NCBI GenBank assembly: GCA_900314715.1
Contig: OMWI01000010.1
Coordinates: forward strand, 1 to 64,000
Source of the DNA: an uncultured Prevotellaceae bacterium
Lineage (GTDB): Bacteria > Bacteroidota > Bacteroidia > Bacteroidales > Bacteroidaceae
DNA: 64,000 nucleotides
Direction: 5' to 3'
Shown here: positions 1 to 64,000 of the stretch, piece by piece
Layout: each line of letters begins with the position of its first letter
How positions within the stretch are numbered: position 1 is the stretch's first letter
Made by a program: the position numbers and the translations under genes
The notes under the pieces: generated by a model
What the model was told of the DNA's origin: nothing
Database searches by the model: none
Seen by the model: the letters and a program-made list of their open reading frames with translations, nothing else

Positions 1-980
1 TGCTCTGTGTAGAGTAATTTATATGTTTTGCAGAGTGATCCAGACAGTCCAATTCCACCACCGCAAATAAATATAGGCTGATTCAGACAACCAAAAAGCC
101 GCCTCACTATGATTGTTATTTCCGAACAAGATACTCCAGCAGCGCAGCGCAGCCCTCCTCGATATCCCGGTACGCTGTCTTAAAATCATCCGTATACCAG
201 GGGTCTGCCACGGCACGCGGATGTCCTGTATAGTCCATCAGCAGAGAAAGCTTCCCCTCCGGGTCACCGCCAAACAGTCTCTGCATATGACGGATATGAT
301 GCTGCTCCATCGCTACGATATAATCATACCGTGCATAATCTTCCCTGCGGATCTGCACCGCACGCTTTCCCTCACAGGAAATCCCGTGCTCCGCCAGGAT
401 ACGTCTTGCCGGCGGATAGACCGGATTGCCGCGGCCATTCCATATTTCCTCAGAGGAAATTGCGCAGGAAGCAGCATCAAACATACCGGACAGATGCCTC
501 TCCTCCACCATCTTCTTAAAAACAAACTCTGCCATGGGTCTCCTGCAGATATTGCCCCAACAGACAAACATAACTTTTTTCATCTCTTCATAACCCTTCA
601 AAAACCCTGTATTTAAGCCACTTTCAGAGCTTTTCCATTTCATAACTCTACGCATCTCTACGCCATCTTACGCCACGTTTTCGTAAAAATTGGCGTAAGG
701 TCTGGCGTAAGGTTTGGCGTAAATTCTGACGTGTTTTCCGGCATATGAAACCTGACAATCGGAGCCAATTTCTGGAGCTGATCTGCCGCATGATCATAGC
801 TGGAATGAGAATAAACATTCAGTGTCACTCCTACATCAGAGTGTCCCATGAGATACTGCAGATTTTTAATATCCATCCCTGCATTCGCCAGATTCGTACA
901 GAATGTATGTCGAAATACATGTGGTGTTATATGGGGTAACGGAGTTTCAGGGTGTAACAAGTTATACTTATGCATAGCCC
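1..980. mobile_element. Foreign (Firmicutes-like) segment at the left edge
   Basis: Bases 1 to about 980 are visibly richer in G+C than the rest and lack the TAnnTTTG promoter boxes seen elsewhere. They encode a low-molecular-weight phosphatase and the last ~105 residues of a tyrosine integrase, both of a type common in Clostridia. The right border lies inside an open reading frame near 975-985, where a Bacteroidales coding sequence continues in frame. This could be the end of an integrated element or a chimeric assembly join. No matching attachment repeat is visible at the border, which favours the second. Bases 1-115 hold no gene I can support. Confidence 0.6.
116..583 (-). CDS. Low-molecular-weight protein tyrosine phosphatase
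   Basis: Cytoplasmic phosphatase of about 155 residues that removes phosphate from tyrosine residues. The P-loop follows the start directly: CWGNICRRP fits C-x5-R, with Arg where Ser or Thr normally follows. The general-acid region DPWYTDDF is near the C-terminus. The frame is open to 655, but the methionine at 583 places the P-loop at the family's usual position (strand beta 1, KVMFVC) and is preceded by a purine-rich stretch. Composition and sequence look Firmicutes-like rather than Bacteroidales, and the gene lies just downstream of an integrase C-terminus, so it is probably not native to the rest of the window. Confidence 0.8.
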   Translation of the reverse strand: MKKVMFVCWGNICRRPMAEFVFKKMVEERHLSGMFDAASCAISSEEIWNGRGNPVYPPARRILAEHGISCEGKRAVQIRREDYARYDYIVAMEQHHIRHMQRLFGGDPEGKLSLLMDYTGHPRAVADPWYTDDFKTAYRDIEEGCAALLEYLVRK

Positions 981-1959
981 ATCGCATTTCATTCTCGTTT
1001 TTGTTCTTCGCGGTTTTGGCAAACCGAATGTCGTATGATGAATTTTGTCGCATTCGTTCATCGTCAATGGGAAAAGACAAGGTTGGATTGTGGTGAAACG
1101 ATGGAAGTGTTGGCAATGAAGATGACGGAAGTAGGATGGAAGTCAATCGTTGATTGGCAGCATATATGTCGCGTCCCATCATATCCGACTCGATGTTATA
1201 CATTTGTTGTCTTGTCTTTCCTAATTGCAAGATGTCTGCCTTATCACAAATGGATTTGGCAACAATGGGTTTTGACAATGAAAGAGAACCCAACCATTGA
1301 TCGCGAGCCTCATCCTTCAATTTGATGTTCATGGCAACATTATCGGTAAAAACCTTATCTCTCAATGCCTTGATGGGCTGGTCGTGCTCTATTACTTCTG
1401 CCTTGTCTACTTCGCTTGGTTTCAGAGTCTCATTAATCTTGTTGTATTTACCTCCCGTCAAGTCAAGTCCTTCTATCGTGAAGCGGTCAATAGTCTTTCC
1501 ATTGTACGTTATTTGACCATTTTTTCCTACGTCTATACCTGGCAATTTCTTCAACACGTCATTCAGCGAATTGTCTCTTTCGTTGGAAAAACGACTCAAG
1601 TCGTATGTGATGGTGTCTGCACGTCCCAATATCCTCCCTCCTTTTACTTCCACTTCTTTCAAGTTGAAGGCTTCTGGAATAAGGGAAATCACCATTGGTT
1701 GCTCAGTGATAGTGACGGTTTTCTTTTGATAACCCAAAAAGGTAACAACAATGAAGTCGTTTGGTTTCGCTTGTATCTTAAATCCTCCTTCTTCGTTTGT
1801 TCTGGTAAAAGAAATGGGCTTTCCGTCTCTGACCAACGTGATGTTTGCCATTTCCAAAGGGTGTTTTGTGATAGAGTCCTGCACGATACCCGATATATTC
1901 GATTGTGCCATGCAGGACTGAGAGAGAAATAGAAGTATGGCAACCAATGCGCATTTCAT
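658..1959 (-). pseudogene. Fusion ORF: carboxypeptidase-regulatory-like outer-membrane protein N-terminus joined to a tyrosine integrase C-terminus
   Basis: The 433-codon frame has two unrelated halves. Residues 1-20 are a signal peptide and 21-105 a CarboxypepD_reg-like beta domain (NISGIVQDSITKHPLEMANI). Residues 106 to ~325 resemble the TonB-receptor-like partner of GLPGLI proteins, which normally runs to about 800-900 residues. From about residue 327 the sequence becomes a tyrosine recombinase catalytic end: TPHVFRHTFC (Arg and His of the active site), LMGHSDVGVTLNVYSH (His and nucleophilic Tyr). The beta-barrel part of the first protein and most of the integrase are missing. The start overlaps the GLPGLI stop by 4 nt (ATGA), so the 5' half is a genuine second gene of that operon. 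The fusion product is unlikely to be functional. Confidence 0.75.
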
Positions 1960-2795
1960 CTTTCAATAGGGTTATATGGAATACCATTCATCTTTGTTGG
2001 ATTTCCATGTTCGTCTTTTACGATAACTTTCACGTTCGGGTTGTTGGAAACGAATCCCACAGGGTCGGCATAATAACGCACATATTGCTTATTCAATGTA
2101 GCCTTGTCTATTTCCTCATATTCCGTTCCCTTATAATCAATTGGAATTTTTGACGATGCATCATATTGTTTCAATCCCGTAGTTTCAAACTGGTAATGAT
2201 GCTCGGTGTCGTATGCTCTTAGTATCAACCCAGGTAATCCTGTCAGTTTCCATGGACCGTAAGAGATGGGAATGTCTTCCGAAAACCATGCGAACCATGT
2301 TCTTCCTCGATAGGTGGTTGTGGCAAGATGACACGAATAACCTATAATATCAGTCAAACTATCAGGAACGAGAGTCCATGTTGGTTCTTTGATTCTTTCA
2401 TGACATGCGTATCGTTCCATTCCCAATTCATCCAAGAGCATATAATATCCCTTTTGAGGATAGTCCCGATGCAATATCCACGATATTCTCCCACCTGTGG
2501 TGAGATTTGATTCACCTTTCTTGATCAGTTCTCTGTTAATGGAATCAGAACGGCATTTGTCAAAACTGTAGAACTTAGTGCTTTTATCGCCAATCTCCAA
2601 TACCATTGGTTCCGTTACAAAACTCAATGGACATCTTGTAGTGTCGTTCACGTATTTCATATCGTAGTTGATACGATATTTCGTAAAGTCGATGGTGATA
2701 CCTGGTTCTCTGTCGAGTGCAGAAAACACTCTCACTTGTGCATTCATCGAAATCATTTGTCCCAATAATGCCATGATGATAATTGTCTTTCTCAT
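1956..2795 (-). CDS. GLPGLI family secreted protein
   Basis: A 279-residue protein with a signal peptide (cleavage near MNAQ) and the family-defining motif GLPGLI inside LTGLPGLILRAYD, around residues 187-199. GLPGLI proteins are found only in Bacteroidetes and have no established biochemical role. They are usually encoded next to a carboxypeptidase-regulatory/TonB-like outer-membrane protein, as here, where the stop overlaps the next start by 4 nt. It is divergent from a membrane-anchored winged-helix regulator, an arrangement that suggests control of this pair by that regulator (inference). A -7 box lies 24 nt upstream of the start. Confidence 0.85.
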   Translation of the reverse strand: MRKTIIIMALLGQMISMNAQVRVFSALDREPGITIDFTKYRINYDMKYVNDTTRCPLSFVTEPMVLEIGDKSTKFYSFDKCRSDSINRELIKKGESNLTTGGRISWILHRDYPQKGYYMLLDELGMERYACHERIKEPTWTLVPDSLTDIIGYSCHLATTTYRGRTWFAWFSEDIPISYGPWKLTGLPGLILRAYDTEHHYQFETTGLKQYDASSKIPIDYKGTEYEEIDKATLNKQYVRYYADPVGFVSNNPNVKVIVKDEHGNPTKMNGIPYNPIER

Positions 2796-2818
2796 AAGTA
2801 AATGTTTTAAATTCGATG

Positions 2819-2826
2819 CAAAGATA
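2819..2826 (-). promoter_or_regulatory. -7 box for the GLPGLI operon
   Basis: On the minus strand the bases read TATCTTTG, matching the Bacteroidetes -7 consensus TAnnTTTG, 23 nt upstream of the GLPGLI start. A clear -33 TTTG is not visible. Confidence 0.6.
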
Positions 2827-2924
2827 ACTTTGAAAATTCGATGAAATGGACGAAATACATTATCGAGATATTACTTTTGATATTACTATATTATTATCGT
2901 TGTTGCCATTTGTTGCGATTTTAT

Positions 2925-2932
2925 TATCTTTG
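2925..2932 (+). promoter_or_regulatory. -7 box for the membrane-anchored regulator, near-leaderless
   Basis: TATCTTTG matches TAnnTTTG. A TTG at 2903-2905 has the 19-nt spacing expected for the -33 element. Only 8 nt separate the box from the ATG at 2941, so the transcript would have almost no leader. Confidence 0.65.
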
Positions 2933-2940
2933 CAACCGTT

Positions 2941-4038
2941 ATGGAAAGAAAGATTAAATTCGTATGGATGCTGAGCATCATCACGATGGTGCTCATTTTT
3001 TTCGGGCAATGTTATTGGCTATTCAACCAATATTTGTATTCCATGGATGATAGCATTCGTGAAATGCAAGTAGCATGTGATAGCGTGTTGGATAAAGAGT
3101 TTGAGATACGTTACGAGAAATTTCATGAAAAATACATGGAAGGAAGGGATACTAAGCTTATGATCAACATACACATGTTCGATTCCATTACCTTGAATAA
3201 TAAACATGGCGGTTCTGGAACGAATTATGTAAGGTTTCGTTTTTCCGCGGATTCTATCATGCCAAAGGAAAAGACAGTTACCATCAGGAATGCTAAATCC
3301 GAAAATAGTACGAGATATATCAATCGTTACTTGACGGCATTGAAGTATCCTCCTACCAAGCAACTCATTGACTCGTTGCTGTTAACATATGGTTTTGGTC
3401 CCACGCAGAATTTTGTTTTCAAGAAATCTTCCGATTGCGTTCAGCCTGCCATCTTTTCCGTCAGAGGAAATATGGTAAAGACTTTACATGTATCTTTTAG
3501 TACCAATCCGTTTGATTATCAGATTTTACATTTCGACCTTCCCGTTACCATTAGTCATGTTATACGTTCCATGATATGGCAATTGGCGGGGAGCTTGTTG
3601 TTGATGCTAATCCTTGCCTTTTGCCTGATTTCACAAATGCGAACCATTTTCATTCAGAAACGGATTGATAACATACGACATGAATTCATGAAGAACATGA
3701 TATACGAAATGAAGCGACCAGAGGAATCTGCCATTGAGAACGTGATTCGCTTAGGAAAGACTGATTTTCTCTATGGCTCAAATGAATTGCGATATGGGAA
3801 AGAACGGGTTATCATCACTTCACGACAAGCAGAACTTCTTCGTTTGTTAGCAGAAACACCCAACATGGTCGTATCTCGTGAAAGAATTCTTCATGAAGTG
3901 TGGGGCGACGATTCTTATTCAAATTCCCTTGCATTAAATGTACAAATCACGTACTTACGACGAGCATTGAAGTCTGATGCGTCAATTGTTATTGATGCCG
4001 TCATTAAAAAAGGATATGTATTGAAAATAAAGAGTTGA
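2941..4038 (+). CDS. Membrane-anchored winged-helix regulator derived from a histidine kinase
   Basis: A 365-residue protein. Residues 8-30 form one membrane helix, ~35-200 a periplasmic sensor region and ~205-232 a second helix. Residues 241-270 resemble a histidine-kinase dimerisation helix: the H-box pattern F-x-N-N-M-T-H-E-x-K-x-P appears as FMKNMIYEMKRP at 249-260, with Tyr255 in place of the phosphorylated His. There is no ATP-binding kinase domain. An OmpR/PhoB-type winged helix (Trans_reg_C) follows at ~289-365 (RQAELLRLLAE, RERILHEVWG, LRRALKSD, KKGYVLKI). The layout implies direct membrane-to-DNA signalling, as in ToxR or CadC, without phosphotransfer (inference). It is divergent from the GLPGLI pair, its likely target. 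Confidence 0.75.
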   Translation: MERKIKFVWMLSIITMVLIFFGQCYWLFNQYLYSMDDSIREMQVACDSVLDKEFEIRYEKFHEKYMEGRDTKLMINIHMFDSITLNNKHGGSGTNYVRFRFSADSIMPKEKTVTIRNAKSENSTRYINRYLTALKYPPTKQLIDSLLLTYGFGPTQNFVFKKSSDCVQPAIFSVRGNMVKTLHVSFSTNPFDYQILHFDLPVTISHVIRSMIWQLAGSLLLMLILAFCLISQMRTIFIQKRIDNIRHEFMKNMIYEMKRPEESAIENVIRLGKTDFLYGSNELRYGKERVIITSRQAELLRLLAETPNMVVSRERILHEVWGDDSYSNSLALNVQITYLRRALKSDASIVIDAVIKKGYVLKIKS

Positions 4039-4078
4039 TGATATTGAACTTGTATAGATTTATTTTGGACGTAGATGT

Positions 4079-4266
4079 TTGTCAAGAAAAAGTGCCGAAA
4101 AGGGCTCTTCAGAATTCGTTATTTATCACCAACCTTTACTTCGGATGAAATAAGCGCTTTTTATGAGGTTTTTACATATTGTTGATATTCAAAGCATTAC
4201 AAAACAAGGCAATAATAGAATGTCTAAAATATAGCATTTTTAGCCCCAAAAAGGGCTATTTTAGAC
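4079..4266 (+). repeat. Dispersed intergenic element, copy 1, with terminator-like hairpin
   Basis: This non-coding stretch follows the regulator gene and is clearly related to 25025-25215. The best block, TCACCAACCTT then T or G then ACTTCGGAT, is at 4126-4146 here and 25073-25093 there. Its 3' part folds as nested stems at 4222-4266 (GTCTAAAAT with ATTTTAGAC outside, TAGCCC with GGGCTA inside). It leads straight into a 22-nt repeat array. No gene is visible in 4039-4523. Confidence 0.6.
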
Positions 4267-4272
4267 TTCATA

Positions 4273-4375
4273 AAACATATAATTACAACAACAAACATAT
4301 ATAATAATGCTCGTAAACATATTATTTTACTTATCTAAACAATATGTTTGATGAGAAAAAACATACTGTTTAGCC
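4273..4375 (+). repeat. 22-nt dyad repeat array 1 (5 units)
   Basis: Units begin AAAC-ATA and end near GTTTA. The C of each AAAC is at 4276, 4296, 4318, 4340 and 4362, so the last four are exactly 22 nt apart. The best unit is AAACAATATGTTT at 4337-4349. The array lies between two converging genes. Confidence 0.7.
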
Positions 4376-4523
4376 CATCATAAAGCATCATTTCATCATT
4401 TTAACATTTAGTTTGCGATTTTTCTCGATAGTTTTTTGTTAAGGAAATTACTCAAGTAAAAAGAAGCGAATGGAACAATTTGTTGTCCCATTCGCTTTCA
4501 ATTTCTCATTTGTCTTTAGTTTG

Positions 4524-4964
4524 TTAGTCGTCCATTCCAATGAGTGCTCCGCTTTGGTTGAACTTCAATTCGATGTCGTTGGAAAGTTCAATGTCATAGC
4601 CGTAACGCTCCTTGTCTATCTTAATGATGATTGTACCAGGGAAGTTAGTCTTCACGTACTGAGCAATAGATGCGGGTATTAAAGCTGAAGGTACTGCATA
4701 GGTCTCGCAATCCACTTTGTCCCAATTGCCTTTCTTGTCAAAGTCAATCTTTGCACCGTCGTTCAACATAACCTCATATTTCGTTCCCATGAATTCGACA
4801 TCCTTTTCGGCGTATGCAATGTTCTTGCCTGGGAAATTATTGGCTACGAATGTTTTCACCGTTGCTGGAAGTTGAGAAACTGGAATCATTCTGTCGTCTG
4901 CCATACTTGTTACTGACTGCATCAAGCAAATAACTGCTACCAAAAATAATCTTGTCGTTTTCAT
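4524..4964 (-). CDS. PepSY-like (DUF2874) secreted protein
   Basis: A 146-residue exported protein with a signal peptide (cleavage near SMADD) and two PepSY-like repeats. Each starts with a hydrophobic helix (PATVKTFVANNFPG; PASIAQYVKTNFPG) followed by strands reading YEVMLNDGAKIDF and YDIELSNDIELKF. Members of this Bacteroidetes family fold like beta-lactamase-inhibitor proteins. Their role is unknown; periplasmic binding or inhibition is a common guess. A -7 box TAACTTTG (5027-5034, minus) gives a leader of about 55 nt. The gene stands alone. Confidence 0.8.
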   Translation of the reverse strand: MKTTRLFLVAVICLMQSVTSMADDRMIPVSQLPATVKTFVANNFPGKNIAYAEKDVEFMGTKYEVMLNDGAKIDFDKKGNWDKVDCETYAVPSALIPASIAQYVKTNFPGTIIIKIDKERYGYDIELSNDIELKFNQSGALIGMDD

Positions 4965-5026
4965 TGTCTTAACTTTTTAAATGTTAATATTGAAATTCTA
5001 ACTCTCTTTGTTTTCTTTTGATGTTG

Positions 5027-5034
5027 CAAAGTTA
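5027..5034 (-). promoter_or_regulatory. -7 box for the PepSY-like gene
   Basis: The minus strand reads TAACTTTG, matching TAnnTTTG, 62 nt upstream of the start at 4964. Confidence 0.55.
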
Positions 5035-5198
5035 AGCAGCAGAATGACATGTTCCAAACATTTTTTCAAGAAATGAAATATAAGCATAAGACAGACGCGC
5101 AAATCTCGGACAAAAGTCGAAAACATGCGAAAAAGTTGTCCGAAAAGAATGGCATTGAAGACTTTAAAGACCTTAAAGTCCTTAAAGTCCTTAAAACT

Positions 5199-5900
5199 TT
5201 AGAGCTTGATTATTCTATACGCTTTTCCTCTTTCTGCCTCAATTCTTAAATTAGCATGTTGCTCGATGACTGGTTTAAGTCTTTTGATGAGCGTATAGAG
5301 AGTTTCGTTAGCATCTTCTTTCTTGGGCCAAAGAGCCTCACATATTTCGGCTTTGGATAATTGATGAGTAGGAGAGTGGAAGAACATCTCCATTAATTGT
5401 TGTTGCATAGGAGTGAGTTTTACCGCTTGTCCTTGCTCATCATAAAAACGATGTTCTGCTTCAGAGAAATGAAGTCCACCAAAATCATCATACGAAGAAG
5501 GATTATCAACTGAACTAATTGGTTGCATCTTGGGCCTATTGCGCAAACAGAAGATGCCCCACAACATAGCGGTGAGCCATAGTAACACGGCTGGGCGTTG
5601 ATCGGACATGGAGAAGATAGTTGCGGCGGAACATTTCGCATAACAATGGAATCCTCGTTGCTTTGTATCAATCGCCAATACCGCCTTTCCACGCAATTGT
5701 TCCAACTTCAAGTAACTATTGAATACTTGGATGGTGTCGGCGGTAATTACGTCTCGCCTTTGTTCAGCCATTGTTTTTTCCAACGCACGATCCATATCCA
5801 TCATGACGAGTTGTTCCGTCATACGGTAACTACCAATACTTGTAAGGCTCGATGCTAAGATAAGCACAAAGAGCACAACTACTGCATATTTCTGATTCAT
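5199..5900 (-). CDS. Membrane-anchored winged-helix transcriptional regulator
   Basis: About 233 residues from the chosen start. It has an N-terminal membrane helix (YAVVVLFVLILASSLTSIG), a ~90-residue periplasmic part with a Cys pair (CYAKC), a second helix (VLLWLTAMLWGIFCL), a linker, and a C-terminal Trans_reg_C winged helix (LTPMQQQLMEMFFHSP, LSKAEICEALWPKKE, LYTLIKRLKPVIE, GKAYRIIKL). The frame is open to 5978, but a -7 box at 5906-5913 lies inside that extension, so the ATG at 5900 is the right start and the mRNA is nearly leaderless. It is divergent from the ECF sigma operon and is a second example in this window of a membrane-bound regulator without kinase or receiver domains. Confidence 0.75.
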   Translation of the reverse strand: MNQKYAVVVLFVLILASSLTSIGSYRMTEQLVMMDMDRALEKTMAEQRRDVITADTIQVFNSYLKLEQLRGKAVLAIDTKQRGFHCYAKCSAATIFSMSDQRPAVLLWLTAMLWGIFCLRNRPKMQPISSVDNPSSYDDFGGLHFSEAEHRFYDEQGQAVKLTPMQQQLMEMFFHSPTHQLSKAEICEALWPKKEDANETLYTLIKRLKPVIEQHANLRIEAERGKAYRIIKL

Positions 5901-5905
5901 GCTTG

Positions 5906-5913
5906 CAAATTTA
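5906..5913 (-). promoter_or_regulatory. -7 box that fixes the start of the second membrane regulator
   Basis: The minus strand reads TAAATTTG, and only 5 nt separate it from the ATG at 5900. Transcription would start at or next to the start codon. Confidence 0.6.
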
Positions 5914-5924
5914 GTGAATATAAT

Positions 5925-5932
5925 TATCTTTG
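5925..5932 (+). promoter_or_regulatory. -7 box for the ECF sigma operon
   Basis: TATCTTTG matches TAnnTTTG and lies about 130 nt upstream of the sigma-factor start, back to back with the divergent box at 5906-5913. Confidence 0.55.
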
Positions 5933-6062
5933 CGAAGAGATTAACAGGGATTAACAACGAAGCATCCATTTCTGTCAATCTATTGAATACGAAGAGAAAA
6001 TGTTGTTAATGTTGGTTAATGAAAGTCACATACATAGCAACATAATTGTATTATAAGTGGAT

Positions 6063-6548
6063 ATGGAACAAAAGGAGTTCGAAACGGAGATTCGGCGAAT
6101 ACGCAAACGACTGCTACAAGAGGCGATGCGCTATCTGATGGATAGTGAGGAAGCCGAAGATGTCACACAAGAAACGGTGTTGAAGTTGTGGTCGATGCGC
6201 AAGGATTTGGATCAGTATCGAAGCATAGAGGGTTTAGCCATCATCATGGTGCGCCGAATGGCAATTAACAGGAGGCAAAAGGTGGTGAATCGCACCGACT
6301 GGAATGACGCGCAAATTCAAACAAACGATACTCCTGAAACGGATTTCATTAGTAAAGAGGAAGATGAAAGGGTGATGCGATTGATTGCGCGATTGCCCGA
6401 TGCACAACAAACGGTGCTTCGCATGAAACATATCGACGGATTGGAAACGAAAGAAATAGCCCAAATAACGGGTTGCTCGGAAGAGGCCATTCGTTCAAAC
6501 TTATCTAAAGCGAGAAAGAAAATCATGAAAATGTTTAAAATAAGATGA
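6063..6548 (+). CDS. RNA polymerase sigma factor, ECF subfamily
   Basis: A 161-residue sigma-70 family protein. Region 2 covers about residues 8-75 (EAMRYLMDSEEAEDVTQETV is the core-binding helix) and region 4 about 100-155 (LPDAQQTVLRMKHIDGLETK, then the helix-turn-helix ITGCSEEAIRSNLSKARKK). A GTG at 6057 is possible, but the ATG six bases later is more likely. The stop overlaps the next ATG (ATGATG), so translation with the following membrane protein is probably coupled. It is the first gene of a three-gene operon, as is usual for sigma/anti-sigma pairs. Confidence 0.88.
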   Translation: MEQKEFETEIRRIRKRLLQEAMRYLMDSEEAEDVTQETVLKLWSMRKDLDQYRSIEGLAIIMVRRMAINRRQKVVNRTDWNDAQIQTNDTPETDFISKEEDERVMRLIARLPDAQQTVLRMKHIDGLETKEIAQITGCSEEAIRSNLSKARKKIMKMFKIR

Positions 6549-6994
6549 TGAAAGAAGATAAGATACATGAGTTAATTGATAGATTCCTCAATGGAGAGAC
6601 AATAGCAGATGAGGAACGGATGCTCTACGATTATTTCCAAGGCAAGAATGTGGCAAAGGAACTGAGGAAATATCAATCGATGTTTCAATGGTACGCAAAC
6701 GGAATGCCTGAAGAGGAATTGATAAAGCGGTCGAAAACATATCCTGTTGTGAAGAGAATCAGATTGGCAACGATTGGTGTAGCTGCATCTATGCTCATTC
6801 TGATTGGAGTAGGCGTGTGGAAACACCAGAAAATGCAGGAGGAATACGCCATCTACGAAGGAAGTTACATCGTAAGAGACGGAAAGAAACTAACCAATAT
6901 CAAGGAGATATTGCCTGAGTTGAAAGCCGTAGAGCGACAAGTGGGTGAGATGATAGAACAAAAGAATATCAATAAAGAAATACCAACGATATGA
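6545..6994 (+). CDS. Probable anti-sigma factor (single-pass membrane protein)
   Basis: A 149-residue protein with a soluble N-terminal part (IHELIDRFLNGETIADEERMLYDYFQ, ~5-35), one membrane helix at about 77-96 (ATIGVAASMLILIGVGVW) and a ~50-residue outer domain. Position directly after an ECF sigma gene with overlapping codons, plus this topology, point to a membrane anti-sigma factor. No zinc-binding ZAS motif is present, so the assignment rests on context. The stop overlaps the next start (ATGA). Confidence 0.6.
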   Translation: MMKEDKIHELIDRFLNGETIADEERMLYDYFQGKNVAKELRKYQSMFQWYANGMPEEELIKRSKTYPVVKRIRLATIGVAASMLILIGVGVWKHQKMQEEYAIYEGSYIVRDGKKLTNIKEILPELKAVERQVGEMIEQKNINKEIPTI

Positions 6995-7638
6995 GAACAG
7001 AAAAGATAATGATGGTGATTGCCATCTGGTTGTTGAGTAGTTGTGCGATAGCGCAAAGTAGTATCGACAAGATTGTAGACGAACTTGAGAAAAAGGGCGT
7101 AGACGTGAATTACGTAGCGAAACGAGACCCTAAGACCAAACAGGTTTATTTGCAAACGAAAACGTTGAGCTTTTATAGTAAGGAAGGAAAGTATGCGAAT
7201 CGACTGAAAGAGGCTTTCAGAAAGGAAGGAGAGAATGCCGCAACAGAAACGTATAGTCATTCTGGGAATAATTATACATTGGTTTTCAAGGATGGTAAAA
7301 AGAAGTATACCTACACGCTTTCCATCACCAATAAGAATGACGGTAATCCGCTCGTTTATTTAGCTATTGTTTTCCGCAATTATTCCGTAGATGCTGAGGA
7401 TGATTTCTGGGATAGGTTTCACATTGAAGGATTCAATTCCATAGAACATTTAGACTCATTGGGCTTTGATTTTGATACGTCGCAATGGACAAAACAATTT
7501 AAGGATGTATTCGAGAAATATAAGAAAGATGCGGTTAAGAAAAGAACCATTATAATACGGGAAAAGATGGAACATCTTAAAGACTCGTTGAAAAACCATC
7601 ATGCGATAGCGACTCTTAAACGTTTGAGAAAAGCATAA
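6991..7638 (+). CDS. Secreted hypothetical protein in the sigma-factor operon (possibly DUF5024-like)
   Basis: A 215-residue protein with an N-terminal export signal. LLSSC at 14-18 could be a lipobox, or cleavage could follow IAQ. The region after it (SIDKIVDELEKKGVDVNYVAKRD) resembles small Bacteroides secreted proteins found behind ECF sigma/anti-sigma pairs. The last ~60 residues are charged and helical. Its function is unknown. As the third gene of the operon it may be the signal-sensing or effector component (inference). Confidence 0.6.
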   Translation: MRTEKIMMVIAIWLLSSCAIAQSSIDKIVDELEKKGVDVNYVAKRDPKTKQVYLQTKTLSFYSKEGKYANRLKEAFRKEGENAATETYSHSGNNYTLVFKDGKKKYTYTLSITNKNDGNPLVYLAIVFRNYSVDAEDDFWDRFHIEGFNSIEHLDSLGFDFDTSQWTKQFKDVFEKYKKDAVKKRTIIIREKMEHLKDSLKNHHAIATLKRLRKA

Positions 7639-7667
7639 TAATAAATCTCTCTTAAATTATTATCTGC

Positions 7668-7711
7668 GGAAAAGTGGTGTCTTGTGTATAAGCATCACTT
7701 TTCCTTTCTTT
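7668..7711 (+). terminator. Rho-independent terminator after the sigma operon
   Basis: GGAAAAGTGGTG (7668-7679) pairs with CATCACTTTTCC (7693-7704) with one G-T wobble, followed by TTTCTTTT. Confidence 0.75.
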
Positions 7712-7737
7712 TGCCTTTATGGTATGATAATATTTTG

Positions 7738-7745
7738 TATCTTTG
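7738..7745 (+). promoter_or_regulatory. -7 box for the radical SAM gene
   Basis: TATCTTTG matches TAnnTTTG, 22 nt before the ATG at 7768. Confidence 0.6.
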
Positions 7746-7767
7746 CAACTGATTACGACAACAACAA

Positions 7768-8658
7768 ATGACAGAGCCATTATACAATGATTTCGGTACT
7801 TGGATAAGGAAGCAGTTTCCGTATCGCGTGCAGAAAATATCCGTGAATGCAGGTTTTTCTTGTCCCAATCGTGACGGAAGGATTGGAGTGGGAGGGTGTG
7901 TCTATTGTGACAACCGAACATTCAATCCATCTTATTGTGCACATCATCAAAGTATCACCGAACAATTGGAAGAAGGCAAACGATTCTTTGCACGAAAATA
8001 TCCCGAAATGAAATACTTGGCATATTTTCAGGCTTATACCAATACGTATGCACCGATAGACCAACTTCGCACGTTGTATGAAGAGGCTTTGCAGGTGGAA
8101 GATGTAGTAGGGTTGGTTATTGCTACAAGACCAGATTGTATGTCTGACGAATTATTGGATTATCTGGAAGAATTGAACAAGCGAACTTTCTTAATCGTTG
8201 AATATGGTATCGAGAGTGCAAACGACGAAACCTTATTGCGAATAAACCGTGGTCATACGTTTGAATGTAGTCGCCAAGCGGTGATTAAGACGCACGAAAG
8301 AGGAATATTGGTTGGGGGTCATGTGATATTGGGATTGCCAGGTGAGGATAGCCAAGAGTGTTTACGTCAAGCGCCAATCATTTCTTCATTGCCTCTTGAC
8401 ATATTGAAGATTCACCAGATGCAAATCATACGCGACACACCATTGGCAAAAGAATATTTGCGTGAACCCTTTCATGTGTTTAGCGTGGAAGAGTATGTTG
8501 ATTTAGTAGTAAGATACATCTCTTTATTGCGTAAGGATTTAGTATTGGAACGTTTCGTGAGTCAATCGCCAGCCGATTTACTTATTGCTCCGAAGTGGGG
8601 ACTGAAGAATCATGAGTTTACCGCTTTGGTCAGAAAGCGATTGATGGAAATGCGTTAG
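7768..8658 (+). CDS. Radical SAM protein, TIGR01212 (YhcC-like) family
   Basis: A 296-residue cytoplasmic iron-sulfur protein. The cluster-binding cysteines lie in CPNRDGRIGVGGCVYCDN at about residues 32-49, spaced as in the YhcC family rather than as a simple CxxxCxxC. The SAM-binding and barrel segments YFQAYTNTYAP, ATRPDCM, EYGIES and HVILGLPGE follow in the expected order. Length matches the family (about 300). The substrate is not established; tRNA or small-molecule modification is a guess from relatives. The gene is monocistronic and converges on the GldB-like gene with a 4-nt gap. Confidence 0.88.
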   Translation: MTEPLYNDFGTWIRKQFPYRVQKISVNAGFSCPNRDGRIGVGGCVYCDNRTFNPSYCAHHQSITEQLEEGKRFFARKYPEMKYLAYFQAYTNTYAPIDQLRTLYEEALQVEDVVGLVIATRPDCMSDELLDYLEELNKRTFLIVEYGIESANDETLLRINRGHTFECSRQAVIKTHERGILVGGHVILGLPGEDSQECLRQAPIISSLPLDILKIHQMQIIRDTPLAKEYLREPFHVFSVEEYVDLVVRYISLLRKDLVLERFVSQSPADLLIAPKWGLKNHEFTALVRKRLMEMR

Positions 8659-8662
8659 GATT

Positions 8663-9463
8663 TTAGAAAATGGTGTGGTCGTCGTTTTCAAGCAATGCCT
8701 TCACCGTTACGTTCGGATGTTTTTTCATATAAGCATCTACACGTTTGGTAAAGTCTGTCTTGAGAATTTGCTCTCCTAACACTTGATTGACCGTCCACAT
8801 TACTTTACCCATGTGTAAGTCCTTTTCCTCTTGCGGTCGCATATCGAAGTTCTTCAAGGGATAAAGACTCAACAAATAGAAACAAAGACAATCGGGAACG
8901 ATAAAGGAACGTTTCATCGATTGTAACTGAGTGGGTGAGTAATCGAATTTCTTATAGATGGGATATTCAGAACCAAGATATTTATCCAAAGAAATGCCAA
9001 TGAGATTGTCGCCAACGACAATACTTTGATTCAATGCGCCAATCTGCGAGTAAATAAGTGGCTCTTGAAGGTCGGGAATCCAAGTCTTGAGTGTCTTGAA
9101 AGCTTCATCCAACTGCTTGTTGATATCGTCCATGTCAGCGTATTGTGTCTGTACGTCGGCTATCACGGTCTGTAAAGTGGTGTCTTGATAGAAATTCAAG
9201 AACTTGGCATTGATTTCGGGGTCGTTTACTTCGCCCAATTCCAACATGTCTTCTATCAAGGTACGCGTCTGCATGGGATAAGCAGTATTCATCTGTTGCA
9301 AAGCGGAGAAGTCTCCAGTGGTAAGATAACGACTCTCCAATCGGTCGTACCTCTGCACTTGTAGCGTGGAGGAAACGCCTTCTTCCTCATTGGGCTTGAG
9401 TTTAAACTCACAAGCCGAAAAGAGAACCGTCAATGTCAATAGGAGAATGTATATCCTTTTACT
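8663..9463 (-). CDS. gldB: GldB-like lipoprotein
   Basis: A lipoprotein with the lipobox LFSAC followed by a ~240-residue domain matching the GldB family (NQSIVVGDNLIGISLDKYLG, YPIYKKF, DYSPTQLQSMKRSFIVPD). GldB is needed for gliding in Flavobacterium, but homologues occur in many non-gliding Bacteroidales where the role is unclear. The frame extends to a TTG at 9496, but that codon lies inside the -7 box TATTTTTG, so it cannot be transcribed. The TTG at 9463, giving SKRIYILLLTLTVLFSAC, is the best start and no ATG is available. Confidence 0.75.
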   Translation of the reverse strand, partial: SKRIYILLLTLTVLFSACEFKLKPNEEEGVSSTLQVQRYDRLESRYLTTGDFSALQQMNTAYPMQTRTLIEDMLELGEVNDPEINAKFLNFYQDTTLQTVIADVQTQYADMDDINKQLDEAFKTLKTWIPDLQEPLIYSQIGALNQSIVVGDNLIGISLDKYLGSEYPIYKKFDYSPTQLQSMKRSFIVPDCLCFYLLSLYPLKNFDMRPQEEKDLHMGKVMWTVNQVLGEQILKTDFTKRVDAYMKKHPNVTVKALLENDDHTIF

Positions 9464-9493
9464 CAAAGCAACAATCGTTTTAATTTTATTTTG

Positions 9494-9501
9494 CAAAAAT
9501 A
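9494..9501 (-). promoter_or_regulatory. -7 box that rules out the upstream TTG start of the GldB-like gene
   Basis: The minus strand reads TATTTTTG, matching TAnnTTTG, and overlaps the TTG at 9496. Translation must begin downstream, most likely at the TTG at 9463. Confidence 0.55.
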
Positions 9502-9660
9502 CTAAAAAATATTGTAAATTCCAAATTTTAAGCTAAAAAAATTAAAATGATGGCGAAAATTATTCATATTTACTTTTTATTGTTAAAACTGGGCGATAAA
9601 CACTTCTTTCATTTTACACAGATTAACATAAAATGTTCGGTTTTCTCCAATAATAATGCC

Positions 9661-9668
9661 TAACTTTG
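9661..9668 (+). promoter_or_regulatory. -7 box for the DUF4861 gene
   Basis: TAACTTTG matches TAnnTTTG, 29 nt before the ATG at 9698. Confidence 0.6.
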
Positions 9669-9697
9669 CGAAATAAAACTCAAAATACATTAAATTC

Positions 9698-10927
9698 ATG
9701 ATTAACTATAAGCAAATCATTCCCGCAGTTCTCTTGTTTGCATGTCAAGCAAATGCTCAAGTAACCATCCAACTACAATTAACCAATCCTACAAAGATGG
9801 AGCGCACGGATGCGCCTGTAGTGGTAAACTTGTCAGAATACAATGATGTAAGGTCGGCCATGGTAACTATTGATGGCGTAGAACAACCTTGTCAGTTGGA
9901 TGATCTCGACCAAGATGGTCGTTTTGACGAATTGGCTTTCGTTACCGATTTTACAAAGAAACAGAAGAAAGATGCTATTGTCACCTTATTTAATAATGGA
10001 GAACCACGTCAATATGCTCCTCGCACGTATGCTGAAATGGTGATGAGAAACAGTAAGGTGAAGGAAAAGAACAAGCACGACATTTATATATCGAGCATTA
10101 CGGTGGACAAGGAAACGGCCAATAGCAATAGTTATAATATCCTGCACCATCATGGAGTGGCTTTCGAGAGCGAGTTGATTGCCTTGCGCATATATCTTGA
10201 CCAACGTCAGACGTTGGACTTATACGGTAAATTCCATGAGGGACTGGAATTGAAAGAAACTCAATTCTATACATCAGATGAACAGAAGCAACAAGGATAT
10301 GGCGATGATGTGTTGTGGGTTGGCAATACCTTTGGTCTTGGCGCTATGCGTGGATGGGATGGAACGGCCCCAACCTTGCTCTCTGATTATCAGAGACGTA
10401 CACAAAGGATATTGGCTACTGGTCCCGTTCGTACGATTGTAGAAGTGAAGGATGATGGGTGGCGCGTTACACCTACTGCTTTGCCCGTGAATATGACGAT
10501 TAGATATACATTATATGGTGGACATCGTGATATTGACGTGGATGTTACATTCAACCGCAATGTACCTGATTTGCAATTCTCTACGGGTATCATCAACGTA
10601 AAAAACTCAGAGGAGTTTTCGGATAAGGATGGTTTAAGGGCATGTTGGGGAACCGATTGGCCTGCGACGGATACGTTGAAGTGGAAGAGGGAGACTGTAG
10701 GACTTGCCATTTATATGCCTGCAAAATATCGCGTAAAGGAAATGGAAGCCAATACCGATAATTACGCGTATGTGGTGAAAGCTGACGGCAACAAGATACA
10801 TTATTCCTTGTCTTACACCAGTGACAATGAAGACTTCGGTTATCATTCCGCTAAAACATGGTTTGATTTCGTCAAGCTATGGCGTAAGCAATTGGAAGCT
10901 CCCATTGAAGTGATACGCAAGTCTTGA
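9698..10927 (+). CDS. DUF4861 family secreted protein
   Basis: A 409-residue exported protein with a signal peptide ending near QANAQ. The remainder matches the DUF4861 family, with recognisable segments NPTKMERTDAPVVVNLSEY, HHGVAFESELIALRIYLDQRQ, DDVLWVGNTFGLGAMRGWDG and GGHRDIDVDVTFNR. DUF4861 proteins are often found in Bacteroidetes polysaccharide loci, and a carbohydrate-active role is suspected but not known to me. Here the gene stands alone upstream of a tRNA. Length is normal for the family. Confidence 0.8.
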   Translation: MINYKQIIPAVLLFACQANAQVTIQLQLTNPTKMERTDAPVVVNLSEYNDVRSAMVTIDGVEQPCQLDDLDQDGRFDELAFVTDFTKKQKKDAIVTLFNNGEPRQYAPRTYAEMVMRNSKVKEKNKHDIYISSITVDKETANSNSYNILHHHGVAFESELIALRIYLDQRQTLDLYGKFHEGLELKETQFYTSDEQKQQGYGDDVLWVGNTFGLGAMRGWDGTAPTLLSDYQRRTQRILATGPVRTIVEVKDDGWRVTPTALPVNMTIRYTLYGGHRDIDVDVTFNRNVPDLQFSTGIINVKNSEEFSDKDGLRACWGTDWPATDTLKWKRETVGLAIYMPAKYRVKEMEANTDNYAYVVKADGNKIHYSLSYTSDNEDFGYHSAKTWFDFVKLWRKQLEAPIEVIRKS

Positions 10928-11018
10928 TAATCGTTGCGATAGATAACTAATGTAGTTAAATTATCTTAAACGTGTGCGCCTAAACCCCATGAATACGGTG
11001 TTTTTCAATTTAATTGAT

Positions 11019-11026
11019 TAATTTTG
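11019..11026 (+). promoter_or_regulatory. -7 box for tRNA-Arg
   Basis: TAATTTTG matches TAnnTTTG, 11 nt upstream of the mature tRNA 5' end. Confidence 0.55.
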
Positions 11027-11037
11027 CACACCGTTTT

Positions 11038-11112
11038 GGTTCCGTAGCTCAGTCGGATTAGAGCAACAGCCTTCTAAGCTGTGGGTCTTGGGTTCGAATC
11101 CCAACGGAATCA
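11038..11112 (+). tRNA. tRNA-Arg (anticodon TCT)
   Basis: The acceptor stem GGTTCCG (11038-11044) pairs with CGGAATC (11105-11111). The D-arm starts GCTC, and the anticodon loop CTTCTAA carries TCT (AGA codons). The T-arm TTGGG-TTCGAAT-CCCAA is intact. CCA is not encoded. The 3' half is duplicated just downstream. Confidence 0.92.
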
Positions 11113-11360
11113 CAGGGAGAGAGAGTATCCAGAAGTGGTACTCTCTTTTTCGTGCCCCGACCAAAACGCAATGGGTCTTGGGTTCGAATCCCAACGGAAT
11201 CACAGGAAGAGAGTGTGTCAGAAATGGTACTCTCTTTTTCATTTTCCCCGAGCAAAACGCAATGAGTTACAGGGAGAGGGTGTCAGAAATGGTGCTCTCT
11301 TTTCTTTCTCGTATTCACCGACCAAAACGCAATGGGTCTTGGGTTCAAGTGAAATTACAT
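11082..11360 (+). repeat. Tandem duplication of the tRNA-Arg 3' half plus terminator
   Basis: The 35 bases 11082-11116 (anticodon-stem end, T-arm, acceptor 3' strand, CACAGG) recur identically at 11172-11206, exactly 90 nt later. Each is followed by a terminator hairpin and then CCGACCAAAACGCAA or a close variant. A third unit (from ~11263) keeps the hairpin but lacks the tRNA part, and a fourth begins TGGGTCTTGGGTTCAAGT at 11333 and decays. The downstream copies lack a 5' half and cannot make tRNA. Confidence 0.85.
11120..11150 (+). terminator. Terminator of the tRNA-Arg transcript
   Basis: AGAGAGTA-CC pairs with GG-TACTCTCT (one bulged T), followed by TTTTT. Related hairpins recur at about 11208-11241 and 11272-11303 in the tandem copies. 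Confidence 0.75.
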
Positions 11361-11411
11361 AAGGTTTTTGTTTTTTTAATTTTCAAATATTGCTTTATTC
11401 CTTTTTTCGCT

Positions 11412-11752
11412 AAGACCTCCCGTCGTTTTCCATAATATCCTAAGTAATAAGGAGTTGTAAAACAGAAAAGCTTGAAAGACCTCCCGTAAGACCTCCCGTA
11501 AGACCTCCCATAGACCTCACCTAACACCTCCCGTCTTACTGACTTAGTTCTCGGTTGATTCTCTTTCCACACGTTCATTTCAAGTGTATTAGAGTATTGC
11601 TGCATCAATCACTTTTGTTATGAACTTACACCATCACCAACGGGAGGTTTAACGGGAGGTCTATGGGAGGTCTTACGGGAGGTTTTAGGTGAGGTCTTAA
11701 AAATGTTAAATCGTTGATAAAGAACGAATTAACATAAAAAACGGGAGGTCTT
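11412..11752. repeat. Large inverted repeat A with arms of 12-nt units
   Basis: The left side has one unit AAGACCTCCCGT at 11412-11423, then about five tandem units at 11475-11535 (variants AAGACCTCCCAT, AGACCTCACCT). The right side has the reverse complement: about five units at 11638-11699 and one isolated ACGGGAGGTCTT at 11741-11752. The arrangement is a near mirror image around a ~100-nt centre with no gene. A minus-strand frame through it translates the units as a Gly-Arg-Ser-Tyr repeat and is probably spurious. Nothing else coding is seen in 11113-12037. Confidence 0.8.
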
Positions 11753-11804
11753 CAAGAAAACGATAAAATTCATGTTTTACAGAAAATAAGCAAACTGAAA
11801 ACAT

Positions 11805-11928
11805 AAACCGTAGCTTTAGACGATGTAAACGATAGCTTTAGACGATGTAAACGATACGTTTGTATGCTATAAACCATTCATCTGTAACGTACAAATCAAT
11901 GGTTAGTAGCATATAAAGCTATGGTTTC
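11805..11928 (+). repeat. 22-nt dyad repeat array 2 (6 units)
   Basis: The fourth base of each unit is at 11808, 11830, 11852, 11874, 11896 and 11918, exactly 22 nt apart. The third unit core AAACGATACGTTT is a good dyad. The 8-nt tails include GACGATGT twice. Confidence 0.8.
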
Positions 11929-12037
11929 TAACTAATAGTAGGCTACTAATCTGACTGTCTGCGACATCTATATCATGCAAACAAAGATTTCTATATACTT
12001 TTCTGTGAAGGTCTTGATGTCAATAGATTTAACCATC

Positions 12038-12820
12038 TTACACCTTATTCCATATAGACAGTAGGTTTTTCATTCTATCATCAAGATATGAAAGGGCAGA
12101 TACTTTAATATCTTCTGGAATTCCCCATATAGCTTCTGCTATGCTGCCAACAATGGCACCAAGTGTATCTGCATCTGCACCAAGACTTACTGCACGTCGA
12201 ATGGCATCTTCAAAGTCTGTACTTTGCTGGATAATCCATAGGGCAACTGGCACAGTACCTTGACATGTTTCATCGAATATATTTTCAACATCTTTCTTAC
12301 ATATGTTGATATTATAGCCGGAGAATTCTAAGCATTCATTCATAACGCTATTTACAATGTCGCTTGTCTTTGCATGATATCTGCGCTCCATATTGGCTAC
12401 GTAAATAGCTAAAGCTACCGTTTGAGCGCCTTTGATACCCTCTGGATGGTTGTGGGTGCAAGCGGCAGATAGCTTAGCGTGTAGAAGCACTTGTTCGCGA
12501 TTCTTGCATAACCAGCCTACAGGACTTACTCGCATAGCAGAACCATTGCCAAAACTACAATAGGGTTGAGGATGATCGCTCTGAATCCATTGGGCAAAAC
12601 GTCCACCATAACTGCCTTTAGGGTGTGGGTACAAGCGACACCACCCATGTAGGGTTTCGCCATAATCTTTATCATGAAGCAGAGCATCAGCTATAGCAAA
12701 AGTACAGATACTATCATCAGTAAAACTACATTCTGCCGTAAACAACTCAAAATTATAATCATTGGTCGGGTTAAATTCAAACCTACTACCAACAATATCA
12801 CCAATTATAGCTCCTAACAT
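12038..12820 (-). CDS. ADP-ribosylglycohydrolase family protein
   Basis: A 260-residue cytoplasmic protein of the DraG/ARH fold, which removes ADP-ribose from proteins or other targets using two Mg ions. The start MLGAIIGDIVGSRFEF is the family's first helix. FTDDS (metal ligands) lies near residue 33, GNGSAMRVSPVG near 92-103, and the C-terminal metal motif GADADTLGAIVGSIAEA near 214-230. All key acidic residues are present. It is the last gene of the relA operon, 35 nt after the symporter gene. The target is unknown. Confidence 0.88.
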   Translation of the reverse strand: MLGAIIGDIVGSRFEFNPTNDYNFELFTAECSFTDDSICTFAIADALLHDKDYGETLHGWCRLYPHPKGSYGGRFAQWIQSDHPQPYCSFGNGSAMRVSPVGWLCKNREQVLLHAKLSAACTHNHPEGIKGAQTVALAIYVANMERRYHAKTSDIVNSVMNECLEFSGYNINICKKDVENIFDETCQGTVPVALWIIQQSTDFEDAIRRAVSLGADADTLGAIVGSIAEAIWGIPEDIKVSALSYLDDRMKNLLSIWNKV

Positions 12821-12855
12821 AATTTATTCTAAGAAGTTTCTTTCACAACAGTTTT

Positions 12856-13776
12856 TTATTTTCGTCCATACCATTTAGCGGCTAATGCTCCACTAATATT
12901 GTGCCAGACACTGAAGATGGCACCAGGAATGGTAGCTAAAGGATATGCGGCAAAATGGATAACGGCAAGACTAGAAGCCAAGCCTGAATTTTGCATACCT
13001 ACCTCAATGCTAATGGCAATACATTGAGGACGTGATAAACGTAGCACACGACCAATTAGATTTCCCAAGAAAAGTCCACTAAGATTGTGACATATAACAA
13101 CCAGAATCACTATCATGCCACCATTCAATAGTTTGTCGGCGTTGTGTGATACGACAATACCTACAACCATGGTAATCATTATCGTTGAGAAAGCTGGCAA
13201 ATAGTCTATCACGCCATGCGTGAAACGAGGAAGGTATCGTTGACAAATAATACCGGCAATAATTGGTGCTATCACTACATATACGATGCTCGTCAACATG
13301 CCAATAGTATCTACATCAACCATCGTTCCTGCTAAGAACCAGACGAGAAATGGAGTCATCAGCGGAGCCAACAGAGTGGAAGTGGCTGTCATTCCAACAG
13401 ACAAAGCAAGATCTCCTTTGGCTAAATATGTGATTACATTTGAAGCCGTTCCTCCAGGACAACACCCCACTAATATCACGCCAAGAGCCAATTCTTTCGG
13501 TAGATGAAATAGCCATACCAACAACCAAGCCATGAGAGGCATAATCGTAAATTGTGCCAAGCACCCAAGTAGAACATTCTTAGGGTGACTTAACACTATC
13601 CGAAAATCTTGTACGGAAAGCGTCAATCCCATACCAAACATGATTAAGCCAAGCAAGGGATTAATCACCCATGTTTCTATAGCCAGAAAAGGAGCAGGGA
13701 TGAGCATGGAAAAGACGGCCATGATCAATACTAATGCTCCCATCCATCGTGCGATGAAATTACAGATTTGTTTCAT
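12856..13776 (-). CDS. Bile acid:sodium symporter (BASS) family transporter
   Basis: A 306-residue inner-membrane protein with about nine to ten hydrophobic segments. It carries the BASS signature CCPGGTASNVITYLAKGDLALSV around residues 106-128 and the C-terminal EVGMQNSGLASSLA sodium-site motif near 260. Family members move organic anions with Na+; bile acids, pantoate or keto acids are all possible and the substrate cannot be told from sequence. Its start overlaps the DUF1460 stop by 4 nt. Confidence 0.88.
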   Translation of the reverse strand: MKQICNFIARWMGALVLIMAVFSMLIPAPFLAIETWVINPLLGLIMFGMGLTLSVQDFRIVLSHPKNVLLGCLAQFTIMPLMAWLLVWLFHLPKELALGVILVGCCPGGTASNVITYLAKGDLALSVGMTATSTLLAPLMTPFLVWFLAGTMVDVDTIGMLTSIVYVVIAPIIAGIICQRYLPRFTHGVIDYLPAFSTIMITMVVGIVVSHNADKLLNGGMIVILVVICHNLSGLFLGNLIGRVLRLSRPQCIAISIEVGMQNSGLASSLAVIHFAAYPLATIPGAIFSVWHNISGALAAKWYGRK

Positions 13777-14630
13777 AGTTTCTTTGGTCTAATAATTCGA
13801 ATGCCCACTTGGGAGGGATGTTCTTGCATGTAATTATACAGAGTCATAGGTTCATCAACAACCTTCTTATGTATTTGTGACGCATTAATCAGATGGAGGC
13901 CGTCAAGATGCCACACGGCAAAACCAATGTGCGACGTGTCCAACCCCTTTTTCTTAGTAGTAATGGCAATGATGTCTCCATCTTTGATTGCATCGCGAAA
14001 GGCATTAGAATTGTTGATTTCCTCTTTTGGAATATATCGAAATTGCTTACCTTGAAGTTCTTTTTCGCACTTCTCTATTTCGGATATCCATGAAGGATGT
14101 CTCACCAACATAGGATATTGTGCCGAATGCGTGCTCATATAATTGATGTCCAACGTCTGTATGCGTGTGAAAACGCTATCTGGTGATTGGATTTCCTTCA
14201 CAAATCCCAATTCTGTATTATCCGCAATCCATTGCGTGAAATAGTGCAATCGGGTGGGGTAGGAAATCATTCCGTTCTTATACCTGAGCAATTTGAGGTA
14301 ACGACAAAAATCATTGAACGTGTAAAGACGTCTTTGAGCACAAATAGAAAGCGCCATAACGTTTTCCACAAACGTAGTACAATCCAATTGTCGTAAGTTG
14401 ATAATCATTTTCTCCGTATCGTTTCCCTCCAATGTCTTGGCAACGTATGGAATTCCCATCAATTTGCTGGAAAAATAAAGAACCCAATTGGTAGTGAAAT
14501 CTTGCTTATTTGCTTCCATCAAAAAACTCTCTACCTTGACGGAATCACTTTTGGTATATTGTATGTTTTGTGCTTGCATCATGGAAAAACATACAAAACA
14601 CATGATGCAGATGATAATATACTTATTCAT
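13773..14630 (-). CDS. DUF1460 family N-acetylmuramoyl-L-alanine amidase-like protein
   Basis: A 285-residue exported protein with a signal peptide ending near MQAQ. It has an NlpC/P60-like fold with the expected triad segments: LDCTTFVENVMAL (catalytic Cys, ~residues 91-103), SHIGFAVWH (His) and LINASQIHK. DUF1460 proteins are periplasmic or surface enzymes thought to cut cell-wall peptides or amidated muropeptides. It is translated one base after the relA-type stop and overlaps the transporter start, so the three are one operon. Confidence 0.82.
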   Translation of the reverse strand: MNKYIIICIMCFVCFSMMQAQNIQYTKSDSVKVESFLMEANKQDFTTNWVLYFSSKLMGIPYVAKTLEGNDTEKMIINLRQLDCTTFVENVMALSICAQRRLYTFNDFCRYLKLLRYKNGMISYPTRLHYFTQWIADNTELGFVKEIQSPDSVFTRIQTLDINYMSTHSAQYPMLVRHPSWISEIEKCEKELQGKQFRYIPKEEINNSNAFRDAIKDGDIIAITTKKKGLDTSHIGFAVWHLDGLHLINASQIHKKVVDEPMTLYNYMQEHPSQVGIRIIRPKKL

Positions 14631-14631
14631 G

Positions 14632-16917
14632 TTAAATTCTCGTTACTTGAATGACTCCCTTTACCGTACGTAATTTTTTCATCAACGATTCCATCTTGGA
14701 AGAATCTTCAATCAAAACCTCCAGATTACCACTAAACAAACCATCGTGGGAGTCGATATTGATGCTGCGCATCATGATTTTCTCTTCCTTTGATATGATA
14801 CTCGTGATATTATTCACGATTCCAATATCATCGTTACCAATAATACGAAGCGTAATAGAATATTGTGAAGTTCCCTTTCCACTCCATCTTGCCTTGACTA
14901 CACGATAACCAAATCGCTTACGTAATTCTGGGGCGTTTGGACATTCCATGCGGTGAATCTTGATTCCGCCATTGATAGTGACGAAACCAAAGATGGAATC
15001 TCCATATATGGGATGACAACATTTGGCAAGAGAATAATCAACGCCTTTCAAATTTTGGTCGATAACCAATACATCTTCATTCGTGGCAAGATGAGAGGCT
15101 TCATGCGCATCGAAATTGAAGTTTTCCGCACTTCTCGTCACAATGGGAGGATTGGGATTTTGCTCTTGATTATATATTTCCAAGTACTTGTCAATAACCG
15201 CATTGATGTCAAGTTGCTCTTCTGCGATGGCGCGATAGAAATCACCTACTACCTTGAATCCTAATTTCTTGATAGTATGCGACATGATTCCTTCGTCTAC
15301 ATCTATCTTCTTGTTCTTGAACCTGCGTTCAAGCGTTTCCTTCGCAAGTAATCCGTCCTTGATTTGCAAGTCCTTTAACGCAAGTCTAATCTTCGACTTC
15401 GCGCGAGAAGTATAGACAATATTCAACCAATCACGCTTAGGTTTTTGATTGCTTTGCGTGATAATTTCAACGGAATCGCCAGAATGTAGAACCTCACGGA
15501 TGGGAACAACTTTTCCGTTAATCCTTCCACCAACACATGAGTTGCCCACACCAGTATGAATGTGGTACGCGAAATCAAGTACGGTGGCTCCCTTGGGGAA
15601 TTTGAACAAGTCGCCTTTAGGAGTGAAGACAAACACCTCGTCTTCGTATAATCCCATCTTGAACTGATCCATTACTTGCAAACCATCCCCTGCTTCCAAT
15701 GCCGTACGAATATGTTCAAGCCAACTATCTGCATGAGTATCGCCCTTGATTCCCTTGTATCGCCAATGGGCAGCCAATCCTCTCTCCGCGATATTATCCA
15801 TTCGTTCTGTTCGGATTTGCACTTCCACCCATTTCTTTTCAGGACCTAACACCGTGATGTGAAGACTTTCGTAGCCATTAGATTTGGGTACGCTCAACCA
15901 ATCACGCAATCGCTTGGGATTCGGTTGATACATGTCCGTTACGATTGAATAGGCTTGCCAACATTGTTTTACTTCATGTGAATGCATCTTTCTCTCGTCA
16001 GTCTCGTCCATGTCAGAGTCGATGATGATGCGAATGGCAAACAAGTCGTATATTCCCTCGAAAGCACATTGTTGCTTTTTCATCTTCTGCCAAATGGAAT
16101 GGATTGACTTAGTACGTCCTTTCATGTGGAATTTCAATCCTGCCTCTTCCAATTGTTTTTGTACAGGAGCGATAAACCTTTCTATATATGCATCGCGGGA
16201 TTTCTTCGTAGCATTCAACTTCTCTCGTATCATATAGTAAGCATCATGCTCCAAATACTTCAAGGATAAGTCTTCAAGTTCGCTTTTCAGTTTATACAAA
16301 CCTAATTTATGTGCAAGGGGAGCATATAGATAACTGGCTTCCTCGCTCACCTTTCTCTTGGCTTCCTCTTCCTTTGTATCACGAATTTGTCTCATCAAAT
16401 TTACCCTTTCGGCAATCATGATGAGAATGACGCGCATGTCTTCTGCGAATGAGAGAAGCAGACTTCTGAAGTTCTCGCTCTCCACTACTTGACTTTTCGT
16501 GTACAAACTATGAACCTTGATTAATCCTCGAACGATTTGTAGTGTACTGATGCCAAAATTCTTTTCCCATTCGTTGAACAAGTCATTCGATTCGCCTTTG
16601 GCTTTCGTGGCATTGTCGTTCATCAAAGACTCCATATCCTGTTGGTTAATGGTAGAATAAAGCATGATGGCAATGATTCCATCACGTTTCAAACCGATTT
16701 CCTCAATGGCTATTTGTGCGGTTTGAAGAGCCTTGATGATGGGGTTTAATCCGAAAACATCCCTCTGTACGATGTTCTTGTCAATCGCGGTGAAAATATA
16801 CTTATGCAACTTTTTGATGTCACCTTTCAAAAAGGTGTCACCTATATTTGATTTAATGGTTTCAATCAACTCGTTTGCGATTATTTTTTCTTCGTGGGTA
16901 AAATGTAATTTGTCCAT
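14632..16917 (-). CDS. relA: RelA/SpoT family (p)ppGpp synthetase with degenerate hydrolase domain
   Basis: A 761-residue long alarmone enzyme. The N-terminal HD hydrolase region (1-190) has lost its metal ligands. Where the family has HP, the LLHDxxEDT helix and LADRLHN, this protein has NP (59-60), IMLYSTINQQ (84-93) and IAERVNLM (168-175). The synthetase domain is intact: YDLFAIRII (290-298), DWLSVPKSNGYESLH (339-353), EVQIRTERM and AERGLAAHWRYK (365-388). TGS (~427-488), a Cys-containing helix region with AKCCHP (631-636) and a C-terminal ACT domain (~686-761) follow. It should make but not degrade (p)ppGpp. It is the first gene of the operon with DUF1460, BASS and ARH genes. Confidence 0.88.
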   Translation of the reverse strand: MDKLHFTHEEKIIANELIETIKSNIGDTFLKGDIKKLHKYIFTAIDKNIVQRDVFGLNPIIKALQTAQIAIEEIGLKRDGIIAIMLYSTINQQDMESLMNDNATKAKGESNDLFNEWEKNFGISTLQIVRGLIKVHSLYTKSQVVESENFRSLLLSFAEDMRVILIMIAERVNLMRQIRDTKEEEAKRKVSEEASYLYAPLAHKLGLYKLKSELEDLSLKYLEHDAYYMIREKLNATKKSRDAYIERFIAPVQKQLEEAGLKFHMKGRTKSIHSIWQKMKKQQCAFEGIYDLFAIRIIIDSDMDETDERKMHSHEVKQCWQAYSIVTDMYQPNPKRLRDWLSVPKSNGYESLHITVLGPEKKWVEVQIRTERMDNIAERGLAAHWRYKGIKGDTHADSWLEHIRTALEAGDGLQVMDQFKMGLYEDEVFVFTPKGDLFKFPKGATVLDFAYHIHTGVGNSCVGGRINGKVVPIREVLHSGDSVEIITQSNQKPKRDWLNIVYTSRAKSKIRLALKDLQIKDGLLAKETLERRFKNKKIDVDEGIMSHTIKKLGFKVVGDFYRAIAEEQLDINAVIDKYLEIYNQEQNPNPPIVTRSAENFNFDAHEASHLATNEDVLVIDQNLKGVDYSLAKCCHPIYGDSIFGFVTINGGIKIHRMECPNAPELRKRFGYRVVKARWSGKGTSQYSITLRIIGNDDIGIVNNITSIISKEEKIMMRSINIDSHDGLFSGNLEVLIEDSSKMESLMKKLRTVKGVIQVTRI

Positions 16918-16944
16918 TTCGATTCGCTACAATTATATTTTATG

Positions 16945-16952
16945 CAAAAATA
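16945..16952 (-). promoter_or_regulatory. -7 box for the relA operon
   Basis: The minus strand reads TATTTTTG, 27 nt before the start at 16917. Confidence 0.55.
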
Positions 16953-16996
16953 CAAAAAATATAGTCATTATTTTTCCCTTTTTCAAAAAATCTGAT

Positions 16997-17004
16997 TATA
17001 TTTG
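16997..17004 (+). promoter_or_regulatory. -7 box for the DUF4301 gene
   Basis: TATATTTG matches TAnnTTTG and gives a leader of about 55 nt before the ATG at 17066. Confidence 0.6.
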
Positions 17005-17065
17005 CAAATATTTATCATAAATTGTATTTTTATCCGTGAACTATTAACTTTAACAAAAGATAAAC

Positions 17066-18580
17066 ATGACAGAGCAAGACCTAAAACAAATTGCAGCTCG
17101 TGGTATCACAGAGCAACAAGTGGAACATCAACTCGAACAATTCAAGACTGGTTTTCCTTTCCTCAAACTTGAAGCTGCCGCTTCTATCGGTAATGGTATT
17201 ATCGCACCAAACGATGAGGAAAAGAAGAATTACATCGATGCGTGGAATGAGTATAAAGCTGCTGGACGCAAAATCGTTAAGTTTGTACCAGCCAGTGGTG
17301 CCGCCAGTCGTATGTTTAAAAACATGTTCGCATTTGTAGATGCACCATACGACGAGCCAACAACCGACTTTGAGAAAGAGTATTTCGACAACATCAAGAA
17401 ATTTGCGTTTAAGAAAGCACTATGTGACCAATGCAAGAAAAACGAAGGCAAGGATATCAAAACTTTGTTGGCTGAAGGGAATTATAAAGCCATTGCACGC
17501 AATATGCTTTCGAAAGAAGGACTTAATTACGGAAATCTTCCAAAGGGATTGTTGTTATTCCATAATTATGAGGAAGGTCCAAGAACGCCAATGGAAGAGC
17601 ATCTTGTAGAAGCAGCACTTTATGCAAGTTCTAACGGAGAGGCCAACGTGCATTTCACGGTTAGTCACGACCATATCGAATTGTTCAAGCAGAAAGTTGC
17701 CGAGTGTGCAGACAAGTACGCAGAGAAATATAATGTGAAGTTTAACATTAGTTTCTCAGAACAGAAACCAAGCACGGACACGATTGCCGCTAATCCAGAC
17801 AACACGCCATTCCGTGATGAAGATGGTTCTTTGGTATTCAGACCTGGCGGACATGGTGCGCTTATTCAAAATCTCAACGACATTGATGCTGATGTTGTAT
17901 TCATTAAGAATATAGATAATGTGGTTCCTGACCGTCTGAAGCAAGACACTGTAGACTACAAGCAAGTAATTGCAGGTATTCTCGTAGAATTGCAACAACG
18001 TGCATTCAACTATCTCCGTTTGTTGGATACTGGTTTATATTCTCATGCACAATTGGAAGAAATCATTCGCTTCTTGAAACATGATTTGTGTTGTATCCGT
18101 ACGGACATGAAGGAATTGGAAGATGCAGAATTGGTTATTTATCTGCGCAAGAAACTGAATCGTCCTATGCGTGTATGTGGTGTTGTTAAGAACGTCGGTG
18201 AACCTGGTGGTGGTCCGTTCCTCACATATAACCAAGATGGAACCATTAGCTTGCAGATTTTGGAATCTTCACAGATTGACAAGAGCAATACGGAATATAT
18301 GAAGATGTTTACCGAAGGCACTCACTTCAATCCCGTTGACCTTGTTTGCGCAATAAAGGATTATCAGGGAAATCCATTCAACTTGCCAGAATTTGTTGAT
18401 CCAACGACTGGTTTCATCAGTTCTAAGAGTAAGGGTGGTCGTGAACTGAAAGCTCTTGAACTTCCAGGATTGTGGAATGGAGCCATGAGTGATTGGAATA
18501 CCGTCTTCGTGGAAGTTCCACTCAGCACTTTCAATCCCGTAAAGACTGTTAATGACTTGTTGCGTGAGCAACATCAGTAA
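17066..18580 (+). CDS. DUF4301 family protein
   Basis: A 504-residue cytoplasmic protein without signal or membrane segments, matching the Bacteroidetes family DUF4301. Conserved blocks include KFVPASGAASRMFK (~76-89), PKGLLLFHNYEEGPRTPMEEH (~159-179), VSHDHIE, FRPGGHGALIQNLND and VKNVGEPGGGPF. The glycine-rich N-terminal motif and the FRPGGHGAL block recall nucleotide-sugar-binding pyrophosphorylase-like proteins, but the function is not established. It is monocistronic, followed by a strong terminator, and divergent from relA. Confidence 0.85.
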   Translation: MTEQDLKQIAARGITEQQVEHQLEQFKTGFPFLKLEAAASIGNGIIAPNDEEKKNYIDAWNEYKAAGRKIVKFVPASGAASRMFKNMFAFVDAPYDEPTTDFEKEYFDNIKKFAFKKALCDQCKKNEGKDIKTLLAEGNYKAIARNMLSKEGLNYGNLPKGLLLFHNYEEGPRTPMEEHLVEAALYASSNGEANVHFTVSHDHIELFKQKVAECADKYAEKYNVKFNISFSEQKPSTDTIAANPDNTPFRDEDGSLVFRPGGHGALIQNLNDIDADVVFIKNIDNVVPDRLKQDTVDYKQVIAGILVELQQRAFNYLRLLDTGLYSHAQLEEIIRFLKHDLCCIRTDMKELEDAELVIYLRKKLNRPMRVCGVVKNVGEPGGGPFLTYNQDGTISLQILESSQIDKSNTEYMKMFTEGTHFNPVDLVCAIKDYQGNPFNLPEFVDPTTGFISSKSKGGRELKALELPGLWNGAMSDWNTVFVEVPLSTFNPVKTVNDLLREQHQ

Positions 18581-18620
18581 CAAAAATAGATTACTTAAAA
18601 TCACATCTTTATTACTTCAC

Positions 18621-18660
18621 AATAATGACGGTAGACCGTACGTTTACCGTCATTATTTAT
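18621..18660 (+). terminator. Terminator after the DUF4301 gene
   Basis: AATAATGACGGTA (18621-18633) pairs with TACCGTCATTATT (18645-18657), followed by a short T-rich stretch. Confidence 0.75.
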
Positions 18661-18669
18661 AGTAGGAAT

Positions 18670-18738
18670 AAACATATTGTTTGTAAGTCGTAAAGATACT
18701 GTTTATGGCATCTAAACATATCATTTATCAAATCGCAT
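18670..18738 (+). repeat. 22-nt dyad repeat array 3 (3 units)
   Basis: Unit register bases are at 18673, 18695 and 18717, 22 nt apart. Cores are AAACATATTGTTT, AAAGATACTGTTT and AAACATATCATTT. The array lies between a terminator and the mannan operon promoter. Confidence 0.7.
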
Positions 18739-18835
18739 AACTTATTTACTATAATTGCTTTCCAATCTTTATGATAATTATTTGATAGTATTAGCATTTG
18801 ACAAAAAAGTATTATTCTCATTGATAAAAAATGAT

Positions 18836-18843
18836 TAATTTTG
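18836..18843 (+). promoter_or_regulatory. -7 box for the mannan operon
   Basis: TAATTTTG matches TAnnTTTG, 23 nt before the ATG at 18867. Confidence 0.6.
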
Positions 18844-18866
18844 CACTATCTTAACCTAATTGTTTT

Positions 18867-20144
18867 ATGAAGAAGTTTTTTGTATTATTGGTATTGGTTA
18901 TTACCGCCATTCCTTCCTTTGCGCAAATCAGGGGAAATAACATTGTTGTCATTGTTTCACCCGACCATCAAGATTGGAACTATAAAGTGGGGGAGAAAGC
19001 TACTTTCTCGGTTCAAGTGCTCAAATCGAGTACGCTTGTAGATAATGTACAAGTGGATTACGAAGCTGGTCCTGACATGTATCCTGACGTAAAAAAGAGT
19101 ACCACTTTGAAAGATGGTACGATGAAATATACCGCTACGATGAACAAACCAGGTTTTTACCGTTTCAAGGTGAAGGCTCATGTGGGCGGTAGGGATTATG
19201 TGGGAGTTAGTACGGCTGCTTTCTCGCCTGAAAAACTTCAACCATACACACAATGTCCGAAGGATTTTGATGAATTCTGGAATAAGGCTTTGGCAGATGC
19301 ACGTAATAATGACTTGAATCCAACAAGGACTTTATTGCCTGAACGTTGTACGAAGGATGTGAATGTTTATGAAGTAAGTTTCGTAAACAATCGTTGGGGA
19401 AGTCGTATATACGGAATCCTTTGTTTGCCCGTTAAACCTGGTAAATATCCTGCTTTGTTGCGTGTTCCTGGTGCTGGTGTTCGTCCTTATGGTGGCGATG
19501 TATATACTGCTTCAAAGGGAGCAATCACTTTGGAAATCGGTGTTCATGGAATCCCTGTGACCATGGAACAAAACGTTTATGATAGACTTTTGGAAGGAGC
19601 TTTGAATGGTTATTGGGATTCAAACGTTTCTGATCCCAATAAAAATGCCTATAAACGAATCGTGACGGGTGCCGTTCGGTCGGTTGACTATATAGCTTCT
19701 CTTCCTGAATGGGATGGTAAGACGATTGGCGTAACGGGTGCTTCACAAGGAGGATTCCTTTCCATTGCCGTGGCAGCACTTGACAAACGCATCACGTTTA
19801 TGGGAGCCGTTCATGATGCTATGTGTGATTACGAGGCCGAAACTCATCATGTGGCAGGTGGATGGCCGCATTATTTCCTTTATGATAAAGCCGATAATAA
19901 AAAGGTAGAAGGTGGAAGATACTATGACGGAGTAAATTTTGCTCGTCGCTTAACCTGTGATTGTTGGTTCTCTTTTGGATATAATGATGAAGTAGTTCCG
20001 CCAACATCGTCATACGGTACGTATAATATTGTTACCGCTCCAAAAATCCTGAGCGTTTATCAGCAAACGGCCCATTTCTGGTATCAAGAACAATGGGATG
20101 AGTGGCAAAATTGGCTATTGGAAAAAATGAATATCAATAAATAG
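18867..20144 (+). CDS. Secreted acetyl esterase, AXE1/cephalosporin-C deacetylase-like (CE7)
   Basis: A 425-residue exported esterase with signal peptide MKKFFVLLVLVITAIPSFAQ. Residues ~25-120 form a beta-sandwich and ~130-425 an alpha/beta-hydrolase of the acetylxylan esterase family. The nucleophile is Ser in GASQGG (~residues 292-297), the acid probably the Asp of FGYNDEVVPP, and the His in TAHFWYQEQW. As the first gene of a mannan operon it most likely removes acetyl groups from acetylated mannan or glucomannan so that the mannanase can act (inference from context). The next start is 9 nt after its stop. Confidence 0.85.
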   Translation: MKKFFVLLVLVITAIPSFAQIRGNNIVVIVSPDHQDWNYKVGEKATFSVQVLKSSTLVDNVQVDYEAGPDMYPDVKKSTTLKDGTMKYTATMNKPGFYRFKVKAHVGGRDYVGVSTAAFSPEKLQPYTQCPKDFDEFWNKALADARNNDLNPTRTLLPERCTKDVNVYEVSFVNNRWGSRIYGILCLPVKPGKYPALLRVPGAGVRPYGGDVYTASKGAITLEIGVHGIPVTMEQNVYDRLLEGALNGYWDSNVSDPNKNAYKRIVTGAVRSVDYIASLPEWDGKTIGVTGASQGGFLSIAVAALDKRITFMGAVHDAMCDYEAETHHVAGGWPHYFLYDKADNKKVEGGRYYDGVNFARRLTCDCWFSFGYNDEVVPPTSSYGTYNIVTAPKILSVYQQTAHFWYQEQWDEWQNWLLEKMNINK

Positions 20145-20153
20145 TAAAATAAT

Positions 20154-21227
20154 ATGGCAAAATTCTTTATTATGGCAATGATTGCCGCTACTATGGTTTC
20201 ATGCAGTTCTCCTAAGGCTACTACGTCTGAGACGGGAGCAGAGTCACTTTTCAAACGTTTGGAAAGCATTCAACAGAAAGGTTACATGTATGGCCATCAA
20301 GACGACCCGTTCTATGGCTTGACATGGGAGTGGGATGAAAATCGTAGTGATGTTCTTGAAACGGTGGGTGATTATCCTGCTATCATGGGATTTGAATTAG
20401 GTGGAATTGAAATGGGCGATGAGAAGAGTTTGGATAGCGTTCCTTTCAATCGCATACGCAAAGAACTAATTGCTCATCATGAACGTGGAGGAATCGTAAC
20501 GATTAGTTGGCACCCTCGTAATCCTCTTACTGGCGGTACTGCATGGGATGTTGACAACAATCAAGTAGTGAAGAGTATCTTGCCAGATGGTTCTGAACAT
20601 GAGAAGTTTGAGTTGTGGATGAAACGCTTAGGTGATTTTATAGCTTCACTTAAAGATAAAGACGGCAAGCCTATTCCTATCATTTTCCGTCCTTGGCATG
20701 AGAATAACGGTTCATGGTTTTGGTGGGGACAAAAATTATGTACAGATGAAGAATTCCATGGATTATGGAACATGTTGCAAGACAATTTCAATAATCATGA
20801 GTTTACCAATCTATTGTGGAGCTATTCACCCAATATCACGGGTTCCATTAGCGAAGAAGAATTCCTTAAACGTTATCCTGGCAACGACCGTGTTTCCTTG
20901 ATTGGTCTTGATGCTTACCAATGGGGAACGGAAGAAGATTTCGTCAAGCAATTGTCGAGCGACATCAATGCAATTAGTTCGATTGCCAAGAAGAACAACA
21001 AACTATATGCTCTTACTGAATGTGGTTATAAGAATATACCTGATTCTACTTGGTGGACACGGGTGTTAAAACCTATTTTGGACCAATATCACCCTTGCTA
21101 TTTCCTGACATGGAGAAATGCAAAGCATGAATATTTCGCTCCCAATCCAAAGCAAGTGAGTGCTGCTGATTTCAAGAAACTGTATGAAGCAGACAACACC
21201 TTATTCTTAAAGGACATTAATAAATAG
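20154..21227 (+). CDS. GH26 beta-mannanase (lipoprotein)
   Basis: A 357-residue lipoprotein with lipobox MVSC at about 14-17. The GH26 barrel includes HQDDPFYGLTW, ISWHPRNPLTGG, the acid/base Glu in FRPWHENNGSW and the nucleophile Glu in ALTECGYKN. GH26 enzymes in this setting release mannobiose from beta-1,4-mannan at the cell surface or in the periplasm, matching the first enzyme of the Bacteroides fragilis mannobiose pathway. Length is normal for a single catalytic domain. It lies 9 nt after the esterase and 9 nt before the phosphorylase. Confidence 0.92.
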   Translation: MAKFFIMAMIAATMVSCSSPKATTSETGAESLFKRLESIQQKGYMYGHQDDPFYGLTWEWDENRSDVLETVGDYPAIMGFELGGIEMGDEKSLDSVPFNRIRKELIAHHERGGIVTISWHPRNPLTGGTAWDVDNNQVVKSILPDGSEHEKFELWMKRLGDFIASLKDKDGKPIPIIFRPWHENNGSWFWWGQKLCTDEEFHGLWNMLQDNFNNHEFTNLLWSYSPNITGSISEEEFLKRYPGNDRVSLIGLDAYQWGTEEDFVKQLSSDINAISSIAKKNNKLYALTECGYKNIPDSTWWTRVLKPILDQYHPCYFLTWRNAKHEYFAPNPKQVSAADFKKLYEADNTLFLKDINK

Positions 21228-21236
21228 AAATAAGAC

Positions 21237-22397
21237 ATGACTGATTTTGAAAAAAAAGTGGCTGCACTCAAAGCACATCATGAAGAGTTGCTAAGTCAGA
21301 AAAACGAACCAGTGGAGTGGGGGAATGGTATTTATGAAAAATACAAGAACCCTATCTTGACGGCAGAGCATACGCCATTGGAGTGGCGATATGATTTCAA
21401 TGAAAAAGATAACCCTTATTTGATGCAACGCATTATGATGAATGCGACGCTCAATTCGGGTGCTATCAAATGGAATGGTAAATATTTGCTTGTCGTTCGT
21501 GTTGAAGGAGCAGATCGTAAGTCTTTCTTCGCTGTAGCAGAAAGTCCTAATGGCATTGATAATTTCAGATTCTGGGAAGAACCGATAACTATGCCTGATG
21601 ATATTATCCCTGCTACCAATATTTACGATATGCGTATCACCGCTCATGAAGATGGTTGGATTTATGGTGTGTTCTGTGCAGAGCGTCATGATGACTCTCA
21701 ACCAGGTGATTTGAGTGCTGCTACGGCTACGGCTGCCATTGCTCGTACGAAAGACTTTAAGAATTGGGAACGTCTTCCAGACTTAAAGAGTAAGAGTCAA
21801 CAACGTAATGTGGTTCTTCATCCTGAATTCGTCAATGGTAAATATGCTTTCTACACTCGCCCTCAAGATGGTTTTATCGATGCAGGTTCTGGTGGTGGAA
21901 TCGGATGGGCATTAGTAGACGATATTACTCATGCAGAGGTGAAAGAAGAGATAATCATTAATGCTCGTCATTATCATACCATTATGGAAGTAAAGAATGG
22001 TGAAGGTCCTCATCCTATTAAGACAGATCGTGGATGGCTTCATTTGGCTCATGGTGTTCGTGGTTGTGCAAGTGGATTGAGATATGTATTATATATGTAT
22101 ATGACTGCACTTGATGATCCAACGCGCGTGATTGCCCAACCTGGTGGATATTTCCTCGTTCCTGAAGGATGGGAATACATCGGTGATGTGATGAATGTTG
22201 CATTCGCCAATGGATGGATTGCTGATGAAGACGGTCGAGTTTTCATCTACTACGCTTCTGCTGACACGCGAATGCATGTAGCTACGTCAACGATTGACAA
22301 ACTGATTGACTATTGCATGAACACTCCACAAGATGGACTTTATACGGCTTCAAGTGTGGAAACAATTAAGAAACTTATTCAGAAAAATAAAGTATGA
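21237..22397 (+). CDS. 4-O-beta-D-mannosyl-D-glucose phosphorylase (GH130)
   Basis: A 386-residue cytoplasmic five-bladed propeller enzyme. It splits mannosyl-beta-1,4-glucose with phosphate into mannose-1-phosphate and glucose. Family blocks are NPILTAEHTPLEWRYDFNE, MNATLNSGAIKWNGKYLL, VRVEGADRKSFFAVAES, the catalytic Asp in NIYDMRITAHEDGWIYG, and the phosphate-site segments RNVVLHPEF and ARHYHTI. The gene neighbourhood (GH26, transporter, epimerase) fixes the subfamily as mannosyl-glucose rather than a general mannoside phosphorylase. The stop overlaps the transporter start by 4 nt. Confidence 0.92.
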   Translation: MTDFEKKVAALKAHHEELLSQKNEPVEWGNGIYEKYKNPILTAEHTPLEWRYDFNEKDNPYLMQRIMMNATLNSGAIKWNGKYLLVVRVEGADRKSFFAVAESPNGIDNFRFWEEPITMPDDIIPATNIYDMRITAHEDGWIYGVFCAERHDDSQPGDLSAATATAAIARTKDFKNWERLPDLKSKSQQRNVVLHPEFVNGKYAFYTRPQDGFIDAGSGGGIGWALVDDITHAEVKEEIIINARHYHTIMEVKNGEGPHPIKTDRGWLHLAHGVRGCASGLRYVLYMYMTALDDPTRVIAQPGGYFLVPEGWEYIGDVMNVAFANGWIADEDGRVFIYYASADTRMHVATSTIDKLIDYCMNTPQDGLYTASSVETIKKLIQKNKV

Positions 22398-23737
22398 CAA
22401 ATTTAAAAGAAAAAATCGGCTATGCTCTTGGTGATGCAGCCGCTGGTGGTATTACTTGGAAAGTGATGTCTATTGCATTTCCGTTGTTCTTTACCAATAT
22501 CTTTGGCCTTACGGTTGCTGACACCGCAACCTTGATGCTTATTGCCCGAATGTTTGATGTTATCACAGATCCATTAATGGGTAGTTTGGCTGACCGCACA
22601 CAATCGCGTTGGGGAACTTATCGTCCTTGGCTTATCTTTGGTGCCATTCCTTTCGGACTTATCTTTGCATTGTTGTTGTATACGCCAGATTTCGGTCCTA
22701 CGGGTAAACGCATCTATGCCTATACCTTATATTTAATGATGATGGCTGTATATACCGCCGTAAATGTGCCATACGGTTCGTTGTTGGGTGTAATGACTGC
22801 AGATGATAACGAGAAAAACCAATTCTCTTCTTTCAGAATGGTGGGAGCATACGCAATGGGATTTATCACGTTGTTATCGTTTCCATATCTCCAGAAAATG
22901 ATTGGTGGAACCGAAGCACATCAATATGCTGTATTGGGTGCTTCACTTGGTTGTTTGGCAACTATTATGACGTTGGCTTGCGGTCTTCTTACGAAAGAAA
23001 GATTGAAACCAGTTCGTGCGGAGAAATTCTCTTTCCGTCCTTTTGCAGACCTGTTTAAGAACAAGCCATGGATATACTTGACGCTTATCGGAATTTGTAC
23101 CAACTTCTTCAATGGCTTCCGTTATGCTGTAGCTGGTTATTTGTTGGAATACTGTTTACATGGCGACGTTACGGTAAGTGGCTTGATTATCAACTACACC
23201 GTATTCATGACTTTTGGTGAGGTTACTTGTATGATTTTTGGTGGTATTTCGCCTAAGTTCACGCAATGGATAGGTTCTAAATGCAAGGCATTTACCGTTG
23301 CTGCGATTATCTGTGCCGTGTTCTCCATCGCCTTCTTCTTTGTTCCGATGGATCCTGCTTATATTTGGGTAATGGTTGCATTGGTAATTCTCACTTCCGT
23401 AGGCGTAGGTCTTTATTCACCATTGCTTTGGTCTATGTATGCTGACGTAGCTGATTATGCTACGGAGAAGAACGGAACATCTTCTACTGGTTTGATATTC
23501 TCTTCTGGAACCATGTCGCAAAAGTTTGGAACGGCTATCTCTGGTTCACTCGTAGCTTTGTTTTTAGGTTTGTCAGGATTCATCTCCGGTACTGATGCAG
23601 CAACAGGAGAAACCGTTATTACGATAACGAACGAAGAATCGGTGAGAAGTATGATTTGGTCGCTCTTCTCATTGTTCCCAGCAGCTATTGCTTTTATCAT
23701 GATATTCTTAATCTACAAGTATCCCATTAAGAAGTAA
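22394..23737 (+). CDS. Glycoside-pentoside-hexuronide (MelB-type) sugar:cation symporter
   Basis: A 447-residue inner-membrane protein with about twelve hydrophobic helices. It starts with the GPH signature KIGYALGDAAAGGITWKV and carries the cytoplasmic loop motif MFDVITDPLMGSLADRTQSRWGTYRPW (Asp residues for cation coupling) at about 54-80. By position it imports mannobiose made by the GH26 enzyme. It overlaps genes on both sides (4 nt and 1 nt), so the operon is tightly coupled. Confidence 0.9.
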   Translation: MTNLKEKIGYALGDAAAGGITWKVMSIAFPLFFTNIFGLTVADTATLMLIARMFDVITDPLMGSLADRTQSRWGTYRPWLIFGAIPFGLIFALLLYTPDFGPTGKRIYAYTLYLMMMAVYTAVNVPYGSLLGVMTADDNEKNQFSSFRMVGAYAMGFITLLSFPYLQKMIGGTEAHQYAVLGASLGCLATIMTLACGLLTKERLKPVRAEKFSFRPFADLFKNKPWIYLTLIGICTNFFNGFRYAVAGYLLEYCLHGDVTVSGLIINYTVFMTFGEVTCMIFGGISPKFTQWIGSKCKAFTVAAIICAVFSIAFFFVPMDPAYIWVMVALVILTSVGVGLYSPLLWSMYADVADYATEKNGTSSTGLIFSSGTMSQKFGTAISGSLVALFLGLSGFISGTDAATGETVITITNEESVRSMIWSLFSLFPAAIAFIMIFLIYKYPIKK

Positions 23738-25014
23738 TGAACAAAATAGAAATTATGAAACAAGAAATGCAGGATGTGTTAGAAAACAACATCCTGCGTT
23801 TCTGGATTGATAAGATGACTGATAACGAACATGGTGGTTACTATGGTCGTATTGATGGACATGGTGTTTTACATCCAAAAGCAGAAAAAGGTGCCATACT
23901 CAATGCACGTATACTTTGGGCGTTTTCTGCCGCTTATCGTGTCATGCATAATCCAGAATATCTTGAAGCTGCAAAACGAGCAAAAGATTATATCATTGAC
24001 CATTTCGTAGATATAGAATATGGTGGCGTCTATTGGAGTGTAGACTATGAAGGAAAACCTCTTGATACTAAGAAACAATTCTATGCCATTGGTTTTGTAA
24101 TATATGGAATGACCGAATATGCTCGTGCAACTGGCGATCGTGAGGCTTTAGAATGTGCCTTGCAATTATTCGACTGTATTGAAGAACATGCTTTTGATCA
24201 TGAGAATAATGGATATATTGAGGCTTGTACACAAGATTGGAAACCTATTGCAGATATGCGTTTGTCCGAACTTGATGCTAACTATCCAAAATCGCAGAAC
24301 ACACATTTACATATTATAGAACCCTATACCAACTTATTACGTTGTTTAAAAGAGTTTCATGCTTCTGAATCATGCAATTATGTGCCCGCTATTGGGGCTG
24401 TACTTCCCGTGGCAATTACTGTTCCAATGGAAATTATCAATAGGGTAGAGGCTGCTCTTCGCAATCTCATATTCATATTTACGGATAGAATCCTGAATCC
24501 AAAAACACATCATTTAGATCTTTTCTTCGAAATAGATTGGACTCGTGGAGCGGGACAATTGGAAAGTTATGGGCACGATATTGAATGTTCTTGGCTCATT
24601 CATGAAGCCGCTTTAGTGCTTGAAGATAAGGATATTTTAGCTAAAGTGGAACCCATTGTTCAACTCGTTGCTAAAGCATCTGAGAAAGGAATTAATCCAG
24701 ATGGTTCAATGATTCATGAGGCAAATCTCGATACAGGGTATGTTGATAGTGATTTGCATTGGTGGGTACAAGCAGAAAATGTTGTAGGATGGATTAACAT
24801 TTATCAACATTTCGGTAATCAAATGGCATTGGAAAGAGCCAAGGCTGGTTGGCAATATATCAAGGAGTATTTAATAGACTATAAAGATGGTGAATGGTTT
24901 TGGAGTCGCCACAAAGATGGTTCGCTTAATTTGGACGATGATAAAGCAGGTTTCTGGAAATGCCCATACCACAACAGCCGTATGTGTTTGGAATTGATTG
25001 AGAGATTTAAATAA
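23737..25014 (+). CDS. Cellobiose 2-epimerase (AGE family)
   Basis: A 425-residue cytoplasmic (alpha/alpha)6-barrel enzyme. It converts beta-1,4-mannobiose to mannosyl-glucose, the substrate of the GH130 enzyme. Recognisable family segments are NEHGGYYGRID, KGAILNARILWAFSAAY, GGVYWSVD, KQFYAIGFVIYGMTEY, NTHLHIIEPYTNLLR (His at the active site), GHDIECSWLIHEAA and WWVQAENVVGW. Conserved His and Glu positions are present. It is the last gene of the mannan operon, and a long hairpin follows. Confidence 0.9.
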   Translation: MNKIEIMKQEMQDVLENNILRFWIDKMTDNEHGGYYGRIDGHGVLHPKAEKGAILNARILWAFSAAYRVMHNPEYLEAAKRAKDYIIDHFVDIEYGGVYWSVDYEGKPLDTKKQFYAIGFVIYGMTEYARATGDREALECALQLFDCIEEHAFDHENNGYIEACTQDWKPIADMRLSELDANYPKSQNTHLHIIEPYTNLLRCLKEFHASESCNYVPAIGAVLPVAITVPMEIINRVEAALRNLIFIFTDRILNPKTHHLDLFFEIDWTRGAGQLESYGHDIECSWLIHEAALVLEDKDILAKVEPIVQLVAKASEKGINPDGSMIHEANLDTGYVDSDLHWWVQAENVVGWINIYQHFGNQMALERAKAGWQYIKEYLIDYKDGEWFWSRHKDGSLNLDDDKAGFWKCPYHNSRMCLELIERFK

Positions 25015-25024
25015 GTTCTTATTG

Positions 25025-25215
25025 CTTGTCAAGATAATTTTACAAAAACGGCTCTGTAGAATGCGTTGAAATTCACCAACCTTGACTTCGGATTAAAAAA
25101 TACTCATTTTTCGTCTATTTTATAAAGTTACGAATATCAATGGCTTATAAAATAGACGATTGTTTTTGTTATTAAAAACGATCGTTATTCGTTCAAAAAC
25201 GAGCATTTTTGAGCT
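25025..25215 (+). repeat. Dispersed intergenic element, copy 2, with terminator hairpin
   Basis: Homologous to 4079-4266 (shared blocks TTGTCAAGA, GGCTCT, TCACCAACCTT, ACTTCGGAT). Inside it the 15-nt stem TCGTCTATTTTATAA (25111-25125) pairs perfectly with 25145-25159 and is followed by T-rich sequence, so it probably terminates the mannan operon. As in copy 1, a 22-nt repeat array follows. No gene is visible in 25015-25647. Confidence 0.65.
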
Positions 25216-25219
25216 TCAC

Positions 25220-25365
25220 AAAGCATATATGTGGAAGAGAAAACATATACATTTACGAGGATAAAGATAAACTTTAGAGTCCGTAAAGTATAGTTTTGCG
25301 ATGAATACAACTTAATTTTAGTCTTGAAAGCACTAATTTTGCTTCTCGTAAATTCTATTTTGAAT
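25220..25365 (+). repeat. 22-nt dyad repeat array 4 (4 clear, 2-3 decayed units)
   Basis: Register bases are at 25223, 25244, 25266 and 25288 (21, 22 and 22 nt apart), with weaker units near 25310, 25332 and 25353. Cores include AAACATATACATTTA and AAAGATAAACTTTA. Confidence 0.6.
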
Positions 25366-25563
25366 TTTATCGGGAAAGATTTCTGTTAAGTTCTTTCGTA
25401 ATATTTAATGCAACTGTATGATACTATTTGCCTAAATAAACATCTATTATCAGACTTCATAAGAAATAATTATATAATCGGCATTATGATAAATAGATAA
25501 TTTATAAATCACATTATTATTAAAATAAAGAGGATTTGAACCTTTTGAATGTAAAAAAATGAT

Positions 25564-25571
25564 TATCTTTG
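25564..25571 (+). promoter_or_regulatory. -7 box for the threonine operon
   Basis: TATCTTTG matches TAnnTTTG. The leader to the ATG at 25648 is about 70 nt. I see no Thr/Ile-rich leader peptide in it. Confidence 0.6.
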
Positions 25572-25647
25572 CACAAATTTAGTCAACTCCACTCTTTTTG
25601 GAAAGACATCAAACACATATTATTGGGATTAATAACCATTTTATTAA

Positions 25648-28080
25648 ATGAAGGTTTTAAAGTTTGGCGGAACGTCAGTTGGATCTGTAGATAGTATTCT
25701 TAGTTTAAAGAAGATTGTTGAGGATGAAGCAACAAATCAAGAAATTGTTGTCGTTGTAAGTGCCTTAGGAGGAATTACCGATAAATTAATTGCCACATCT
25801 AATTTGGCACTCAAAGGTGATGAATCTTGGAAAGATGAATTTGATGGAATCGTGCAACGTCACCATCAAATGATTGATAGCATTATCCCCGACAAACAAA
25901 AAGCTGAAGAATTACGGAAAATCATTAATTCTCTTTTCGAACAACTTCATAGTATTTTCTATGGCGTTTTCCTGATTCACGATTTAAGCAAGAAAACGAT
26001 GGATGCTATCGTGAGTTATGGCGAACGACTGAGTTCCTATATCGTTACGGCATTGATTCCAGGTGCCGTGAGAAAGAATTCTCGTGATTTCATTCGAACA
26101 GAAAAGAAAAATGGCAAACATACACTTGATAGTGAACTGACCTATCGTTTAGTTCGTGAGTCTTTCCATGATTTACCAAGGATTTCCATTGTTCCTGGAT
26201 TTATCGGACGCGACCGTAAGTCAATGGAAACCACCAACTTAGGACGTGGAGGTAGTGATTATACAGCTGCCATTATTGCTGCTGCATTGAATGCAGAGAT
26301 ACTTGAAATATGGACGGATGTTGACGGATTTATGACGGCAGATCCCAAAATCATCAAGACCGCCTATACCATTAACGAACTGAGTTACGTAGAGGCTATG
26401 GAACTTTGCAACTTCGGTGCAAAAGTCATCTATCCCCCTACTATCTACCCTGTTTGCGTGAAGAATATCCCTATCAAGGTAAAGAATACATTCAATCCCG
26501 AAGGTGCAGGAACTATCATTAAGGATAAGATTGATAATGATCAAAAGCCTATCAAAGGTATTTCGAGCATTAGTGGTACTACATTGATTACCGTTACCGG
26601 TCTTTCCATGGTGGGTGTCATTGGTGTTAACCGTCGTATTTTCACCACTTTAGCAGATAATGGAATATCCGTATTCTTGGTTTCACAAGCATCATCAGAA
26701 AACTCTACGTCTATTGGCGTAAGAGATGAAGACAAAGATGAAGCCATTCGCGTGCTTAACGACGAGTTTTCCAAGGAAATAGAAACAGGTGCTATGTTCC
26801 CCATGATGGCAGAAAGTGGACTTGCCACGATTGCCATTGTAGGTGAAAACATGAAACACACTCCAGGTATTGCTGGTAAACTCTTTGGTACTTTAGGAAG
26901 AAGTGGTATCAGCGTGATAGCATGTGCACAGGGAGCATCAGAAACCAACATCTCGTTTGTTGTTGACGGAAAATTCTTACGTAAATCGTTGAACGTACTC
27001 CATGATTCTTTCTTCCTGTCAGAATATAAAGTTCTCAACTTATTCATTTGTGGCGTTGGAACCGTAGGAAGCAAACTTCTCGAACAGATTCGTTCTCAAT
27101 ACGAAGAATTAAAACAACATAGTCGATTGAAATTAAATGTTGTAGGTATTGCCACGTCGAAAAAAGCTATCTTCTCAAGAGACGGTATCGACCTCGACAA
27201 TTATCGTGAACAATTGGCTGAATCTACTTCGAATGTAGAACAACTACGCGACAATATCATCAACATGAACATTTTCAATAGCGTATTTGTTGATTGTACC
27301 GCCAGCAAAGAGATTTCCGCCTTATATCAAGTATTCCTTGAACACAATATTAGCGTAATTGCCGCCAATAAGATAGCTGCTTCTTCTGCATACGAAGATT
27401 ATCTCAAGTTGAAGCAAACAGCATTGGCACGTGGTGTGAAATTCCGTTTCGAGACCAACGTAGGTGCTGGTTTGCCCATTATAGGTACTATCAACGACCT
27501 ACGCAACTCTGGCGATAAGATATTGAAAATCGAGGCTGTGCTGAGTGGTACGCTCAACTTTATTTTCAACGAACTCTCCCCTACCGTTCCATTCTCTAAA
27601 GCCGTACGAATGGCAAAAGAACAAGGATATAGTGAACCCGACCCACGTATAGATTTAAGTGGCAAGGACGTGATAAGAAAGTTGGTTATCTTGGCAAGAG
27701 AGGCTGGCTATCGCGTAGAACAAGAGGATGTAGAGAAACACTTGTTTGTTCCTGATTCCTACTTCGAAGGTTCGTTGGAAGACTTCTGGAAGAACTTACC
27801 TCAATTAGATGCAGATTTCAATACACGCTTGGAAAAGCTTAACGCAGAAAACAAACGATGGAGATTTGTTGCTAAACTTGAGAACGGAAAGACCAGTGTT
27901 GAACTATGTGAGATAGAGAACGGCCACCCATTCTATAACTTAAAGGGTAGCAACAATATCGTATTGCTTACGACAGAACGTTATAAGGAATTCCCAATGC
28001 TCATTCAAGGTTATGGTGCAGGAGCAAGCGTTACCGCAGCAGGCGTATTTGCCAATATCATGTCAATTGCCAATATATAA
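25648..28080 (+). CDS. thrA: Bifunctional aspartokinase/homoserine dehydrogenase
   Basis: An 810-residue cytoplasmic fusion enzyme for the first and third steps of the aspartate pathway. The aspartokinase (1-~300) begins KFGGTSVGSVDS and has the TTLGRGGSDYTA-type motif (TNLGRGGSDYTA) and WTDVDGFMTADP. Two ACT regulatory segments follow (~315-460; GENMKHTPGIAGKLFGTLG). Homoserine dehydrogenase (~465-810) has the NAD(P) motif GVGTVGSKLLEQI, the segment AANKIAAS and VLSGTLNFIFNEL. Length matches E. coli ThrA. Inhibition by threonine is usual for this fusion. It is the first gene of thrA-homoserine kinase-thrC. Confidence 0.95.
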   Translation: MKVLKFGGTSVGSVDSILSLKKIVEDEATNQEIVVVVSALGGITDKLIATSNLALKGDESWKDEFDGIVQRHHQMIDSIIPDKQKAEELRKIINSLFEQLHSIFYGVFLIHDLSKKTMDAIVSYGERLSSYIVTALIPGAVRKNSRDFIRTEKKNGKHTLDSELTYRLVRESFHDLPRISIVPGFIGRDRKSMETTNLGRGGSDYTAAIIAAALNAEILEIWTDVDGFMTADPKIIKTAYTINELSYVEAMELCNFGAKVIYPPTIYPVCVKNIPIKVKNTFNPEGAGTIIKDKIDNDQKPIKGISSISGTTLITVTGLSMVGVIGVNRRIFTTLADNGISVFLVSQASSENSTSIGVRDEDKDEAIRVLNDEFSKEIETGAMFPMMAESGLATIAIVGENMKHTPGIAGKLFGTLGRSGISVIACAQGASETNISFVVDGKFLRKSLNVLHDSFFLSEYKVLNLFICGVGTVGSKLLEQIRSQYEELKQHSRLKLNVVGIATSKKAIFSRDGIDLDNYREQLAESTSNVEQLRDNIINMNIFNSVFVDCTASKEISALYQVFLEHNISVIAANKIAASSAYEDYLKLKQTALARGVKFRFETNVGAGLPIIGTINDLRNSGDKILKIEAVLSGTLNFIFNELSPTVPFSKAVRMAKEQGYSEPDPRIDLSGKDVIRKLVILAREAGYRVEQEDVEKHLFVPDSYFEGSLEDFWKNLPQLDADFNTRLEKLNAENKRWRFVAKLENGKTSVELCEIENGHPFYNLKGSNNIVLLTTERYKEFPMLIQGYGAGASVTAAGVFANIMSIANI

Positions 28081-28094
28081 TAAATAATGTACGC

Positions 28095-29339
28095 ATGAAA
28101 CATATCATTATATTAGGTGACGGTATGGCTGATCATGCCGTTGAAAGACTTGGAGGAAAAACACCTTTGCAATTTGCCAACACACCCTATATGAATCTCA
28201 TGGCAAAGGAAGGAAAATGCGGACGATTGATTACTGTTCCTGAAGGTTTCAGTCCAGGTTCTGAAGTTGCCAACACAGCTATATTAGGATACGACTTACA
28301 TGAAGTATACGAAGGTCGTGGACCTCTTGAGGCTGCGTCTATCGGATATGAAATGGAACCAGATGATTTGGCTCTACGATGCAACATTATCTCCCTGAAA
28401 GATGGAAAGATTATCACGCACAATGGCGGTAATCTTCAGACTGAAGATGCTAAGGTCTTGATTGATTTCTTGAATGAGAAATTAGGCAATGAAAACGTGA
28501 AATTCATTGCAGGTATTCAATACCGTCATCTTCTCATTATCAAGGGAGGAAACAAAAACATCGCATGCGCCCCACCCCACGATCATCCCAATGAGGAATG
28601 GAGAAACCTATTGGTTAAACCCATGATGGATGTAGACGAAAATCATCCTACACGATTATCGCCGCAAGAAACGGCAGACTTGCTGAATGATTTAATCCTT
28701 AAATCCCAACCGTTGTTGGAAGCTCATATATATAATAAGGAACGCGCACAAGAAGGAAAGTTGATGGCTAACTCTATTTGGCCATGGAGTGGCGGGTATC
28801 GTCCTTCCATGCAACCCATCACTTCCTTATACCCACAAATCAAATGTGGAGCGGTTATTACCGCGGTTGACTTGATTCGAGGCATCGGTCATTATGCAGG
28901 CTTGCGCACGATAAATGTTCCTGGAGCAACAGGACTATCCGATACCAATTACGAAGGAAAAGCGCAAGCTGCCATTGATGCCTTGAAGACAGATGATTTC
29001 GTCTTCGTACATGTAGAAGCGAGCGATGAAGCGGGACATGATGGTGACTTAGACTTGAAGATTAAGACGATAGAATATTTAGATAGTAGAATCATCAAGC
29101 CCATTTACGAGGCGGTGGTAAATCAGTTCAACGAACCAATTTGTATTACGGTATTGCCCGACCACCCTACCCCAGTTGAAATACGTACCCATGTGAGTGA
29201 ACCAGTTCCTTTCCTCATTTGGTATAAGGGAATCAAACCAGATGAGGTGTGTCAATACGATGAGGTTAGTTGTGTTTCGGGTAGTTTCGGAATGTTGAAA
29301 CTCCAAGAATTCATGCAAACATTAATGAACATAGAATAA
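28095..29339 (+). CDS. Cofactor-independent phosphoglycerate mutase-like protein, probable homoserine kinase
   Basis: A 414-residue alkaline-phosphatase-superfamily protein of the archaeal phosphoglycerate mutase type. The metal and nucleophile region is ILGDGMADHAVERLGGKTPL with FSPGSEVANTAILGYD (Ser nucleophile). The C-terminal metal motifs are VHVEASDEAGHDGD and VLPDHPTP. Between thrA and thrC, where homoserine kinase is expected and no GHMP-type thrB is present, members of this group (TIGR02535) have been proposed to phosphorylate homoserine. The gene order supports that role over glycolysis. Gaps to its neighbours are 14 nt and 2 nt. Confidence 0.85.
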   Translation: MKHIIILGDGMADHAVERLGGKTPLQFANTPYMNLMAKEGKCGRLITVPEGFSPGSEVANTAILGYDLHEVYEGRGPLEAASIGYEMEPDDLALRCNIISLKDGKIITHNGGNLQTEDAKVLIDFLNEKLGNENVKFIAGIQYRHLLIIKGGNKNIACAPPHDHPNEEWRNLLVKPMMDVDENHPTRLSPQETADLLNDLILKSQPLLEAHIYNKERAQEGKLMANSIWPWSGGYRPSMQPITSLYPQIKCGAVITAVDLIRGIGHYAGLRTINVPGATGLSDTNYEGKAQAAIDALKTDDFVFVHVEASDEAGHDGDLDLKIKTIEYLDSRIIKPIYEAVVNQFNEPICITVLPDHPTPVEIRTHVSEPVPFLIWYKGIKPDEVCQYDEVSCVSGSFGMLKLQEFMQTLMNIE

Positions 29340-29341
29340 TC

Positions 29342-30643
29342 ATGAAATATTACAGTACAAACAAGAATGCGCCTTTGGCTGATTTGCACAAGGCAGTAGT
29401 AAAAGGATTGGCTGAAGATAGAGGACTTTACATGCCCGAACAAATAAAGATGTTGCCCAAGTCTTTCTTTGACAACATTCAAGACATGTCGTTTCAAGAA
29501 CTATCATACGTGGTTGCCGATGCTTTCTTTGGTGAAGACGTTGAAGCTGAAGCGTTAAAGCAAATCGTATATGATACGTTGGCTTTTGAAACACCTGTCG
29601 TTCAAGTTGACGGAAGAATATATGCATTAGAGTTGTTCCATGGCCCTACGTTGGCTTTCAAGGATGTAGGCGCTCGTTTTATGGCTCGTTTGTTGCAATA
29701 CTTCATTCGTCAGGAAGGAAAAGAACAAGTAAACGTATTGGTAGCCACTTCTGGTGATACGGGTTCTGCCGTTGCCAATGGCTTCTTAGGTGTAGATGGA
29801 ATACATGTTTACGTCTTATATCCCAAGGGAAAAGTCAGCAAGATACAGGAAAGCCAATTCACTACTCTCGGCAAGAACATTACCGCCATTGAGGTAGATG
29901 GTGTTTTCGATGATTGTCAGGCTTTGGTGAAAAATGCGTTTATGGATGAGGAACTGAACAAACACATGAAATTGACTTCCGCCAATTCCATTAACGTTGC
30001 CCGATTCTTACCCCAGGCATTTTACTATTTTAATGCATACGCTCAAATGAAGAAAATGGGAAAGGCAGATAATCTGGTGATGTGCGTTCCAAGTGGTAAT
30101 TTCGGTAATATCACGGCTGCTTTGTTCGGTCATCAAATGGGATTGCCTATCAAACGATTCATTGCAGCCAACAATGCCAATGATATATTCTATCAATACT
30201 TGCAAACGGGAATCTACGATCCTAAACCCAGCAAGCAGACATTAGCCAATGCGATGGACGTAGGAGACCCCAGCAACTTCGCACGTATCTATGACCTATA
30301 TGGTGGTTCTCATGAGAAGGTGACAAGTTTGATTTCAGGAGCAACCTATTCAGACGAACAAATTCGCGAGACCGTATTGGCTTGCTACAAACAAACTGGT
30401 TATATTCTCGATCCTCATGGTAGTTGTGGTTATCGTGCTTTGCAAGAAGGCTTGAAAGATGGAGAATATGGTGTGTTCTGCGAAACGGCACACCCTGCCA
30501 AGTTCAAGGAAACCGTTGATTCCATCACGAAAGGAGACGTGGAGATACCCGAAAGACTTGCCGCCTTTATGCGTGGAAAGAAGGAAAGCGTTCCTATGAG
30601 CAAGGAATTCAATGACTTCAAGGCATTCCTGATGTCAAGATAG
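29342..30643 (+). CDS. thrC: Threonine synthase
   Basis: A 433-residue PLP enzyme that converts O-phosphohomoserine to threonine. The N-terminus YYSTNKNAPLADLHKAVVKG is typical of the bacterial/fungal class. The PLP lysine lies in FHGPTLAFKDVGARF (~residues 99-113). Phosphate-binding segments TSGDTGSAVANG and SGNFGNITAALFG follow, and SANSINVARFLPQ is the substrate region. It is the last gene of the threonine operon, followed by a terminator. Confidence 0.95.
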   Translation: MKYYSTNKNAPLADLHKAVVKGLAEDRGLYMPEQIKMLPKSFFDNIQDMSFQELSYVVADAFFGEDVEAEALKQIVYDTLAFETPVVQVDGRIYALELFHGPTLAFKDVGARFMARLLQYFIRQEGKEQVNVLVATSGDTGSAVANGFLGVDGIHVYVLYPKGKVSKIQESQFTTLGKNITAIEVDGVFDDCQALVKNAFMDEELNKHMKLTSANSINVARFLPQAFYYFNAYAQMKKMGKADNLVMCVPSGNFGNITAALFGHQMGLPIKRFIAANNANDIFYQYLQTGIYDPKPSKQTLANAMDVGDPSNFARIYDLYGGSHEKVTSLISGATYSDEQIRETVLACYKQTGYILDPHGSCGYRALQEGLKDGEYGVFCETAHPAKFKETVDSITKGDVEIPERLAAFMRGKKESVPMSKEFNDFKAFLMSR

Positions 30644-30650
30644 AAGCATA

Positions 30651-30690
30651 TTTGGCTGATGTTGGTTGCATGACTACATCAGCCAAATTT
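30651..30690 (+). terminator. Terminator after thrC
   Basis: TTTGGCTGATGT (30651-30662) pairs with ACATCAGCCAAA (30676-30687), followed by TTTCTT. Confidence 0.75.
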
Positions 30691-30737
30691 CTTAATTATA
30701 TTCTTTGTTTTTTCCATGTTTCAAACATACAAAATAT

Positions 30738-30822
30738 AAACCATACGTTTCTGCTTCACAAACCATATATTTACGACTCAAAAACGATATGTTTACGTCG
30801 TGCAAACACTATGTTTGTGAAA
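30738..30822 (+). repeat. 22-nt dyad repeat array 5 (4 units)
   Basis: Register bases are at 30741, 30763, 30785 and 30807, exactly 22 nt apart. Cores AAACCATACGTTT, AAACCATATATTT, AAACGATATGTTT and AAACACTATGTTT are among the clearest. A partial unit precedes at 30723. Confidence 0.8.
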
Positions 30823-30902
30823 ATGATAATTATTCGTTCACTTTTTCCGAAATAACTAATGAATTTGTTGATAAATAAATTTGCTATTCAATATTTATTT
30901 GT

Positions 30903-30910
30903 TATTTTTG
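30903..30910 (+). promoter_or_regulatory. -7 box for the lplA-gcv operon
   Basis: TATTTTTG matches TAnnTTTG, 22 nt before the TTG at 30933. Confidence 0.55.
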
Positions 30911-30932
30911 CAAAATAATAGCAATAAAACCC

Positions 30933-31916
30933 TTGAACGTGATTCATACTACTTTACCTTTCAACCAAACGAGACGCCTTAGTTTCTATTTAGCAATGGA
31001 AGAGTATGTGGCTCGCCATCTAAATCATGATGACGATTGCTTTTTTATGTGGCAAGTGAATCCGTCGGTTATATTCGGTAGAAACCAACTGATAGAAAAA
31101 GAGGTCAACATTGATTATTGCAAGAAGCATCACATTGAGATGTATCGTAGGAAAAGCGGAGGCGGGTGTGTCTATGCAGATATGAGCAACGTCATGTTTT
31201 CTTATATTACCCGTGACGAGAATGTTAATTTCACGTTTAATCGTTATATCAACTTATTGGTGTTGGTGTTGTTCAAAATGGGAATTGATGCCAAAGCCAA
31301 TGGAAGAAATGACATTCTCATAGATGGAAAGAAAGTATCGGGCAATGCCTTTTATCATATACCTGGACATAGTATCGTTCATGGAACGATGCTTTATGAC
31401 ACCAACATGGAGAATATGGTTGGTAGCATCTCTCCTAACAATGAGAAGCTAATCAGTAAGGGCGTTGAGAGTGTAAGGCAACGTGTGGCCTTGCTCAAAG
31501 ATTATACCAATCTTTCATTAGATGAATTCAAGGCATTTGCCGTACAGCAATTGTGTAATGAGACACAAAAGCTAACTGAGCAAGACATCATGGAGATTGA
31601 GAATTTGGAAAAGGAGTATCTCACCCATGAATTCATTTACGGCCATAATCCACGTTATTCCATCATCAGGAAACATCGTTTGGAAGGAGTTGGTGAATTT
31701 GAAATCCGCATCGAACTGAAGAATGAGATAATCAAACAAATCAATATGATGGGCGATTACTTTCTCGTTGGGGACATTGACAATCGTTTGTTGTTGCCTT
31801 TGCGGAATGTACCATACACGAAAGAATCCGTTGAGAAAGCATTGCCAAATCGTGTTGACGATATTATCTTGAACTTAGATAAGAAAGATTTAATAGAAAT
31901 GATATTTAATGATTGA
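30933..31916 (+). CDS. lplA: Lipoate-protein ligase A
   Basis: A 327-residue cytoplasmic enzyme that attaches lipoate to carrier lysines. LplA motifs are WQVNPSVIFGRNQ, the lipoyl-AMP site RRKSGGGCVYADMSNVMFS (~70-88), GRNDILIDGKKVSGNAFYHI with the catalytic Lys, and HGTMLYD. The start is TTG at 30933 or GTG at 30939; there is no upstream ATG. It heads an operon encoding the glycine cleavage system, whose H protein needs lipoate, so the pairing makes functional sense. The gcvT start follows within a few bases. Confidence 0.9.
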   Translation: MNVIHTTLPFNQTRRLSFYLAMEEYVARHLNHDDDCFFMWQVNPSVIFGRNQLIEKEVNIDYCKKHHIEMYRRKSGGGCVYADMSNVMFSYITRDENVNFTFNRYINLLVLVLFKMGIDAKANGRNDILIDGKKVSGNAFYHIPGHSIVHGTMLYDTNMENMVGSISPNNEKLISKGVESVRQRVALLKDYTNLSLDEFKAFAVQQLCNETQKLTEQDIMEIENLEKEYLTHEFIYGHNPRYSIIRKHRLEGVGEFEIRIELKNEIIKQINMMGDYFLVGDIDNRLLLPLRNVPYTKESVEKALPNRVDDIILNLDKKDLIEMIFND

Positions 31917-31921
31917 ACATT

Positions 31922-33013
31922 ATGGAGAATAAAAAGACATGTCTTTATGACAATCACGTTGCATTAGGCGCATTGATGTCGCCATTTGGCGGGTTTATCA
32001 TGCCTATCCAATATTCCTCTATCATCGATGAGCACAATGCTGTTCGCCAACATTGTGGTGTGTTCGATGTCTCTCACATGGGTGAGGTGTTTGTTACTGG
32101 CAATGATGCGGAGAAATTCGTCAATCATATTTTCACGAATGATATTACCAATGCTCCTATCGGACAGATTTATTATGGCATGATGCTTTATCCCGATGGT
32201 GGAACCGTAGATGATTTGTTGGTTTACAAGATGGGAGAAAACAATTTCTTCTTGGTTATCAATGCGGCTAACATCGATAAGGACATTGATTGGATTATGC
32301 AAAATGCCAATGGCTATGATGTAAACATCGACCATTGCTCTGATCGCTATGGTCAATTAGCAGTTCAAGGACCAGAGGCTGAAGCTGTCGTTGAAGAAGT
32401 GTTAGGTTTGGCTTGCAAAGAATTAACGTTCTATACCGCAAAGACATTAATGGTTGACGGAGAGGAAATCATTGTGAGTAGAACAGGTTATACAGGCGAA
32501 GATGGCTTCGAGATTTACGGTTCTCATGAGTTTATCGTTAAGATGTGGAACTTGTTGATGGAAAGCGGAAGATGCAAACCATGCGGATTGGGTTGTCGTG
32601 ATACCTTGCGCTTCGAAGTAGGTTTACCACTCTATGGCGATGAGTTGAGTAAAGACATTACACCGATCATGGCAGGTTTAGGAATGTTCTGCAAACTCAA
32701 CAAAGAAGAGTTTATCGGAAAAGAAGCACTTGTTGAACAAAAAACCAATGGATTTGCAAAAAAACTTGTTGGCATTGAGTTACAAGATAAGGCTATTCCA
32801 CGTCATGGATATGCAGTATTGAAGGATGGAAAGCAAATTGGTGAAGTAACAACGGGTTATCATTGTATTTCCGTAGATAAGAGTGTTTGTATGGCTTTAA
32901 TCGATTTTGAGCATTCAACATTAGGTACGGAAGTGGAAGTTCAAATCCGTAAGAAAGTATTCCCTGGAGTTGTCGTGAAGAAACGCTTCTATGACAAGCA
33001 TTATAAGAAATAA
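31922..33013 (+). CDS. gcvT: Aminomethyltransferase, glycine cleavage T protein
   Basis: About 363 residues. It transfers the methylene group of the H-protein-bound intermediate to tetrahydrofolate, releasing ammonia. Family blocks are HVALGALMSPFGGFIMPIQY, HCGVFDVSHMGEVFV, GTVDDLLVYKMG, SRTGYTGEDGFEIY (folate site) and LGCRDTLRFEVGLPLYGDEL. The ATG at 31922 gives the usual N-terminal length; an ATG at 31913 overlapping the lplA stop is an alternative. Confidence 0.93.
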   Translation: MENKKTCLYDNHVALGALMSPFGGFIMPIQYSSIIDEHNAVRQHCGVFDVSHMGEVFVTGNDAEKFVNHIFTNDITNAPIGQIYYGMMLYPDGGTVDDLLVYKMGENNFFLVINAANIDKDIDWIMQNANGYDVNIDHCSDRYGQLAVQGPEAEAVVEEVLGLACKELTFYTAKTLMVDGEEIIVSRTGYTGEDGFEIYGSHEFIVKMWNLLMESGRCKPCGLGCRDTLRFEVGLPLYGDELSKDITPIMAGLGMFCKLNKEEFIGKEALVEQKTNGFAKKLVGIELQDKAIPRHGYAVLKDGKQIGEVTTGYHCISVDKSVCMALIDFEHSTLGTEVEVQIRKKVFPGVVVKKRFYDKHYKK

Positions 33014-33046
33014 ACAAAATATCAACTATATACATTTATTATAATT

Positions 33047-33427
33047 ATGGCAAAAATTGAAGAAGGACTCTATTATTCCGAGTCACACGAGTATGTAAGA
33101 GTAGAAGGCGATTTTGGTTTCGTTGGAATTACCGACTATGCACAAAACGCATTAGGCAACGTGGTTTATGTAGATATGCCTGACGTTGATGATGAGGTAA
33201 ATGCAGGTGAAGAATTCGGTGCAGTAGAGAGTGTGAAGGCGGCAAGCGACCTTATTTCTCCTGTAAGCGGTACGGTTGTAGAGGTGAACGAAGCCCTTGA
33301 AGATGAACCCGAATTGCTTAACAATGATGCATTTGCCAATTGGATTATCAAGGTAGAATTGACTGACAAGGCAGAACTTGATGATTTGATGGACGCAGAG
33401 GCTTATAAGGAATTTTGTGAGAAATAA
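33047..33427 (+). CDS. gcvH: Glycine cleavage system H protein
   Basis: A 126-residue lipoyl carrier. YYSESHEYVRVEGDFGFVGI starts the fold, and the lipoylated lysine lies in GAVESVKAASDLISPVSG (Lys of SVKAAS, about residue 65). NDDAFANWIIKVEL near the end is a close match to the family. It shuttles the aminomethyl group between P, T and L proteins, and is probably modified by the lplA product two genes upstream. Confidence 0.95.
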   Translation: MAKIEEGLYYSESHEYVRVEGDFGFVGITDYAQNALGNVVYVDMPDVDDEVNAGEEFGAVESVKAASDLISPVSGTVVEVNEALEDEPELLNNDAFANWIIKVELTDKAELDDLMDAEAYKEFCEK

Positions 33428-33451
33428 GATTTAATCATTGTATTATTGAAT

Positions 33452-34783
33452 ATGTACAAGTATTTCCCACATACAACGGAAGATACAAACCAGATGTTAG
33501 ACAAAATCGGCATAAAGTCATTAGATGACCTTTATGCCGATGTGCCTGAATGCATTCGCTTTCGGAAGGAATATAACTTACCCGAGGAATTAAGCGAAGT
33601 TGAAATCAGGCAAATGTTCAAGGATTTGGCGCAAGCATGTAATCCTTTGAAAGTCTTTGCTGGTGCTGGTGTTTACGACCATTATGCTCCTTCTGTTGTA
33701 AAGAATATTATTGAACGTTCAGAGTTCTTGACCAGTTACACTCCCTACCAAGCTGAAATCTCTCAAGGAACACTTCATTATATCTTTGAATACCAAAGTA
33801 TGATGGCTGAATTGACGGGTTTGGATATTTCCAACGCATCTATGTATGATGGTGCAACGGCAACTGCCGAAGCCGTCATGATGGCTTATCACGCTGGTAA
33901 GAAATGTACGAAAGTATTAGTGAGCGAAACCGTTGACCCCAAAACATTGCGTGTAGTGAATACCTATGCGAAATATCATGGGATAGACATTGAGATGATT
34001 GCCCAAAAGGAAGGTGTAACCGACAAGGAAGACATGAGCGAAAAACTTGCAAAAGGTGGTGTTGCTGGTGTCGTTGTACAAATTCCAAACTATTATGGAA
34101 TCGTTGAAGACTTCAGTGGCTTTGCCGAAGAGATTCACGATAAGAAAGCTTTGTTGATTGTCAATGGTGTTGCCGCTGATTATTCCATATTGAAAACACC
34201 TGGTGAATGGGGAGCCGACATTGCCGTAGGAGATGGTCAAAGTTTGGGAATCCCTATGAGTTTCGGTGGTCCTGGCATTGGTTATATGTGTTGTACGGAA
34301 AAACTCATTCGCAAAATGCCTGGTAGAATTGTCGGAATGACGAAAGACAATCGTGACCAACGTGCATTTGTGTTGACGCTTCAAGCTCGTGAACAACATA
34401 TTCGTAGGCAGAAAGCCACATCAAACATTTGTTCCAATCAAAGTTTGATGGCTCTTTACGTGACGATTTACATGGCTGTCATGGGTAAAGAAGGATTGAA
34501 GGATGCATCAGAACTATCGTATGCGGGTGCTCATTACCTTTGTGAGAGATTATTGGAAAACAAGCGTTTCTCCTTAACATTCCCTCAACCATTCTTCAAT
34601 GAATTTTGTGTAACATACGACGGGGATGTTTCCCAGTTGCAGAAGATATGTTTGGAGAAAGGATTCATGGCTGGTGTTCAAATAGACGAGCATACTTTGA
34701 TGTTTGCTGTTACAGAACAACGGACAAAAGAAGAAATCGACGAACTTGTTAATATCATTTCATCCATCACTTCAACCAAATAA
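33452..34783 (+). CDS. gcvPA: Glycine dehydrogenase (decarboxylating) subunit 1
   Basis: A 443-residue N-terminal half of the split P protein. It starts at the ATG at 33452 (MYKYFPHTTEDTNQML); a TTG two codons earlier is unlikely. Diagnostic blocks are AGAGVYDHYAPSVVKNI, TPYQAEISQGTLHYIFEYQSMM, NASMYDGATATAEA and ADIAVGDGQSLGIPMSFGGPG. It works as a heterotetramer with subunit 2, encoded 7 nt downstream, decarboxylating glycine with PLP bound in the partner subunit. Confidence 0.95.
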   Translation: MYKYFPHTTEDTNQMLDKIGIKSLDDLYADVPECIRFRKEYNLPEELSEVEIRQMFKDLAQACNPLKVFAGAGVYDHYAPSVVKNIIERSEFLTSYTPYQAEISQGTLHYIFEYQSMMAELTGLDISNASMYDGATATAEAVMMAYHAGKKCTKVLVSETVDPKTLRVVNTYAKYHGIDIEMIAQKEGVTDKEDMSEKLAKGGVAGVVVQIPNYYGIVEDFSGFAEEIHDKKALLIVNGVAADYSILKTPGEWGADIAVGDGQSLGIPMSFGGPGIGYMCCTEKLIRKMPGRIVGMTKDNRDQRAFVLTLQAREQHIRRQKATSNICSNQSLMALYVTIYMAVMGKEGLKDASELSYAGAHYLCERLLENKRFSLTFPQPFFNEFCVTYDGDVSQLQKICLEKGFMAGVQIDEHTLMFAVTEQRTKEEIDELVNIISSITSTK

Positions 34784-34790
34784 TGACATT

Positions 34791-36290
34791 ATGAATAACA
34801 GATTATATGGAAACCTGATTTTTGAGTTGTCAAAGTCTGGACGAAAGGGTTACTCTCTTCCTAAATATGATTACAAATATCATACGAGCGATTTGCCAGA
34901 GGAACTTCGTCGTGAGAAAGATGCAGAGTTACCCGAGTGTGATGAGTTGACCGTAGTAAGGCATTACACCAATCTAAGCCATAACAATTTCGGCGTTAAT
35001 GATGGCTTCTATCCATTGGGAAGTTGTACGATGAAATACAATCCCATCATCAATGAGGAAATTGCCAACATGGAAGCGTTTGCGAATGTTCACCCATTGC
35101 AACCCATAGAAACATGTAAGCCTTTGCTCAAGATTTATCATGATTTGCAAAAGTCTTTGGCTGAGTTAACGGGATTGAAAGAATTCACGTTGAATCCTTG
35201 TGCTGGTGCTCATGGAGAACTTACAGGATTGATGATTATATGTGATTATCATCGTCATCGTGGTGACGAACAACGGAAAAAGGTGTTGATTCCCGACTCG
35301 GCACATGGTACGAATCCTGCCTCTGCCGCCGTTTGTGGACTTGACGTGGTGGAGGTGAAAAGTCTTTCAGATGGTACCGTTGATGTAAACGACTTAAAAT
35401 CACTTATCGAACAATATGGTTCGGAAATCGCAGCCATGATGATGACCAACCCAAATACATTGGGTATCTTCGAGCGAAACATTCCCAAAATTGCCAAAAT
35501 GGTTCACGAATGTGGCGGTTTGATGTATTACGATGGTGCAAACCTAAATCCTATGCTTGGCGAATGTCGCCCTGGTGATATGGGATTTGACGTTATGCAC
35601 ATCAATCTGCACAAGACGTTCTCCACACCTCATGGAGGTGGAGGACCTGGAAGCGGACCTGTAGGTGTACGTGATGGATTGGAAATGTTCCTCCCTACCC
35701 CACGCGTGGTTTATCATGACTCAACAGATGATTATTCGGTTGAGACAGACAAGATGGAAACAGCAATGGGAAGTGTCGGAGCATTCTTCGGCAACTTCGG
35801 AGTCATGTTGAAAGCATACACCTACATCCTCTCTCTGGGAAAGAAAAACATCAAGATGGTTGGACCGTTAGCAACGCTCAATGCCAATTACATCAAGGAA
35901 TGTTTGAAAGACGTTTACGAACTTCCCATCGAAGGAGTATGTAAGCACGAGTTTGTTTTTGACGGATTGAAAGACAAGTCAACTGGTGTTACCACGATGG
36001 ATGTTGCTAAGCGATTGTTGGATTATGGTTATCATGCACCAACCATCTACTTCCCCCTACTCTTCCATGAGAGTTTGATGATTGAACCAACGGAGAGCGA
36101 GAGCAAGGAAACTATAGATGGCTTTATCGAAGTAATGAGAAAGATTGCCAAAGAAGCTATCGAGCAACCAGAATTGCTCAAAACGGCTCCTCATACAACG
36201 CCTATCGGTCGTGTGGATGATGTCTTGGCGGCAAAACACCCCATCGTTACATACAAGCAATTGCTGGAAGATAAGATGAATCAAGCGTAA
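34791..36290 (+). CDS. gcvPB: Glycine dehydrogenase (decarboxylating) subunit 2
   Basis: A 499-residue PLP-binding half of the P protein. The frame is open further upstream into gcvPA, but the ATG at 34791 (MNNRLYGNLIFELSKSGRKG) matches the family start and follows the gcvPA stop by 7 nt. Conserved blocks are YPLGSCTMKYNP, NPCAGAHGELTGL, PDSAHGTNPASAAVCG and the PLP lysine in HINLHKTFSTPHGGGGPGSG. Confidence 0.95.
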   Translation: MNNRLYGNLIFELSKSGRKGYSLPKYDYKYHTSDLPEELRREKDAELPECDELTVVRHYTNLSHNNFGVNDGFYPLGSCTMKYNPIINEEIANMEAFANVHPLQPIETCKPLLKIYHDLQKSLAELTGLKEFTLNPCAGAHGELTGLMIICDYHRHRGDEQRKKVLIPDSAHGTNPASAAVCGLDVVEVKSLSDGTVDVNDLKSLIEQYGSEIAAMMMTNPNTLGIFERNIPKIAKMVHECGGLMYYDGANLNPMLGECRPGDMGFDVMHINLHKTFSTPHGGGGPGSGPVGVRDGLEMFLPTPRVVYHDSTDDYSVETDKMETAMGSVGAFFGNFGVMLKAYTYILSLGKKNIKMVGPLATLNANYIKECLKDVYELPIEGVCKHEFVFDGLKDKSTGVTTMDVAKRLLDYGYHAPTIYFPLLFHESLMIEPTESESKETIDGFIEVMRKIAKEAIEQPELLKTAPHTTPIGRVDDVLAAKHPIVTYKQLLEDKMNQA

Positions 36291-36303
36291 AAACCACAAG
36301 CAG

Positions 36304-37602
36304 ATGACAACAACGACAGATTTAATCATCATAGGAAGCGGCCCTGGAGGTTACAGGGCTGCCGACTATGCTGCTAAAAACGGATTGAAAGTAATTGTAA
36401 TTGAAGAATCACATGCTGGAGGTACGTGCTTGAATTGTGGTTGTATTCCCACGAAAATCCTATGTCATGAAGCCGAACTTGCCGGATATGGTTTACCTGT
36501 GGATTTATCTAAGGTGATGCAACGCAAGCAGGAAGTCATCGAACAATTACGGAATGGCGTGGAAACGTTGCTTTCCCAACCTAACATCTCACTTGTTCGT
36601 GGGAAGGCTTCTTTCAAAGATGCAAATACCGTTGTGGTGAATCAAGAGGAATATCAAGCGAAAAACATCATCATAGCAACTGGTTCTCATGCCATTATGC
36701 CACCTTCCATCGAAGGTATTCACCAACCTCATGTGCTCACATCCACGGAATTACTCGACATTGATCATATTCCTCAAAAACTTTGTATTATTGGTGCAGG
36801 AGTGATAGGAATGGAATTCGCTTCCGTTTTCAATAGCTTTGGTAGTGAGGTTGTGGTGGTTGAATTCATGAAAGAATGTCTTCCCAATATGGATAGTGAC
36901 ATTGCCAAACGATTACGCAAGTGTTTGGAGAAACGTGGAATCAAGTTCTATCTGCAATCAGGAGTGAAGAAAATTGATGAAAAGCAAATCATTTTCGATT
37001 GCAAGGGAAAGGAAACGTTTGTGGAAGCAGATACCGTACTCGTTGCAACGGGAAGAGGCGCGAATGTAGATGGACTGAATCTTGATGCAATAGGCATAGA
37101 ATACAACCGAAAAGGAATCTCCGTTGATGAAAACATGCAGACAAATGTGCCAAACATTTATGCCATTGGCGATGTGAATGGAAGGCAAATGCTTGCTCAT
37201 GCTGCTACATTCCAAGGATTCCGCGCCATTAATCACATCATCGGGAAGACTGATGAAATTCGTTTTGACATCATGCCTGCCGCCGTGTTTACTTCTCCCG
37301 AAGCCGCTTGCGTGGGATTAACGGAGAGTTTTTGCAAGGAAAATGGCATTCCTTACACCTGCCACAAGGGTTATTATCGTGCCAACGGTAAGGCATTAGC
37401 CATCAATTCGCCAGAAGGAATGGTTAAGTTGCTCACGAATGAAAACGATGTTATCATCGGTTGTCACATCTATGGAGCTCATGCAGCAGACTTGATTCAA
37501 GAGATATCTGCATTGATGAATCTCGATACAACATTAAATAGATTGCATGATATGATTCATGCACACCCCACATTGGAAGAAATTTTGCAAGAAATCAACT
37601 AA
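36304..37602 (+). CDS. lpdA: Dihydrolipoamide dehydrogenase (L protein)
   Basis: A 432-residue FAD enzyme that reoxidises the H-protein dihydrolipoyl group with NAD+. It has the FAD motif GSGPGGYRAADYAAKNG (~11-27), the redox disulfide GGTCLNCGCIPTK (~39-51), the NAD motif GAGVIGMEFASVFNSFG, the second FAD motif YAIGDVNGRQMLAH and the catalytic His-Glu in HAHPTLEEIL at the C-terminus. Slightly shorter than typical (~450-470) but all functional motifs are present. It lies 13 nt after gcvPB in the same operon. Confidence 0.94.
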   Translation: MTTTTDLIIIGSGPGGYRAADYAAKNGLKVIVIEESHAGGTCLNCGCIPTKILCHEAELAGYGLPVDLSKVMQRKQEVIEQLRNGVETLLSQPNISLVRGKASFKDANTVVVNQEEYQAKNIIIATGSHAIMPPSIEGIHQPHVLTSTELLDIDHIPQKLCIIGAGVIGMEFASVFNSFGSEVVVVEFMKECLPNMDSDIAKRLRKCLEKRGIKFYLQSGVKKIDEKQIIFDCKGKETFVEADTVLVATGRGANVDGLNLDAIGIEYNRKGISVDENMQTNVPNIYAIGDVNGRQMLAHAATFQGFRAINHIIGKTDEIRFDIMPAAVFTSPEAACVGLTESFCKENGIPYTCHKGYYRANGKALAINSPEGMVKLLTNENDVIIGCHIYGAHAADLIQEISALMNLDTTLNRLHDMIHAHPTLEEILQEIN

Positions 37603-37613
37603 ACAAAATAAAG

Positions 37614-38801
37614 ATGGATTCGTTCTTTCGCACACATAAATACTTAATTGAACATACAAACGCACCTGTCCGAAGAATACTGATGGATGAAATCAATTGG
37701 AATGATTCCATGATTGGTATAAAAGGTACGAGAGGGGTTGGTAAAACAACTTTCCTGTTACAGTATGCCAAAGAGAACTTCAACGTTGAAGATCAGCAAT
37801 GTCTATATGTCAACATGAATAATTTCTATTTTCAAGGAAAGGGCATTGCTGAATTCGCGGGTGAATTTGTGGGACGCGGTGGTCGTGTGTTGTTGATAGA
37901 CCAAGTATTCAAACAACCCAACTGGAGCAAGGAATTGCGCAAATGCCACGATTTATATCCACAATTGAGAATCGTGTTTACGGGTTCGAGTGTGATGCGA
38001 TTGAAAGAGGAAAACCCTGAACTGAATGGAATCGTAAAGAGCTATAATCTTAGAGGATTCTCGTTCAGGGAATTCCTGAATCTACAAACGGGAAGCAATT
38101 TCCGAGCATACGACTTGGATGAAATATTGTCTCACCACGAGAAAATCATCAAGGAAATCCTGCCTTGTCTTAGTCCTCTGAAGTATTTCAAGGACTACTT
38201 GCATCATGGATTTTATCCGTTCTTCTTGGAGCAACGTAATTATATGGAGAATCTTCTCAAGACCATGAACATGATGGTTGAGGTGGATATTTTGCTCATC
38301 AGGCAGATTGAATTGAAGTATATTACGAAAATCAAGAAATTGTTCTATCAATTGGCGGTTGATGGACCTCAAGCTCCTAATGTCAGCCAATTGGCATTGG
38401 ACATAGAAACAAGTCGTGCAACGGTGATGAATTATATCAAGTACTTGGCAGATGCCCGACTTCTCAACATGATTTATCCCGTTGGAGAGGAGTTTCCGAA
38501 GAAACCAGCCAAGATTATGTTGCACAATTCCAATCTGATGTACTCCATCTACCCTATCCAAGCCAATTTGCAAGATGCAATGGAAACCTTCTTTGTCAAT
38601 TCGTTGTGGAAAGATCACATCGTGAATGATGGAGGAAAAGACCAATTCTATCTGGTTGACGGTACACAGAAGTTCAGAATACACGATGCAAAGAGTGAAC
38701 ATAAAATCAGGATGAGTACCGATACCATCTACGCACGCTACAATACGGAGGTGGGAAGAGACAATCAAATTCCCCTGTGGCTGTTCGGATTTTTGTATTG
38801 A
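37614..38801 (+). CDS. AAA_14/DUF4143 family ATP-binding protein with altered Walker B
   Basis: A 395-residue protein. Walker A is GTRGVGKTT (~residues 39-47) and Walker B VLLIDQVF (~93-100). The usual catalytic Glu after the Asp is Gln here. A sensor-like VFTGSSVMRL follows, then a winged-helix segment (LALDIETSRATVMNYIKYLADA) and a DUF4143-like C-terminal domain ending IPLWLFGFLY. The FEVG-type acidic motif seen in relatives reads FRIHD here. These proteins are common in Bacteroidetes and of uncertain function. It is 11 nt behind lpdA, so probably cotranscribed by position only. Confidence 0.78.
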   Translation: MDSFFRTHKYLIEHTNAPVRRILMDEINWNDSMIGIKGTRGVGKTTFLLQYAKENFNVEDQQCLYVNMNNFYFQGKGIAEFAGEFVGRGGRVLLIDQVFKQPNWSKELRKCHDLYPQLRIVFTGSSVMRLKEENPELNGIVKSYNLRGFSFREFLNLQTGSNFRAYDLDEILSHHEKIIKEILPCLSPLKYFKDYLHHGFYPFFLEQRNYMENLLKTMNMMVEVDILLIRQIELKYITKIKKLFYQLAVDGPQAPNVSQLALDIETSRATVMNYIKYLADARLLNMIYPVGEEFPKKPAKIMLHNSNLMYSIYPIQANLQDAMETFFVNSLWKDHIVNDGGKDQFYLVDGTQKFRIHDAKSEHKIRMSTDTIYARYNTEVGRDNQIPLWLFGFLY

Positions 38802-38802
38802 T

Positions 38803-38880
38803 ATACTTTACGACAGATAAACGATATGTTTGCGTCTCGTAAACGATATGTTTACCTTCGCTAAACACTATCTTTAGAAG
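38803..38880 (+). repeat. 22-nt dyad repeat array 6 (3 clear units), starting at a stop codon
   Basis: Register bases are at 38822, 38844 and 38866, 22 nt apart, with cores AAACGATATGTTT (twice) and AAACACTATCTTT. A decayed unit in the same register (ATACTTTACGACAGAT) begins right after the ATPase stop codon at 38799-38801. Confidence 0.8.
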
Positions 38881-38970
38881 AATAAGAAGATTTGAGCGAA
38901 AATTCGTTGATTATTATTCATTTTGGCAATTAATTATCTAAAAACATTTGCCACTTTTAATAAAAATCAG

Positions 38971-38978
38971 TAAATTTG
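38971..38978 (+). promoter_or_regulatory. -7 box for nifJ
   Basis: TAAATTTG matches TAnnTTTG, with a leader of about 62 nt to the ATG at 39047. Confidence 0.6.
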
Positions 38979-39046
38979 CGCTTGAATTTCTAAAACAAAC
39001 AATAAAAGACAAACATTATACAAAAACATCATTAAAGTTTAACAAA

Positions 39047-40708
<1,662 letters not shown>

Positions 40709-42649
40709 AACTGGCTGTTGAGCAAATGAAGAAGTTCATCGTGAAGTCTTACGGAAAGAAGGGTGAGGATGTTGTTAACATGAACTACGCTGCCGTTGAC
40801 AATGGTGACAAATACAAGGAATTCCCAATTGACCCAGCATGGGCTAATCTTCCCGATGATGAAGAGAAGGTTGACGACGCTCCCGCATTCGTTAAGGAAC
40901 TCGTTCGTCCTATCAACGCACAGGCAGGTGACTTGCTGAAAGTTTCTGACTTCGTGAAGTTCAATACTGTTGACGGTTCTTGGGACAATGGTACTGCTGC
41001 TTACGAGAAGCGTGGTGTTGAGGCATTTGTTCCTGTATGGAATCCAGAGAACTGTATCCAATGTAACAAGTGTGCATTTGTTTGTCCTCACGCTGCTATT
41101 CGTCCATTCGTTCTGACAGACGAAGAGTTGGCTGGTTTCGAGAACTTCGATACCATTACCATGAAAGTTCCAAAGCCAATGGCTGGTATGCACTTCCGCA
41201 TTGAGACATCTGTTCTCGACTGCTTAGGATGTGGCAACTGTGCTGACGTATGTCCAGGTAATCCTAAGTTGGGCAAGGCTCTTAAGATGGTTCCTTACAA
41301 TCCTGATGCTGAGGATATGAAGAAAGAGGCTGAGAATTGGGATAAGCTTGTGAAGGATGTTACTTCTAAGCAAGAACTCGTTGACATCAAGAGCAACGTG
41401 AAGAATTCTCAGTTCGCTCAACCATTGTTCGAGTTCTCTGGTGCTTGCTCTGGTTGTGGTGAGACTCCTTACGTGAAGTTGATTTCTCAACTCTTCGGTG
41501 ACCGTGAGATGATTGCTAACGCTACAGGTTGTTCTTCTATCTACTCTGCTTCTATTCCATCTACTCCTTATACTACAAATGCCAAGGGTCAAGGTCCTGC
41601 ATTCGACAACTCTTTGTTCGAGGACTTCTGCGAGTTTGGTATGGGTATGGTACTCGGTAACAAGAAGATGAAGGAGCGCGTAGTGATGTTGCTCCAACAA
41701 GCTTCTGAGAAAGCTCATGAGGAGTTCAAGGCTCTTGCTGCTGAGTGGATTGAGAAGAAGGAAGATGCTGAAGAGACAAAGCGTATTGCTGCTGAGTTGA
41801 AGCCATTGATTGCTGCTGGTGCAGAGGCTGGTTGCGAGTTCTGCAAGGAATTGCAAACACTCGACCACTATCTTATCAAGCGCTCACAATGGATTATCGG
41901 TGGTGACGGTGCTTCTTACGACATCGGTTACGGCGGTCTCGACCACGTGATTGCTTCTGGTGAGGATGTGAATCTGCTCGTTCTCGATACTGAGGTTTAC
42001 TCTAACACGGGTGGTCAGGCTTCTAAGGCTACTCCACTTGGTGCTATTGCTCAGTTCGCAGCTCAAGGTAAGCGTATCCGCAAGAAGGATCTCGGTATGA
42101 TTGCGACTTCTTATGGTTATGTATATGTTGCTCAGGTAGCTATGGGTGCTGACAATGCTCAATGCTTGAAGGCTATCCGTGAGGCTGAGGCTTATCCTGG
42201 ACCATCACTCGTGATTGCTTACGCTCCATGTATCAACCACGGTCTGAAGATTAAGGGTGGTATGGGTCGTTCACAGGCTGAGGAAGGCCGCGCCGTTGAG
42301 TGTGGTTACTGGCACCTGTGGCGTTACAACCCACAATTGGCTGAAGAAGGAAAGAACCCATTCTCTCTCGACTCTAAGGAGCCCGATTGGGATAAGTTCC
42401 GTGACTTCCTCCTCGGTGAGGTTCGTTATCTCTCTGTACAAAAGGCTTATCCTAACGAGGCAGAAGAACTCTTCGCTGAGGCTAAACGTATGGCACAGCT
42501 CCGCTATAAGAGCTACGTACGCAAGGCTAAGGAAGATTGGAGTGAATAATCGTGCAAACCGAAAGCAATGAAGTCTTACTTCAATTGCTGAGGTGCAGCC
42601 GATTATCGAGGACGAATGTCCTCAATAATCTCCCTATCCTATTTATATC

Positions 42650-42680
42650 AAAGGAGCATCCGTTTGGGTGCTCCTTTTGT
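42650..42680 (+). terminator. Terminator after nifJ
   Basis: AAAGGAGCA (42650-42658) pairs with TGCTCCTTTT (42669-42678). Confidence 0.8.
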
Positions 42681-42712
42681 ATTATGTATACTATTGGCAT
42701 CCGATTGCGTGA

Positions 42713-42862
42713 GCGTTACAGTTACAGTTGTTACAATTAAAAATTTGAGATGCAAACACCCTTCTTAAAACTTTATAACTAATTAATATATAGATAGTTA
42801 TATAATATATAAAGGGAAAGTGTATGCCTAAAAAACAACTGTAACAACTGTAACTGTAACGC
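42713..42862. repeat. Inverted repeat B: 22-nt perfect arms of GTTACA units
   Basis: The left arm 42713-42734 (GCGTTACAGTTACAG...) is the exact reverse complement of the right arm 42841-42862. The arms are built from a GTTACA-type 6-nt unit. The 106-nt loop is A+T-rich and contains TTATAACTAATTAATA, shared with inverted repeat C. Confidence 0.85.
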
Positions 42863-42941
42863 ATGATTGATTATTCTTTATCTAAAAAGCTGATAATCAA
42901 CAAAATACGATATGAATAAAAGCTATGCACTCATGATATCG

Positions 42942-43200
42942 AACCTCTACATGGGCACAAAATGTATCAAAATCCTGCTCTCAGGCTTCAAAATATAAGC
43001 ACAAACCAATTGTTCCGATACTTTCTTACTATATTCTTATATATGATTTTGACAAGCAATTAAACCAATTTGTACCAAAAACCATCTACGTGATTCAATA
43101 TACGTGGCAATAACTGATGAAAATAGTAAAATAGTCATTGCAAAATTACAAGTGACGGAAGGAAATTAGTCGTTTATTCTTTGTTGACCTATGACAGAAT
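42942..43200 (+). repeat. Duplicated non-coding element, copy 1
   Basis: Homologous to 45771-46020 but diverged. Shared blocks include CTCTCAGGCTTCAAAATA, CCATCTAC, ATAACTGATGAAAATAGTAA and CCTATGACAGA. No reading frame is conserved between copies. Together with inverted repeat B it forms a ~490-nt unit matching 45540-46025. The rest of 42550-43535 holds only the nifJ terminator and the promoter and leader of the next gene. Confidence 0.75.
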
Positions 43201-43373
43201 GGAAGGATGGTCCAGTTTACGAAAATACGTGCGCAGGAACACACACTACCCACAGCCAACCTTCAGCTTCAGATGGCCATCAAGGCATCAACCCGTAGAT
43301 ACCGATGGATAGAGACAAACATGCGGTATGTGTAAAAAAATCAAAAAAAATATGGCGCAACAGTAATTTTTAG

Positions 43374-43381
43374 TAATTTTG
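43374..43381 (+). promoter_or_regulatory. Upstream -7 box for the leucine-rich-repeat gene
   Basis: TAATTTTG matches TAnnTTTG and would give a leader of about 150 nt. A second box at 43521-43528 is the alternative. Confidence 0.45.
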
Positions 43382-43520
43382 TAGCGTCCAAGAAAAGACG
43401 ACGGTGAAACTTTACGCTGTTGTCTAAGAAAGGACTATGGCTATTGCCTTAGCAACATAGGGTCATTGGTCTGAGATTGGGGAGTACTATACTAACAAAC
43501 ACAAAATGTTCAGTTTTAAA

Positions 43521-43528
43521 TAAATTTG
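43521..43528 (+). promoter_or_regulatory. Proximal -7 box for the leucine-rich-repeat gene, near-leaderless
   Basis: TAAATTTG lies only 7 nt before the ATG at 43536. Confidence 0.45.
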
Positions 43529-43535
43529 CCAAATT

Positions 43536-45203
43536 ATGATGAAAAAAAGAAAAATCTGGAAAAGCATAGGAGCAATCATTCTGCTTCTTATGTTTCATGT
43601 CGATGTCATGGCAACAGACCACCACTTTGATGGCCTTGACATCACCATCAATGATGACGGTATTGCGGAAGTCAGCCTCAGTACCAGTGGAGCAATATCT
43701 AATAATATGAATTGGCCGAGCAACTTGCTTCTTCTAACATGGAATCAAGTGTCCTCAATCCAATTTAAAAGCGTAAACGGTGCGACTTATAGTAGTGATG
43801 ACTGGGATGCAATCGCACGAATTATTAACAAAGCCACTAATAACGAGACAAATACGTTGGCACTTGATTTCTCGGGAATCACTATTGCCGACAATCTCTT
43901 CTCTTTCCAGGGTGTAACCTATAAAAGTAAAATCACATCTGTGGTGATGCCCAATGGCTTGACAACACTTGCTGATGGAGCCTTCAACCTCTGTACCAGC
44001 CTCAACAATGTGGGATGGAGTCCAGCCTTGACAAGTATCGGAGAGAATGCCTTCAACAATACGGGCTTCACCTCTATCACTATCCCCGAGGGTGTGACGA
44101 GTATCGGCTATCAAGCTTTTGCATATTGTAAATCGCTGGGCAGTATCACTTTTCCAGCCACTCTTGAAACTGTCGGTCAGGATGTCATCATGCAAAGCCC
44201 TGTCGTCGCCTTATACTCACGTAACCCTACGCCACCCGAAGCACAAGGTGACTTCTGCACCTCTAAAGACCCTGCAGCATACGAAAATGCATACAACTGG
44301 AACTTCGGAAATAATGAGTTCGACTTTTACTCACACTGCATCCTCTATGTCGAGCCCACAACAGAAGTTTTTGAAGCATATAGCAATGCTCCATATTGGC
44401 AAAAGTTCTTCATTAAAGGTGTGGTGAAAATCTACCTGCGCCCTACAGACCTTCAACGTCCACAGGTGACGGGAGTGCAGCAACTTGAGGTGCCAAATCC
44501 CAACGTCAACGAATACAACTATATCTGTACCATCAACACCGTCTATGTCAGGAGCATGGTTCCCGACAAATGGTACACCATCATGCTGCCATTCGCTGTT
44601 TCTAATGAAAAGTTGAAAGAGGTTTTCGGCGAAGATACCCAAGTGTGGGGTTATTCTGGTGTCTATGACAACACGCTCTGTTTCGACCAACCTGTCACAG
44701 AGGTCGGAGAAGGGATGGAAGCCGATACACCTTACCTGATTAAACCAGGCGTGGGGAAAGGGGAATATGAATTCAACGGGCTGGATGTGGATTACACACC
44801 ATTTAATGCCAGTCCGAGTCTTGCCGTGGCTGGTGGTCAGAAAGGACCTGAGCAATACACCTCTACCTACCAAGGCACCTACACCAACCAGAAGATACCT
44901 ACTGACGCATACTACTTGAAAAACAACCTTTTCTATTATATGCCAGGCGAAAACACCACATTGGGGTGGAAAGCCTATGGTGGTATCGTCTATGTCAGTG
45001 ACGAGAGTAACGCAGCACAGGGTGCCAAAAGTCAGTTCTTTGACTTGGCCGTCGGACATTCAGGTGATGTCAGCGTCATCGAATCATATCAAATGGAAAC
45101 GAAGGCGTCTGACCAACCACTCTATAATTTGGCGGGTCAGCAGGTTAGTCAACCTATAAGAGGCATCTATGTGAGAAATGGAAAGAAAATCATCATCAAA
45201 TAA
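43536..45203 (+). CDS. BspA-like leucine-rich-repeat secreted protein with C-terminal sorting-type tail
   Basis: A 555-residue exported protein. The signal peptide ends near VDVMA. Residues ~125-235 carry about four BspA/LRR_5 repeats (LTTLADGAFNLCTSLNNV, LTSIGENAFNNTGFTSITIP, VTSIGYQAFAYCKSLGSITF). The middle is beta-rich, and the last ~25 residues (LYNLAGQQVSQPIRGIYV, then a GKK-type basic end) resemble the tails of two other secreted proteins here. Such proteins are usually surface adhesins or binding proteins; the ligand is unknown. The gene lies between the two copies of a duplicated non-coding element and is followed by a 59-codon ORF. Confidence 0.8.
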   Translation: MMKKRKIWKSIGAIILLLMFHVDVMATDHHFDGLDITINDDGIAEVSLSTSGAISNNMNWPSNLLLLTWNQVSSIQFKSVNGATYSSDDWDAIARIINKATNNETNTLALDFSGITIADNLFSFQGVTYKSKITSVVMPNGLTTLADGAFNLCTSLNNVGWSPALTSIGENAFNNTGFTSITIPEGVTSIGYQAFAYCKSLGSITFPATLETVGQDVIMQSPVVALYSRNPTPPEAQGDFCTSKDPAAYENAYNWNFGNNEFDFYSHCILYVEPTTEVFEAYSNAPYWQKFFIKGVVKIYLRPTDLQRPQVTGVQQLEVPNPNVNEYNYICTINTVYVRSMVPDKWYTIMLPFAVSNEKLKEVFGEDTQVWGYSGVYDNTLCFDQPVTEVGEGMEADTPYLIKPGVGKGEYEFNGLDVDYTPFNASPSLAVAGGQKGPEQYTSTYQGTYTNQKIPTDAYYLKNNLFYYMPGENTTLGWKAYGGIVYVSDESNAAQGAKSQFFDLAVGHSGDVSVIESYQMETKASDQPLYNLAGQQVSQPIRGIYVRNGKKIIIK

Positions 45204-45216
45204 CAAGGAGGATACA

Positions 45217-45396
45217 ATGAAAAAAACATACAGAAGGCCCAACATCTACAAGATAAGCTTGGGAAGTGAATGTCTGGTTCCCGTTATATTGTCAAAACAA
45301 AGCATCGGTGAGGACGTGAAAGATATTGGAGGCATAGGCAATGTTGGCGACGAAGCCGATGCCAAAGCCTCTCAAAGAATATTTTGGGATTTGTGA
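45217..45396 (+). CDS. Small protein following the surface-protein gene
   Basis: 59 residues from the ATG at 45217, which has a good ribosome site (AAGGAGGA). It starts MKKTYRRPNIYKISL and ends in a charged Gly/Ala/Asp region (DEADAKASQRIFWDL). Short ORFs of this pattern (MKK-x-Y-x-(K/R)-P start, no signal peptide) are frequent in Prevotella next to secreted-protein genes, but I know of no function. It is 13 nt after the leucine-rich-repeat gene and probably cotranscribed. Confidence 0.6.
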   Translation: MKKTYRRPNIYKISLGSECLVPVILSKQSIGEDVKDIGGIGNVGDEADAKASQRIFWDL

Positions 45397-45453
45397 GATG
45401 AAGAATAACAGTCGCTTCCACCTGAGCGATCTGTGTCATCAGAATACATAAAG

Positions 45454-45491
45454 CACCACCCTGCCATGACAGATGTCTTGACAGGGTGGTG
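45454..45491 (+). terminator. Hairpin after the small ORF, possible terminator
   Basis: CACCACCCTG (45454-45463) pairs with CAGGGTGGTG (45482-45491). No strong T-run follows. Confidence 0.55.
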
Positions 45492-45539
45492 TCGATTATT
45501 CTATAGAAGTAAGAGAACTATCATGGCGATAGGCGTTTC

Positions 45540-45692
45540 AAGCGTTTCAGCGTTTCAGCGTTTCAAGTGTATCAGATATGTTTCAAAACCCCTTTCTTAG
45601 AATATATAACTAATTAATAATCAATAAATTATATAAGACAAAAATGCATACCCTCAAAATACTAACTGAAACGCTGAAACGCTGAAACGCTT
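45540..45692. repeat. Inverted repeat C: 26-nt perfect arms of AGCGTTTC units
   Basis: The left arm 45540-45565 is three AGCGTTTC units plus ends. The right arm 45667-45692 is its exact reverse complement. The 101-nt loop is homologous to that of inverted repeat B (ACCCCTTTCTTA..., ATAACTAATTAATA, ATGCATACCCT) although the arms share no sequence with B. Confidence 0.85.
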
Positions 45693-45770
45693 GGCCAACG
45701 AATATTTTACCTAAAAAGCAATATATCAATTAGTTACGATATTTCTAAACCATTTTAACCTATAGATGCA

Positions 45771-46020
45771 ACGCCTCAGAAAAGGCATAGAATGCGTAGA
45801 ATTCCTTCTCTCAGGCTTCAAAATACATTCACGAACTGCTTATTTTGATGCTTTTTTCCTTTATTGTATATGATTATGATAAGACATAAAACCAAAAGTA
45901 TCAAAAACCATCTACAAAATTCAATATATGTGGCCATAACTGATGAAAATAGTAAAATATTCAATGAAAACATACAAGTAACGGAAGGTAATTAGCCGTT
46001 AAGACTTTGCTCGCCTATGA
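45771..46020 (+). repeat. Duplicated non-coding element, copy 2
   Basis: Matches 42942-43200, including CTCTCAGGCTTCAAAATA and ATAACTGATGAAAATAGTAA. At its right end, where copy 1 has a single CTATGACAGA, this copy runs into inverted repeat D built from that same motif. Confidence 0.75.
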
Positions 46021-46129
46021 CAGATATGACAGATAGAATAGCAACTTTCTCTATAGGAAATTATTTACCCCCGACCTAAATGTTTTTCTATATACGAAAG
46101 TTATATATCTATCTGTCATATCTGTCATA
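46016..46129. repeat. Inverted repeat D: 22-nt perfect arms of ATGACAGAT units
   Basis: The left arm 46016-46037 (TATGACAGATATGACAGA...) is the exact reverse complement of 46108-46129. The unit is 9 nt and the loop 70 nt. Confidence 0.8.
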
Positions 46130-46150
46130 CACTACAACAAAGGGATTCGA

Positions 46151-46240
46151 AAAGTGCTATTTATGCCCTGTAAATGATACACTTTGACTACATAAACGAT
46201 ATGTTTTAGACATCAGAAACAATAAGTTTATGAGTTATAA
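46151..46240 (+). repeat. 22-nt dyad repeat array 7 (4 units)
   Basis: Register bases are at 46154, 46175, 46197 and 46220 (21, 22 and 23 nt apart). Cores include AAACGATATGTTT and AAACAATAAGTTT. Confidence 0.65.
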
Positions 46241-46278
46241 ATTTGCTCAATTATGATATTTAATTAAACCAATATCTT

Positions 46279-46376
46279 GTACAACTCTGCTGTATGGAGA
46301 TACGTACGCAAATCTAAGGAAGACTGGAACAAATAATTTGCAACTCCATTCTATAATCAAAGGAACATTCGATTGG
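46279..46376 (+). pseudogene. Relic of the nifJ 3' end and terminator region
   Basis: Bases 46301-46336 read Tyr-Val-Arg-Lys-Ser-Lys-Glu-Asp-Trp-Asn-Lys-stop, against Tyr-Val-Arg-Lys-Ala-Lys-Glu-Asp-Trp-Ser-Glu-stop at the end of nifJ (42549). Upstream, ACAACTCTGC matches the nifJ CACAGCTCCGC region after a one-base insertion. Downstream, ATCAAAGGAACATTCG matches the nifJ terminator arm region ATCAAAGGAGCATCCG. The rest of 46377-46782 is A+T-rich with no visible gene. Confidence 0.75.
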
Positions 46377-46782
46377 TAATAACACACAAATAAATAATGC
46401 AAATAAAGAATACATAGTTTTCTCCTCATTGACAAATCTACTAATCATAAAAACGGAAGAGATAGACGGAAAAGATGAAAGTAGACATTAATGTTTTTTG
46501 CTTTTTTACACAGAATTTCAAATAAACAAAAATTTTTAATATGAAAAATGAAAGTTTTCTTGCATACAATTATATTAATGATTATTTTTGCATTAGTCTT
46601 TTCAATACAATACAGAAAGACAATAGTTCAATTTACCTATTAATATATATATCAAAAAAGTAATAGTATAATTAATTCTAGAATATAACAATTAAAAAAA
46701 GTATTAGCTCGCTTTTAGACATTCTCAATATATAAACAACATATCTCTATTTTTTATATGATAATATGGAGGAACAATAGTT

Positions 46783-47190
46783 ATGAGTAATTTTGTATTT
46801 ATTTGTTTATTGTTTTCAATTATTGGATTATTGGCATTCCTTGGCTGCATCATCGTACTATATTTTAAGAAAAAAGATCCAAAGTGCAGTGAAAAAAAGT
46901 ATGAAAAGATTAAGTCTGATTGCGAAAGTTTTTTAATAGCTGTTCTTATTATGCTTGTTGTTAACGTTTCATTCTTTGGATGTTTTTATTGCACGGACGA
47001 TGATTATAGCCATAAGAAACTCGATAAAGGCTACACTTCAGATCCAAGTTATTCACCAACACTTGACGAAAGGGGTGAATACCATAACAATGGGACGGGT
47101 GACAGACAAATACAATACCAAGGTAGTAGGGAGCAGAGAAGAGACCTTGACGATATTGATCAGTATATGAGGAGCCATCCTGACTTTTAA
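46783..47190 (+). CDS. Small membrane protein of unknown function
   Basis: A 135-residue protein with a good ribosome site (GGAGG, 10 nt before the ATG). It has two hydrophobic helices, ~5-28 (FICLLFSIIGLLAFLGCIIVLYF) and ~48-68 (SFLIAVLIMLVVNVSFFGCFYC). A lysine-rich loop joins them, and a hydrophilic tail of ~65 residues rich in Tyr, Asp and Arg follows. I recognise no family. The gene stands alone in an A+T-rich region and its base use is more A+T-rich than its neighbours. Confidence 0.6.
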   Translation: MSNFVFICLLFSIIGLLAFLGCIIVLYFKKKDPKCSEKKYEKIKSDCESFLIAVLIMLVVNVSFFGCFYCTDDDYSHKKLDKGYTSDPSYSPTLDERGEYHNNGTGDRQIQYQGSREQRRDLDDIDQYMRSHPDF

Positions 47191-47307
47191 AGTCACGACA
47201 GATTATATATGTTATGTCTACTTTACTCCTTTCTTACTTCATTTACGACATTGAAGATTAAAAAGGAGAAATTAGAAAGTTGGAAAAACAAATTATTTTG
47301 TTCGCAC

Positions 47308-47446
47308 AAACCATAGCTTTAGATGATGTAAACCATTGATTTATACGCTACAGACGAATAATTTATGTGTTACAGACGAATGGTTTATATCAAACAAATC
47401 AATGATTTTTAGCATATAAATGAATGGTTTGTAAAACACAAATGAC
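47308..47446 (+). repeat. 22-nt dyad repeat array 8 (7 units, exact register)
   Basis: Register bases are at 47311, 47333, 47355, 47377, 47399, 47421 and 47443, every interval exactly 22 nt. Cores change together, for example AAACCATTGATTT, AGACGAATGGTTT and AAATCAATGATTT. This is the longest and most regular array. Confidence 0.85.
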
Positions 47447-47483
47447 TCTTCCTCTCTATTTATCCAATCAAACCTCAAACATT

Positions 47484-47553
47484 GCAAAAGATATACTATA
47501 TTTTAGGCAAAGATATTATATATTTTCGGCAAAGATATAGCTAAAAAATATGT
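47484..47553 (+). repeat. Short tandem repeat of GCAAAGATAT-type units (3 copies)
   Basis: Units starting at about 47484, 47508 and 47530 begin GCAAAAGATAT or GCAAAGATAT and continue with TATATTTT-like sequence, 22-24 nt apart. Unlike the dyad arrays they lack the AAAC/GTTT ends. Apart from this and array 8, 47191-47684 holds only the GH10 promoter. Confidence 0.55.
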
Positions 47554-47655
47554 TAAAGGAAATGGTTCTTTCATTTATTTCCAAAGAATGGGAATTGCGA
47601 ATTATATAGTGTCATCTTTCTATACAATTAGAGACATAAATCCAAAATATATTTG

Positions 47656-47663
47656 TATCTTTG
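47656..47663 (+). promoter_or_regulatory. -7 box for the xylanase operon
   Basis: TATCTTTG matches TAnnTTTG, 21 nt before the ATG at 47685. Confidence 0.6.
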
Positions 47664-47684
47664 CAGCAAAATAAATAATAACTT

Positions 47685-50015
47685 ATGAAGAAACTATTCT
47701 TATTACTGCTTATAGCCGCTTTATCGACTTCGGCTACGGCACAGGAAAAATTTGAGTTGGGTAAGCCAAACAACAGCGATTATCGATACTTGGATGAGTA
47801 TCATGCCCTCAAGGAGTATATCAACTATTCTAAGTACCCGAATTTCAAACTTGGTATTGGTACAACTGTTAATGAATATCTAAACAATTCTTTGTTCAAG
47901 AACTTGATTAACAAGAATTTTACCGAGACCGTTGCGGGCAATGCCATGAAGATGGCGAGTTGCGTGGATGGCAATGGAAACATGAATTTCACGACGGTAA
48001 AAAATTATGTGAATGCCGCTACTAAGGCTGGTCTGAATGTCTATGGCCATACCCTCGCTTGGCACTCACAACAACCAAACGGTTGGTTAAGAAAACTCCT
48101 TGCCGACAAACCTGCACCAGAACTTACTGATGGTGATGTAGATGTTTGGACGGAGGTTGCCAGCAAAGACTTCCGTACCTCACAAAACGTAGGTTGGAAG
48201 GCATCAGAAACCGATTATGGATATTCCATTAAATTCGACACCACAAACGGTCTTGTAGCTAAAACCACGAAATCGTATTCATGGGAAGTGCAGTTTGTGG
48301 CTATGTCGGACATCCTCACCCAAAAAGGAAAGACCTACAAGATGACCGTGACCGTAAAAGGTTCTAAGTCGGGTAATCTAAATGGTCACCTTGGAGACTG
48401 GGGAGGCGGTGCCAGCGTGAATATTCCTTTCACCTCTGAATGGAAAGACGTTTCTATCACCATCAAGCCAACCTTGGAGAGTAGTTTCTTGCTTTTGCAT
48501 ATTCCTAATTACGTAGGTGAAGTCTATATCAAGAGCATCAAGTTTGAGGAGCAGAAGAAGGGTAAGACGATAAATGAAGAACGTCGTTGCCTGAAGGCAC
48601 ATGCTACGGCAAGAAAGAGTGAGGCATGGGACAATCAGATGTGGCTCGTTCCTGGTTCGTTTGCCTCTGGTGCCAATTTTGTATTCACCGCCGAAGTACG
48701 TGCTGACAAGCCTGCATACGCATCTACGCAAATCCACAACGCCCCAGGTTCGTACGTACACTATGAGGCATTGGGCAATATCAATTTCACTACCGAATGG
48801 AAAACCATTACCGTTAGCGGTAAATTCAATGCAGCAGGGCAGAGTATCGCTCTCAACCTCAGCGAACTTGCAGAAGAGAATAATTACTACTTCGACAATG
48901 TGAGTCTGAAGATTGGTGGCGTGGAAAAAATCAAGAACGGTGACTTTGAAGGAACAGATGTAAGTTCGTTTATGGTCAAGGAGAATAGTGGTGCTGCCGT
49001 TGCTCCCACGATTACCGACCATGTGTCATACATCTATATTCCATCGACTATTCCTCTTTCTCAGCAGGAGCGCCACGACACCCTCGTCTATGCCATGGAT
49101 AAGTGGATTAAGGGTATGATGAACGCTTGTGAAGGTAAGGTGAAAGCATGGGATCTCGTCAACGAAGCCATCTCTGGTGGCGGTAATGACGGTCAAGGCA
49201 ACTACACATTGCAGCACTCCGAAGGGTATAATCCTGATGGTACATGGGATGTTGGCGGTGATGCATTCTATTGGCAAGACTTTATGGGCGACCTTGAATA
49301 CGTGCGTCAGGCTTGTCGATTGGCTCGTAAGTATGGACCAGAAGACGTGGTTCTCTTCATCAACGACTACAACCTGGAATCTGATTGGGATGGTAACAAG
49401 AAGTTGAAATCACTCATTAACTGGATTAAGAAATGGGAGGCCGATGGCGTTACCAAGATTGACGGTATCGGTACACAGATGCACATCTCTTATTATGAGA
49501 ATAGTGGCACGCAGAACAACAAGAAAAATGCCATTACCAATATGTTCAAGTTGATGGCTGCTACAGGCAAATATGTACGTGTCAGCGAAATGGATATGGG
49601 ATATGTGAATGCCAGCGGCAATAATGTTCCTACAGGTAGTATGACAGAGGCACAACACAAGAACATGGCCAACTTCTACGAGTGGATTATCAAAGAGTTC
49701 TTCCGTATTGTACCTCCAGCACAACAATGGGGTATCTGCCAATGGTGTCCTACCGACTCTCCTACTAATAGTGGATGGCGCGCCAATACGCCCGTAGGCA
49801 TCTGGGACCTCAACTACTATCGCAAGCATGTATATGCTGGTTTTGTAAGAGGACTTGGCGGTGTTTTGAATGGTATTGACAGAGTTGATGCCGACAAGAC
49901 CATCGACACATCAAAGGGCATTTACAACCTCAATGGTTTGCGTATGCAAGCAACATCACTCGACGAACTTCCTTCTGGCATTTATATCGTTAATGGTAAG
50001 AAAGTAGTGAAATAA
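47685..50015 (+). CDS. GH10 endo-1,4-beta-xylanase with internal carbohydrate-binding region
   Basis: A 776-residue exported enzyme (signal peptide to SATAQ). The GH10 barrel starts at ~35 (FKLGIGTTVNEYL, NVYGHTLAWHSQQPNGWL) and is interrupted at ~150-440 by two beta-sandwich segments of CBM4/9-like type (GWKASETDYGYSIKF; KFNAAGQSIALNLSELAEEN). It then resumes with KVKAWDLVNEAISGG (acid/base Glu), VLFINDYNLESDWDGN, GIGTQMHISY and VRVSEMDMGY (nucleophile Glu). Insertion of CBMs into the barrel is known for rumen and gut Bacteroidetes xylanases. The C-terminal tail (IYNLNGLRM..., GIYIVNGKKVVK) matches the sorting-type tails of two other proteins here. The next gene starts 21 nt downstream. Confidence 0.9.
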   Translation: MKKLFLLLLIAALSTSATAQEKFELGKPNNSDYRYLDEYHALKEYINYSKYPNFKLGIGTTVNEYLNNSLFKNLINKNFTETVAGNAMKMASCVDGNGNMNFTTVKNYVNAATKAGLNVYGHTLAWHSQQPNGWLRKLLADKPAPELTDGDVDVWTEVASKDFRTSQNVGWKASETDYGYSIKFDTTNGLVAKTTKSYSWEVQFVAMSDILTQKGKTYKMTVTVKGSKSGNLNGHLGDWGGGASVNIPFTSEWKDVSITIKPTLESSFLLLHIPNYVGEVYIKSIKFEEQKKGKTINEERRCLKAHATARKSEAWDNQMWLVPGSFASGANFVFTAEVRADKPAYASTQIHNAPGSYVHYEALGNINFTTEWKTITVSGKFNAAGQSIALNLSELAEENNYYFDNVSLKIGGVEKIKNGDFEGTDVSSFMVKENSGAAVAPTITDHVSYIYIPSTIPLSQQERHDTLVYAMDKWIKGMMNACEGKVKAWDLVNEAISGGGNDGQGNYTLQHSEGYNPDGTWDVGGDAFYWQDFMGDLEYVRQACRLARKYGPEDVVLFINDYNLESDWDGNKKLKSLINWIKKWEADGVTKIDGIGTQMHISYYENSGTQNNKKNAITNMFKLMAATGKYVRVSEMDMGYVNASGNNVPTGSMTEAQHKNMANFYEWIIKEFFRIVPPAQQWGICQWCPTDSPTNSGWRANTPVGIWDLNYYRKHVYAGFVRGLGGVLNGIDRVDADKTIDTSKGIYNLNGLRMQATSLDELPSGIYIVNGKKVVK

Positions 50016-50036
50016 GGATTTAGAAAGGACAAGGTT

Positions 50037-51365
50037 ATGAAGAGACTATTTATTGCCGTACTGATAATGATAATCAATACAGTTGCCGCCTTCGCTTTGA
50101 CACCTTGGACAAAGGGAGGCTTTGAGACTGGGAAGTATCGCAATCTTTTTGTAGAGATGGGTTATAAGTCATCTGATGTCAATGCAAAGTTGAAAGAAGT
50201 ATTTAACGACGTATTCCACGGTCCCAACAAAGTATATTTTGAGGTAGGCGATTCGATGGGATATATTTCCGACATCAAGAACCACGACGTGCGTACTGAG
50301 GGAATGTCATACGGCATGATGATTGCCGTGCAATTTGGTGAAAAGGACATCTTCGACCGTCTGTGGCGATGGAGCAAAAACTATATGCAACATAAGAGTG
50401 GGCATCGTGAGGGATATTTTGCTTGGAGTTGTCGTATTGATGGAACACGTAATTCCGAGGGAGCTGCCTCTGATGGAGAACTATATTATATCACGGCACT
50501 TATCTTCGCTTCCAACCGTTGGGGAAACAACACGGGCATCGATTATCTACGCGAGGCTCAACATATACTTAACAGCATTCAACCGCGTGAAGATACCTCT
50601 CCCGTAAGATTTAGACCACAAGGAAATCAAGCACCCTTCCCCAATGAAGGAGTTAGGCAAATCTTTCTCATAGACCCCAAAACGAGACTCATCACCTTTA
50701 CGCCAGATGGCTTCGGTCAGCGTTTCACCGACCCCTCTTATCATCTCCCTGCATTCTATGAAGTATGGGCAAAGTGGGCTGATGATGGACGAAGCGAATA
50801 TTGGAATGATTGTGCACGAAGAAGTCGTGAGTTCTTGCATAAGGCAACACACCCCGTAACAGGACTAAATGGCGATATGTGTCAATATGATGGTTCGCCC
50901 ATGGAAGCGAGAAACCGTTGGGCAGGCGGAAGCAATAACTTTCGCTATGACTCATGGCGCGTGCCTATGAATATCGTACTTGATTATGAGTGGAGTTGTG
51001 CCGATGGAGAATGGCAAAGACAATATGGCGAACGCATACAAAATTTCTTCTACGCTCAAGGTGTCGATACTTTTGTTGACCAATATAGAGTAGATGGTTC
51101 GTTACCAGCTGACGAAGAGATTTTAGGTGCTGGTGGATTCAGAAAGTTACGTCATAGTATTGGCTTGGTAGCTACCACGGCAACAACATCGATGCTCTGC
51201 TCTCACGATAAGAGTCGAGCCTTTGTTGATGCTCTATGGAATGCTCGCCACGAACCCTTTAGTGATGGTTACTTTGATGCTTATTATGACGGATTGCTAA
51301 GACTCTTCGCCTTTATGCACCTTAGTGGCAACTATCGTGTCATTCCTCCAAAATCGTCTAATTGA
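50037..51365 (+). CDS. GH8 reducing-end xylose-releasing exo-oligoxylanase-like enzyme
   Basis: A 442-residue (alpha/alpha)6-barrel protein with an N-terminal signal. The acid Glu lies in DVRTEGMSYGMMIAVQF (~residues 80-96). DGTRNSEGAASDGELYYITALIFAS carries the substrate-site Asp, and FRYDSWRVPMNIVLDYEW is typical of the xylan-active branch of GH8. It probably trims xylo-oligosaccharides from the upstream GH10 xylanase, releasing xylose at the reducing end. The 3' end overlaps that of the convergent HAD gene by about 34 nt. Confidence 0.88.
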   Translation: MKRLFIAVLIMIINTVAAFALTPWTKGGFETGKYRNLFVEMGYKSSDVNAKLKEVFNDVFHGPNKVYFEVGDSMGYISDIKNHDVRTEGMSYGMMIAVQFGEKDIFDRLWRWSKNYMQHKSGHREGYFAWSCRIDGTRNSEGAASDGELYYITALIFASNRWGNNTGIDYLREAQHILNSIQPREDTSPVRFRPQGNQAPFPNEGVRQIFLIDPKTRLITFTPDGFGQRFTDPSYHLPAFYEVWAKWADDGRSEYWNDCARRSREFLHKATHPVTGLNGDMCQYDGSPMEARNRWAGGSNNFRYDSWRVPMNIVLDYEWSCADGEWQRQYGERIQNFFYAQGVDTFVDQYRVDGSLPADEEILGAGGFRKLRHSIGLVATTATTSMLCSHDKSRAFVDALWNARHEPFSDGYFDAYYDGLLRLFAFMHLSGNYRVIPPKSSN

Positions 51366-51976
51366 TGCAATAGGTCTGTAGTCCAATCTACGCCATTAAT
51401 GGGTTGTAGCGTATGGAATCCCATATCACGAGCTACACGAATATTACTCTCGTTATCATCCACGAAGATGGTGGTTTCGGGAGTAATATTTTCATGGTCT
51501 ATCACAAACTGAAATATGGCTGGATTAGGCTTTAGCATTCGTAGTTCATAACTGCAATAACACGCATCAAGATAGTCGCAAAGCGCCCTACCCTCTCCGT
51601 CGAAATCAGGCGACATGGCCCACGACATCATATAGGGATTCGTGTTAGAAAGCAGGAGTTGTCTATAACCTTTCTGTCGAAGAAGGCGAAACAATTGCAG
51701 ATTACGTTTCGGAATCTCTCCCACATATCCCAAACACGCCCATCGATAATCGTCATGCGTATTGTTTCGCCCACACCTACGGTTTAATTCATCACGAAAT
51801 TCATCGGCAGTTATGCTTCCATCTTCCAAAGCCAGAAACACACCTTGTTGATTGTACTTATCCAATGGCATCAAATCAGGTACGATGCCAATTTCACTAA
51901 AACGGCGCACGGCTTCCTCTTGTGCGGAAGTCATGATTACGCCGCCATAGTCATAAATGATAGTATTAATCTTCAT
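51332..51976 (-). CDS. HAD superfamily hydrolase (subfamily IA)
   Basis: About 214 residues. It has motif I YDYGGVIM at the N-terminus, a helical cap (~15-90), motif II LLLSNTNP, motif III Lys in LKPNPAIFQFVID and motif IV TIFVDDNESNIRVARDMG. It probably acts on a small phosphorylated metabolite; the substrate is unknown. The frame reaches 52003, but that ATG lies in the -7 box TACATTTG (52001-52008), so the ATG at 51976 (MKINTIIYDYGG) is chosen, which also fits the family. Confidence 0.85.
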   Translation of the reverse strand: MKINTIIYDYGGVIMTSAQEEAVRRFSEIGIVPDLMPLDKYNQQGVFLALEDGSITADEFRDELNRRCGRNNTHDDYRWACLGYVGEIPKRNLQLFRLLRQKGYRQLLLSNTNPYMMSWAMSPDFDGEGRALCDYLDACYCSYELRMLKPNPAIFQFVIDHENITPETTIFVDDNESNIRVARDMGFHTLQPINGVDWTTDLLHQLDDFGGMTR

Positions 51977-52000
51977 CTTTGCTCCTGTCTTTCGCAAGTG

Positions 52001-52008
52001 CAAATGTA
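52001..52008 (-). promoter_or_regulatory. -7 box that fixes the HAD start
   Basis: The minus strand reads TACATTTG and overlaps the upstream ATG at 52003, leaving a 24-nt distance to the ATG at 51976. Confidence 0.55.
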
Positions 52009-52015
52009 TGTGATT

Positions 52016-53074
52016 TTATTTAGACTCTTCCATTTCATCTTTGATATCAAGCCACAACGCCTCCACGTCTTCTTGCAACCATTCCAAGTTGCAATCTTCA
52101 GGCTTAAATCCCTTGGGGATGTCATACCATTCAAGGCGTTCTTTATCTTCCGCCGTCTTACGCTTTTTCTTGTTTGTTTCAAGGAGATCAGCATATCCAA
52201 ATACACCACCACAATCTTCGGGTGGACACTCACCAGCAGCTTTCAACAACTTGATGACTGGTTCTTCTCCAGGAGCATAGTCGCGCGAACCTTTTACCCA
52301 CAAGTCGTGTACCCATGAATCGCCATAGTCATATTCAAACTTCATTCTATCGCCCTTGGGTTGGAGAACCATTTCAAGTGTCGTCTGTTCGCTATTCTTA
52401 TATTGTACAGGAGACATGAATCCCATAAAACTATCTGTCTGTTCTTTCATTTCATGGGAGTTGATATAATATACATCGTGTTTTCCGATGAATTGATAAA
52501 GGTGTTCATGTTGCCATCCCATGGCATCAAGTATCACGTATGCCAACATCTCCAAAGTAATGTTAGAAGGAACAACCAACTCGCGCCAGATGGGTACGGG
52601 TGCGTTGTTGAGCTTGATACGAATATGGAACTCACGTTTTGACTTGCCGATAAACTTAGCCTTGGGAAGAGTCAAGCCATACAAATAGTCCTCATCATCA
52701 AACCCTTCGTTGTCTTCATAGTCTTCATCATCCTCATCAAAGTCCTCGTCATCATATTCTTCATCATCATCGTAGAACTCATCGTCCTCGTCATCATACT
52801 CATCATCATCATCGTAGAATTCATCGTCAAGCATGATGTCCTCAAGCTTGAAGTCTCTATTTATTAACTTCTCCTCATCCATAGTGAGAACCTTCATGGG
52901 ATCTAAGCCACTTTTGATCATAAAACGAAAAAAATCTTCAAAGCTCTTGACACCTTCATTTTTAAACATCTCAATCGTTTCTTTGGGGAGCGTTTCCAAT
53001 AAATCGTCAAAAGTAAACGGTAACTCTTGTTCCTTTTGCTCTACCTTTGGGGTCATTTTCTTAATCTTTGCCAT
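52016..53074 (-). CDS. pRiA4b ORF-3-like protein with an acidic linker
   Basis: A 352-residue cytoplasmic protein. Residues ~1-75 are helical and ~80-135 are an almost pure Asp/Glu/Tyr stretch. The C-terminal ~200 residues match the plasmid pRiA4b ORF-3 family (IRIKLNNAPVPIWRELVVPS, LEMLAYVILDAMGWQHEHLY, FEYDYGDSWVHDLWV, ECPPEDCGGVFGYADLLE). The family is widespread in bacteria and linked by name only to a plasmid; its function is unknown. The acidic run is encoded by GAT/GAA repeats, so its length probably varies between strains. Confidence 0.82.
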   Translation of the reverse strand: MAKIKKMTPKVEQKEQELPFTFDDLLETLPKETIEMFKNEGVKSFEDFFRFMIKSGLDPMKVLTMDEEKLINRDFKLEDIMLDDEFYDDDDEYDDEDDEFYDDDEEYDDEDFDEDDEDYEDNEGFDDEDYLYGLTLPKAKFIGKSKREFHIRIKLNNAPVPIWRELVVPSNITLEMLAYVILDAMGWQHEHLYQFIGKHDVYYINSHEMKEQTDSFMGFMSPVQYKNSEQTTLEMVLQPKGDRMKFEYDYGDSWVHDLWVKGSRDYAPGEEPVIKLLKAAGECPPEDCGGVFGYADLLETNKKKRKTAEDKERLEWYDIPKGFKPEDCNLEWLQEDVEALWLDIKDEMEESK

Positions 53075-53128
53075 ACTATATCATGATTATTCGACAAACC
53101 TATAACTATCTATTTGCCATTGATGGTA

Positions 53129-53136
53129 CAAAGATA
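53129..53136 (-). promoter_or_regulatory. -7 box for the pRiA4b-like gene
   Basis: The minus strand reads TATCTTTG, 54 nt before the start at 53074. Confidence 0.55.
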
Positions 53137-53208
53137 ATAAAATATAACAAATATTGCAATGTTTAACGTTATATTTATATCAACATCAAAGAAAACAAAC
53201 TATCGTCC

Positions 53209-53256
53209 TGTTGAATTTGCAATTCAACAGCAATGAATCGGGCATTTGTAATGCCC
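53209..53256 (-). terminator. Double hairpin downstream of yigZ
   Basis: Two perfect stems lie side by side: TGTTGAAT/ATTCAACA (53209-53229) and GGGCATT/AATGCCC (53240-53256). They are 3' of the minus-strand yigZ operon and probably end it. The T-run is weak. Confidence 0.5.
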
Positions 53257-53267
53257 ATCAATATAAA

Positions 53268-53858
53268 TTAGTGGGAGAAAGATAGTTTTTGCAATCTCGA
53301 ACGCAACTGTTCTGCTTCGGATTTCCTAATAGATAATGTGATGGAACAAGTGTTGTCGTATTGTTGGGAGACAATGCGAGGCGACATTTCCTTAACGATA
53401 CGCATCACGTCGTTCATCATCACGTATGGGAAGTCGTACTTAACCAATTCCTCTACCTGATGTTCTACGATTTCGCAATGTTCGATGGCATCTGCCGCAG
53501 CTGTCCTATATGCTACGATTAATCCACTTGTGCCTAAATTTACGCCTCCATAATAACGAACGACAACAATCAAGATGTCTGATAATTCTGAAGAATTGAT
53601 TTGTCCCAAGATGGGTTTTCCTGCCGTACTCGATGGTTCGCCATCATCGTTGGCGCGAAAATCCGTCCTGTCAGCCCCAATCATATACGCATAACACACA
53701 TGACGGGCATCATAATATTTTTTCCTGTATTGCGAAACGATTTGCTTCACTTCATCAACGGTGGTCACGTGATGAGCGAAGGCGAGGAATTTGCTACGCT
53801 TTTCCGTGTAGTATCCCTCGCCTATTTGATTGCTTATGGTCTTATAAACGTCAATCAT
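53268..53858 (-). CDS. YigZ/IMPACT family protein (UPF0029)
   Basis: A 196-residue protein. The N-terminal UPF0029 domain shows KRSKFLAFAHHV, DARHVCYAYMIG, RANDDGEPSSTAGKPIL and VVVRYYGGVNLGTSGL, all diagnostic. A C-terminal ferredoxin-like domain follows (~130-196). Eukaryotic IMPACT regulates Gcn2; the bacterial role is unresolved, with ribosome or protease links suggested. The start is 13 nt after the DUF1015 stop, so it is the distal gene of that operon. Confidence 0.9.
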   Translation of the reverse strand: MIDVYKTISNQIGEGYYTEKRSKFLAFAHHVTTVDEVKQIVSQYRKKYYDARHVCYAYMIGADRTDFRANDDGEPSSTAGKPILGQINSSELSDILIVVVRYYGGVNLGTSGLIVAYRTAAADAIEHCEIVEHQVEELVKYDFPYVMMNDVMRIVKEMSPRIVSQQYDNTCSITLSIRKSEAEQLRSRLQKLSFSH

Positions 53859-53871
53859 TTCGCCATTCGTA

Positions 53872-55119
53872 TTATCCTAAGTCGTGAATCACCAAACCAC
53901 TTCTTAGTTTGGGTTCAAACCAAGTTGCCTTTGGTGGCATAATCTTTCCGCTATCTGCAATGTCCATGATTTGTTTCATGGAAACGGGATAGAGTGCCAA
54001 TGCCGCACGCATTTCGCCATTGTCAACACGACGTTTCAATTCACCAAGTCCACGAAGACCTCCAACGAAGTCTATCCTATTGCTCGAACGAAGATCCTTG
54101 ATATTGAGAATCTCATCGAGAATGAGTCGTGAGGAAATATCCACGTCAAGCACGCCGATAGGATCATTATTGTCGTATGTGCCGTCTTTGGCATTCAAGC
54201 AATACCAATGGCCATCGAGATACAAGGAGAACTCATGAAGCTTCGTAGGCTTATAAATCTCCGTACCCTTGTCTTCCACCATGAAATTCACTTGCAAGGC
54301 AGCGAGGAATTCATCAGACGACATTCCATTGAGGTCTTTCACTACACGGTTGTAATCCAAGATGGTCAGTTGAGATGCTTGGAAACAAACTGCCATGAAA
54401 TAATTATACTCCTCGTCTCCACGATGATTGGGATTCTGTTTGGCTTTTTCGGCACCCACCAATGCAGCGGCAGCACTACGATGATGACCGTCGGCAATAT
54501 AGAGCGATGGCATCTTGGCAAATTCGGCCGTAATCGTGGCGATGTCGTTATCATCGGCAATTATCCAGAATTGATGTCTGAATCCGTCGATAGGCGCGAT
54601 GAAATCATATTCTGGTGTTTGGGCAGCATATTTCATAATCAACTGGTCAAGAACGGCATTGTCGGGATAGGCAAAGAACACAGGTTCGATATTGGCATTG
54701 TTTACGCGAACGTGCTTCATGCGATCTTCTTCCTTGTCGCGACGAGTTAATTCGTGCTTCTTGATGACACCCGTCATATAATCGTTCACGTAGGCGCCTA
54801 CTACTAATCCATATTGCGTCTTGCCATTCATGGTTTGCGCATAGATGTAATATTGTTCCTTGTCGTCTTGCACCAACCAACCCTTCTCTTGGAATTTCTT
54901 GAAGTTGGCTGCTGCTTTCTCGTAAACGCGAGGATCGTATTCGCTAGTACCCTCTTCGAAGTCTATCTCTGGCTTAATGATATGATACAAGCTCATTTCA
55001 TTGTCGCCAGCTTCTTCGCGAGCTTCTTCAGAATTCAATACGTCGTATGGACGAGACTCTACTTTCTCCACCAATTCCTTCGGTGGACGTATACCCTTAA
55101 ATGGTTTGATGATTGCCAT
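53872..55119 (-). CDS. DUF1015 family protein
   Basis: A 415-residue cytoplasmic protein matching DUF1015: FKGIRPPKELVEKVESRPYDVLNSEEA at the start, HELTRRDKEEDRMKH, and the strongly conserved YIADGHHRSAAA near the middle. These proteins are often found beside serine biosynthesis genes in Bacteroidetes, as here (serC and serA upstream), but no biochemical activity is established. The DGHHR motif looks like a nucleotide- or metal-binding site (inference). Confidence 0.88.
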   Translation of the reverse strand: MAIIKPFKGIRPPKELVEKVESRPYDVLNSEEAREEAGDNEMSLYHIIKPEIDFEEGTSEYDPRVYEKAAANFKKFQEKGWLVQDDKEQYYIYAQTMNGKTQYGLVVGAYVNDYMTGVIKKHELTRRDKEEDRMKHVRVNNANIEPVFFAYPDNAVLDQLIMKYAAQTPEYDFIAPIDGFRHQFWIIADDNDIATITAEFAKMPSLYIADGHHRSAAAALVGAEKAKQNPNHRGDEEYNYFMAVCFQASQLTILDYNRVVKDLNGMSSDEFLAALQVNFMVEDKGTEIYKPTKLHEFSLYLDGHWYCLNAKDGTYDNNDPIGVLDVDISSRLILDEILNIKDLRSSNRIDFVGGLRGLGELKRRVDNGEMRAALALYPVSMKQIMDIADSGKIMPPKATWFEPKLRSGLVIHDLG

Positions 55120-55155
55120 GTTATTGTTTGTTTATTGTTGTCCTTAAAAAAAGAA

Positions 55156-55581
55156 TTAAAGATAAGCCTTGATTTGGTTAATCATATCTTGATATTCGGC
55201 ATCTGACAGATATACCTTACCTGGATTCATTTGGAATGTACCTCCATAATCAGGACCGTCAACGTATTTAGGTGCCAAATGGAAATGCAAGTGTGAAAGT
55301 TTGTCACTATAAGCACCATAATTGATTTTTTCGGGATTGAAGGCTTTTTGCATGGCGCGCGTCACACGAGCAACATCGCTCATGAAAGCATTGCGCTCAT
55401 CATCCGATAATTCGTTGAGGTCGTTCACATGTCCGTTGTAAGCCACGAGACAACGACCGCGATATGTTTGTTCCTTAAACAGGAAGGCGCGAGATACCGA
55501 CAGAGGACAAATCTCTATCATCAAGTCGTGTAACGTCTGATTGTTGGTGCAGTATAAACACTGCTTAGGATCACTTTGCAT
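55156..55581 (-). CDS. HIT family hydrolase
   Basis: A 141-residue protein with the histidine triad HLHFHLAP (~residues 104-111) and an N-terminal CLYC that, with a later His, may bind zinc. HIT proteins hydrolyse nucleotide derivatives such as adenosine phosphoramidates or dinucleoside polyphosphates. It lies between the serA terminator and the DUF1015 gene and has its own -7 box at 55612. Confidence 0.9.
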   Translation of the reverse strand: MQSDPKQCLYCTNNQTLHDLMIEICPLSVSRAFLFKEQTYRGRCLVAYNGHVNDLNELSDDERNAFMSDVARVTRAMQKAFNPEKINYGAYSDKLSHLHFHLAPKYVDGPDYGGTFQMNPGKVYLSDAEYQDMINQIKAYL

Positions 55582-55611
55582 AATCTTTTAGTTTAAATTG
55601 AAATGTATTTG

Positions 55612-55619
55612 CAAATGTA
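55612..55619 (-). promoter_or_regulatory. -7 box for the HIT/DUF1015/yigZ unit
   Basis: The minus strand reads TACATTTG, 30 nt before the start at 55581. Confidence 0.55.
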
Positions 55620-55645
55620 GCAAGATTTTCTAACATGACAAAATA

Positions 55646-55680
55646 AAAATGTCCCAAACTGAAAAATGGTTTGGGACATT
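55646..55680 (-). terminator. Terminator of the serC-serA operon
   Basis: The perfect stem GTCCCAAAC/GTTTGGGAC (55651-55677) is followed on the minus strand by ATTTTTATTTTG. Confidence 0.85.
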
Positions 55681-55697
55681 TGTCATTATTTGAATAT

Positions 55698-56615
55698 TTA
55701 CTTGTTCACTTGGAACTTTGTATCGCCATCCTTGAAGAACGCATTGATTTGCTTGGCAGCTGCAATTCCCGCATTGATGTTAGCCTCTGCAGTTTGAGCA
55801 CCCATCTTCTTAGGAGTGGAGAAATAGCGACCTTCAAACTTAGCAAATTCAGCATCAGCATCTGGCTTGATGTCGGTAACGAATTTCAAGTCTTCACGCT
55901 CAGTCATCAACTTAATCAGTTCGGGTTCGTTGATTACTTCCTTACGTGCGGTATTCACCAAGATACCACCCTTCTTCATCTGTCCTACAACGGCATAGTT
56001 GATGCTTTCCTTTGTCTCAGGCGTAGCGGGGATGTGAAGAGAAACTACATCACAAGTCTTAAACAACTCGTCTTGGTTGGCTACAGCATGTACGCCTGCT
56101 GCTTCAATCACCTCAGCTGGGCAATAAGCATCGTATGCGTAAACGTCCATACCAAATCCCTTAGCGATGCGAGCCACATTACGACCTACATTACCAAACG
56201 CGAGGATACCCAATTTCTTACCAAGGAGTTCAGAACCTGACTTTCCATTATAGAATCCACGAACAGCCATAACCAACAAACCAAATACGAGTTCGGCAAC
56301 GGCATTGGCATTTTGTCCTGGGGTATTTTCTGCCACAACGTTATGAGCTGTAGCTGCGGCAAGGTCAATGTTATCATAACCAGCACCAGCACGAACCACA
56401 ATCTTCAATTGCTTGGCAGCATCCAAAACTTCAGCATCTACTTTATCTGAACGGATAATCATAGCATCAGCATCAGCAACGGCTGCCAACAACTGTGCTT
56501 TCTCTGTATATTTCTCCAGCAGCACGAGTTCGTTACCTGCTGCTTCTACTTCTTTCTTGATGCCTTCCACAGCTGCTGCTGCAAATGGCTTTTCTGTAGC
56601 TACAAGAATCTTCAT
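55698..56615 (-). CDS. serA: D-3-phosphoglycerate dehydrogenase
   Basis: A 305-residue short-form enzyme, the first step of serine synthesis from 3-phosphoglycerate with NAD+. Markers are RAGAGYDNIDLAAA, ENTPGQNANAVAELVFGLLV (substrate site), the NAD fold GKKLGILAFGNVGRNVA, and the catalytic His/Arg/Glu region (SLHIPATPETK; NTARKEVINEPEL). The C-terminal ACT domain of long forms is absent. It is 11 nt behind serC. Confidence 0.92.
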   Translation of the reverse strand: MKILVATEKPFAAAAVEGIKKEVEAAGNELVLLEKYTEKAQLLAAVADADAMIIRSDKVDAEVLDAAKQLKIVVRAGAGYDNIDLAAATAHNVVAENTPGQNANAVAELVFGLLVMAVRGFYNGKSGSELLGKKLGILAFGNVGRNVARIAKGFGMDVYAYDAYCPAEVIEAAGVHAVANQDELFKTCDVVSLHIPATPETKESINYAVVGQMKKGGILVNTARKEVINEPELIKLMTEREDLKFVTDIKPDADAEFAKFEGRYFSTPKKMGAQTAEANINAGIAAAKQINAFFKDGDTKFQVNK

Positions 56616-56626
56616 TTTCTTATTTA

Positions 56627-57694
56627 TTAATGATTAGCCTCAAATTCTTTCATGGCAGCCACCAAAGCATTCACACCCTCAATGGTCTGTGCGTTATAGC
56701 AAGAAGCACGGAATCCACCTACCGAACGGTGACCCTTAATACCAACCATACCACGCTCTGTAGCGAAGTCGAAGAATGGCTTCTCCAATTCAGCATATTC
56801 CTCGTTCATCACGAAACAGATGTTCATCAACGAACGGTCTTCTTCAGCAACCGTACCCTTGAACAACTTGTTGCGGTCGATTTCGCCATAGACGATTTCA
56901 GCACGTTGTTGAGCCAACTTATCCATTGCCTCTACGCCACCTTGTCTCTTCACCCAACGCATGGTTTCTACCAATGAGTAAATAGGAACAACGGGAGGAG
57001 TATTAAACATAGAACCTTTTTCTACGTGTGTGCAATAGTTCATCATTGTAGGCAACTCACGTGGAGCTTTGCCAATCTTGTCGTTCTTCAGGATGACAAC
57101 GGTAACACCAGCCATAGACATGTTCTTCTGTGCACCAGCATAGATACAATCGTACTTAGAAACGTCTACTGGACGACTCATAATATCTGAAGACATATCG
57201 GCAATCAGGGGCACGGGTACGTCTAAATCCTTGCGTATTTCAGTACCGTAAATGGTATTGTTTGTCGTGATGTGGAAATAGTCAGCATCTGCAGGAACCT
57301 CATAGTTCTTGGGAATAAAAGTATAGTTAGCATCCTTTGATGAAGCCACCTCTACCACCTCACCGTAAAGCTTAGCCTCTTTCTCGGCCTTGTTTGCCCA
57401 TGTACCCGTATTCAGGTAGGCTGCTTTCTTGTGAAGGAAGTTTGCGGGAACTTGCGTGAACTGGAGTGAAGCACCACCACCAAGGAAAATGACGGAATAA
57501 CCTTCTGGAATGCTCAACAGTTCCTTAATCAAAGCCTCTGCCTCGTCTACTACTGGTTGGAAATATTTAGCGCGATGGCTAATTTCCATCAAAGAGAGAC
57601 CTGTACCGTTAAATTCCAAAATCTGTTTGGCAGTATTCTCAATCACTTCGCGTGGAAGCATTGATGGACCTGCATTAAAATTGTACTTCTTCAT
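56627..57694 (-). CDS. serC: Phosphoserine aminotransferase
   Basis: A 355-residue PLP enzyme that converts 3-phosphohydroxypyruvate and glutamate to phosphoserine. It starts [19 protein letters not shown]. It has the substrate segment [15 protein letters not shown], the PLP-phosphate contact [16 protein letters not shown], the PLP lysine in [17 protein letters not shown], and [19 protein letters not shown] at the end. It is the first gene of serC-serA. No serB is in the window. Confidence 0.95.
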
Positions 57695-57757
57695 TGCTGA
57701 TTTTAAAAATTATAATAATGTTAATTACCTTTTTACCTGTTGTTTTTTATTTCCGTG

Positions 57758-57765
57758 CAAAGTTA
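57758..57765 (-). promoter_or_regulatory. -7 box for serC-serA
   Basis: The minus strand reads TAACTTTG, 63 nt before the start at 57694. Confidence 0.6.
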
Positions 57766-57861
57766 CATATTAATCTTGAAACAACCAAGATTTATCCTTG
57801 TAATTCTCTTTGAAAATGACGAAAGAATAAAAAATATGATACATTTAGTATCTGCATCGAA

Positions 57862-58061
57862 TTTTGCCACTTTGCCACTTTGCCACATTAAGCATATTCC
57901 ACTTTGATGTTGGTCATCAGATTTGGAGGTATAGAAAATAAATGGTTATAAATTATAAGTATTTATATTTATTATTATAATATAATAATAACCCTATATA
58001 TATACTGGAGGCTGCATATCGGAAACACCTTAATGTGGCAATGTGGCAATGTGGCATTTTG
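57862..58061. repeat. Inverted repeat E: arms of TTTGCCAC units
   Basis: The left arm 57862-57892 has three TTTGCCAC-type units ending GCCACATTAAG. The right arm 58029-58061 is the reverse complement with one changed base in each inner unit. The A+T-rich loop is 136 nt and contains GGTTATAAATTATAAG. No gene is visible in 57695-58179. Confidence 0.75.
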
Positions 58062-58092
58062 TTCATTCAAGAAGCTATCCTTTACAATATGC

Positions 58093-58153
58093 AAATACTA
58101 TGTTTACGAGCTGTAAATATATCATTTAGCAGTCGTAAACATGGTATTTGCAT
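58093..58153 (+). repeat. 22-nt dyad repeat array 9 (3 units)
   Basis: Register bases are at 58096, 58118 and 58140, exactly 22 nt apart. Cores are AAATACTATGTTT, AAATATATCATTT and AAACATGGTATTT. It sits just 3' of the minus-strand mannanase gene. Confidence 0.75.
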
Positions 58154-58179
58154 TCTCACTACCTATTACATGTTACCTG

Positions 58180-59469
58180 TTATCTGTTACCTATTTTCTT
58201 CATCCTATCCACTTGTTCTTTCACGATGTTTAATGTAGATACATCGCTTGCAAATACGGAATTCAAGCCTTGTTCTTCTTGCGCTGGGTCGCCCGTGTAA
58301 TCATCGCCCACTTGCCATTGCACGTGTTTGGGTTTGGCAAAACCACCCCATCCCCAGAAATTACAACCAGCGAAATAGCCACCAGTTTCCGCATTGTCGG
58401 CAACAAGAGAGAACACGTATTTGTAATAGCCATCTCTGCCTTTTGTGGGAGTATTCAAATCGAAAACGAAACCATCACGAGGATAGCCAAACTCCTCCAT
58501 TACGAGAGGTTTGTTCAATCGAGCACAAACGGCTAAGTGTTCATCAATGTATTCCTTGGTGTTCTTGCATGAAATGTCGAGGTCTTCTATCAAATGATCC
58601 TTACGCGCCCAACTCCAATTATAAGGCCAAAGGTGAATGTTGCAATAGTCGATGTTCTTGTCGGCACAAATGCGCTCATAACATTGAATATCGCCTTCAC
58701 ATCCCCATTTTCCTTCAGAACCAACCGAAATCAAGTGGTTTTTATCCATGCTTCTGATGATTGCAGAAGTTTCGCACAACCATCTTTCAAAAGCGGGAAG
58801 ATAATCTTTGTTGAAAGCGCGAGGCTCATTGCCAATCTGCCAAGACATGATGGCAGGATCGTCAACGTATTTCTTTCCCGTATAGCGATTGGTTCTGCCA
58901 ACGATAAAGCGTACGTAATCATAAAACAATTGGTGGGCTTTCGCATTATTCGCATATTGCGATACGAACTCCATATATGCAGGATAACCATCTTCGTTGG
59001 GTTGAGGTGCCTTGCCTTTTCCTGCTTGTTCCAAGTAAAAGCCATATCCTCCACTCCATTCCCATGAGTTGTTCAGATACAACACGGCCACCATCTTGCG
59101 CTTACCCATTTCCTTGAGCAAGTAATCAAGACCAGCCAATATGGTATCGTTATAAACGCCTGGAGCAATCTGCAATGTGGGTTCTACTTTTGTTTTCACC
59201 CCACGTTCTCCATCGGCACCGACAAGAATTCTCAGATTGTCGATGCCCATAGATTTCATCTTGTCTAACTCATTGCAAAGACGCTTACGGTTGCCACCTT
59301 GTCCTTCAGAACCAATGATTGCGCCATACCAAAAATTAGTTCCTACATAGTAATATGGCTTTCCAACACGTTCAAAATGACCATTTATCACTTGAACAAA
59401 TGGATTTTTCTGTGCACAAACTGGCAACGTTATCATGGCCAGAATAAGACTGATTAAGGTTTTTGTCAT
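58180..59469 (-). CDS. GH5 endo-beta-1,4-mannanase (GH5_7-like)
   Basis: A 429-residue exported enzyme with signal peptide to LPVCAQ. Barrel segments are YYVGTNFWYGAIIGSEG, NLRILVGADGERG and LYLNNSWEWSGGYGFYLE. The acid/base Glu lies in IMSWQIGNEPR and the nucleophile in VMEEFGYPRDGF, with aromatic IHLWPYNWSW in the cleft. The pattern matches the mannanase branch of GH5. It is likely to feed the mannobiose operon at 18.9-25 kb. A secreted protein gene lies upstream on the same strand, separated by a hairpin. Confidence 0.88.
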   Translation of the reverse strand: MTKTLISLILAMITLPVCAQKNPFVQVINGHFERVGKPYYYVGTNFWYGAIIGSEGQGGNRKRLCNELDKMKSMGIDNLRILVGADGERGVKTKVEPTLQIAPGVYNDTILAGLDYLLKEMGKRKMVAVLYLNNSWEWSGGYGFYLEQAGKGKAPQPNEDGYPAYMEFVSQYANNAKAHQLFYDYVRFIVGRTNRYTGKKYVDDPAIMSWQIGNEPRAFNKDYLPAFERWLCETSAIIRSMDKNHLISVGSEGKWGCEGDIQCYERICADKNIDYCNIHLWPYNWSWARKDHLIEDLDISCKNTKEYIDEHLAVCARLNKPLVMEEFGYPRDGFVFDLNTPTKGRDGYYKYVFSLVADNAETGGYFAGCNFWGWGGFAKPKHVQWQVGDDYTGDPAQEEQGLNSVFASDVSTLNIVKEQVDRMKKIGNR

Positions 59470-59490
59470 GGTTTGGTTGATAAAAAAAAA

Positions 59491-59553
59491 GATGAAAGAT
59501 GAAAGTTGGGTTTTGAATGATTGTCATTCTTCTTCCACCTTTCATCCTTCATC
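59491..59553. repeat. Inverted repeat F between two minus-strand genes, arms of GATGAAA units
   Basis: The left arm 59491-59510 (GATGAAAGATGAAAG...) pairs with 59535-59553 with two mismatches. The loop is 24 nt. It lies between the mannanase start and the upstream gene's stop, so it is transcribed if the two are one operon and could be an internal attenuator or RNA stabiliser. Confidence 0.7.
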
Positions 59554-59567
59554 TAAGGAAATTTTAA

Positions 59568-61115
59568 TTATTTATTGATAAACTTCTTGCCGTTCTTGAT
59601 GATGACTCCCTTGTAAGAAGCATCTACCTTTTGGCCAGCGAGGTTGTAGATAGCGCCATCATTAGCACTTAATTCAACCTTCTTAACACTTGTAGGAGTT
59701 GCATCCTTCACCAAGTAAACTGACTTCACAACAATAGTAGTTGGTTCGCTTGCTTGGAGAGCAAACTGATTAACGGCACTCTTACGATCATCGAGGTTGA
59801 TGGCAACAGATGTTGCACCAGCGTCTGCCCATTGCTTTGCATCTGTATTATCATAAGCACCTTTGTCAGCATATTGTACGAACAACTGAGTTGCAACAGC
59901 AGTTGGTTCTGCAAATTCGATAACCAATTGGCTATATTCGCTCCAGTTAGCACCACCAAGCCATTTTGACAAGCCACCCCATCCTACAGCATTGAATGTC
60001 AATGTTCCATCAGCATTGTAGGTAATGCTCTCGTTTGCGTTCCAAGTTCCCCAATCTTTAGTCAAGTCAAATTCAACCTTGGTTACAGGTGTTGGCTCAG
60101 AACCTTCCACATACTCAACAGCAGTAACGCAGCAACCCATACCTTGCACGCGAAGACCGCCATTGGCATTGATAACAGCTGCATAATCCTCAGTAATTTC
60201 AAACGTTCCTATACCTTGAGCATCAGGTACGATAGCGCTACCTAAGTCGCTCCAATCAGCATTACTCTTTGGAAGTACTTGAGCACCCCATTGCCAACCT
60301 TCAACGTCAACTGGCTCAATGTGGAATACAAACTTATCACCAGCCTTAACGTCAGTCTTCTTGATTAAGAAACTATCATCCCATCCATCAAATGTAACAG
60401 GAAGTGCAGGCTCAATATCCAAACCGCCAACTGGTGTATCGCCGCCAGCAGGTGTGAATACATAACCACCGAAACTTAATTTAGAACCTGTGCAGAAGAT
60501 GTAATATGTTTCGTTGGCAACTACATCAAACTCTACCGTACCTGTGCATTTTTCTTCAACCGTGAAACTTTCACTTAAAGCGACAGGAGTGGCCTCTTCA
60601 CCATCAGCTTTGATGGTTAATTCACTTACAGAGAGACAGGAGCCATCAGATGCTTTTGCTACATAAAAGTTTTTCCCACTATTGAGGATAATGAAAGCAC
60701 ATACATGACCATCTTTAGCTGGAGTAAACATATAATATGTGCCTGATTGTGGCACGTTGCCTTTCTCTGGCTTATAACCAGAACCACTACTGTTGTCGCC
60801 ATCAAGTTCACCGTCTTTTGGGTTTTGACCACCCACTACATAAACCACACGTGCCTTGTCTTCCATCTCTCCAGTTTCTTCATTCTTTACAGGAACGGTC
60901 TGACCGAAAAGTGGTTCACAATAAGCTTTACAAGTAGAGAGTTTCACATCGTATGGCTTAGAGGTACGGTCGTTACCGAGTACCACCTTGGCATTGGCCG
61001 TAGTCAATGTTGCGCCATTGTTGTAAGTGCCACCGTTCTCAAAGAGAGCGACTTCTTGAGCACTTGCATTCATTGCCATAAAGACAATAGTCATCAGAGT
61101 AAAGATTTTCTTCAT
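59568..61115 (-). CDS. Secreted beta-rich protein with sorting-type C-terminal tail
   Basis: A 515-residue exported protein (signal peptide to NASAQ). No enzyme motif is visible. Residues ~25-230, ~240-340 and ~345-480 look like beta-sandwich modules. The last one (WSEYSQLVIEFAEPTAVATQ, LDDRKSAVNQFALQAS) resembles galactose-binding-like carbohydrate modules. The tail (IYNLAGQKVDASYKGVIIK, then NGKK) matches those of the GH10 and leucine-rich-repeat proteins. Next to the GH5 mannanase it may be a surface glycan-binding protein (inference). Confidence 0.65.
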   Translation of the reverse strand: MKKIFTLMTIVFMAMNASAQEVALFENGGTYNNGATLTTANAKVVLGNDRTSKPYDVKLSTCKAYCEPLFGQTVPVKNEETGEMEDKARVVYVVGGQNPKDGELDGDNSSGSGYKPEKGNVPQSGTYYMFTPAKDGHVCAFIILNSGKNFYVAKASDGSCLSVSELTIKADGEEATPVALSESFTVEEKCTGTVEFDVVANETYYIFCTGSKLSFGGYVFTPAGGDTPVGGLDIEPALPVTFDGWDDSFLIKKTDVKAGDKFVFHIEPVDVEGWQWGAQVLPKSNADWSDLGSAIVPDAQGIGTFEITEDYAAVINANGGLRVQGMGCCVTAVEYVEGSEPTPVTKVEFDLTKDWGTWNANESITYNADGTLTFNAVGWGGLSKWLGGANWSEYSQLVIEFAEPTAVATQLFVQYADKGAYDNTDAKQWADAGATSVAINLDDRKSAVNQFALQASEPTTIVVKSVYLVKDATPTSVKKVELSANDGAIYNLAGQKVDASYKGVIIKNGKKFINK

Positions 61116-61151
61116 AAATATAAAGTTTTAGAATGTTAAAAAATTTCGATG

Positions 61152-61159
61152 CAAAGATA
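61152..61159 (-). promoter_or_regulatory. -7 box for the secreted protein/mannanase unit
   Basis: The minus strand reads TATCTTTG, 36 nt before the start at 61115. Confidence 0.55.
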
Positions 61160-61249
61160 ACACAAAAAAATGAAAACGTGTAATACTTTCTTGATAATAA
61201 TCGGTATTATTATGTTCATTTTGTGGGTTTGTGTCGTTGTGTCCGTGCA

Positions 61250-62125
61250 TTATTTGTTGTTTTGATGGTATTTGATTAGTCCATCCATCGGACTTTTCAA
61301 TACTATTCCCAATTCATATCCTTCTTGAATAGCTGCTTCTTGAAGGCAATCCTTGAAGTAATAGGCAATACTTCCCACGGCATTTACCTTCAAATGAGGA
61401 GATTGGTAATGCTGAATATTGCGCACGAAGAACATTCGGAAGTTGTCAATCACCAAATTTCGTACGTCTAAATCGTCTACATGTGCATGGATAAACGGAG
61501 CCAATGATGCCAAGAAACGATTAGGCAATGGTTCACGATATACCTTATTTATTATATCCGTCATGGTGAATCCAGTTTCTTCCGTAAAATCCTTCAACAA
61601 CTGATTAGAAGAATTTCCTTTATAGAGATAGTTAATGAAATGTTTGCCCAATACAGCTCCACTACCCTCATCACCTAAGATGAAACCCATAGGAGATATA
61701 TTTTTCACGATACTCTCACCATCATATAGACATGAATTAGAACCCGTGCCTAAGATGCAGGCGATTCCTGGTTGGTTGCCACACAATGCACGGGCAGCCG
61801 CCATTAAGTCGGATTGCACGTGTATTTGTGCTTTATCAATATCAAATGCCCGTGCAAGTGCTGATGATATTTTCGGAATAACATCTTCCCTACAACCAGC
61901 ACCATAAAAATGTATGGTAAAATCGGTGGCTTGAAAGAATGGTCGTTGTGACAATTGAGGCAACAATTCTCCACAAATCACCTCTTCAATGTCTTTTTCA
62001 GACATAAAAACGGGGTTTAAACCTTGCGTATGATATGTTTCGCATTGGTTTTTGTTGTTTTCTTGGTTAGAAAACAAGCAAATCCAATCGGTTTTTGTAC
62101 TTCCACTATCGGCTATTAGTATCAT
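61250..62125 (-). CDS. BadF/BadG/BcrA/BcrD-type ATPase, probable N-acetylglucosamine kinase
   Basis: About 291 residues with an actin-like ATPase fold. The phosphate-1 motif is ILIADSGSTKTDW at the N-terminus, GAGCREDVIP follows, and GIACILGTGSNSCLYDG with GFILGDEGSGAVLGK is diagnostic of glucosamine/N-acetylglucosamine kinases in this family. The frame is open to 62179, but that region lies upstream of the -7 box at 62146-62153. The ATG at 62125 also matches the family's N-terminus. Cytoplasmic; it probably phosphorylates an amino sugar from cell wall or host glycans. Confidence 0.85.
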   Translation of the reverse strand: MILIADSGSTKTDWICLFSNQENNKNQCETYHTQGLNPVFMSEKDIEEVICGELLPQLSQRPFFQATDFTIHFYGAGCREDVIPKISSALARAFDIDKAQIHVQSDLMAAARALCGNQPGIACILGTGSNSCLYDGESIVKNISPMGFILGDEGSGAVLGKHFINYLYKGNSSNQLLKDFTEETGFTMTDIINKVYREPLPNRFLASLAPFIHAHVDDLDVRNLVIDNFRMFFVRNIQHYQSPHLKVNAVGSIAYYFKDCLQEAAIQEGYELGIVLKSPMDGLIKYHQNNK

Positions 62126-62145
62126 TGTAGTTATGAAATTATGTG

Positions 62146-62153
62146 CAAAAATA
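62146..62153 (-). promoter_or_regulatory. -7 box that fixes the kinase start
   Basis: The minus strand reads TATTTTTG, 20 nt before the ATG at 62125 and downstream of the alternative start at 62179. Confidence 0.55.
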
Positions 62154-62272
62154 AATAAAATCCCCGTAACATCTACCATCTATAGACAAAAAAGCGTGCT
62201 GATGCTTTATAAAAATGAAAGAAATTGTTTCAGTTTTTATCTCAACTGGCTCATAATCTCAGAAATATTATA

Positions 62273-62280
62273 TAAATTTG
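62273..62280 (+). promoter_or_regulatory. -7 box for the terminal membrane-protein gene
   Basis: TAAATTTG matches TAnnTTTG, 20 nt before the ATG at 62301. Confidence 0.6.
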
Positions 62281-62300
62281 CAAACTAATTGTTTGATAAT

Positions 62301-64000
62301 ATGAAGAAAATTTCTCTCTTATTTTTGTTTGGCATGTTGTTTATCTTGCCCTCTCATGCCGTTTTGAAGGAAAAAGACTTAGATAACACTCTTTCCGTAT
62401 TGCGTGTAGAACTGAAAGACTATCACGACGAATTGGAGCGACAGAGTGGTTATATGAAGATACAAAACCAACGTGTCTTCGAACAAACAAGGGAAGTGCT
62501 GAACAAAAGTAGTCAAAACTCCCTGATGCTTTATTCACAAAAACCCGACTTCGTTTTCGACCTCACATACGCTTGTCATGAAGCAACGGAACAATTCAAG
62601 AAATTCCAGAAAAACGTCTTGCCTTTCCATTTGATAGTGAATCGCATCAATGGGGAGATTGCCCGATACGATAGCTTGATTAACAACCTCAACGAAATGC
62701 CTAAGATGATGTTGAGCGAACAAGCAAAGATTGACAGAAACGTGTGTCTGACACTTGCCATAAACATCCGTAGGACATTGAAAGCGAATAGTGAGCAATT
62801 GGGCGAATACATTCAATATTATCAAACGACGGAGCAACATTTAAAGTCGCTCAATGACTATGCCAACCTTCGCTATAGTGAAATACAAACCAATATCTTT
62901 CGCAATGGTGGCGACAATTACTGGACTATCTTATCCAACTTTGGATTTAGATTCAAGAATACTACCGATATCATCAATGGTAAATATCGCCCCATCAAGC
63001 GCACACATTCACAATGGGACATCAAGGTAATAGCATTTCTTTTCGAGATTATATTGATTTGCTTATTGGTTGCGTTCATCCTCAATTATCTTGTATTCAA
63101 ATATATTATCAGTAGATTTAAACAACCAGACTGGTTGAAAAACAAGCATAAGTGTGTCATTCTTACCGCAACGGTAGTAACATGGGCATTGATATTGGGA
63201 CTCATTCGCTTGATATTCCAAGAACAAAACTTCATCATCATGGCCAGTGGATTGTTAGTGGAATATGCATGGTTGTTGTGCGTAATTCTCATTTCCTTGC
63301 TCATTCGCCTCAACGACACGCAAGTATGGGATGCATTGCGTATATATGCACCTTTGCTGGCAATTGGCTTTTTGGTTATTTCGTTCCGTATCGTCTTGGT
63401 GCCCAACGATATGGTGAACCTCATCTTCCCACCTATCCTATTGATTTGTGCGATATGGCAATGGATTGTCATTCGAAGACACAATTCCAATATTCCCAAA
63501 AGCGACACGTTCTATTCATACGTTTCCCTCGTGGTATTTGTTGCTTCCGTAGTTTGTTCATGGATAGGATATACGTTGTTAAGCGTACAATTGCTTATTT
63601 GGTGGATAATGCAACTCACTTGTATCTTGACCATCACGTGTATTCGCGATTATCTCAAGCAATGGGCAGAGAAGAGGGATTATGAAAAACAACCCATCAA
63701 CAAAACGTGGTTGTTCAATTTGTTCTACACCGTGATACTTCCCGTTATGGGTATCATGTCGATTATCATATCCATTTATTGGGCTGCCGATGTGTTTAAC
63801 TTGAGCGATACTACGATGGACATTTTCCGCAAGCGTTTCATCGACTCGAATAACATCAAGATTAGCATCTTCTCCATCTCTCAGGTTGTTACTTTATGGT
63901 TTGTATTCTCATACATCAACCGCACGTTGCAAGATGCCGTACGCTTGCATTTCTATCGAACAGACAAGGCTTCGTATTCCTCTCGCACCATGATGGCGAA
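62301..64000 (+). CDS. Large membrane protein, probable MscS-type mechanosensitive channel (cut by window edge)
   Basis: At least 566 residues, open to the last base. It begins with a signal-like segment (KKISLLFLFGMLFILPSHA). A ~220-residue helical periplasmic region follows (LDNTLSVLRVELKDYHDELERQ, NRINGEIARYDSLINNLNEM). At least eight membrane helices run from ~250 onward (FLFEIILICLLVAFILNYLV, VVTWALILGLIRLIF and later). A long periplasmic domain followed by many helices is typical of large MscS/MscK-like channels in Bacteroidetes, whose MscS domain would lie beyond 64000. Without that domain the call is tentative. Confidence 0.6.
   Translation, partial: MKKISLLFLFGMLFILPSHAVLKEKDLDNTLSVLRVELKDYHDELERQSGYMKIQNQRVFEQTREVLNKSSQNSLMLYSQKPDFVFDLTYACHEATEQFKKFQKNVLPFHLIVNRINGEIARYDSLINNLNEMPKMMLSEQAKIDRNVCLTLAINIRRTLKANSEQLGEYIQYYQTTEQHLKSLNDYANLRYSEIQTNIFRNGGDNYWTILSNFGFRFKNTTDIINGKYRPIKRTHSQWDIKVIAFLFEIILICLLVAFILNYLVFKYIISRFKQPDWLKNKHKCVILTATVVTWALILGLIRLIFQEQNFIIMASGLLVEYAWLLCVILISLLIRLNDTQVWDALRIYAPLLAIGFLVISFRIVLVPNDMVNLIFPPILLICAIWQWIVIRRHNSNIPKSDTFYSYVSLVVFVASVVCSWIGYTLLSVQLLIWWIMQLTCILTITCIRDYLKQWAEKRDYEKQPINKTWLFNLFYTVILPVMGIMSIIISIYWAADVFNLSDTTMDIFRKRFIDSNNIKISIFSISQVVTLWFVFSYINRTLQDAVRLHFYRTDKASYSSRTMMA

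What the first reader, a model, noticed from the sequence alone, without database searches (positions are those of the whole stretch)
47308..47446. A dispersed family of 22-nt-period dyad arrays in nine intergenic regions
Seven units here keep an exact 22-nt register (47311 to 47443). The same unit, AAAC (or AAAT, AGAC) + 5 nt + GTTT(A) or ATTT + 8-9 nt, occurs in arrays at 4273, 11805, 18670, 25220, 30738, 38803, 46151 and 58093, about 38 units in total. It is not CRISPR (conserved part only ~13 nt, spacer 8-9 nt, no cas genes), not a REP element I can name, and not coding. The 22-nt spacing is about two helical turns, which would put every unit on the same face of the DNA, as for cooperative protein binding or chromosome organisation. 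An RNA role is equally possible.
Basis: partly seen in the sequence, partly recalled or inferred. Interest (0 to 1): 0.85.

Follow-up and report, generated by a model that had tools for sequence, protein, structure and literature searches.

The report
Widespread 22-base DNA lattice in Prevotella
Between many genes of this Prevotella, and of many of its relatives, lie short stacks of a 22-base unit with a fixed AAA…TTT frame but different core words in different lineages; they look like repeated landing sites for an unknown DNA-binding protein, and the literature searched here did not describe them.

Summary
A detector using only the frame AAA-N7-TTT at exact 22-nt spacing finds the same nine regions (38 units) in the window, all outside long ORFs; 200 shuffles average 0.01. 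Genome-wide the three-unit frame has 422 matches, against 5 for the reversed pattern and 10 at period 21. Gaps 7 and 9 stand out: 73 hits against a mean of 1.2 over 196 gap pairs, and 1 if TTT becomes AAA. The frame occurs 20 or more times in 120 of 398 same-genus genomes and 11 of 226 from other genera of the family. Core words differ between lineages; frame and spacing stay. Real arrays hardly fold better than arrays with randomly flipped units, and show no clear gene-orientation or terminator bias, against an RNA role. Most likely each 13-bp unit is a dimer site of an unknown protein, stacked every two helical turns; the main rival is selfish MITE-like repeats, since at least 7 of 28 sampled arrays, the finding's included, belong to one dispersed family. 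Not CRISPR-like, not RAYT-linked REPs, not plain A-tract curvature. Binding protein and function are not shown.

The parts
47286..47430 (.). array of the finding: seven units at exact 22-nt spacing (47286, 47308, 47330, 47352, 47374, 47396, 47418); a type B copy
   Evidence: type B by similarity to 11795-11945
47487..47539 (.). second, different 22-nt tandem just downstream (AAAGATATA... unit, 2.4 copies)
   Evidence: (TRF period 22, 87% matches)
4315..4393 (.). lattice array, 4 units, between convergent ORFs
11805..11927 (.). type B lattice array, 6 units; 40 related places (itself included) scored in the genome
18670..18726 (.). lattice array, 3 units; the orthologous intergenic region of G167 also holds an array with other units
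25241..25319 (.). lattice array, 4 units, upstream of an aspartokinase-homoserine dehydrogenase gene; G167 has a diverged array in the same intergenic region, with further units that read as 21-nt spaced
   Evidence: (by reading)
30738..30816 (.). lattice array, 4 units, downstream of threonine synthase; absent from the orthologous site of G167
38819..38875 (.). lattice array, 3 units, upstream of a pyruvate:ferredoxin oxidoreductase-like gene; no array scored at this site in G167
46150..46206 (.). lattice array, 3 units (a further AAAC...GTTT unit at 46217 is one base out of register)
58071..58149 (.). lattice array, 4 units; its left flank reads like that of the arrays at L023:15915 and L034:13228
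   Evidence: flank likeness by reading, not computed

Best explanation
The arrays are double-stranded DNA platforms: tandem stacks of 13-bp dyad sites, AAA-N7-TTT, repeated every 22 bp, that is two helical turns, so that successive sites face the same side. Each unit most likely binds one dimer of an unknown dyad-recognising DNA-binding protein, and 3-8 dimers load side by side. The 7-nt core word carries lineage-specific specificity. In some genomes the platform has also spread as, or inside, non-autonomous MITE-like repeats (type B here, the element of at least ~240 nt in G017). Shown: the lattice, its exact spacing, the strict AAA/TTT alternation, mostly intergenic position, word lexicons that differ between genomes, homologous dispersed copies for some arrays and no shared flank (in the DNA held) for others, and presence/absence differences between sister species. 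Inferred: the binding protein, its dimeric state, cooperative loading, and any role in chromosome organisation or local gene insulation.
For: Spacing 22 in 58 pairs against 1 at 21 and 2 at 23. Gap scan in 464 kb of G000: (7,9) 73 hits, mean 1.2 over 196 gap pairs, AAA/AAA at the same gaps 1, so a dyad and not only A-tract phasing is kept; the (7,9) peak recurs in G058 (21), G218 (19) and G167+G160 (20), each against a mean of 0.4. Period-21 control against period 22: 10 against 422 in G000, 14 against 757 in G017, 2 against 417 in G058. In 25 G000 arrays not flagged type B (87 units) the word CATATCG or its complement occurs 16 times; word pairs agreeing at 6 of 7 or better 671 against shuffle mean 278, max 333, while spacers are only weakly alike. 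Unit orientation is not arranged for pairing in G000. Gene contexts follow the background, no terminator association. 12 of 28 arrays have no repeated flank on either side in 597 kb of this genome; 8 of these 12 are neither type B nor inside a long ORF.
Against: No protein was identified and no binding data exist. Frame conservation in G000 is partly forced by the detector. The flank test saw only about 15% of the genome. A weak copy signal in spacers (15 pairs of at least 8/9 identity against mean 4, max 10) means some arrays without shared flanks may be old copies. In G017, G058 and G218 the arrays look like homologous copies, so lattice conservation there can be descent. At least 7 of 28 G000 arrays are type B copies, so spread by copying also happens in this genome.
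Confidence: 0.45

Rival explanations
1. Purely selfish, non-autonomous intergenic repeats (MITE- or REPIN-like). The lattice is the recognition region of a transposase or other mobilising enzyme, and hosts merely tolerate it.
For: Type B: 40 scored places in G000, the query included, at 76-100% identity (87 first-look candidates); 7 of 28 sampled arrays; ends reading AGGTTAGAAAC...GTTTCTTACCT and variable numbers of 22-nt units in the alignment of 30 (by reading). G017: 335 first-look candidates and 40 scored copies of a 241-nt query, in divergent 8, convergent 8 and tandem 13 of the 29 loci of 30 that could be classed. Absence of the 30738 array in G167.
Against: 8 of 28 arrays are neither type B nor in a long ORF and have no repeated flank in the 597 kb held. 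Words recur in unlike spacers. The same frame persists with unrelated words in many genomes. No Y1 transposase match in G000, G017 or G058; other transposase families were not searched. No autonomous copy or target-site duplication was seen, but none was systematically sought.
Confidence: 0.35
2. Intrinsically curved DNA: phased A-tracts that act as bends for the nucleoid or for plectoneme tips, without a sequence-specific protein.
For: A wedge-model calculation (parameters recalled) gives mean net bends of 68 (G000), 53 (type B), 90 (G017), 66 (G058) and 70 degrees (G218) for real arrays against 35, 48, 35, 36 and 32 after letter shuffling and 43 for random intergenic windows; period 27 gives 28-38. 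A-tract periodicity linked to nucleoid proteins is in print (PMC3940949, passages read).
Against: Curvature needs only A-tract phase, yet AAA-7-AAA-9 is not enriched (1 against 73). Shuffled words in the same frame bend as much as real ones or more in four of five sets and 2 degrees less in G017; type B is hardly above its shuffles. Curvature does not explain word lexicons.
Confidence: 0.1
3. An RNA element: arrays are transcribed and units pair with one another, as a processing, stability or termination signal.
For: Units and their reverse complements occur in the same arrays; in G017 real arrays fold slightly better than flipped ones (mean z -0.49, sem 0.20, n=11); in G167 one array ends in the loop of a terminator-like hairpin (by reading); [quoted passage not shown]
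Against: In G000 real arrays do not fold better than arrays with units and spacers flipped at random: mean z +0.39 (sem 0.18, n=30), type B +0.21 (0.23, 24); elsewhere G058 -0.36 (0.29, 14), G218 -0.56 (0.36, 8), G167 +0.20 (0.42, 4), G160 +1.79 (0.26, 2). Terminator-like sites within 60 nt in 2 of 28 arrays against 19% of 321 control placements (crude detector). Gene contexts follow the background. The only Rfam match in the window is a tRNA.
Confidence: 0.07
4. Ordinary minisatellites made by replication slippage of one 22-nt unit at each site.
For: Within G000 arrays neighbours are closer in direct (52) than inverted (26) orientation, ties 8; type B 70, 34, 15; unit number varies in type B.
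Against: Slippage cannot place inverted neighbours in register (26 of 86 pairs in G000; 17 inverted against 11 direct in G017, 23 against 14 in G058), nor make the same frame and words at unrelated sites.
Confidence: 0.03

Closest known systems
REP / BIME / REPIN repeats mobilised by RAYT (TnpA-REP)
   Same: Extragenic, high copy, species-specific, palindromic units clustered in direct and inverted order; [quoted passage not shown]
   Different: Strict 22-bp spacing and a 13-bp A3/T3 dyad; no GTAG/CGTC-tagged hairpin was noticed (not searched for); no Y1_Tnp match in G000, G017 or G058; only 1 of 19 Y1_Tnp loci from 20 genomes has an array within about 1.5 kb.
BrickBuilt MITE of Porphyromonas gingivalis (23-nt minisatellite inside a MITE)
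   Same: Same order; intergenic; tandem ~22-nt units in variable number inside a dispersed element with short inverted ends, as in type B here (PMC4596501: abstract, sections 5 and 8, and part 1 of 2 of section 7 read).
   Different: BrickBuilt has 19 copies in ATCC 33277, 1 to 22.8 direct repeats, IS5-like ends such as GAGACCTTTGCA, and DNA matches reported in P. gingivalis and P. gulae only; here units occur in both orientations with an AAA-N7-TTT frame, the type B ends read AGGTTAGAAAC, some arrays show no surrounding element, and matches run to hundreds in many genomes of a genus. BrickBuilt letters were not compared with these, nor were the 22-nt tandem repeats that the paper says were reported in P. 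gingivalis W83.
Genomic A-tract periodicity / A-tract clusters
   Same: A/T runs phased at about 11 bp (PMC3940949, passages read).
   Different: Here a discrete, strict AAA-7-TTT-9 dyad lattice with word lexicons, not a statistical periodicity.
Iterons and multi-site transposase or partition sites with about 22-bp or 11-bp spacing (recalled, no call)
   Same: Stacked protein sites at two-turn spacing.
   Different: Those sit at one or a few loci (origin, element ends, centromere); these are scattered over many contigs of the genome.

Membership tests
CRISPR array | Identical repeats of 24-48 bp separated by unique spacers of similar size (sizes of repeats from a passage of PMC3733652) | tested here: not met
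   Units of 13 nt, spacers of 9 nt, units variable and in both orientations
CRISPR array | cas genes nearby | not tested
   No cas search was run; ten window proteins were scanned with Pfam and none of these matched a Cas family
REP/BIME/REPIN | Extragenic, high copy, clustered in direct and inverted order | tested here: met
   26 of 28 arrays in 464 kb lie outside ORFs of 100 aa or more (with a slightly different rule says 25)
REP/BIME/REPIN | Unit is an imperfect palindrome forming a hairpin under selection | tested here: inconclusive
   Only a short A3C/GT3 dyad in G000; pairing between units not selected there; pairing within a unit was not tested separately
REP/BIME/REPIN | Cognate RAYT (Y1_Tnp, PF01797) gene in the genome | tested here: not met
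   No match in G000, G017, G058, G160, G030, G032, G300, G052, G039, G046; matches in the other 10 of 20 genomes, array-rich and array-poor alike
REP/BIME/REPIN | RAYT gene flanked by the repeats | tested here: not met
   1 of 19 Y1_Tnp loci (G038) has a lattice array within about 1.5 kb
MITE (type B and the G017 element) | Dispersed homologous copies without coding capacity | tested here: met
   home-made ORFs of 104-218 aa overlap some of the 29 G017 copies classed and are probably spurious
MITE (type B and the G017 element) | Terminal inverted repeats | tested here: inconclusive
   AGGTTAGAAAC...GTTTCTTACCT read in several of the 30 aligned type B copies; no formal test
MITE (type B and the G017 element) | Target-site duplication and a related autonomous element | not tested
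   No strain pairs in hand; no systematic search for either was made
BrickBuilt | 23-nt unit, IS5-like ends GAGACCTTTGCA | tested here: not met
   Unit 22 nt; ends differ by reading (against Table 2)
A-tract curvature cluster | A-tract phase alone is what is conserved | tested here: not met
   AAA/AAA at the same gaps 1 against 73 for AAA/TTT
Known structured RNA | Match to an Rfam model | tested here: not met
   Only a tRNA at 11038-11112 at gathering threshold in the window

The most novel reading that the evidence does not exclude
A genus-wide bacterial chromatin-like system: hundreds of intergenic platforms on which an unknown dimeric protein loads in 22-bp steps, with site words and protein specificity co-evolving as lineage dialects, so that each lineage has its own set of chromosome landmarks.
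Probability: 0.3. Interest if true: 0.9.

Novelty: new variant of a known kind. Interest (0 to 1): 0.72.

Why it matters
If right, part of the intergenic space of one of the commonest gut and rumen genera holds an undescribed, fast-changing DNA code read by an unknown protein. It gives a direct handle on how Bacteroidales organise or insulate their chromosomes, a genome-wide marker for lineages, and a repeat class that annotation and assembly should know of. Even under the selfish reading it is a genus-wide repeat class with hundreds of matches in many genomes and no mobilising enzyme identified.

Tried and rejected
RNA pairing between units: not supported in G000 by the flipped-unit control, with a weak contrary trend in G017. 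Terminator association: one striking case (G167 orthologue of C38:64027), but over 28 arrays there is no excess (the home-made detector is crude and missed at least the hairpin after thrC at about 30665). Gene-orientation bias: none seen in G000, 16 tandem, 6 divergent, 3 convergent of 25 against 94, 34, 19 of 147 background regions; the ORF-based gene calls are crude and put 8 of 16 G017 and 9 of 15 G058 arrays inside ORFs of 100 aa or more, probably spurious. REP/RAYT: no cognate gene. Position conservation between G000 and G167: of 24 orthologous intergenic regions both have arrays in 3, G000 only in 4, G167 only in 1, neither in 16 at threshold 16 (at threshold 17 the table is 2, 5, 1, 16); one-sided hypergeometric P about 0.06 for threshold 16 worked out by hand, confounded by region length, so only suggestive. 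Named relatives at the threonine operon: 1 of 80 loci (L154) holds a strict array, and the gap scan over these 946 kb shows no clear (7,9) peak ((8,8) 12, (8,9) 10, (10,14) 10, (7,9) 9), so single sites are not conserved. A correlation of array number with a candidate DNA-binding protein was not tried: no candidate family. Literature: searches returned no paper; some searches returned only PMC5771137 (passages), PMC4596501 and PMC7352683 (listing only); one search found BrickBuilt; one search gave REP papers; A-tract papers. None describes such arrays in Prevotella in what I saw; the library lacks most subscription journals.

Full report
WHAT IS THERE. The array at 47286-47430 has seven units at exact 22-nt spacing. 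In the whole 4.05-Mb assembly the two-unit AAACN5GTTT pattern has 489 places with up to two mismatches against 10 for the reversed control, and 236 against 1 with up to one. The three-unit frame has 422 against 5 reversed and 10 at period 21. These are matches, not arrays: a long array gives several.

ANATOMY. In 464 kb of G000 (400 kb of stretches plus the window) the spacing is 22 in 58 pairs, 21 in 1, 23 in 2, with echoes at 44 (35), 66 (12) and 88 (9). Scanning all gap pairs from 2 to 15, AAA-7-TTT-9 repeated twice occurs 73 times against a mean of 1.2; AAA/AAA with the same gaps occurs once and TTT/AAA five times. The lattice is therefore a dyad lattice, not merely phased A-tracts. The (7,9) peak recurs in G058 (21), G218 (19) and G167+G160 (20), each against a mean of 0.4, and in G006 (9 against 0.3); in G017 and G039 the top is (8,8), also period 22, with (7,9) second, because A and T runs are often one base longer. 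G300 (60 kb held) shows no clear peak, though its whole genome has 134 and 76 matches. Of 28 AAAC-frame arrays found in the 464 kb, 2 lie inside long ORFs of 631 and 734 aa.

WORDS. The N7 core is not random. In 25 G000 arrays not flagged type B (87 units; they include loci that were fetched because they fit the pattern best), the word CATATCG or its complement occurs 16 times, CCATATA 8, CACCATA 7; word pairs from different arrays that agree at 6 of 7 or better number 671 against a column-shuffled mean of 278 (max 333), while spacers agree at 8 of 9 in 15 pairs against a mean of 4 (max 10). Other genomes use other words: CCGTAGG, CAGCCGC, CAATAGG in G017; CGGCACG and kin in G058; CAAATTG and CAAACTG in G218 (in G218 there is no word excess over column shuffles, 196 against 193.8, since few words make up nearly all units); GCATAGC in G039; GCTTAGC in G357 and GGTCAGC in G350. 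G124 shares G017's words, so dialects may follow clades; no tree was made.

DISTRIBUTION. In one search (398 same-genus genomes, G000 included, many incomplete) 120 have at least 20 matches on the pattern or its reverse, read off the table; they were not inspected one by one. The reverse pattern is a conservative control, since symmetric lattices match it too. As a further control, period 21 was run on 40 chosen genomes (33 with many matches, 7 with few): forward counts are 29 or fewer in 29 of the 33 and 4 or fewer in all 7; G208, G211, G302 and G423 have 73-138 and seem to carry a 21-bp form too, and the reversed period-21 pattern reaches 50 in G006, 44 in G211 and 26 in G010. In the family (249 genomes, completeness 85 or more asked for) 10 of 22 further same-genus genomes and 11 of 226 genomes of other genera reach 20. 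In 40 genomes of other families of the order, the AAAC two-unit pattern gives 0-4 forward and 0-2 reversed.

TWO ORIGINS MIXED. Type B, to which the finding's array belongs, has 40 scored related places in G000, the query included (87 first-look candidates), and makes up 7 of the 28 sampled arrays. Thirty were aligned: ends resembling AGGTTAGAAAC and GTTTCTTACCT, and a variable number of one 22-nt unit (by reading). A further group (L019:6091, L023:15915, L032:2442, L034:13228, perhaps window 58071) shares flanks. 12 of 28 arrays have no repeated flank on either side in the 597 kb of G000 held; two of these are type B copies and two lie in long ORFs, which leaves 8. In G017 the array sits in an element of at least ~240 nt with 335 first-look candidates and 40 scored copies, in all gene orientations (divergent 8, convergent 8, tandem 13 of 29 classed).

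TURNOVER. G167 (whose contig C42 has the length of DJXW01000034.1, Prevotella sp. UBA6994) is collinear with part of the window. Site 18670 holds arrays in both, with different units; the region of 25241 too, there with further units that read as 21-nt spaced in G167; the array at 30738 is missing in G167. Over 24 orthologous intergenic regions the table is 3 both, 4 G000 only, 1 G167 only, 16 neither, only suggestive of position conservation.

WHAT IT PROBABLY DOES. Against RNA: in G000, units flipped at random fold as well as the real ones (z +0.39 and +0.21); G017 leans slightly the other way (z -0.49, sem 0.20), G058 and G218 too by less than two standard errors; no clear gene-orientation or terminator preference; no Rfam family over the arrays in the window. 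Against simple curvature: AAA/AAA is not used, although the frame does give predicted bends of 53-90 degrees against 32-48 for shuffled sequence (recalled wedge parameters, a model and not a measurement; type B only 53 against 48). Against REP/RAYT: no Y1 transposase in G000, G017 or G058 and 1 of 19 such loci near an array. What remains is a DNA site with dyad symmetry, repeated every two helical turns, with words that change between lineages. The simplest mechanism is a dimeric protein per unit, loaded in stacks. Whether the host uses it or an unknown mobilising enzyme does is open. On checking, the flank argument proved weaker than first written (8 of 28 rather than 12, in 15% of the genome), so I lowered the platform reading from 0.5 to 0.45 and raised the selfish one from 0.3 to 0.35.

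PRIOR ART. BrickBuilt (PMC4596501) is the nearest published thing for type B; BIMEs (PMC2817692) for the general look; A-tract periodicity (PMC3940949) for the phasing. None has the lattice described here in the passages read. Searches found no description in Prevotella in the held library.

Noticed in passing
window 11476-11534 and 11640-11699: Five-copy 12-nt tandem AAGACCTCCCGT and its inverted partner about 105 nt away; similar stretches read beside another array of G000 (C38:117940 region).
   Followed up: no
window about 46013-46129: What reads as an inverted self-repeat of about 117 nt (80% identity) just left of the array at 46150.
   Followed up: no
window 47487-47539: A second, different 22-nt tandem (AAAGATATA... 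unit) just after the array of the finding.
   Followed up: partly
window 52712-52829: 42-nt tandem repeat inside the minus-strand ORF 52016-53074.
   Followed up: no
window 45533-45575 and 45666-45691: 8-nt tandem GCGTTTCA and its inverted partner CTGAAACG.
   Followed up: no
L271 about 7100-7260 (G167 orthologue of G000 C38:64027-64181): A 4-unit array whose last unit reads as the loop of a terminator-like hairpin; G000 has a single unit in the same loop (place).
   Followed up: partly
G208, G211, G302, G423 (whole genomes): Apparent 21-bp form of the lattice alongside the 22-bp one.
   Followed up: no
L234-L263 (G017 elements): Sequences resembling outward Bacteroidales -7 promoter boxes at both ends of the element; motif recalled, not tested.
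   Followed up: no
L071:15205 (G167): A type B-like array shortly beyond the end of the alignment to window 46133, near the contig end; may correspond to the window array at 46150 but was not in the 24 compared regions.
   Followed up: no
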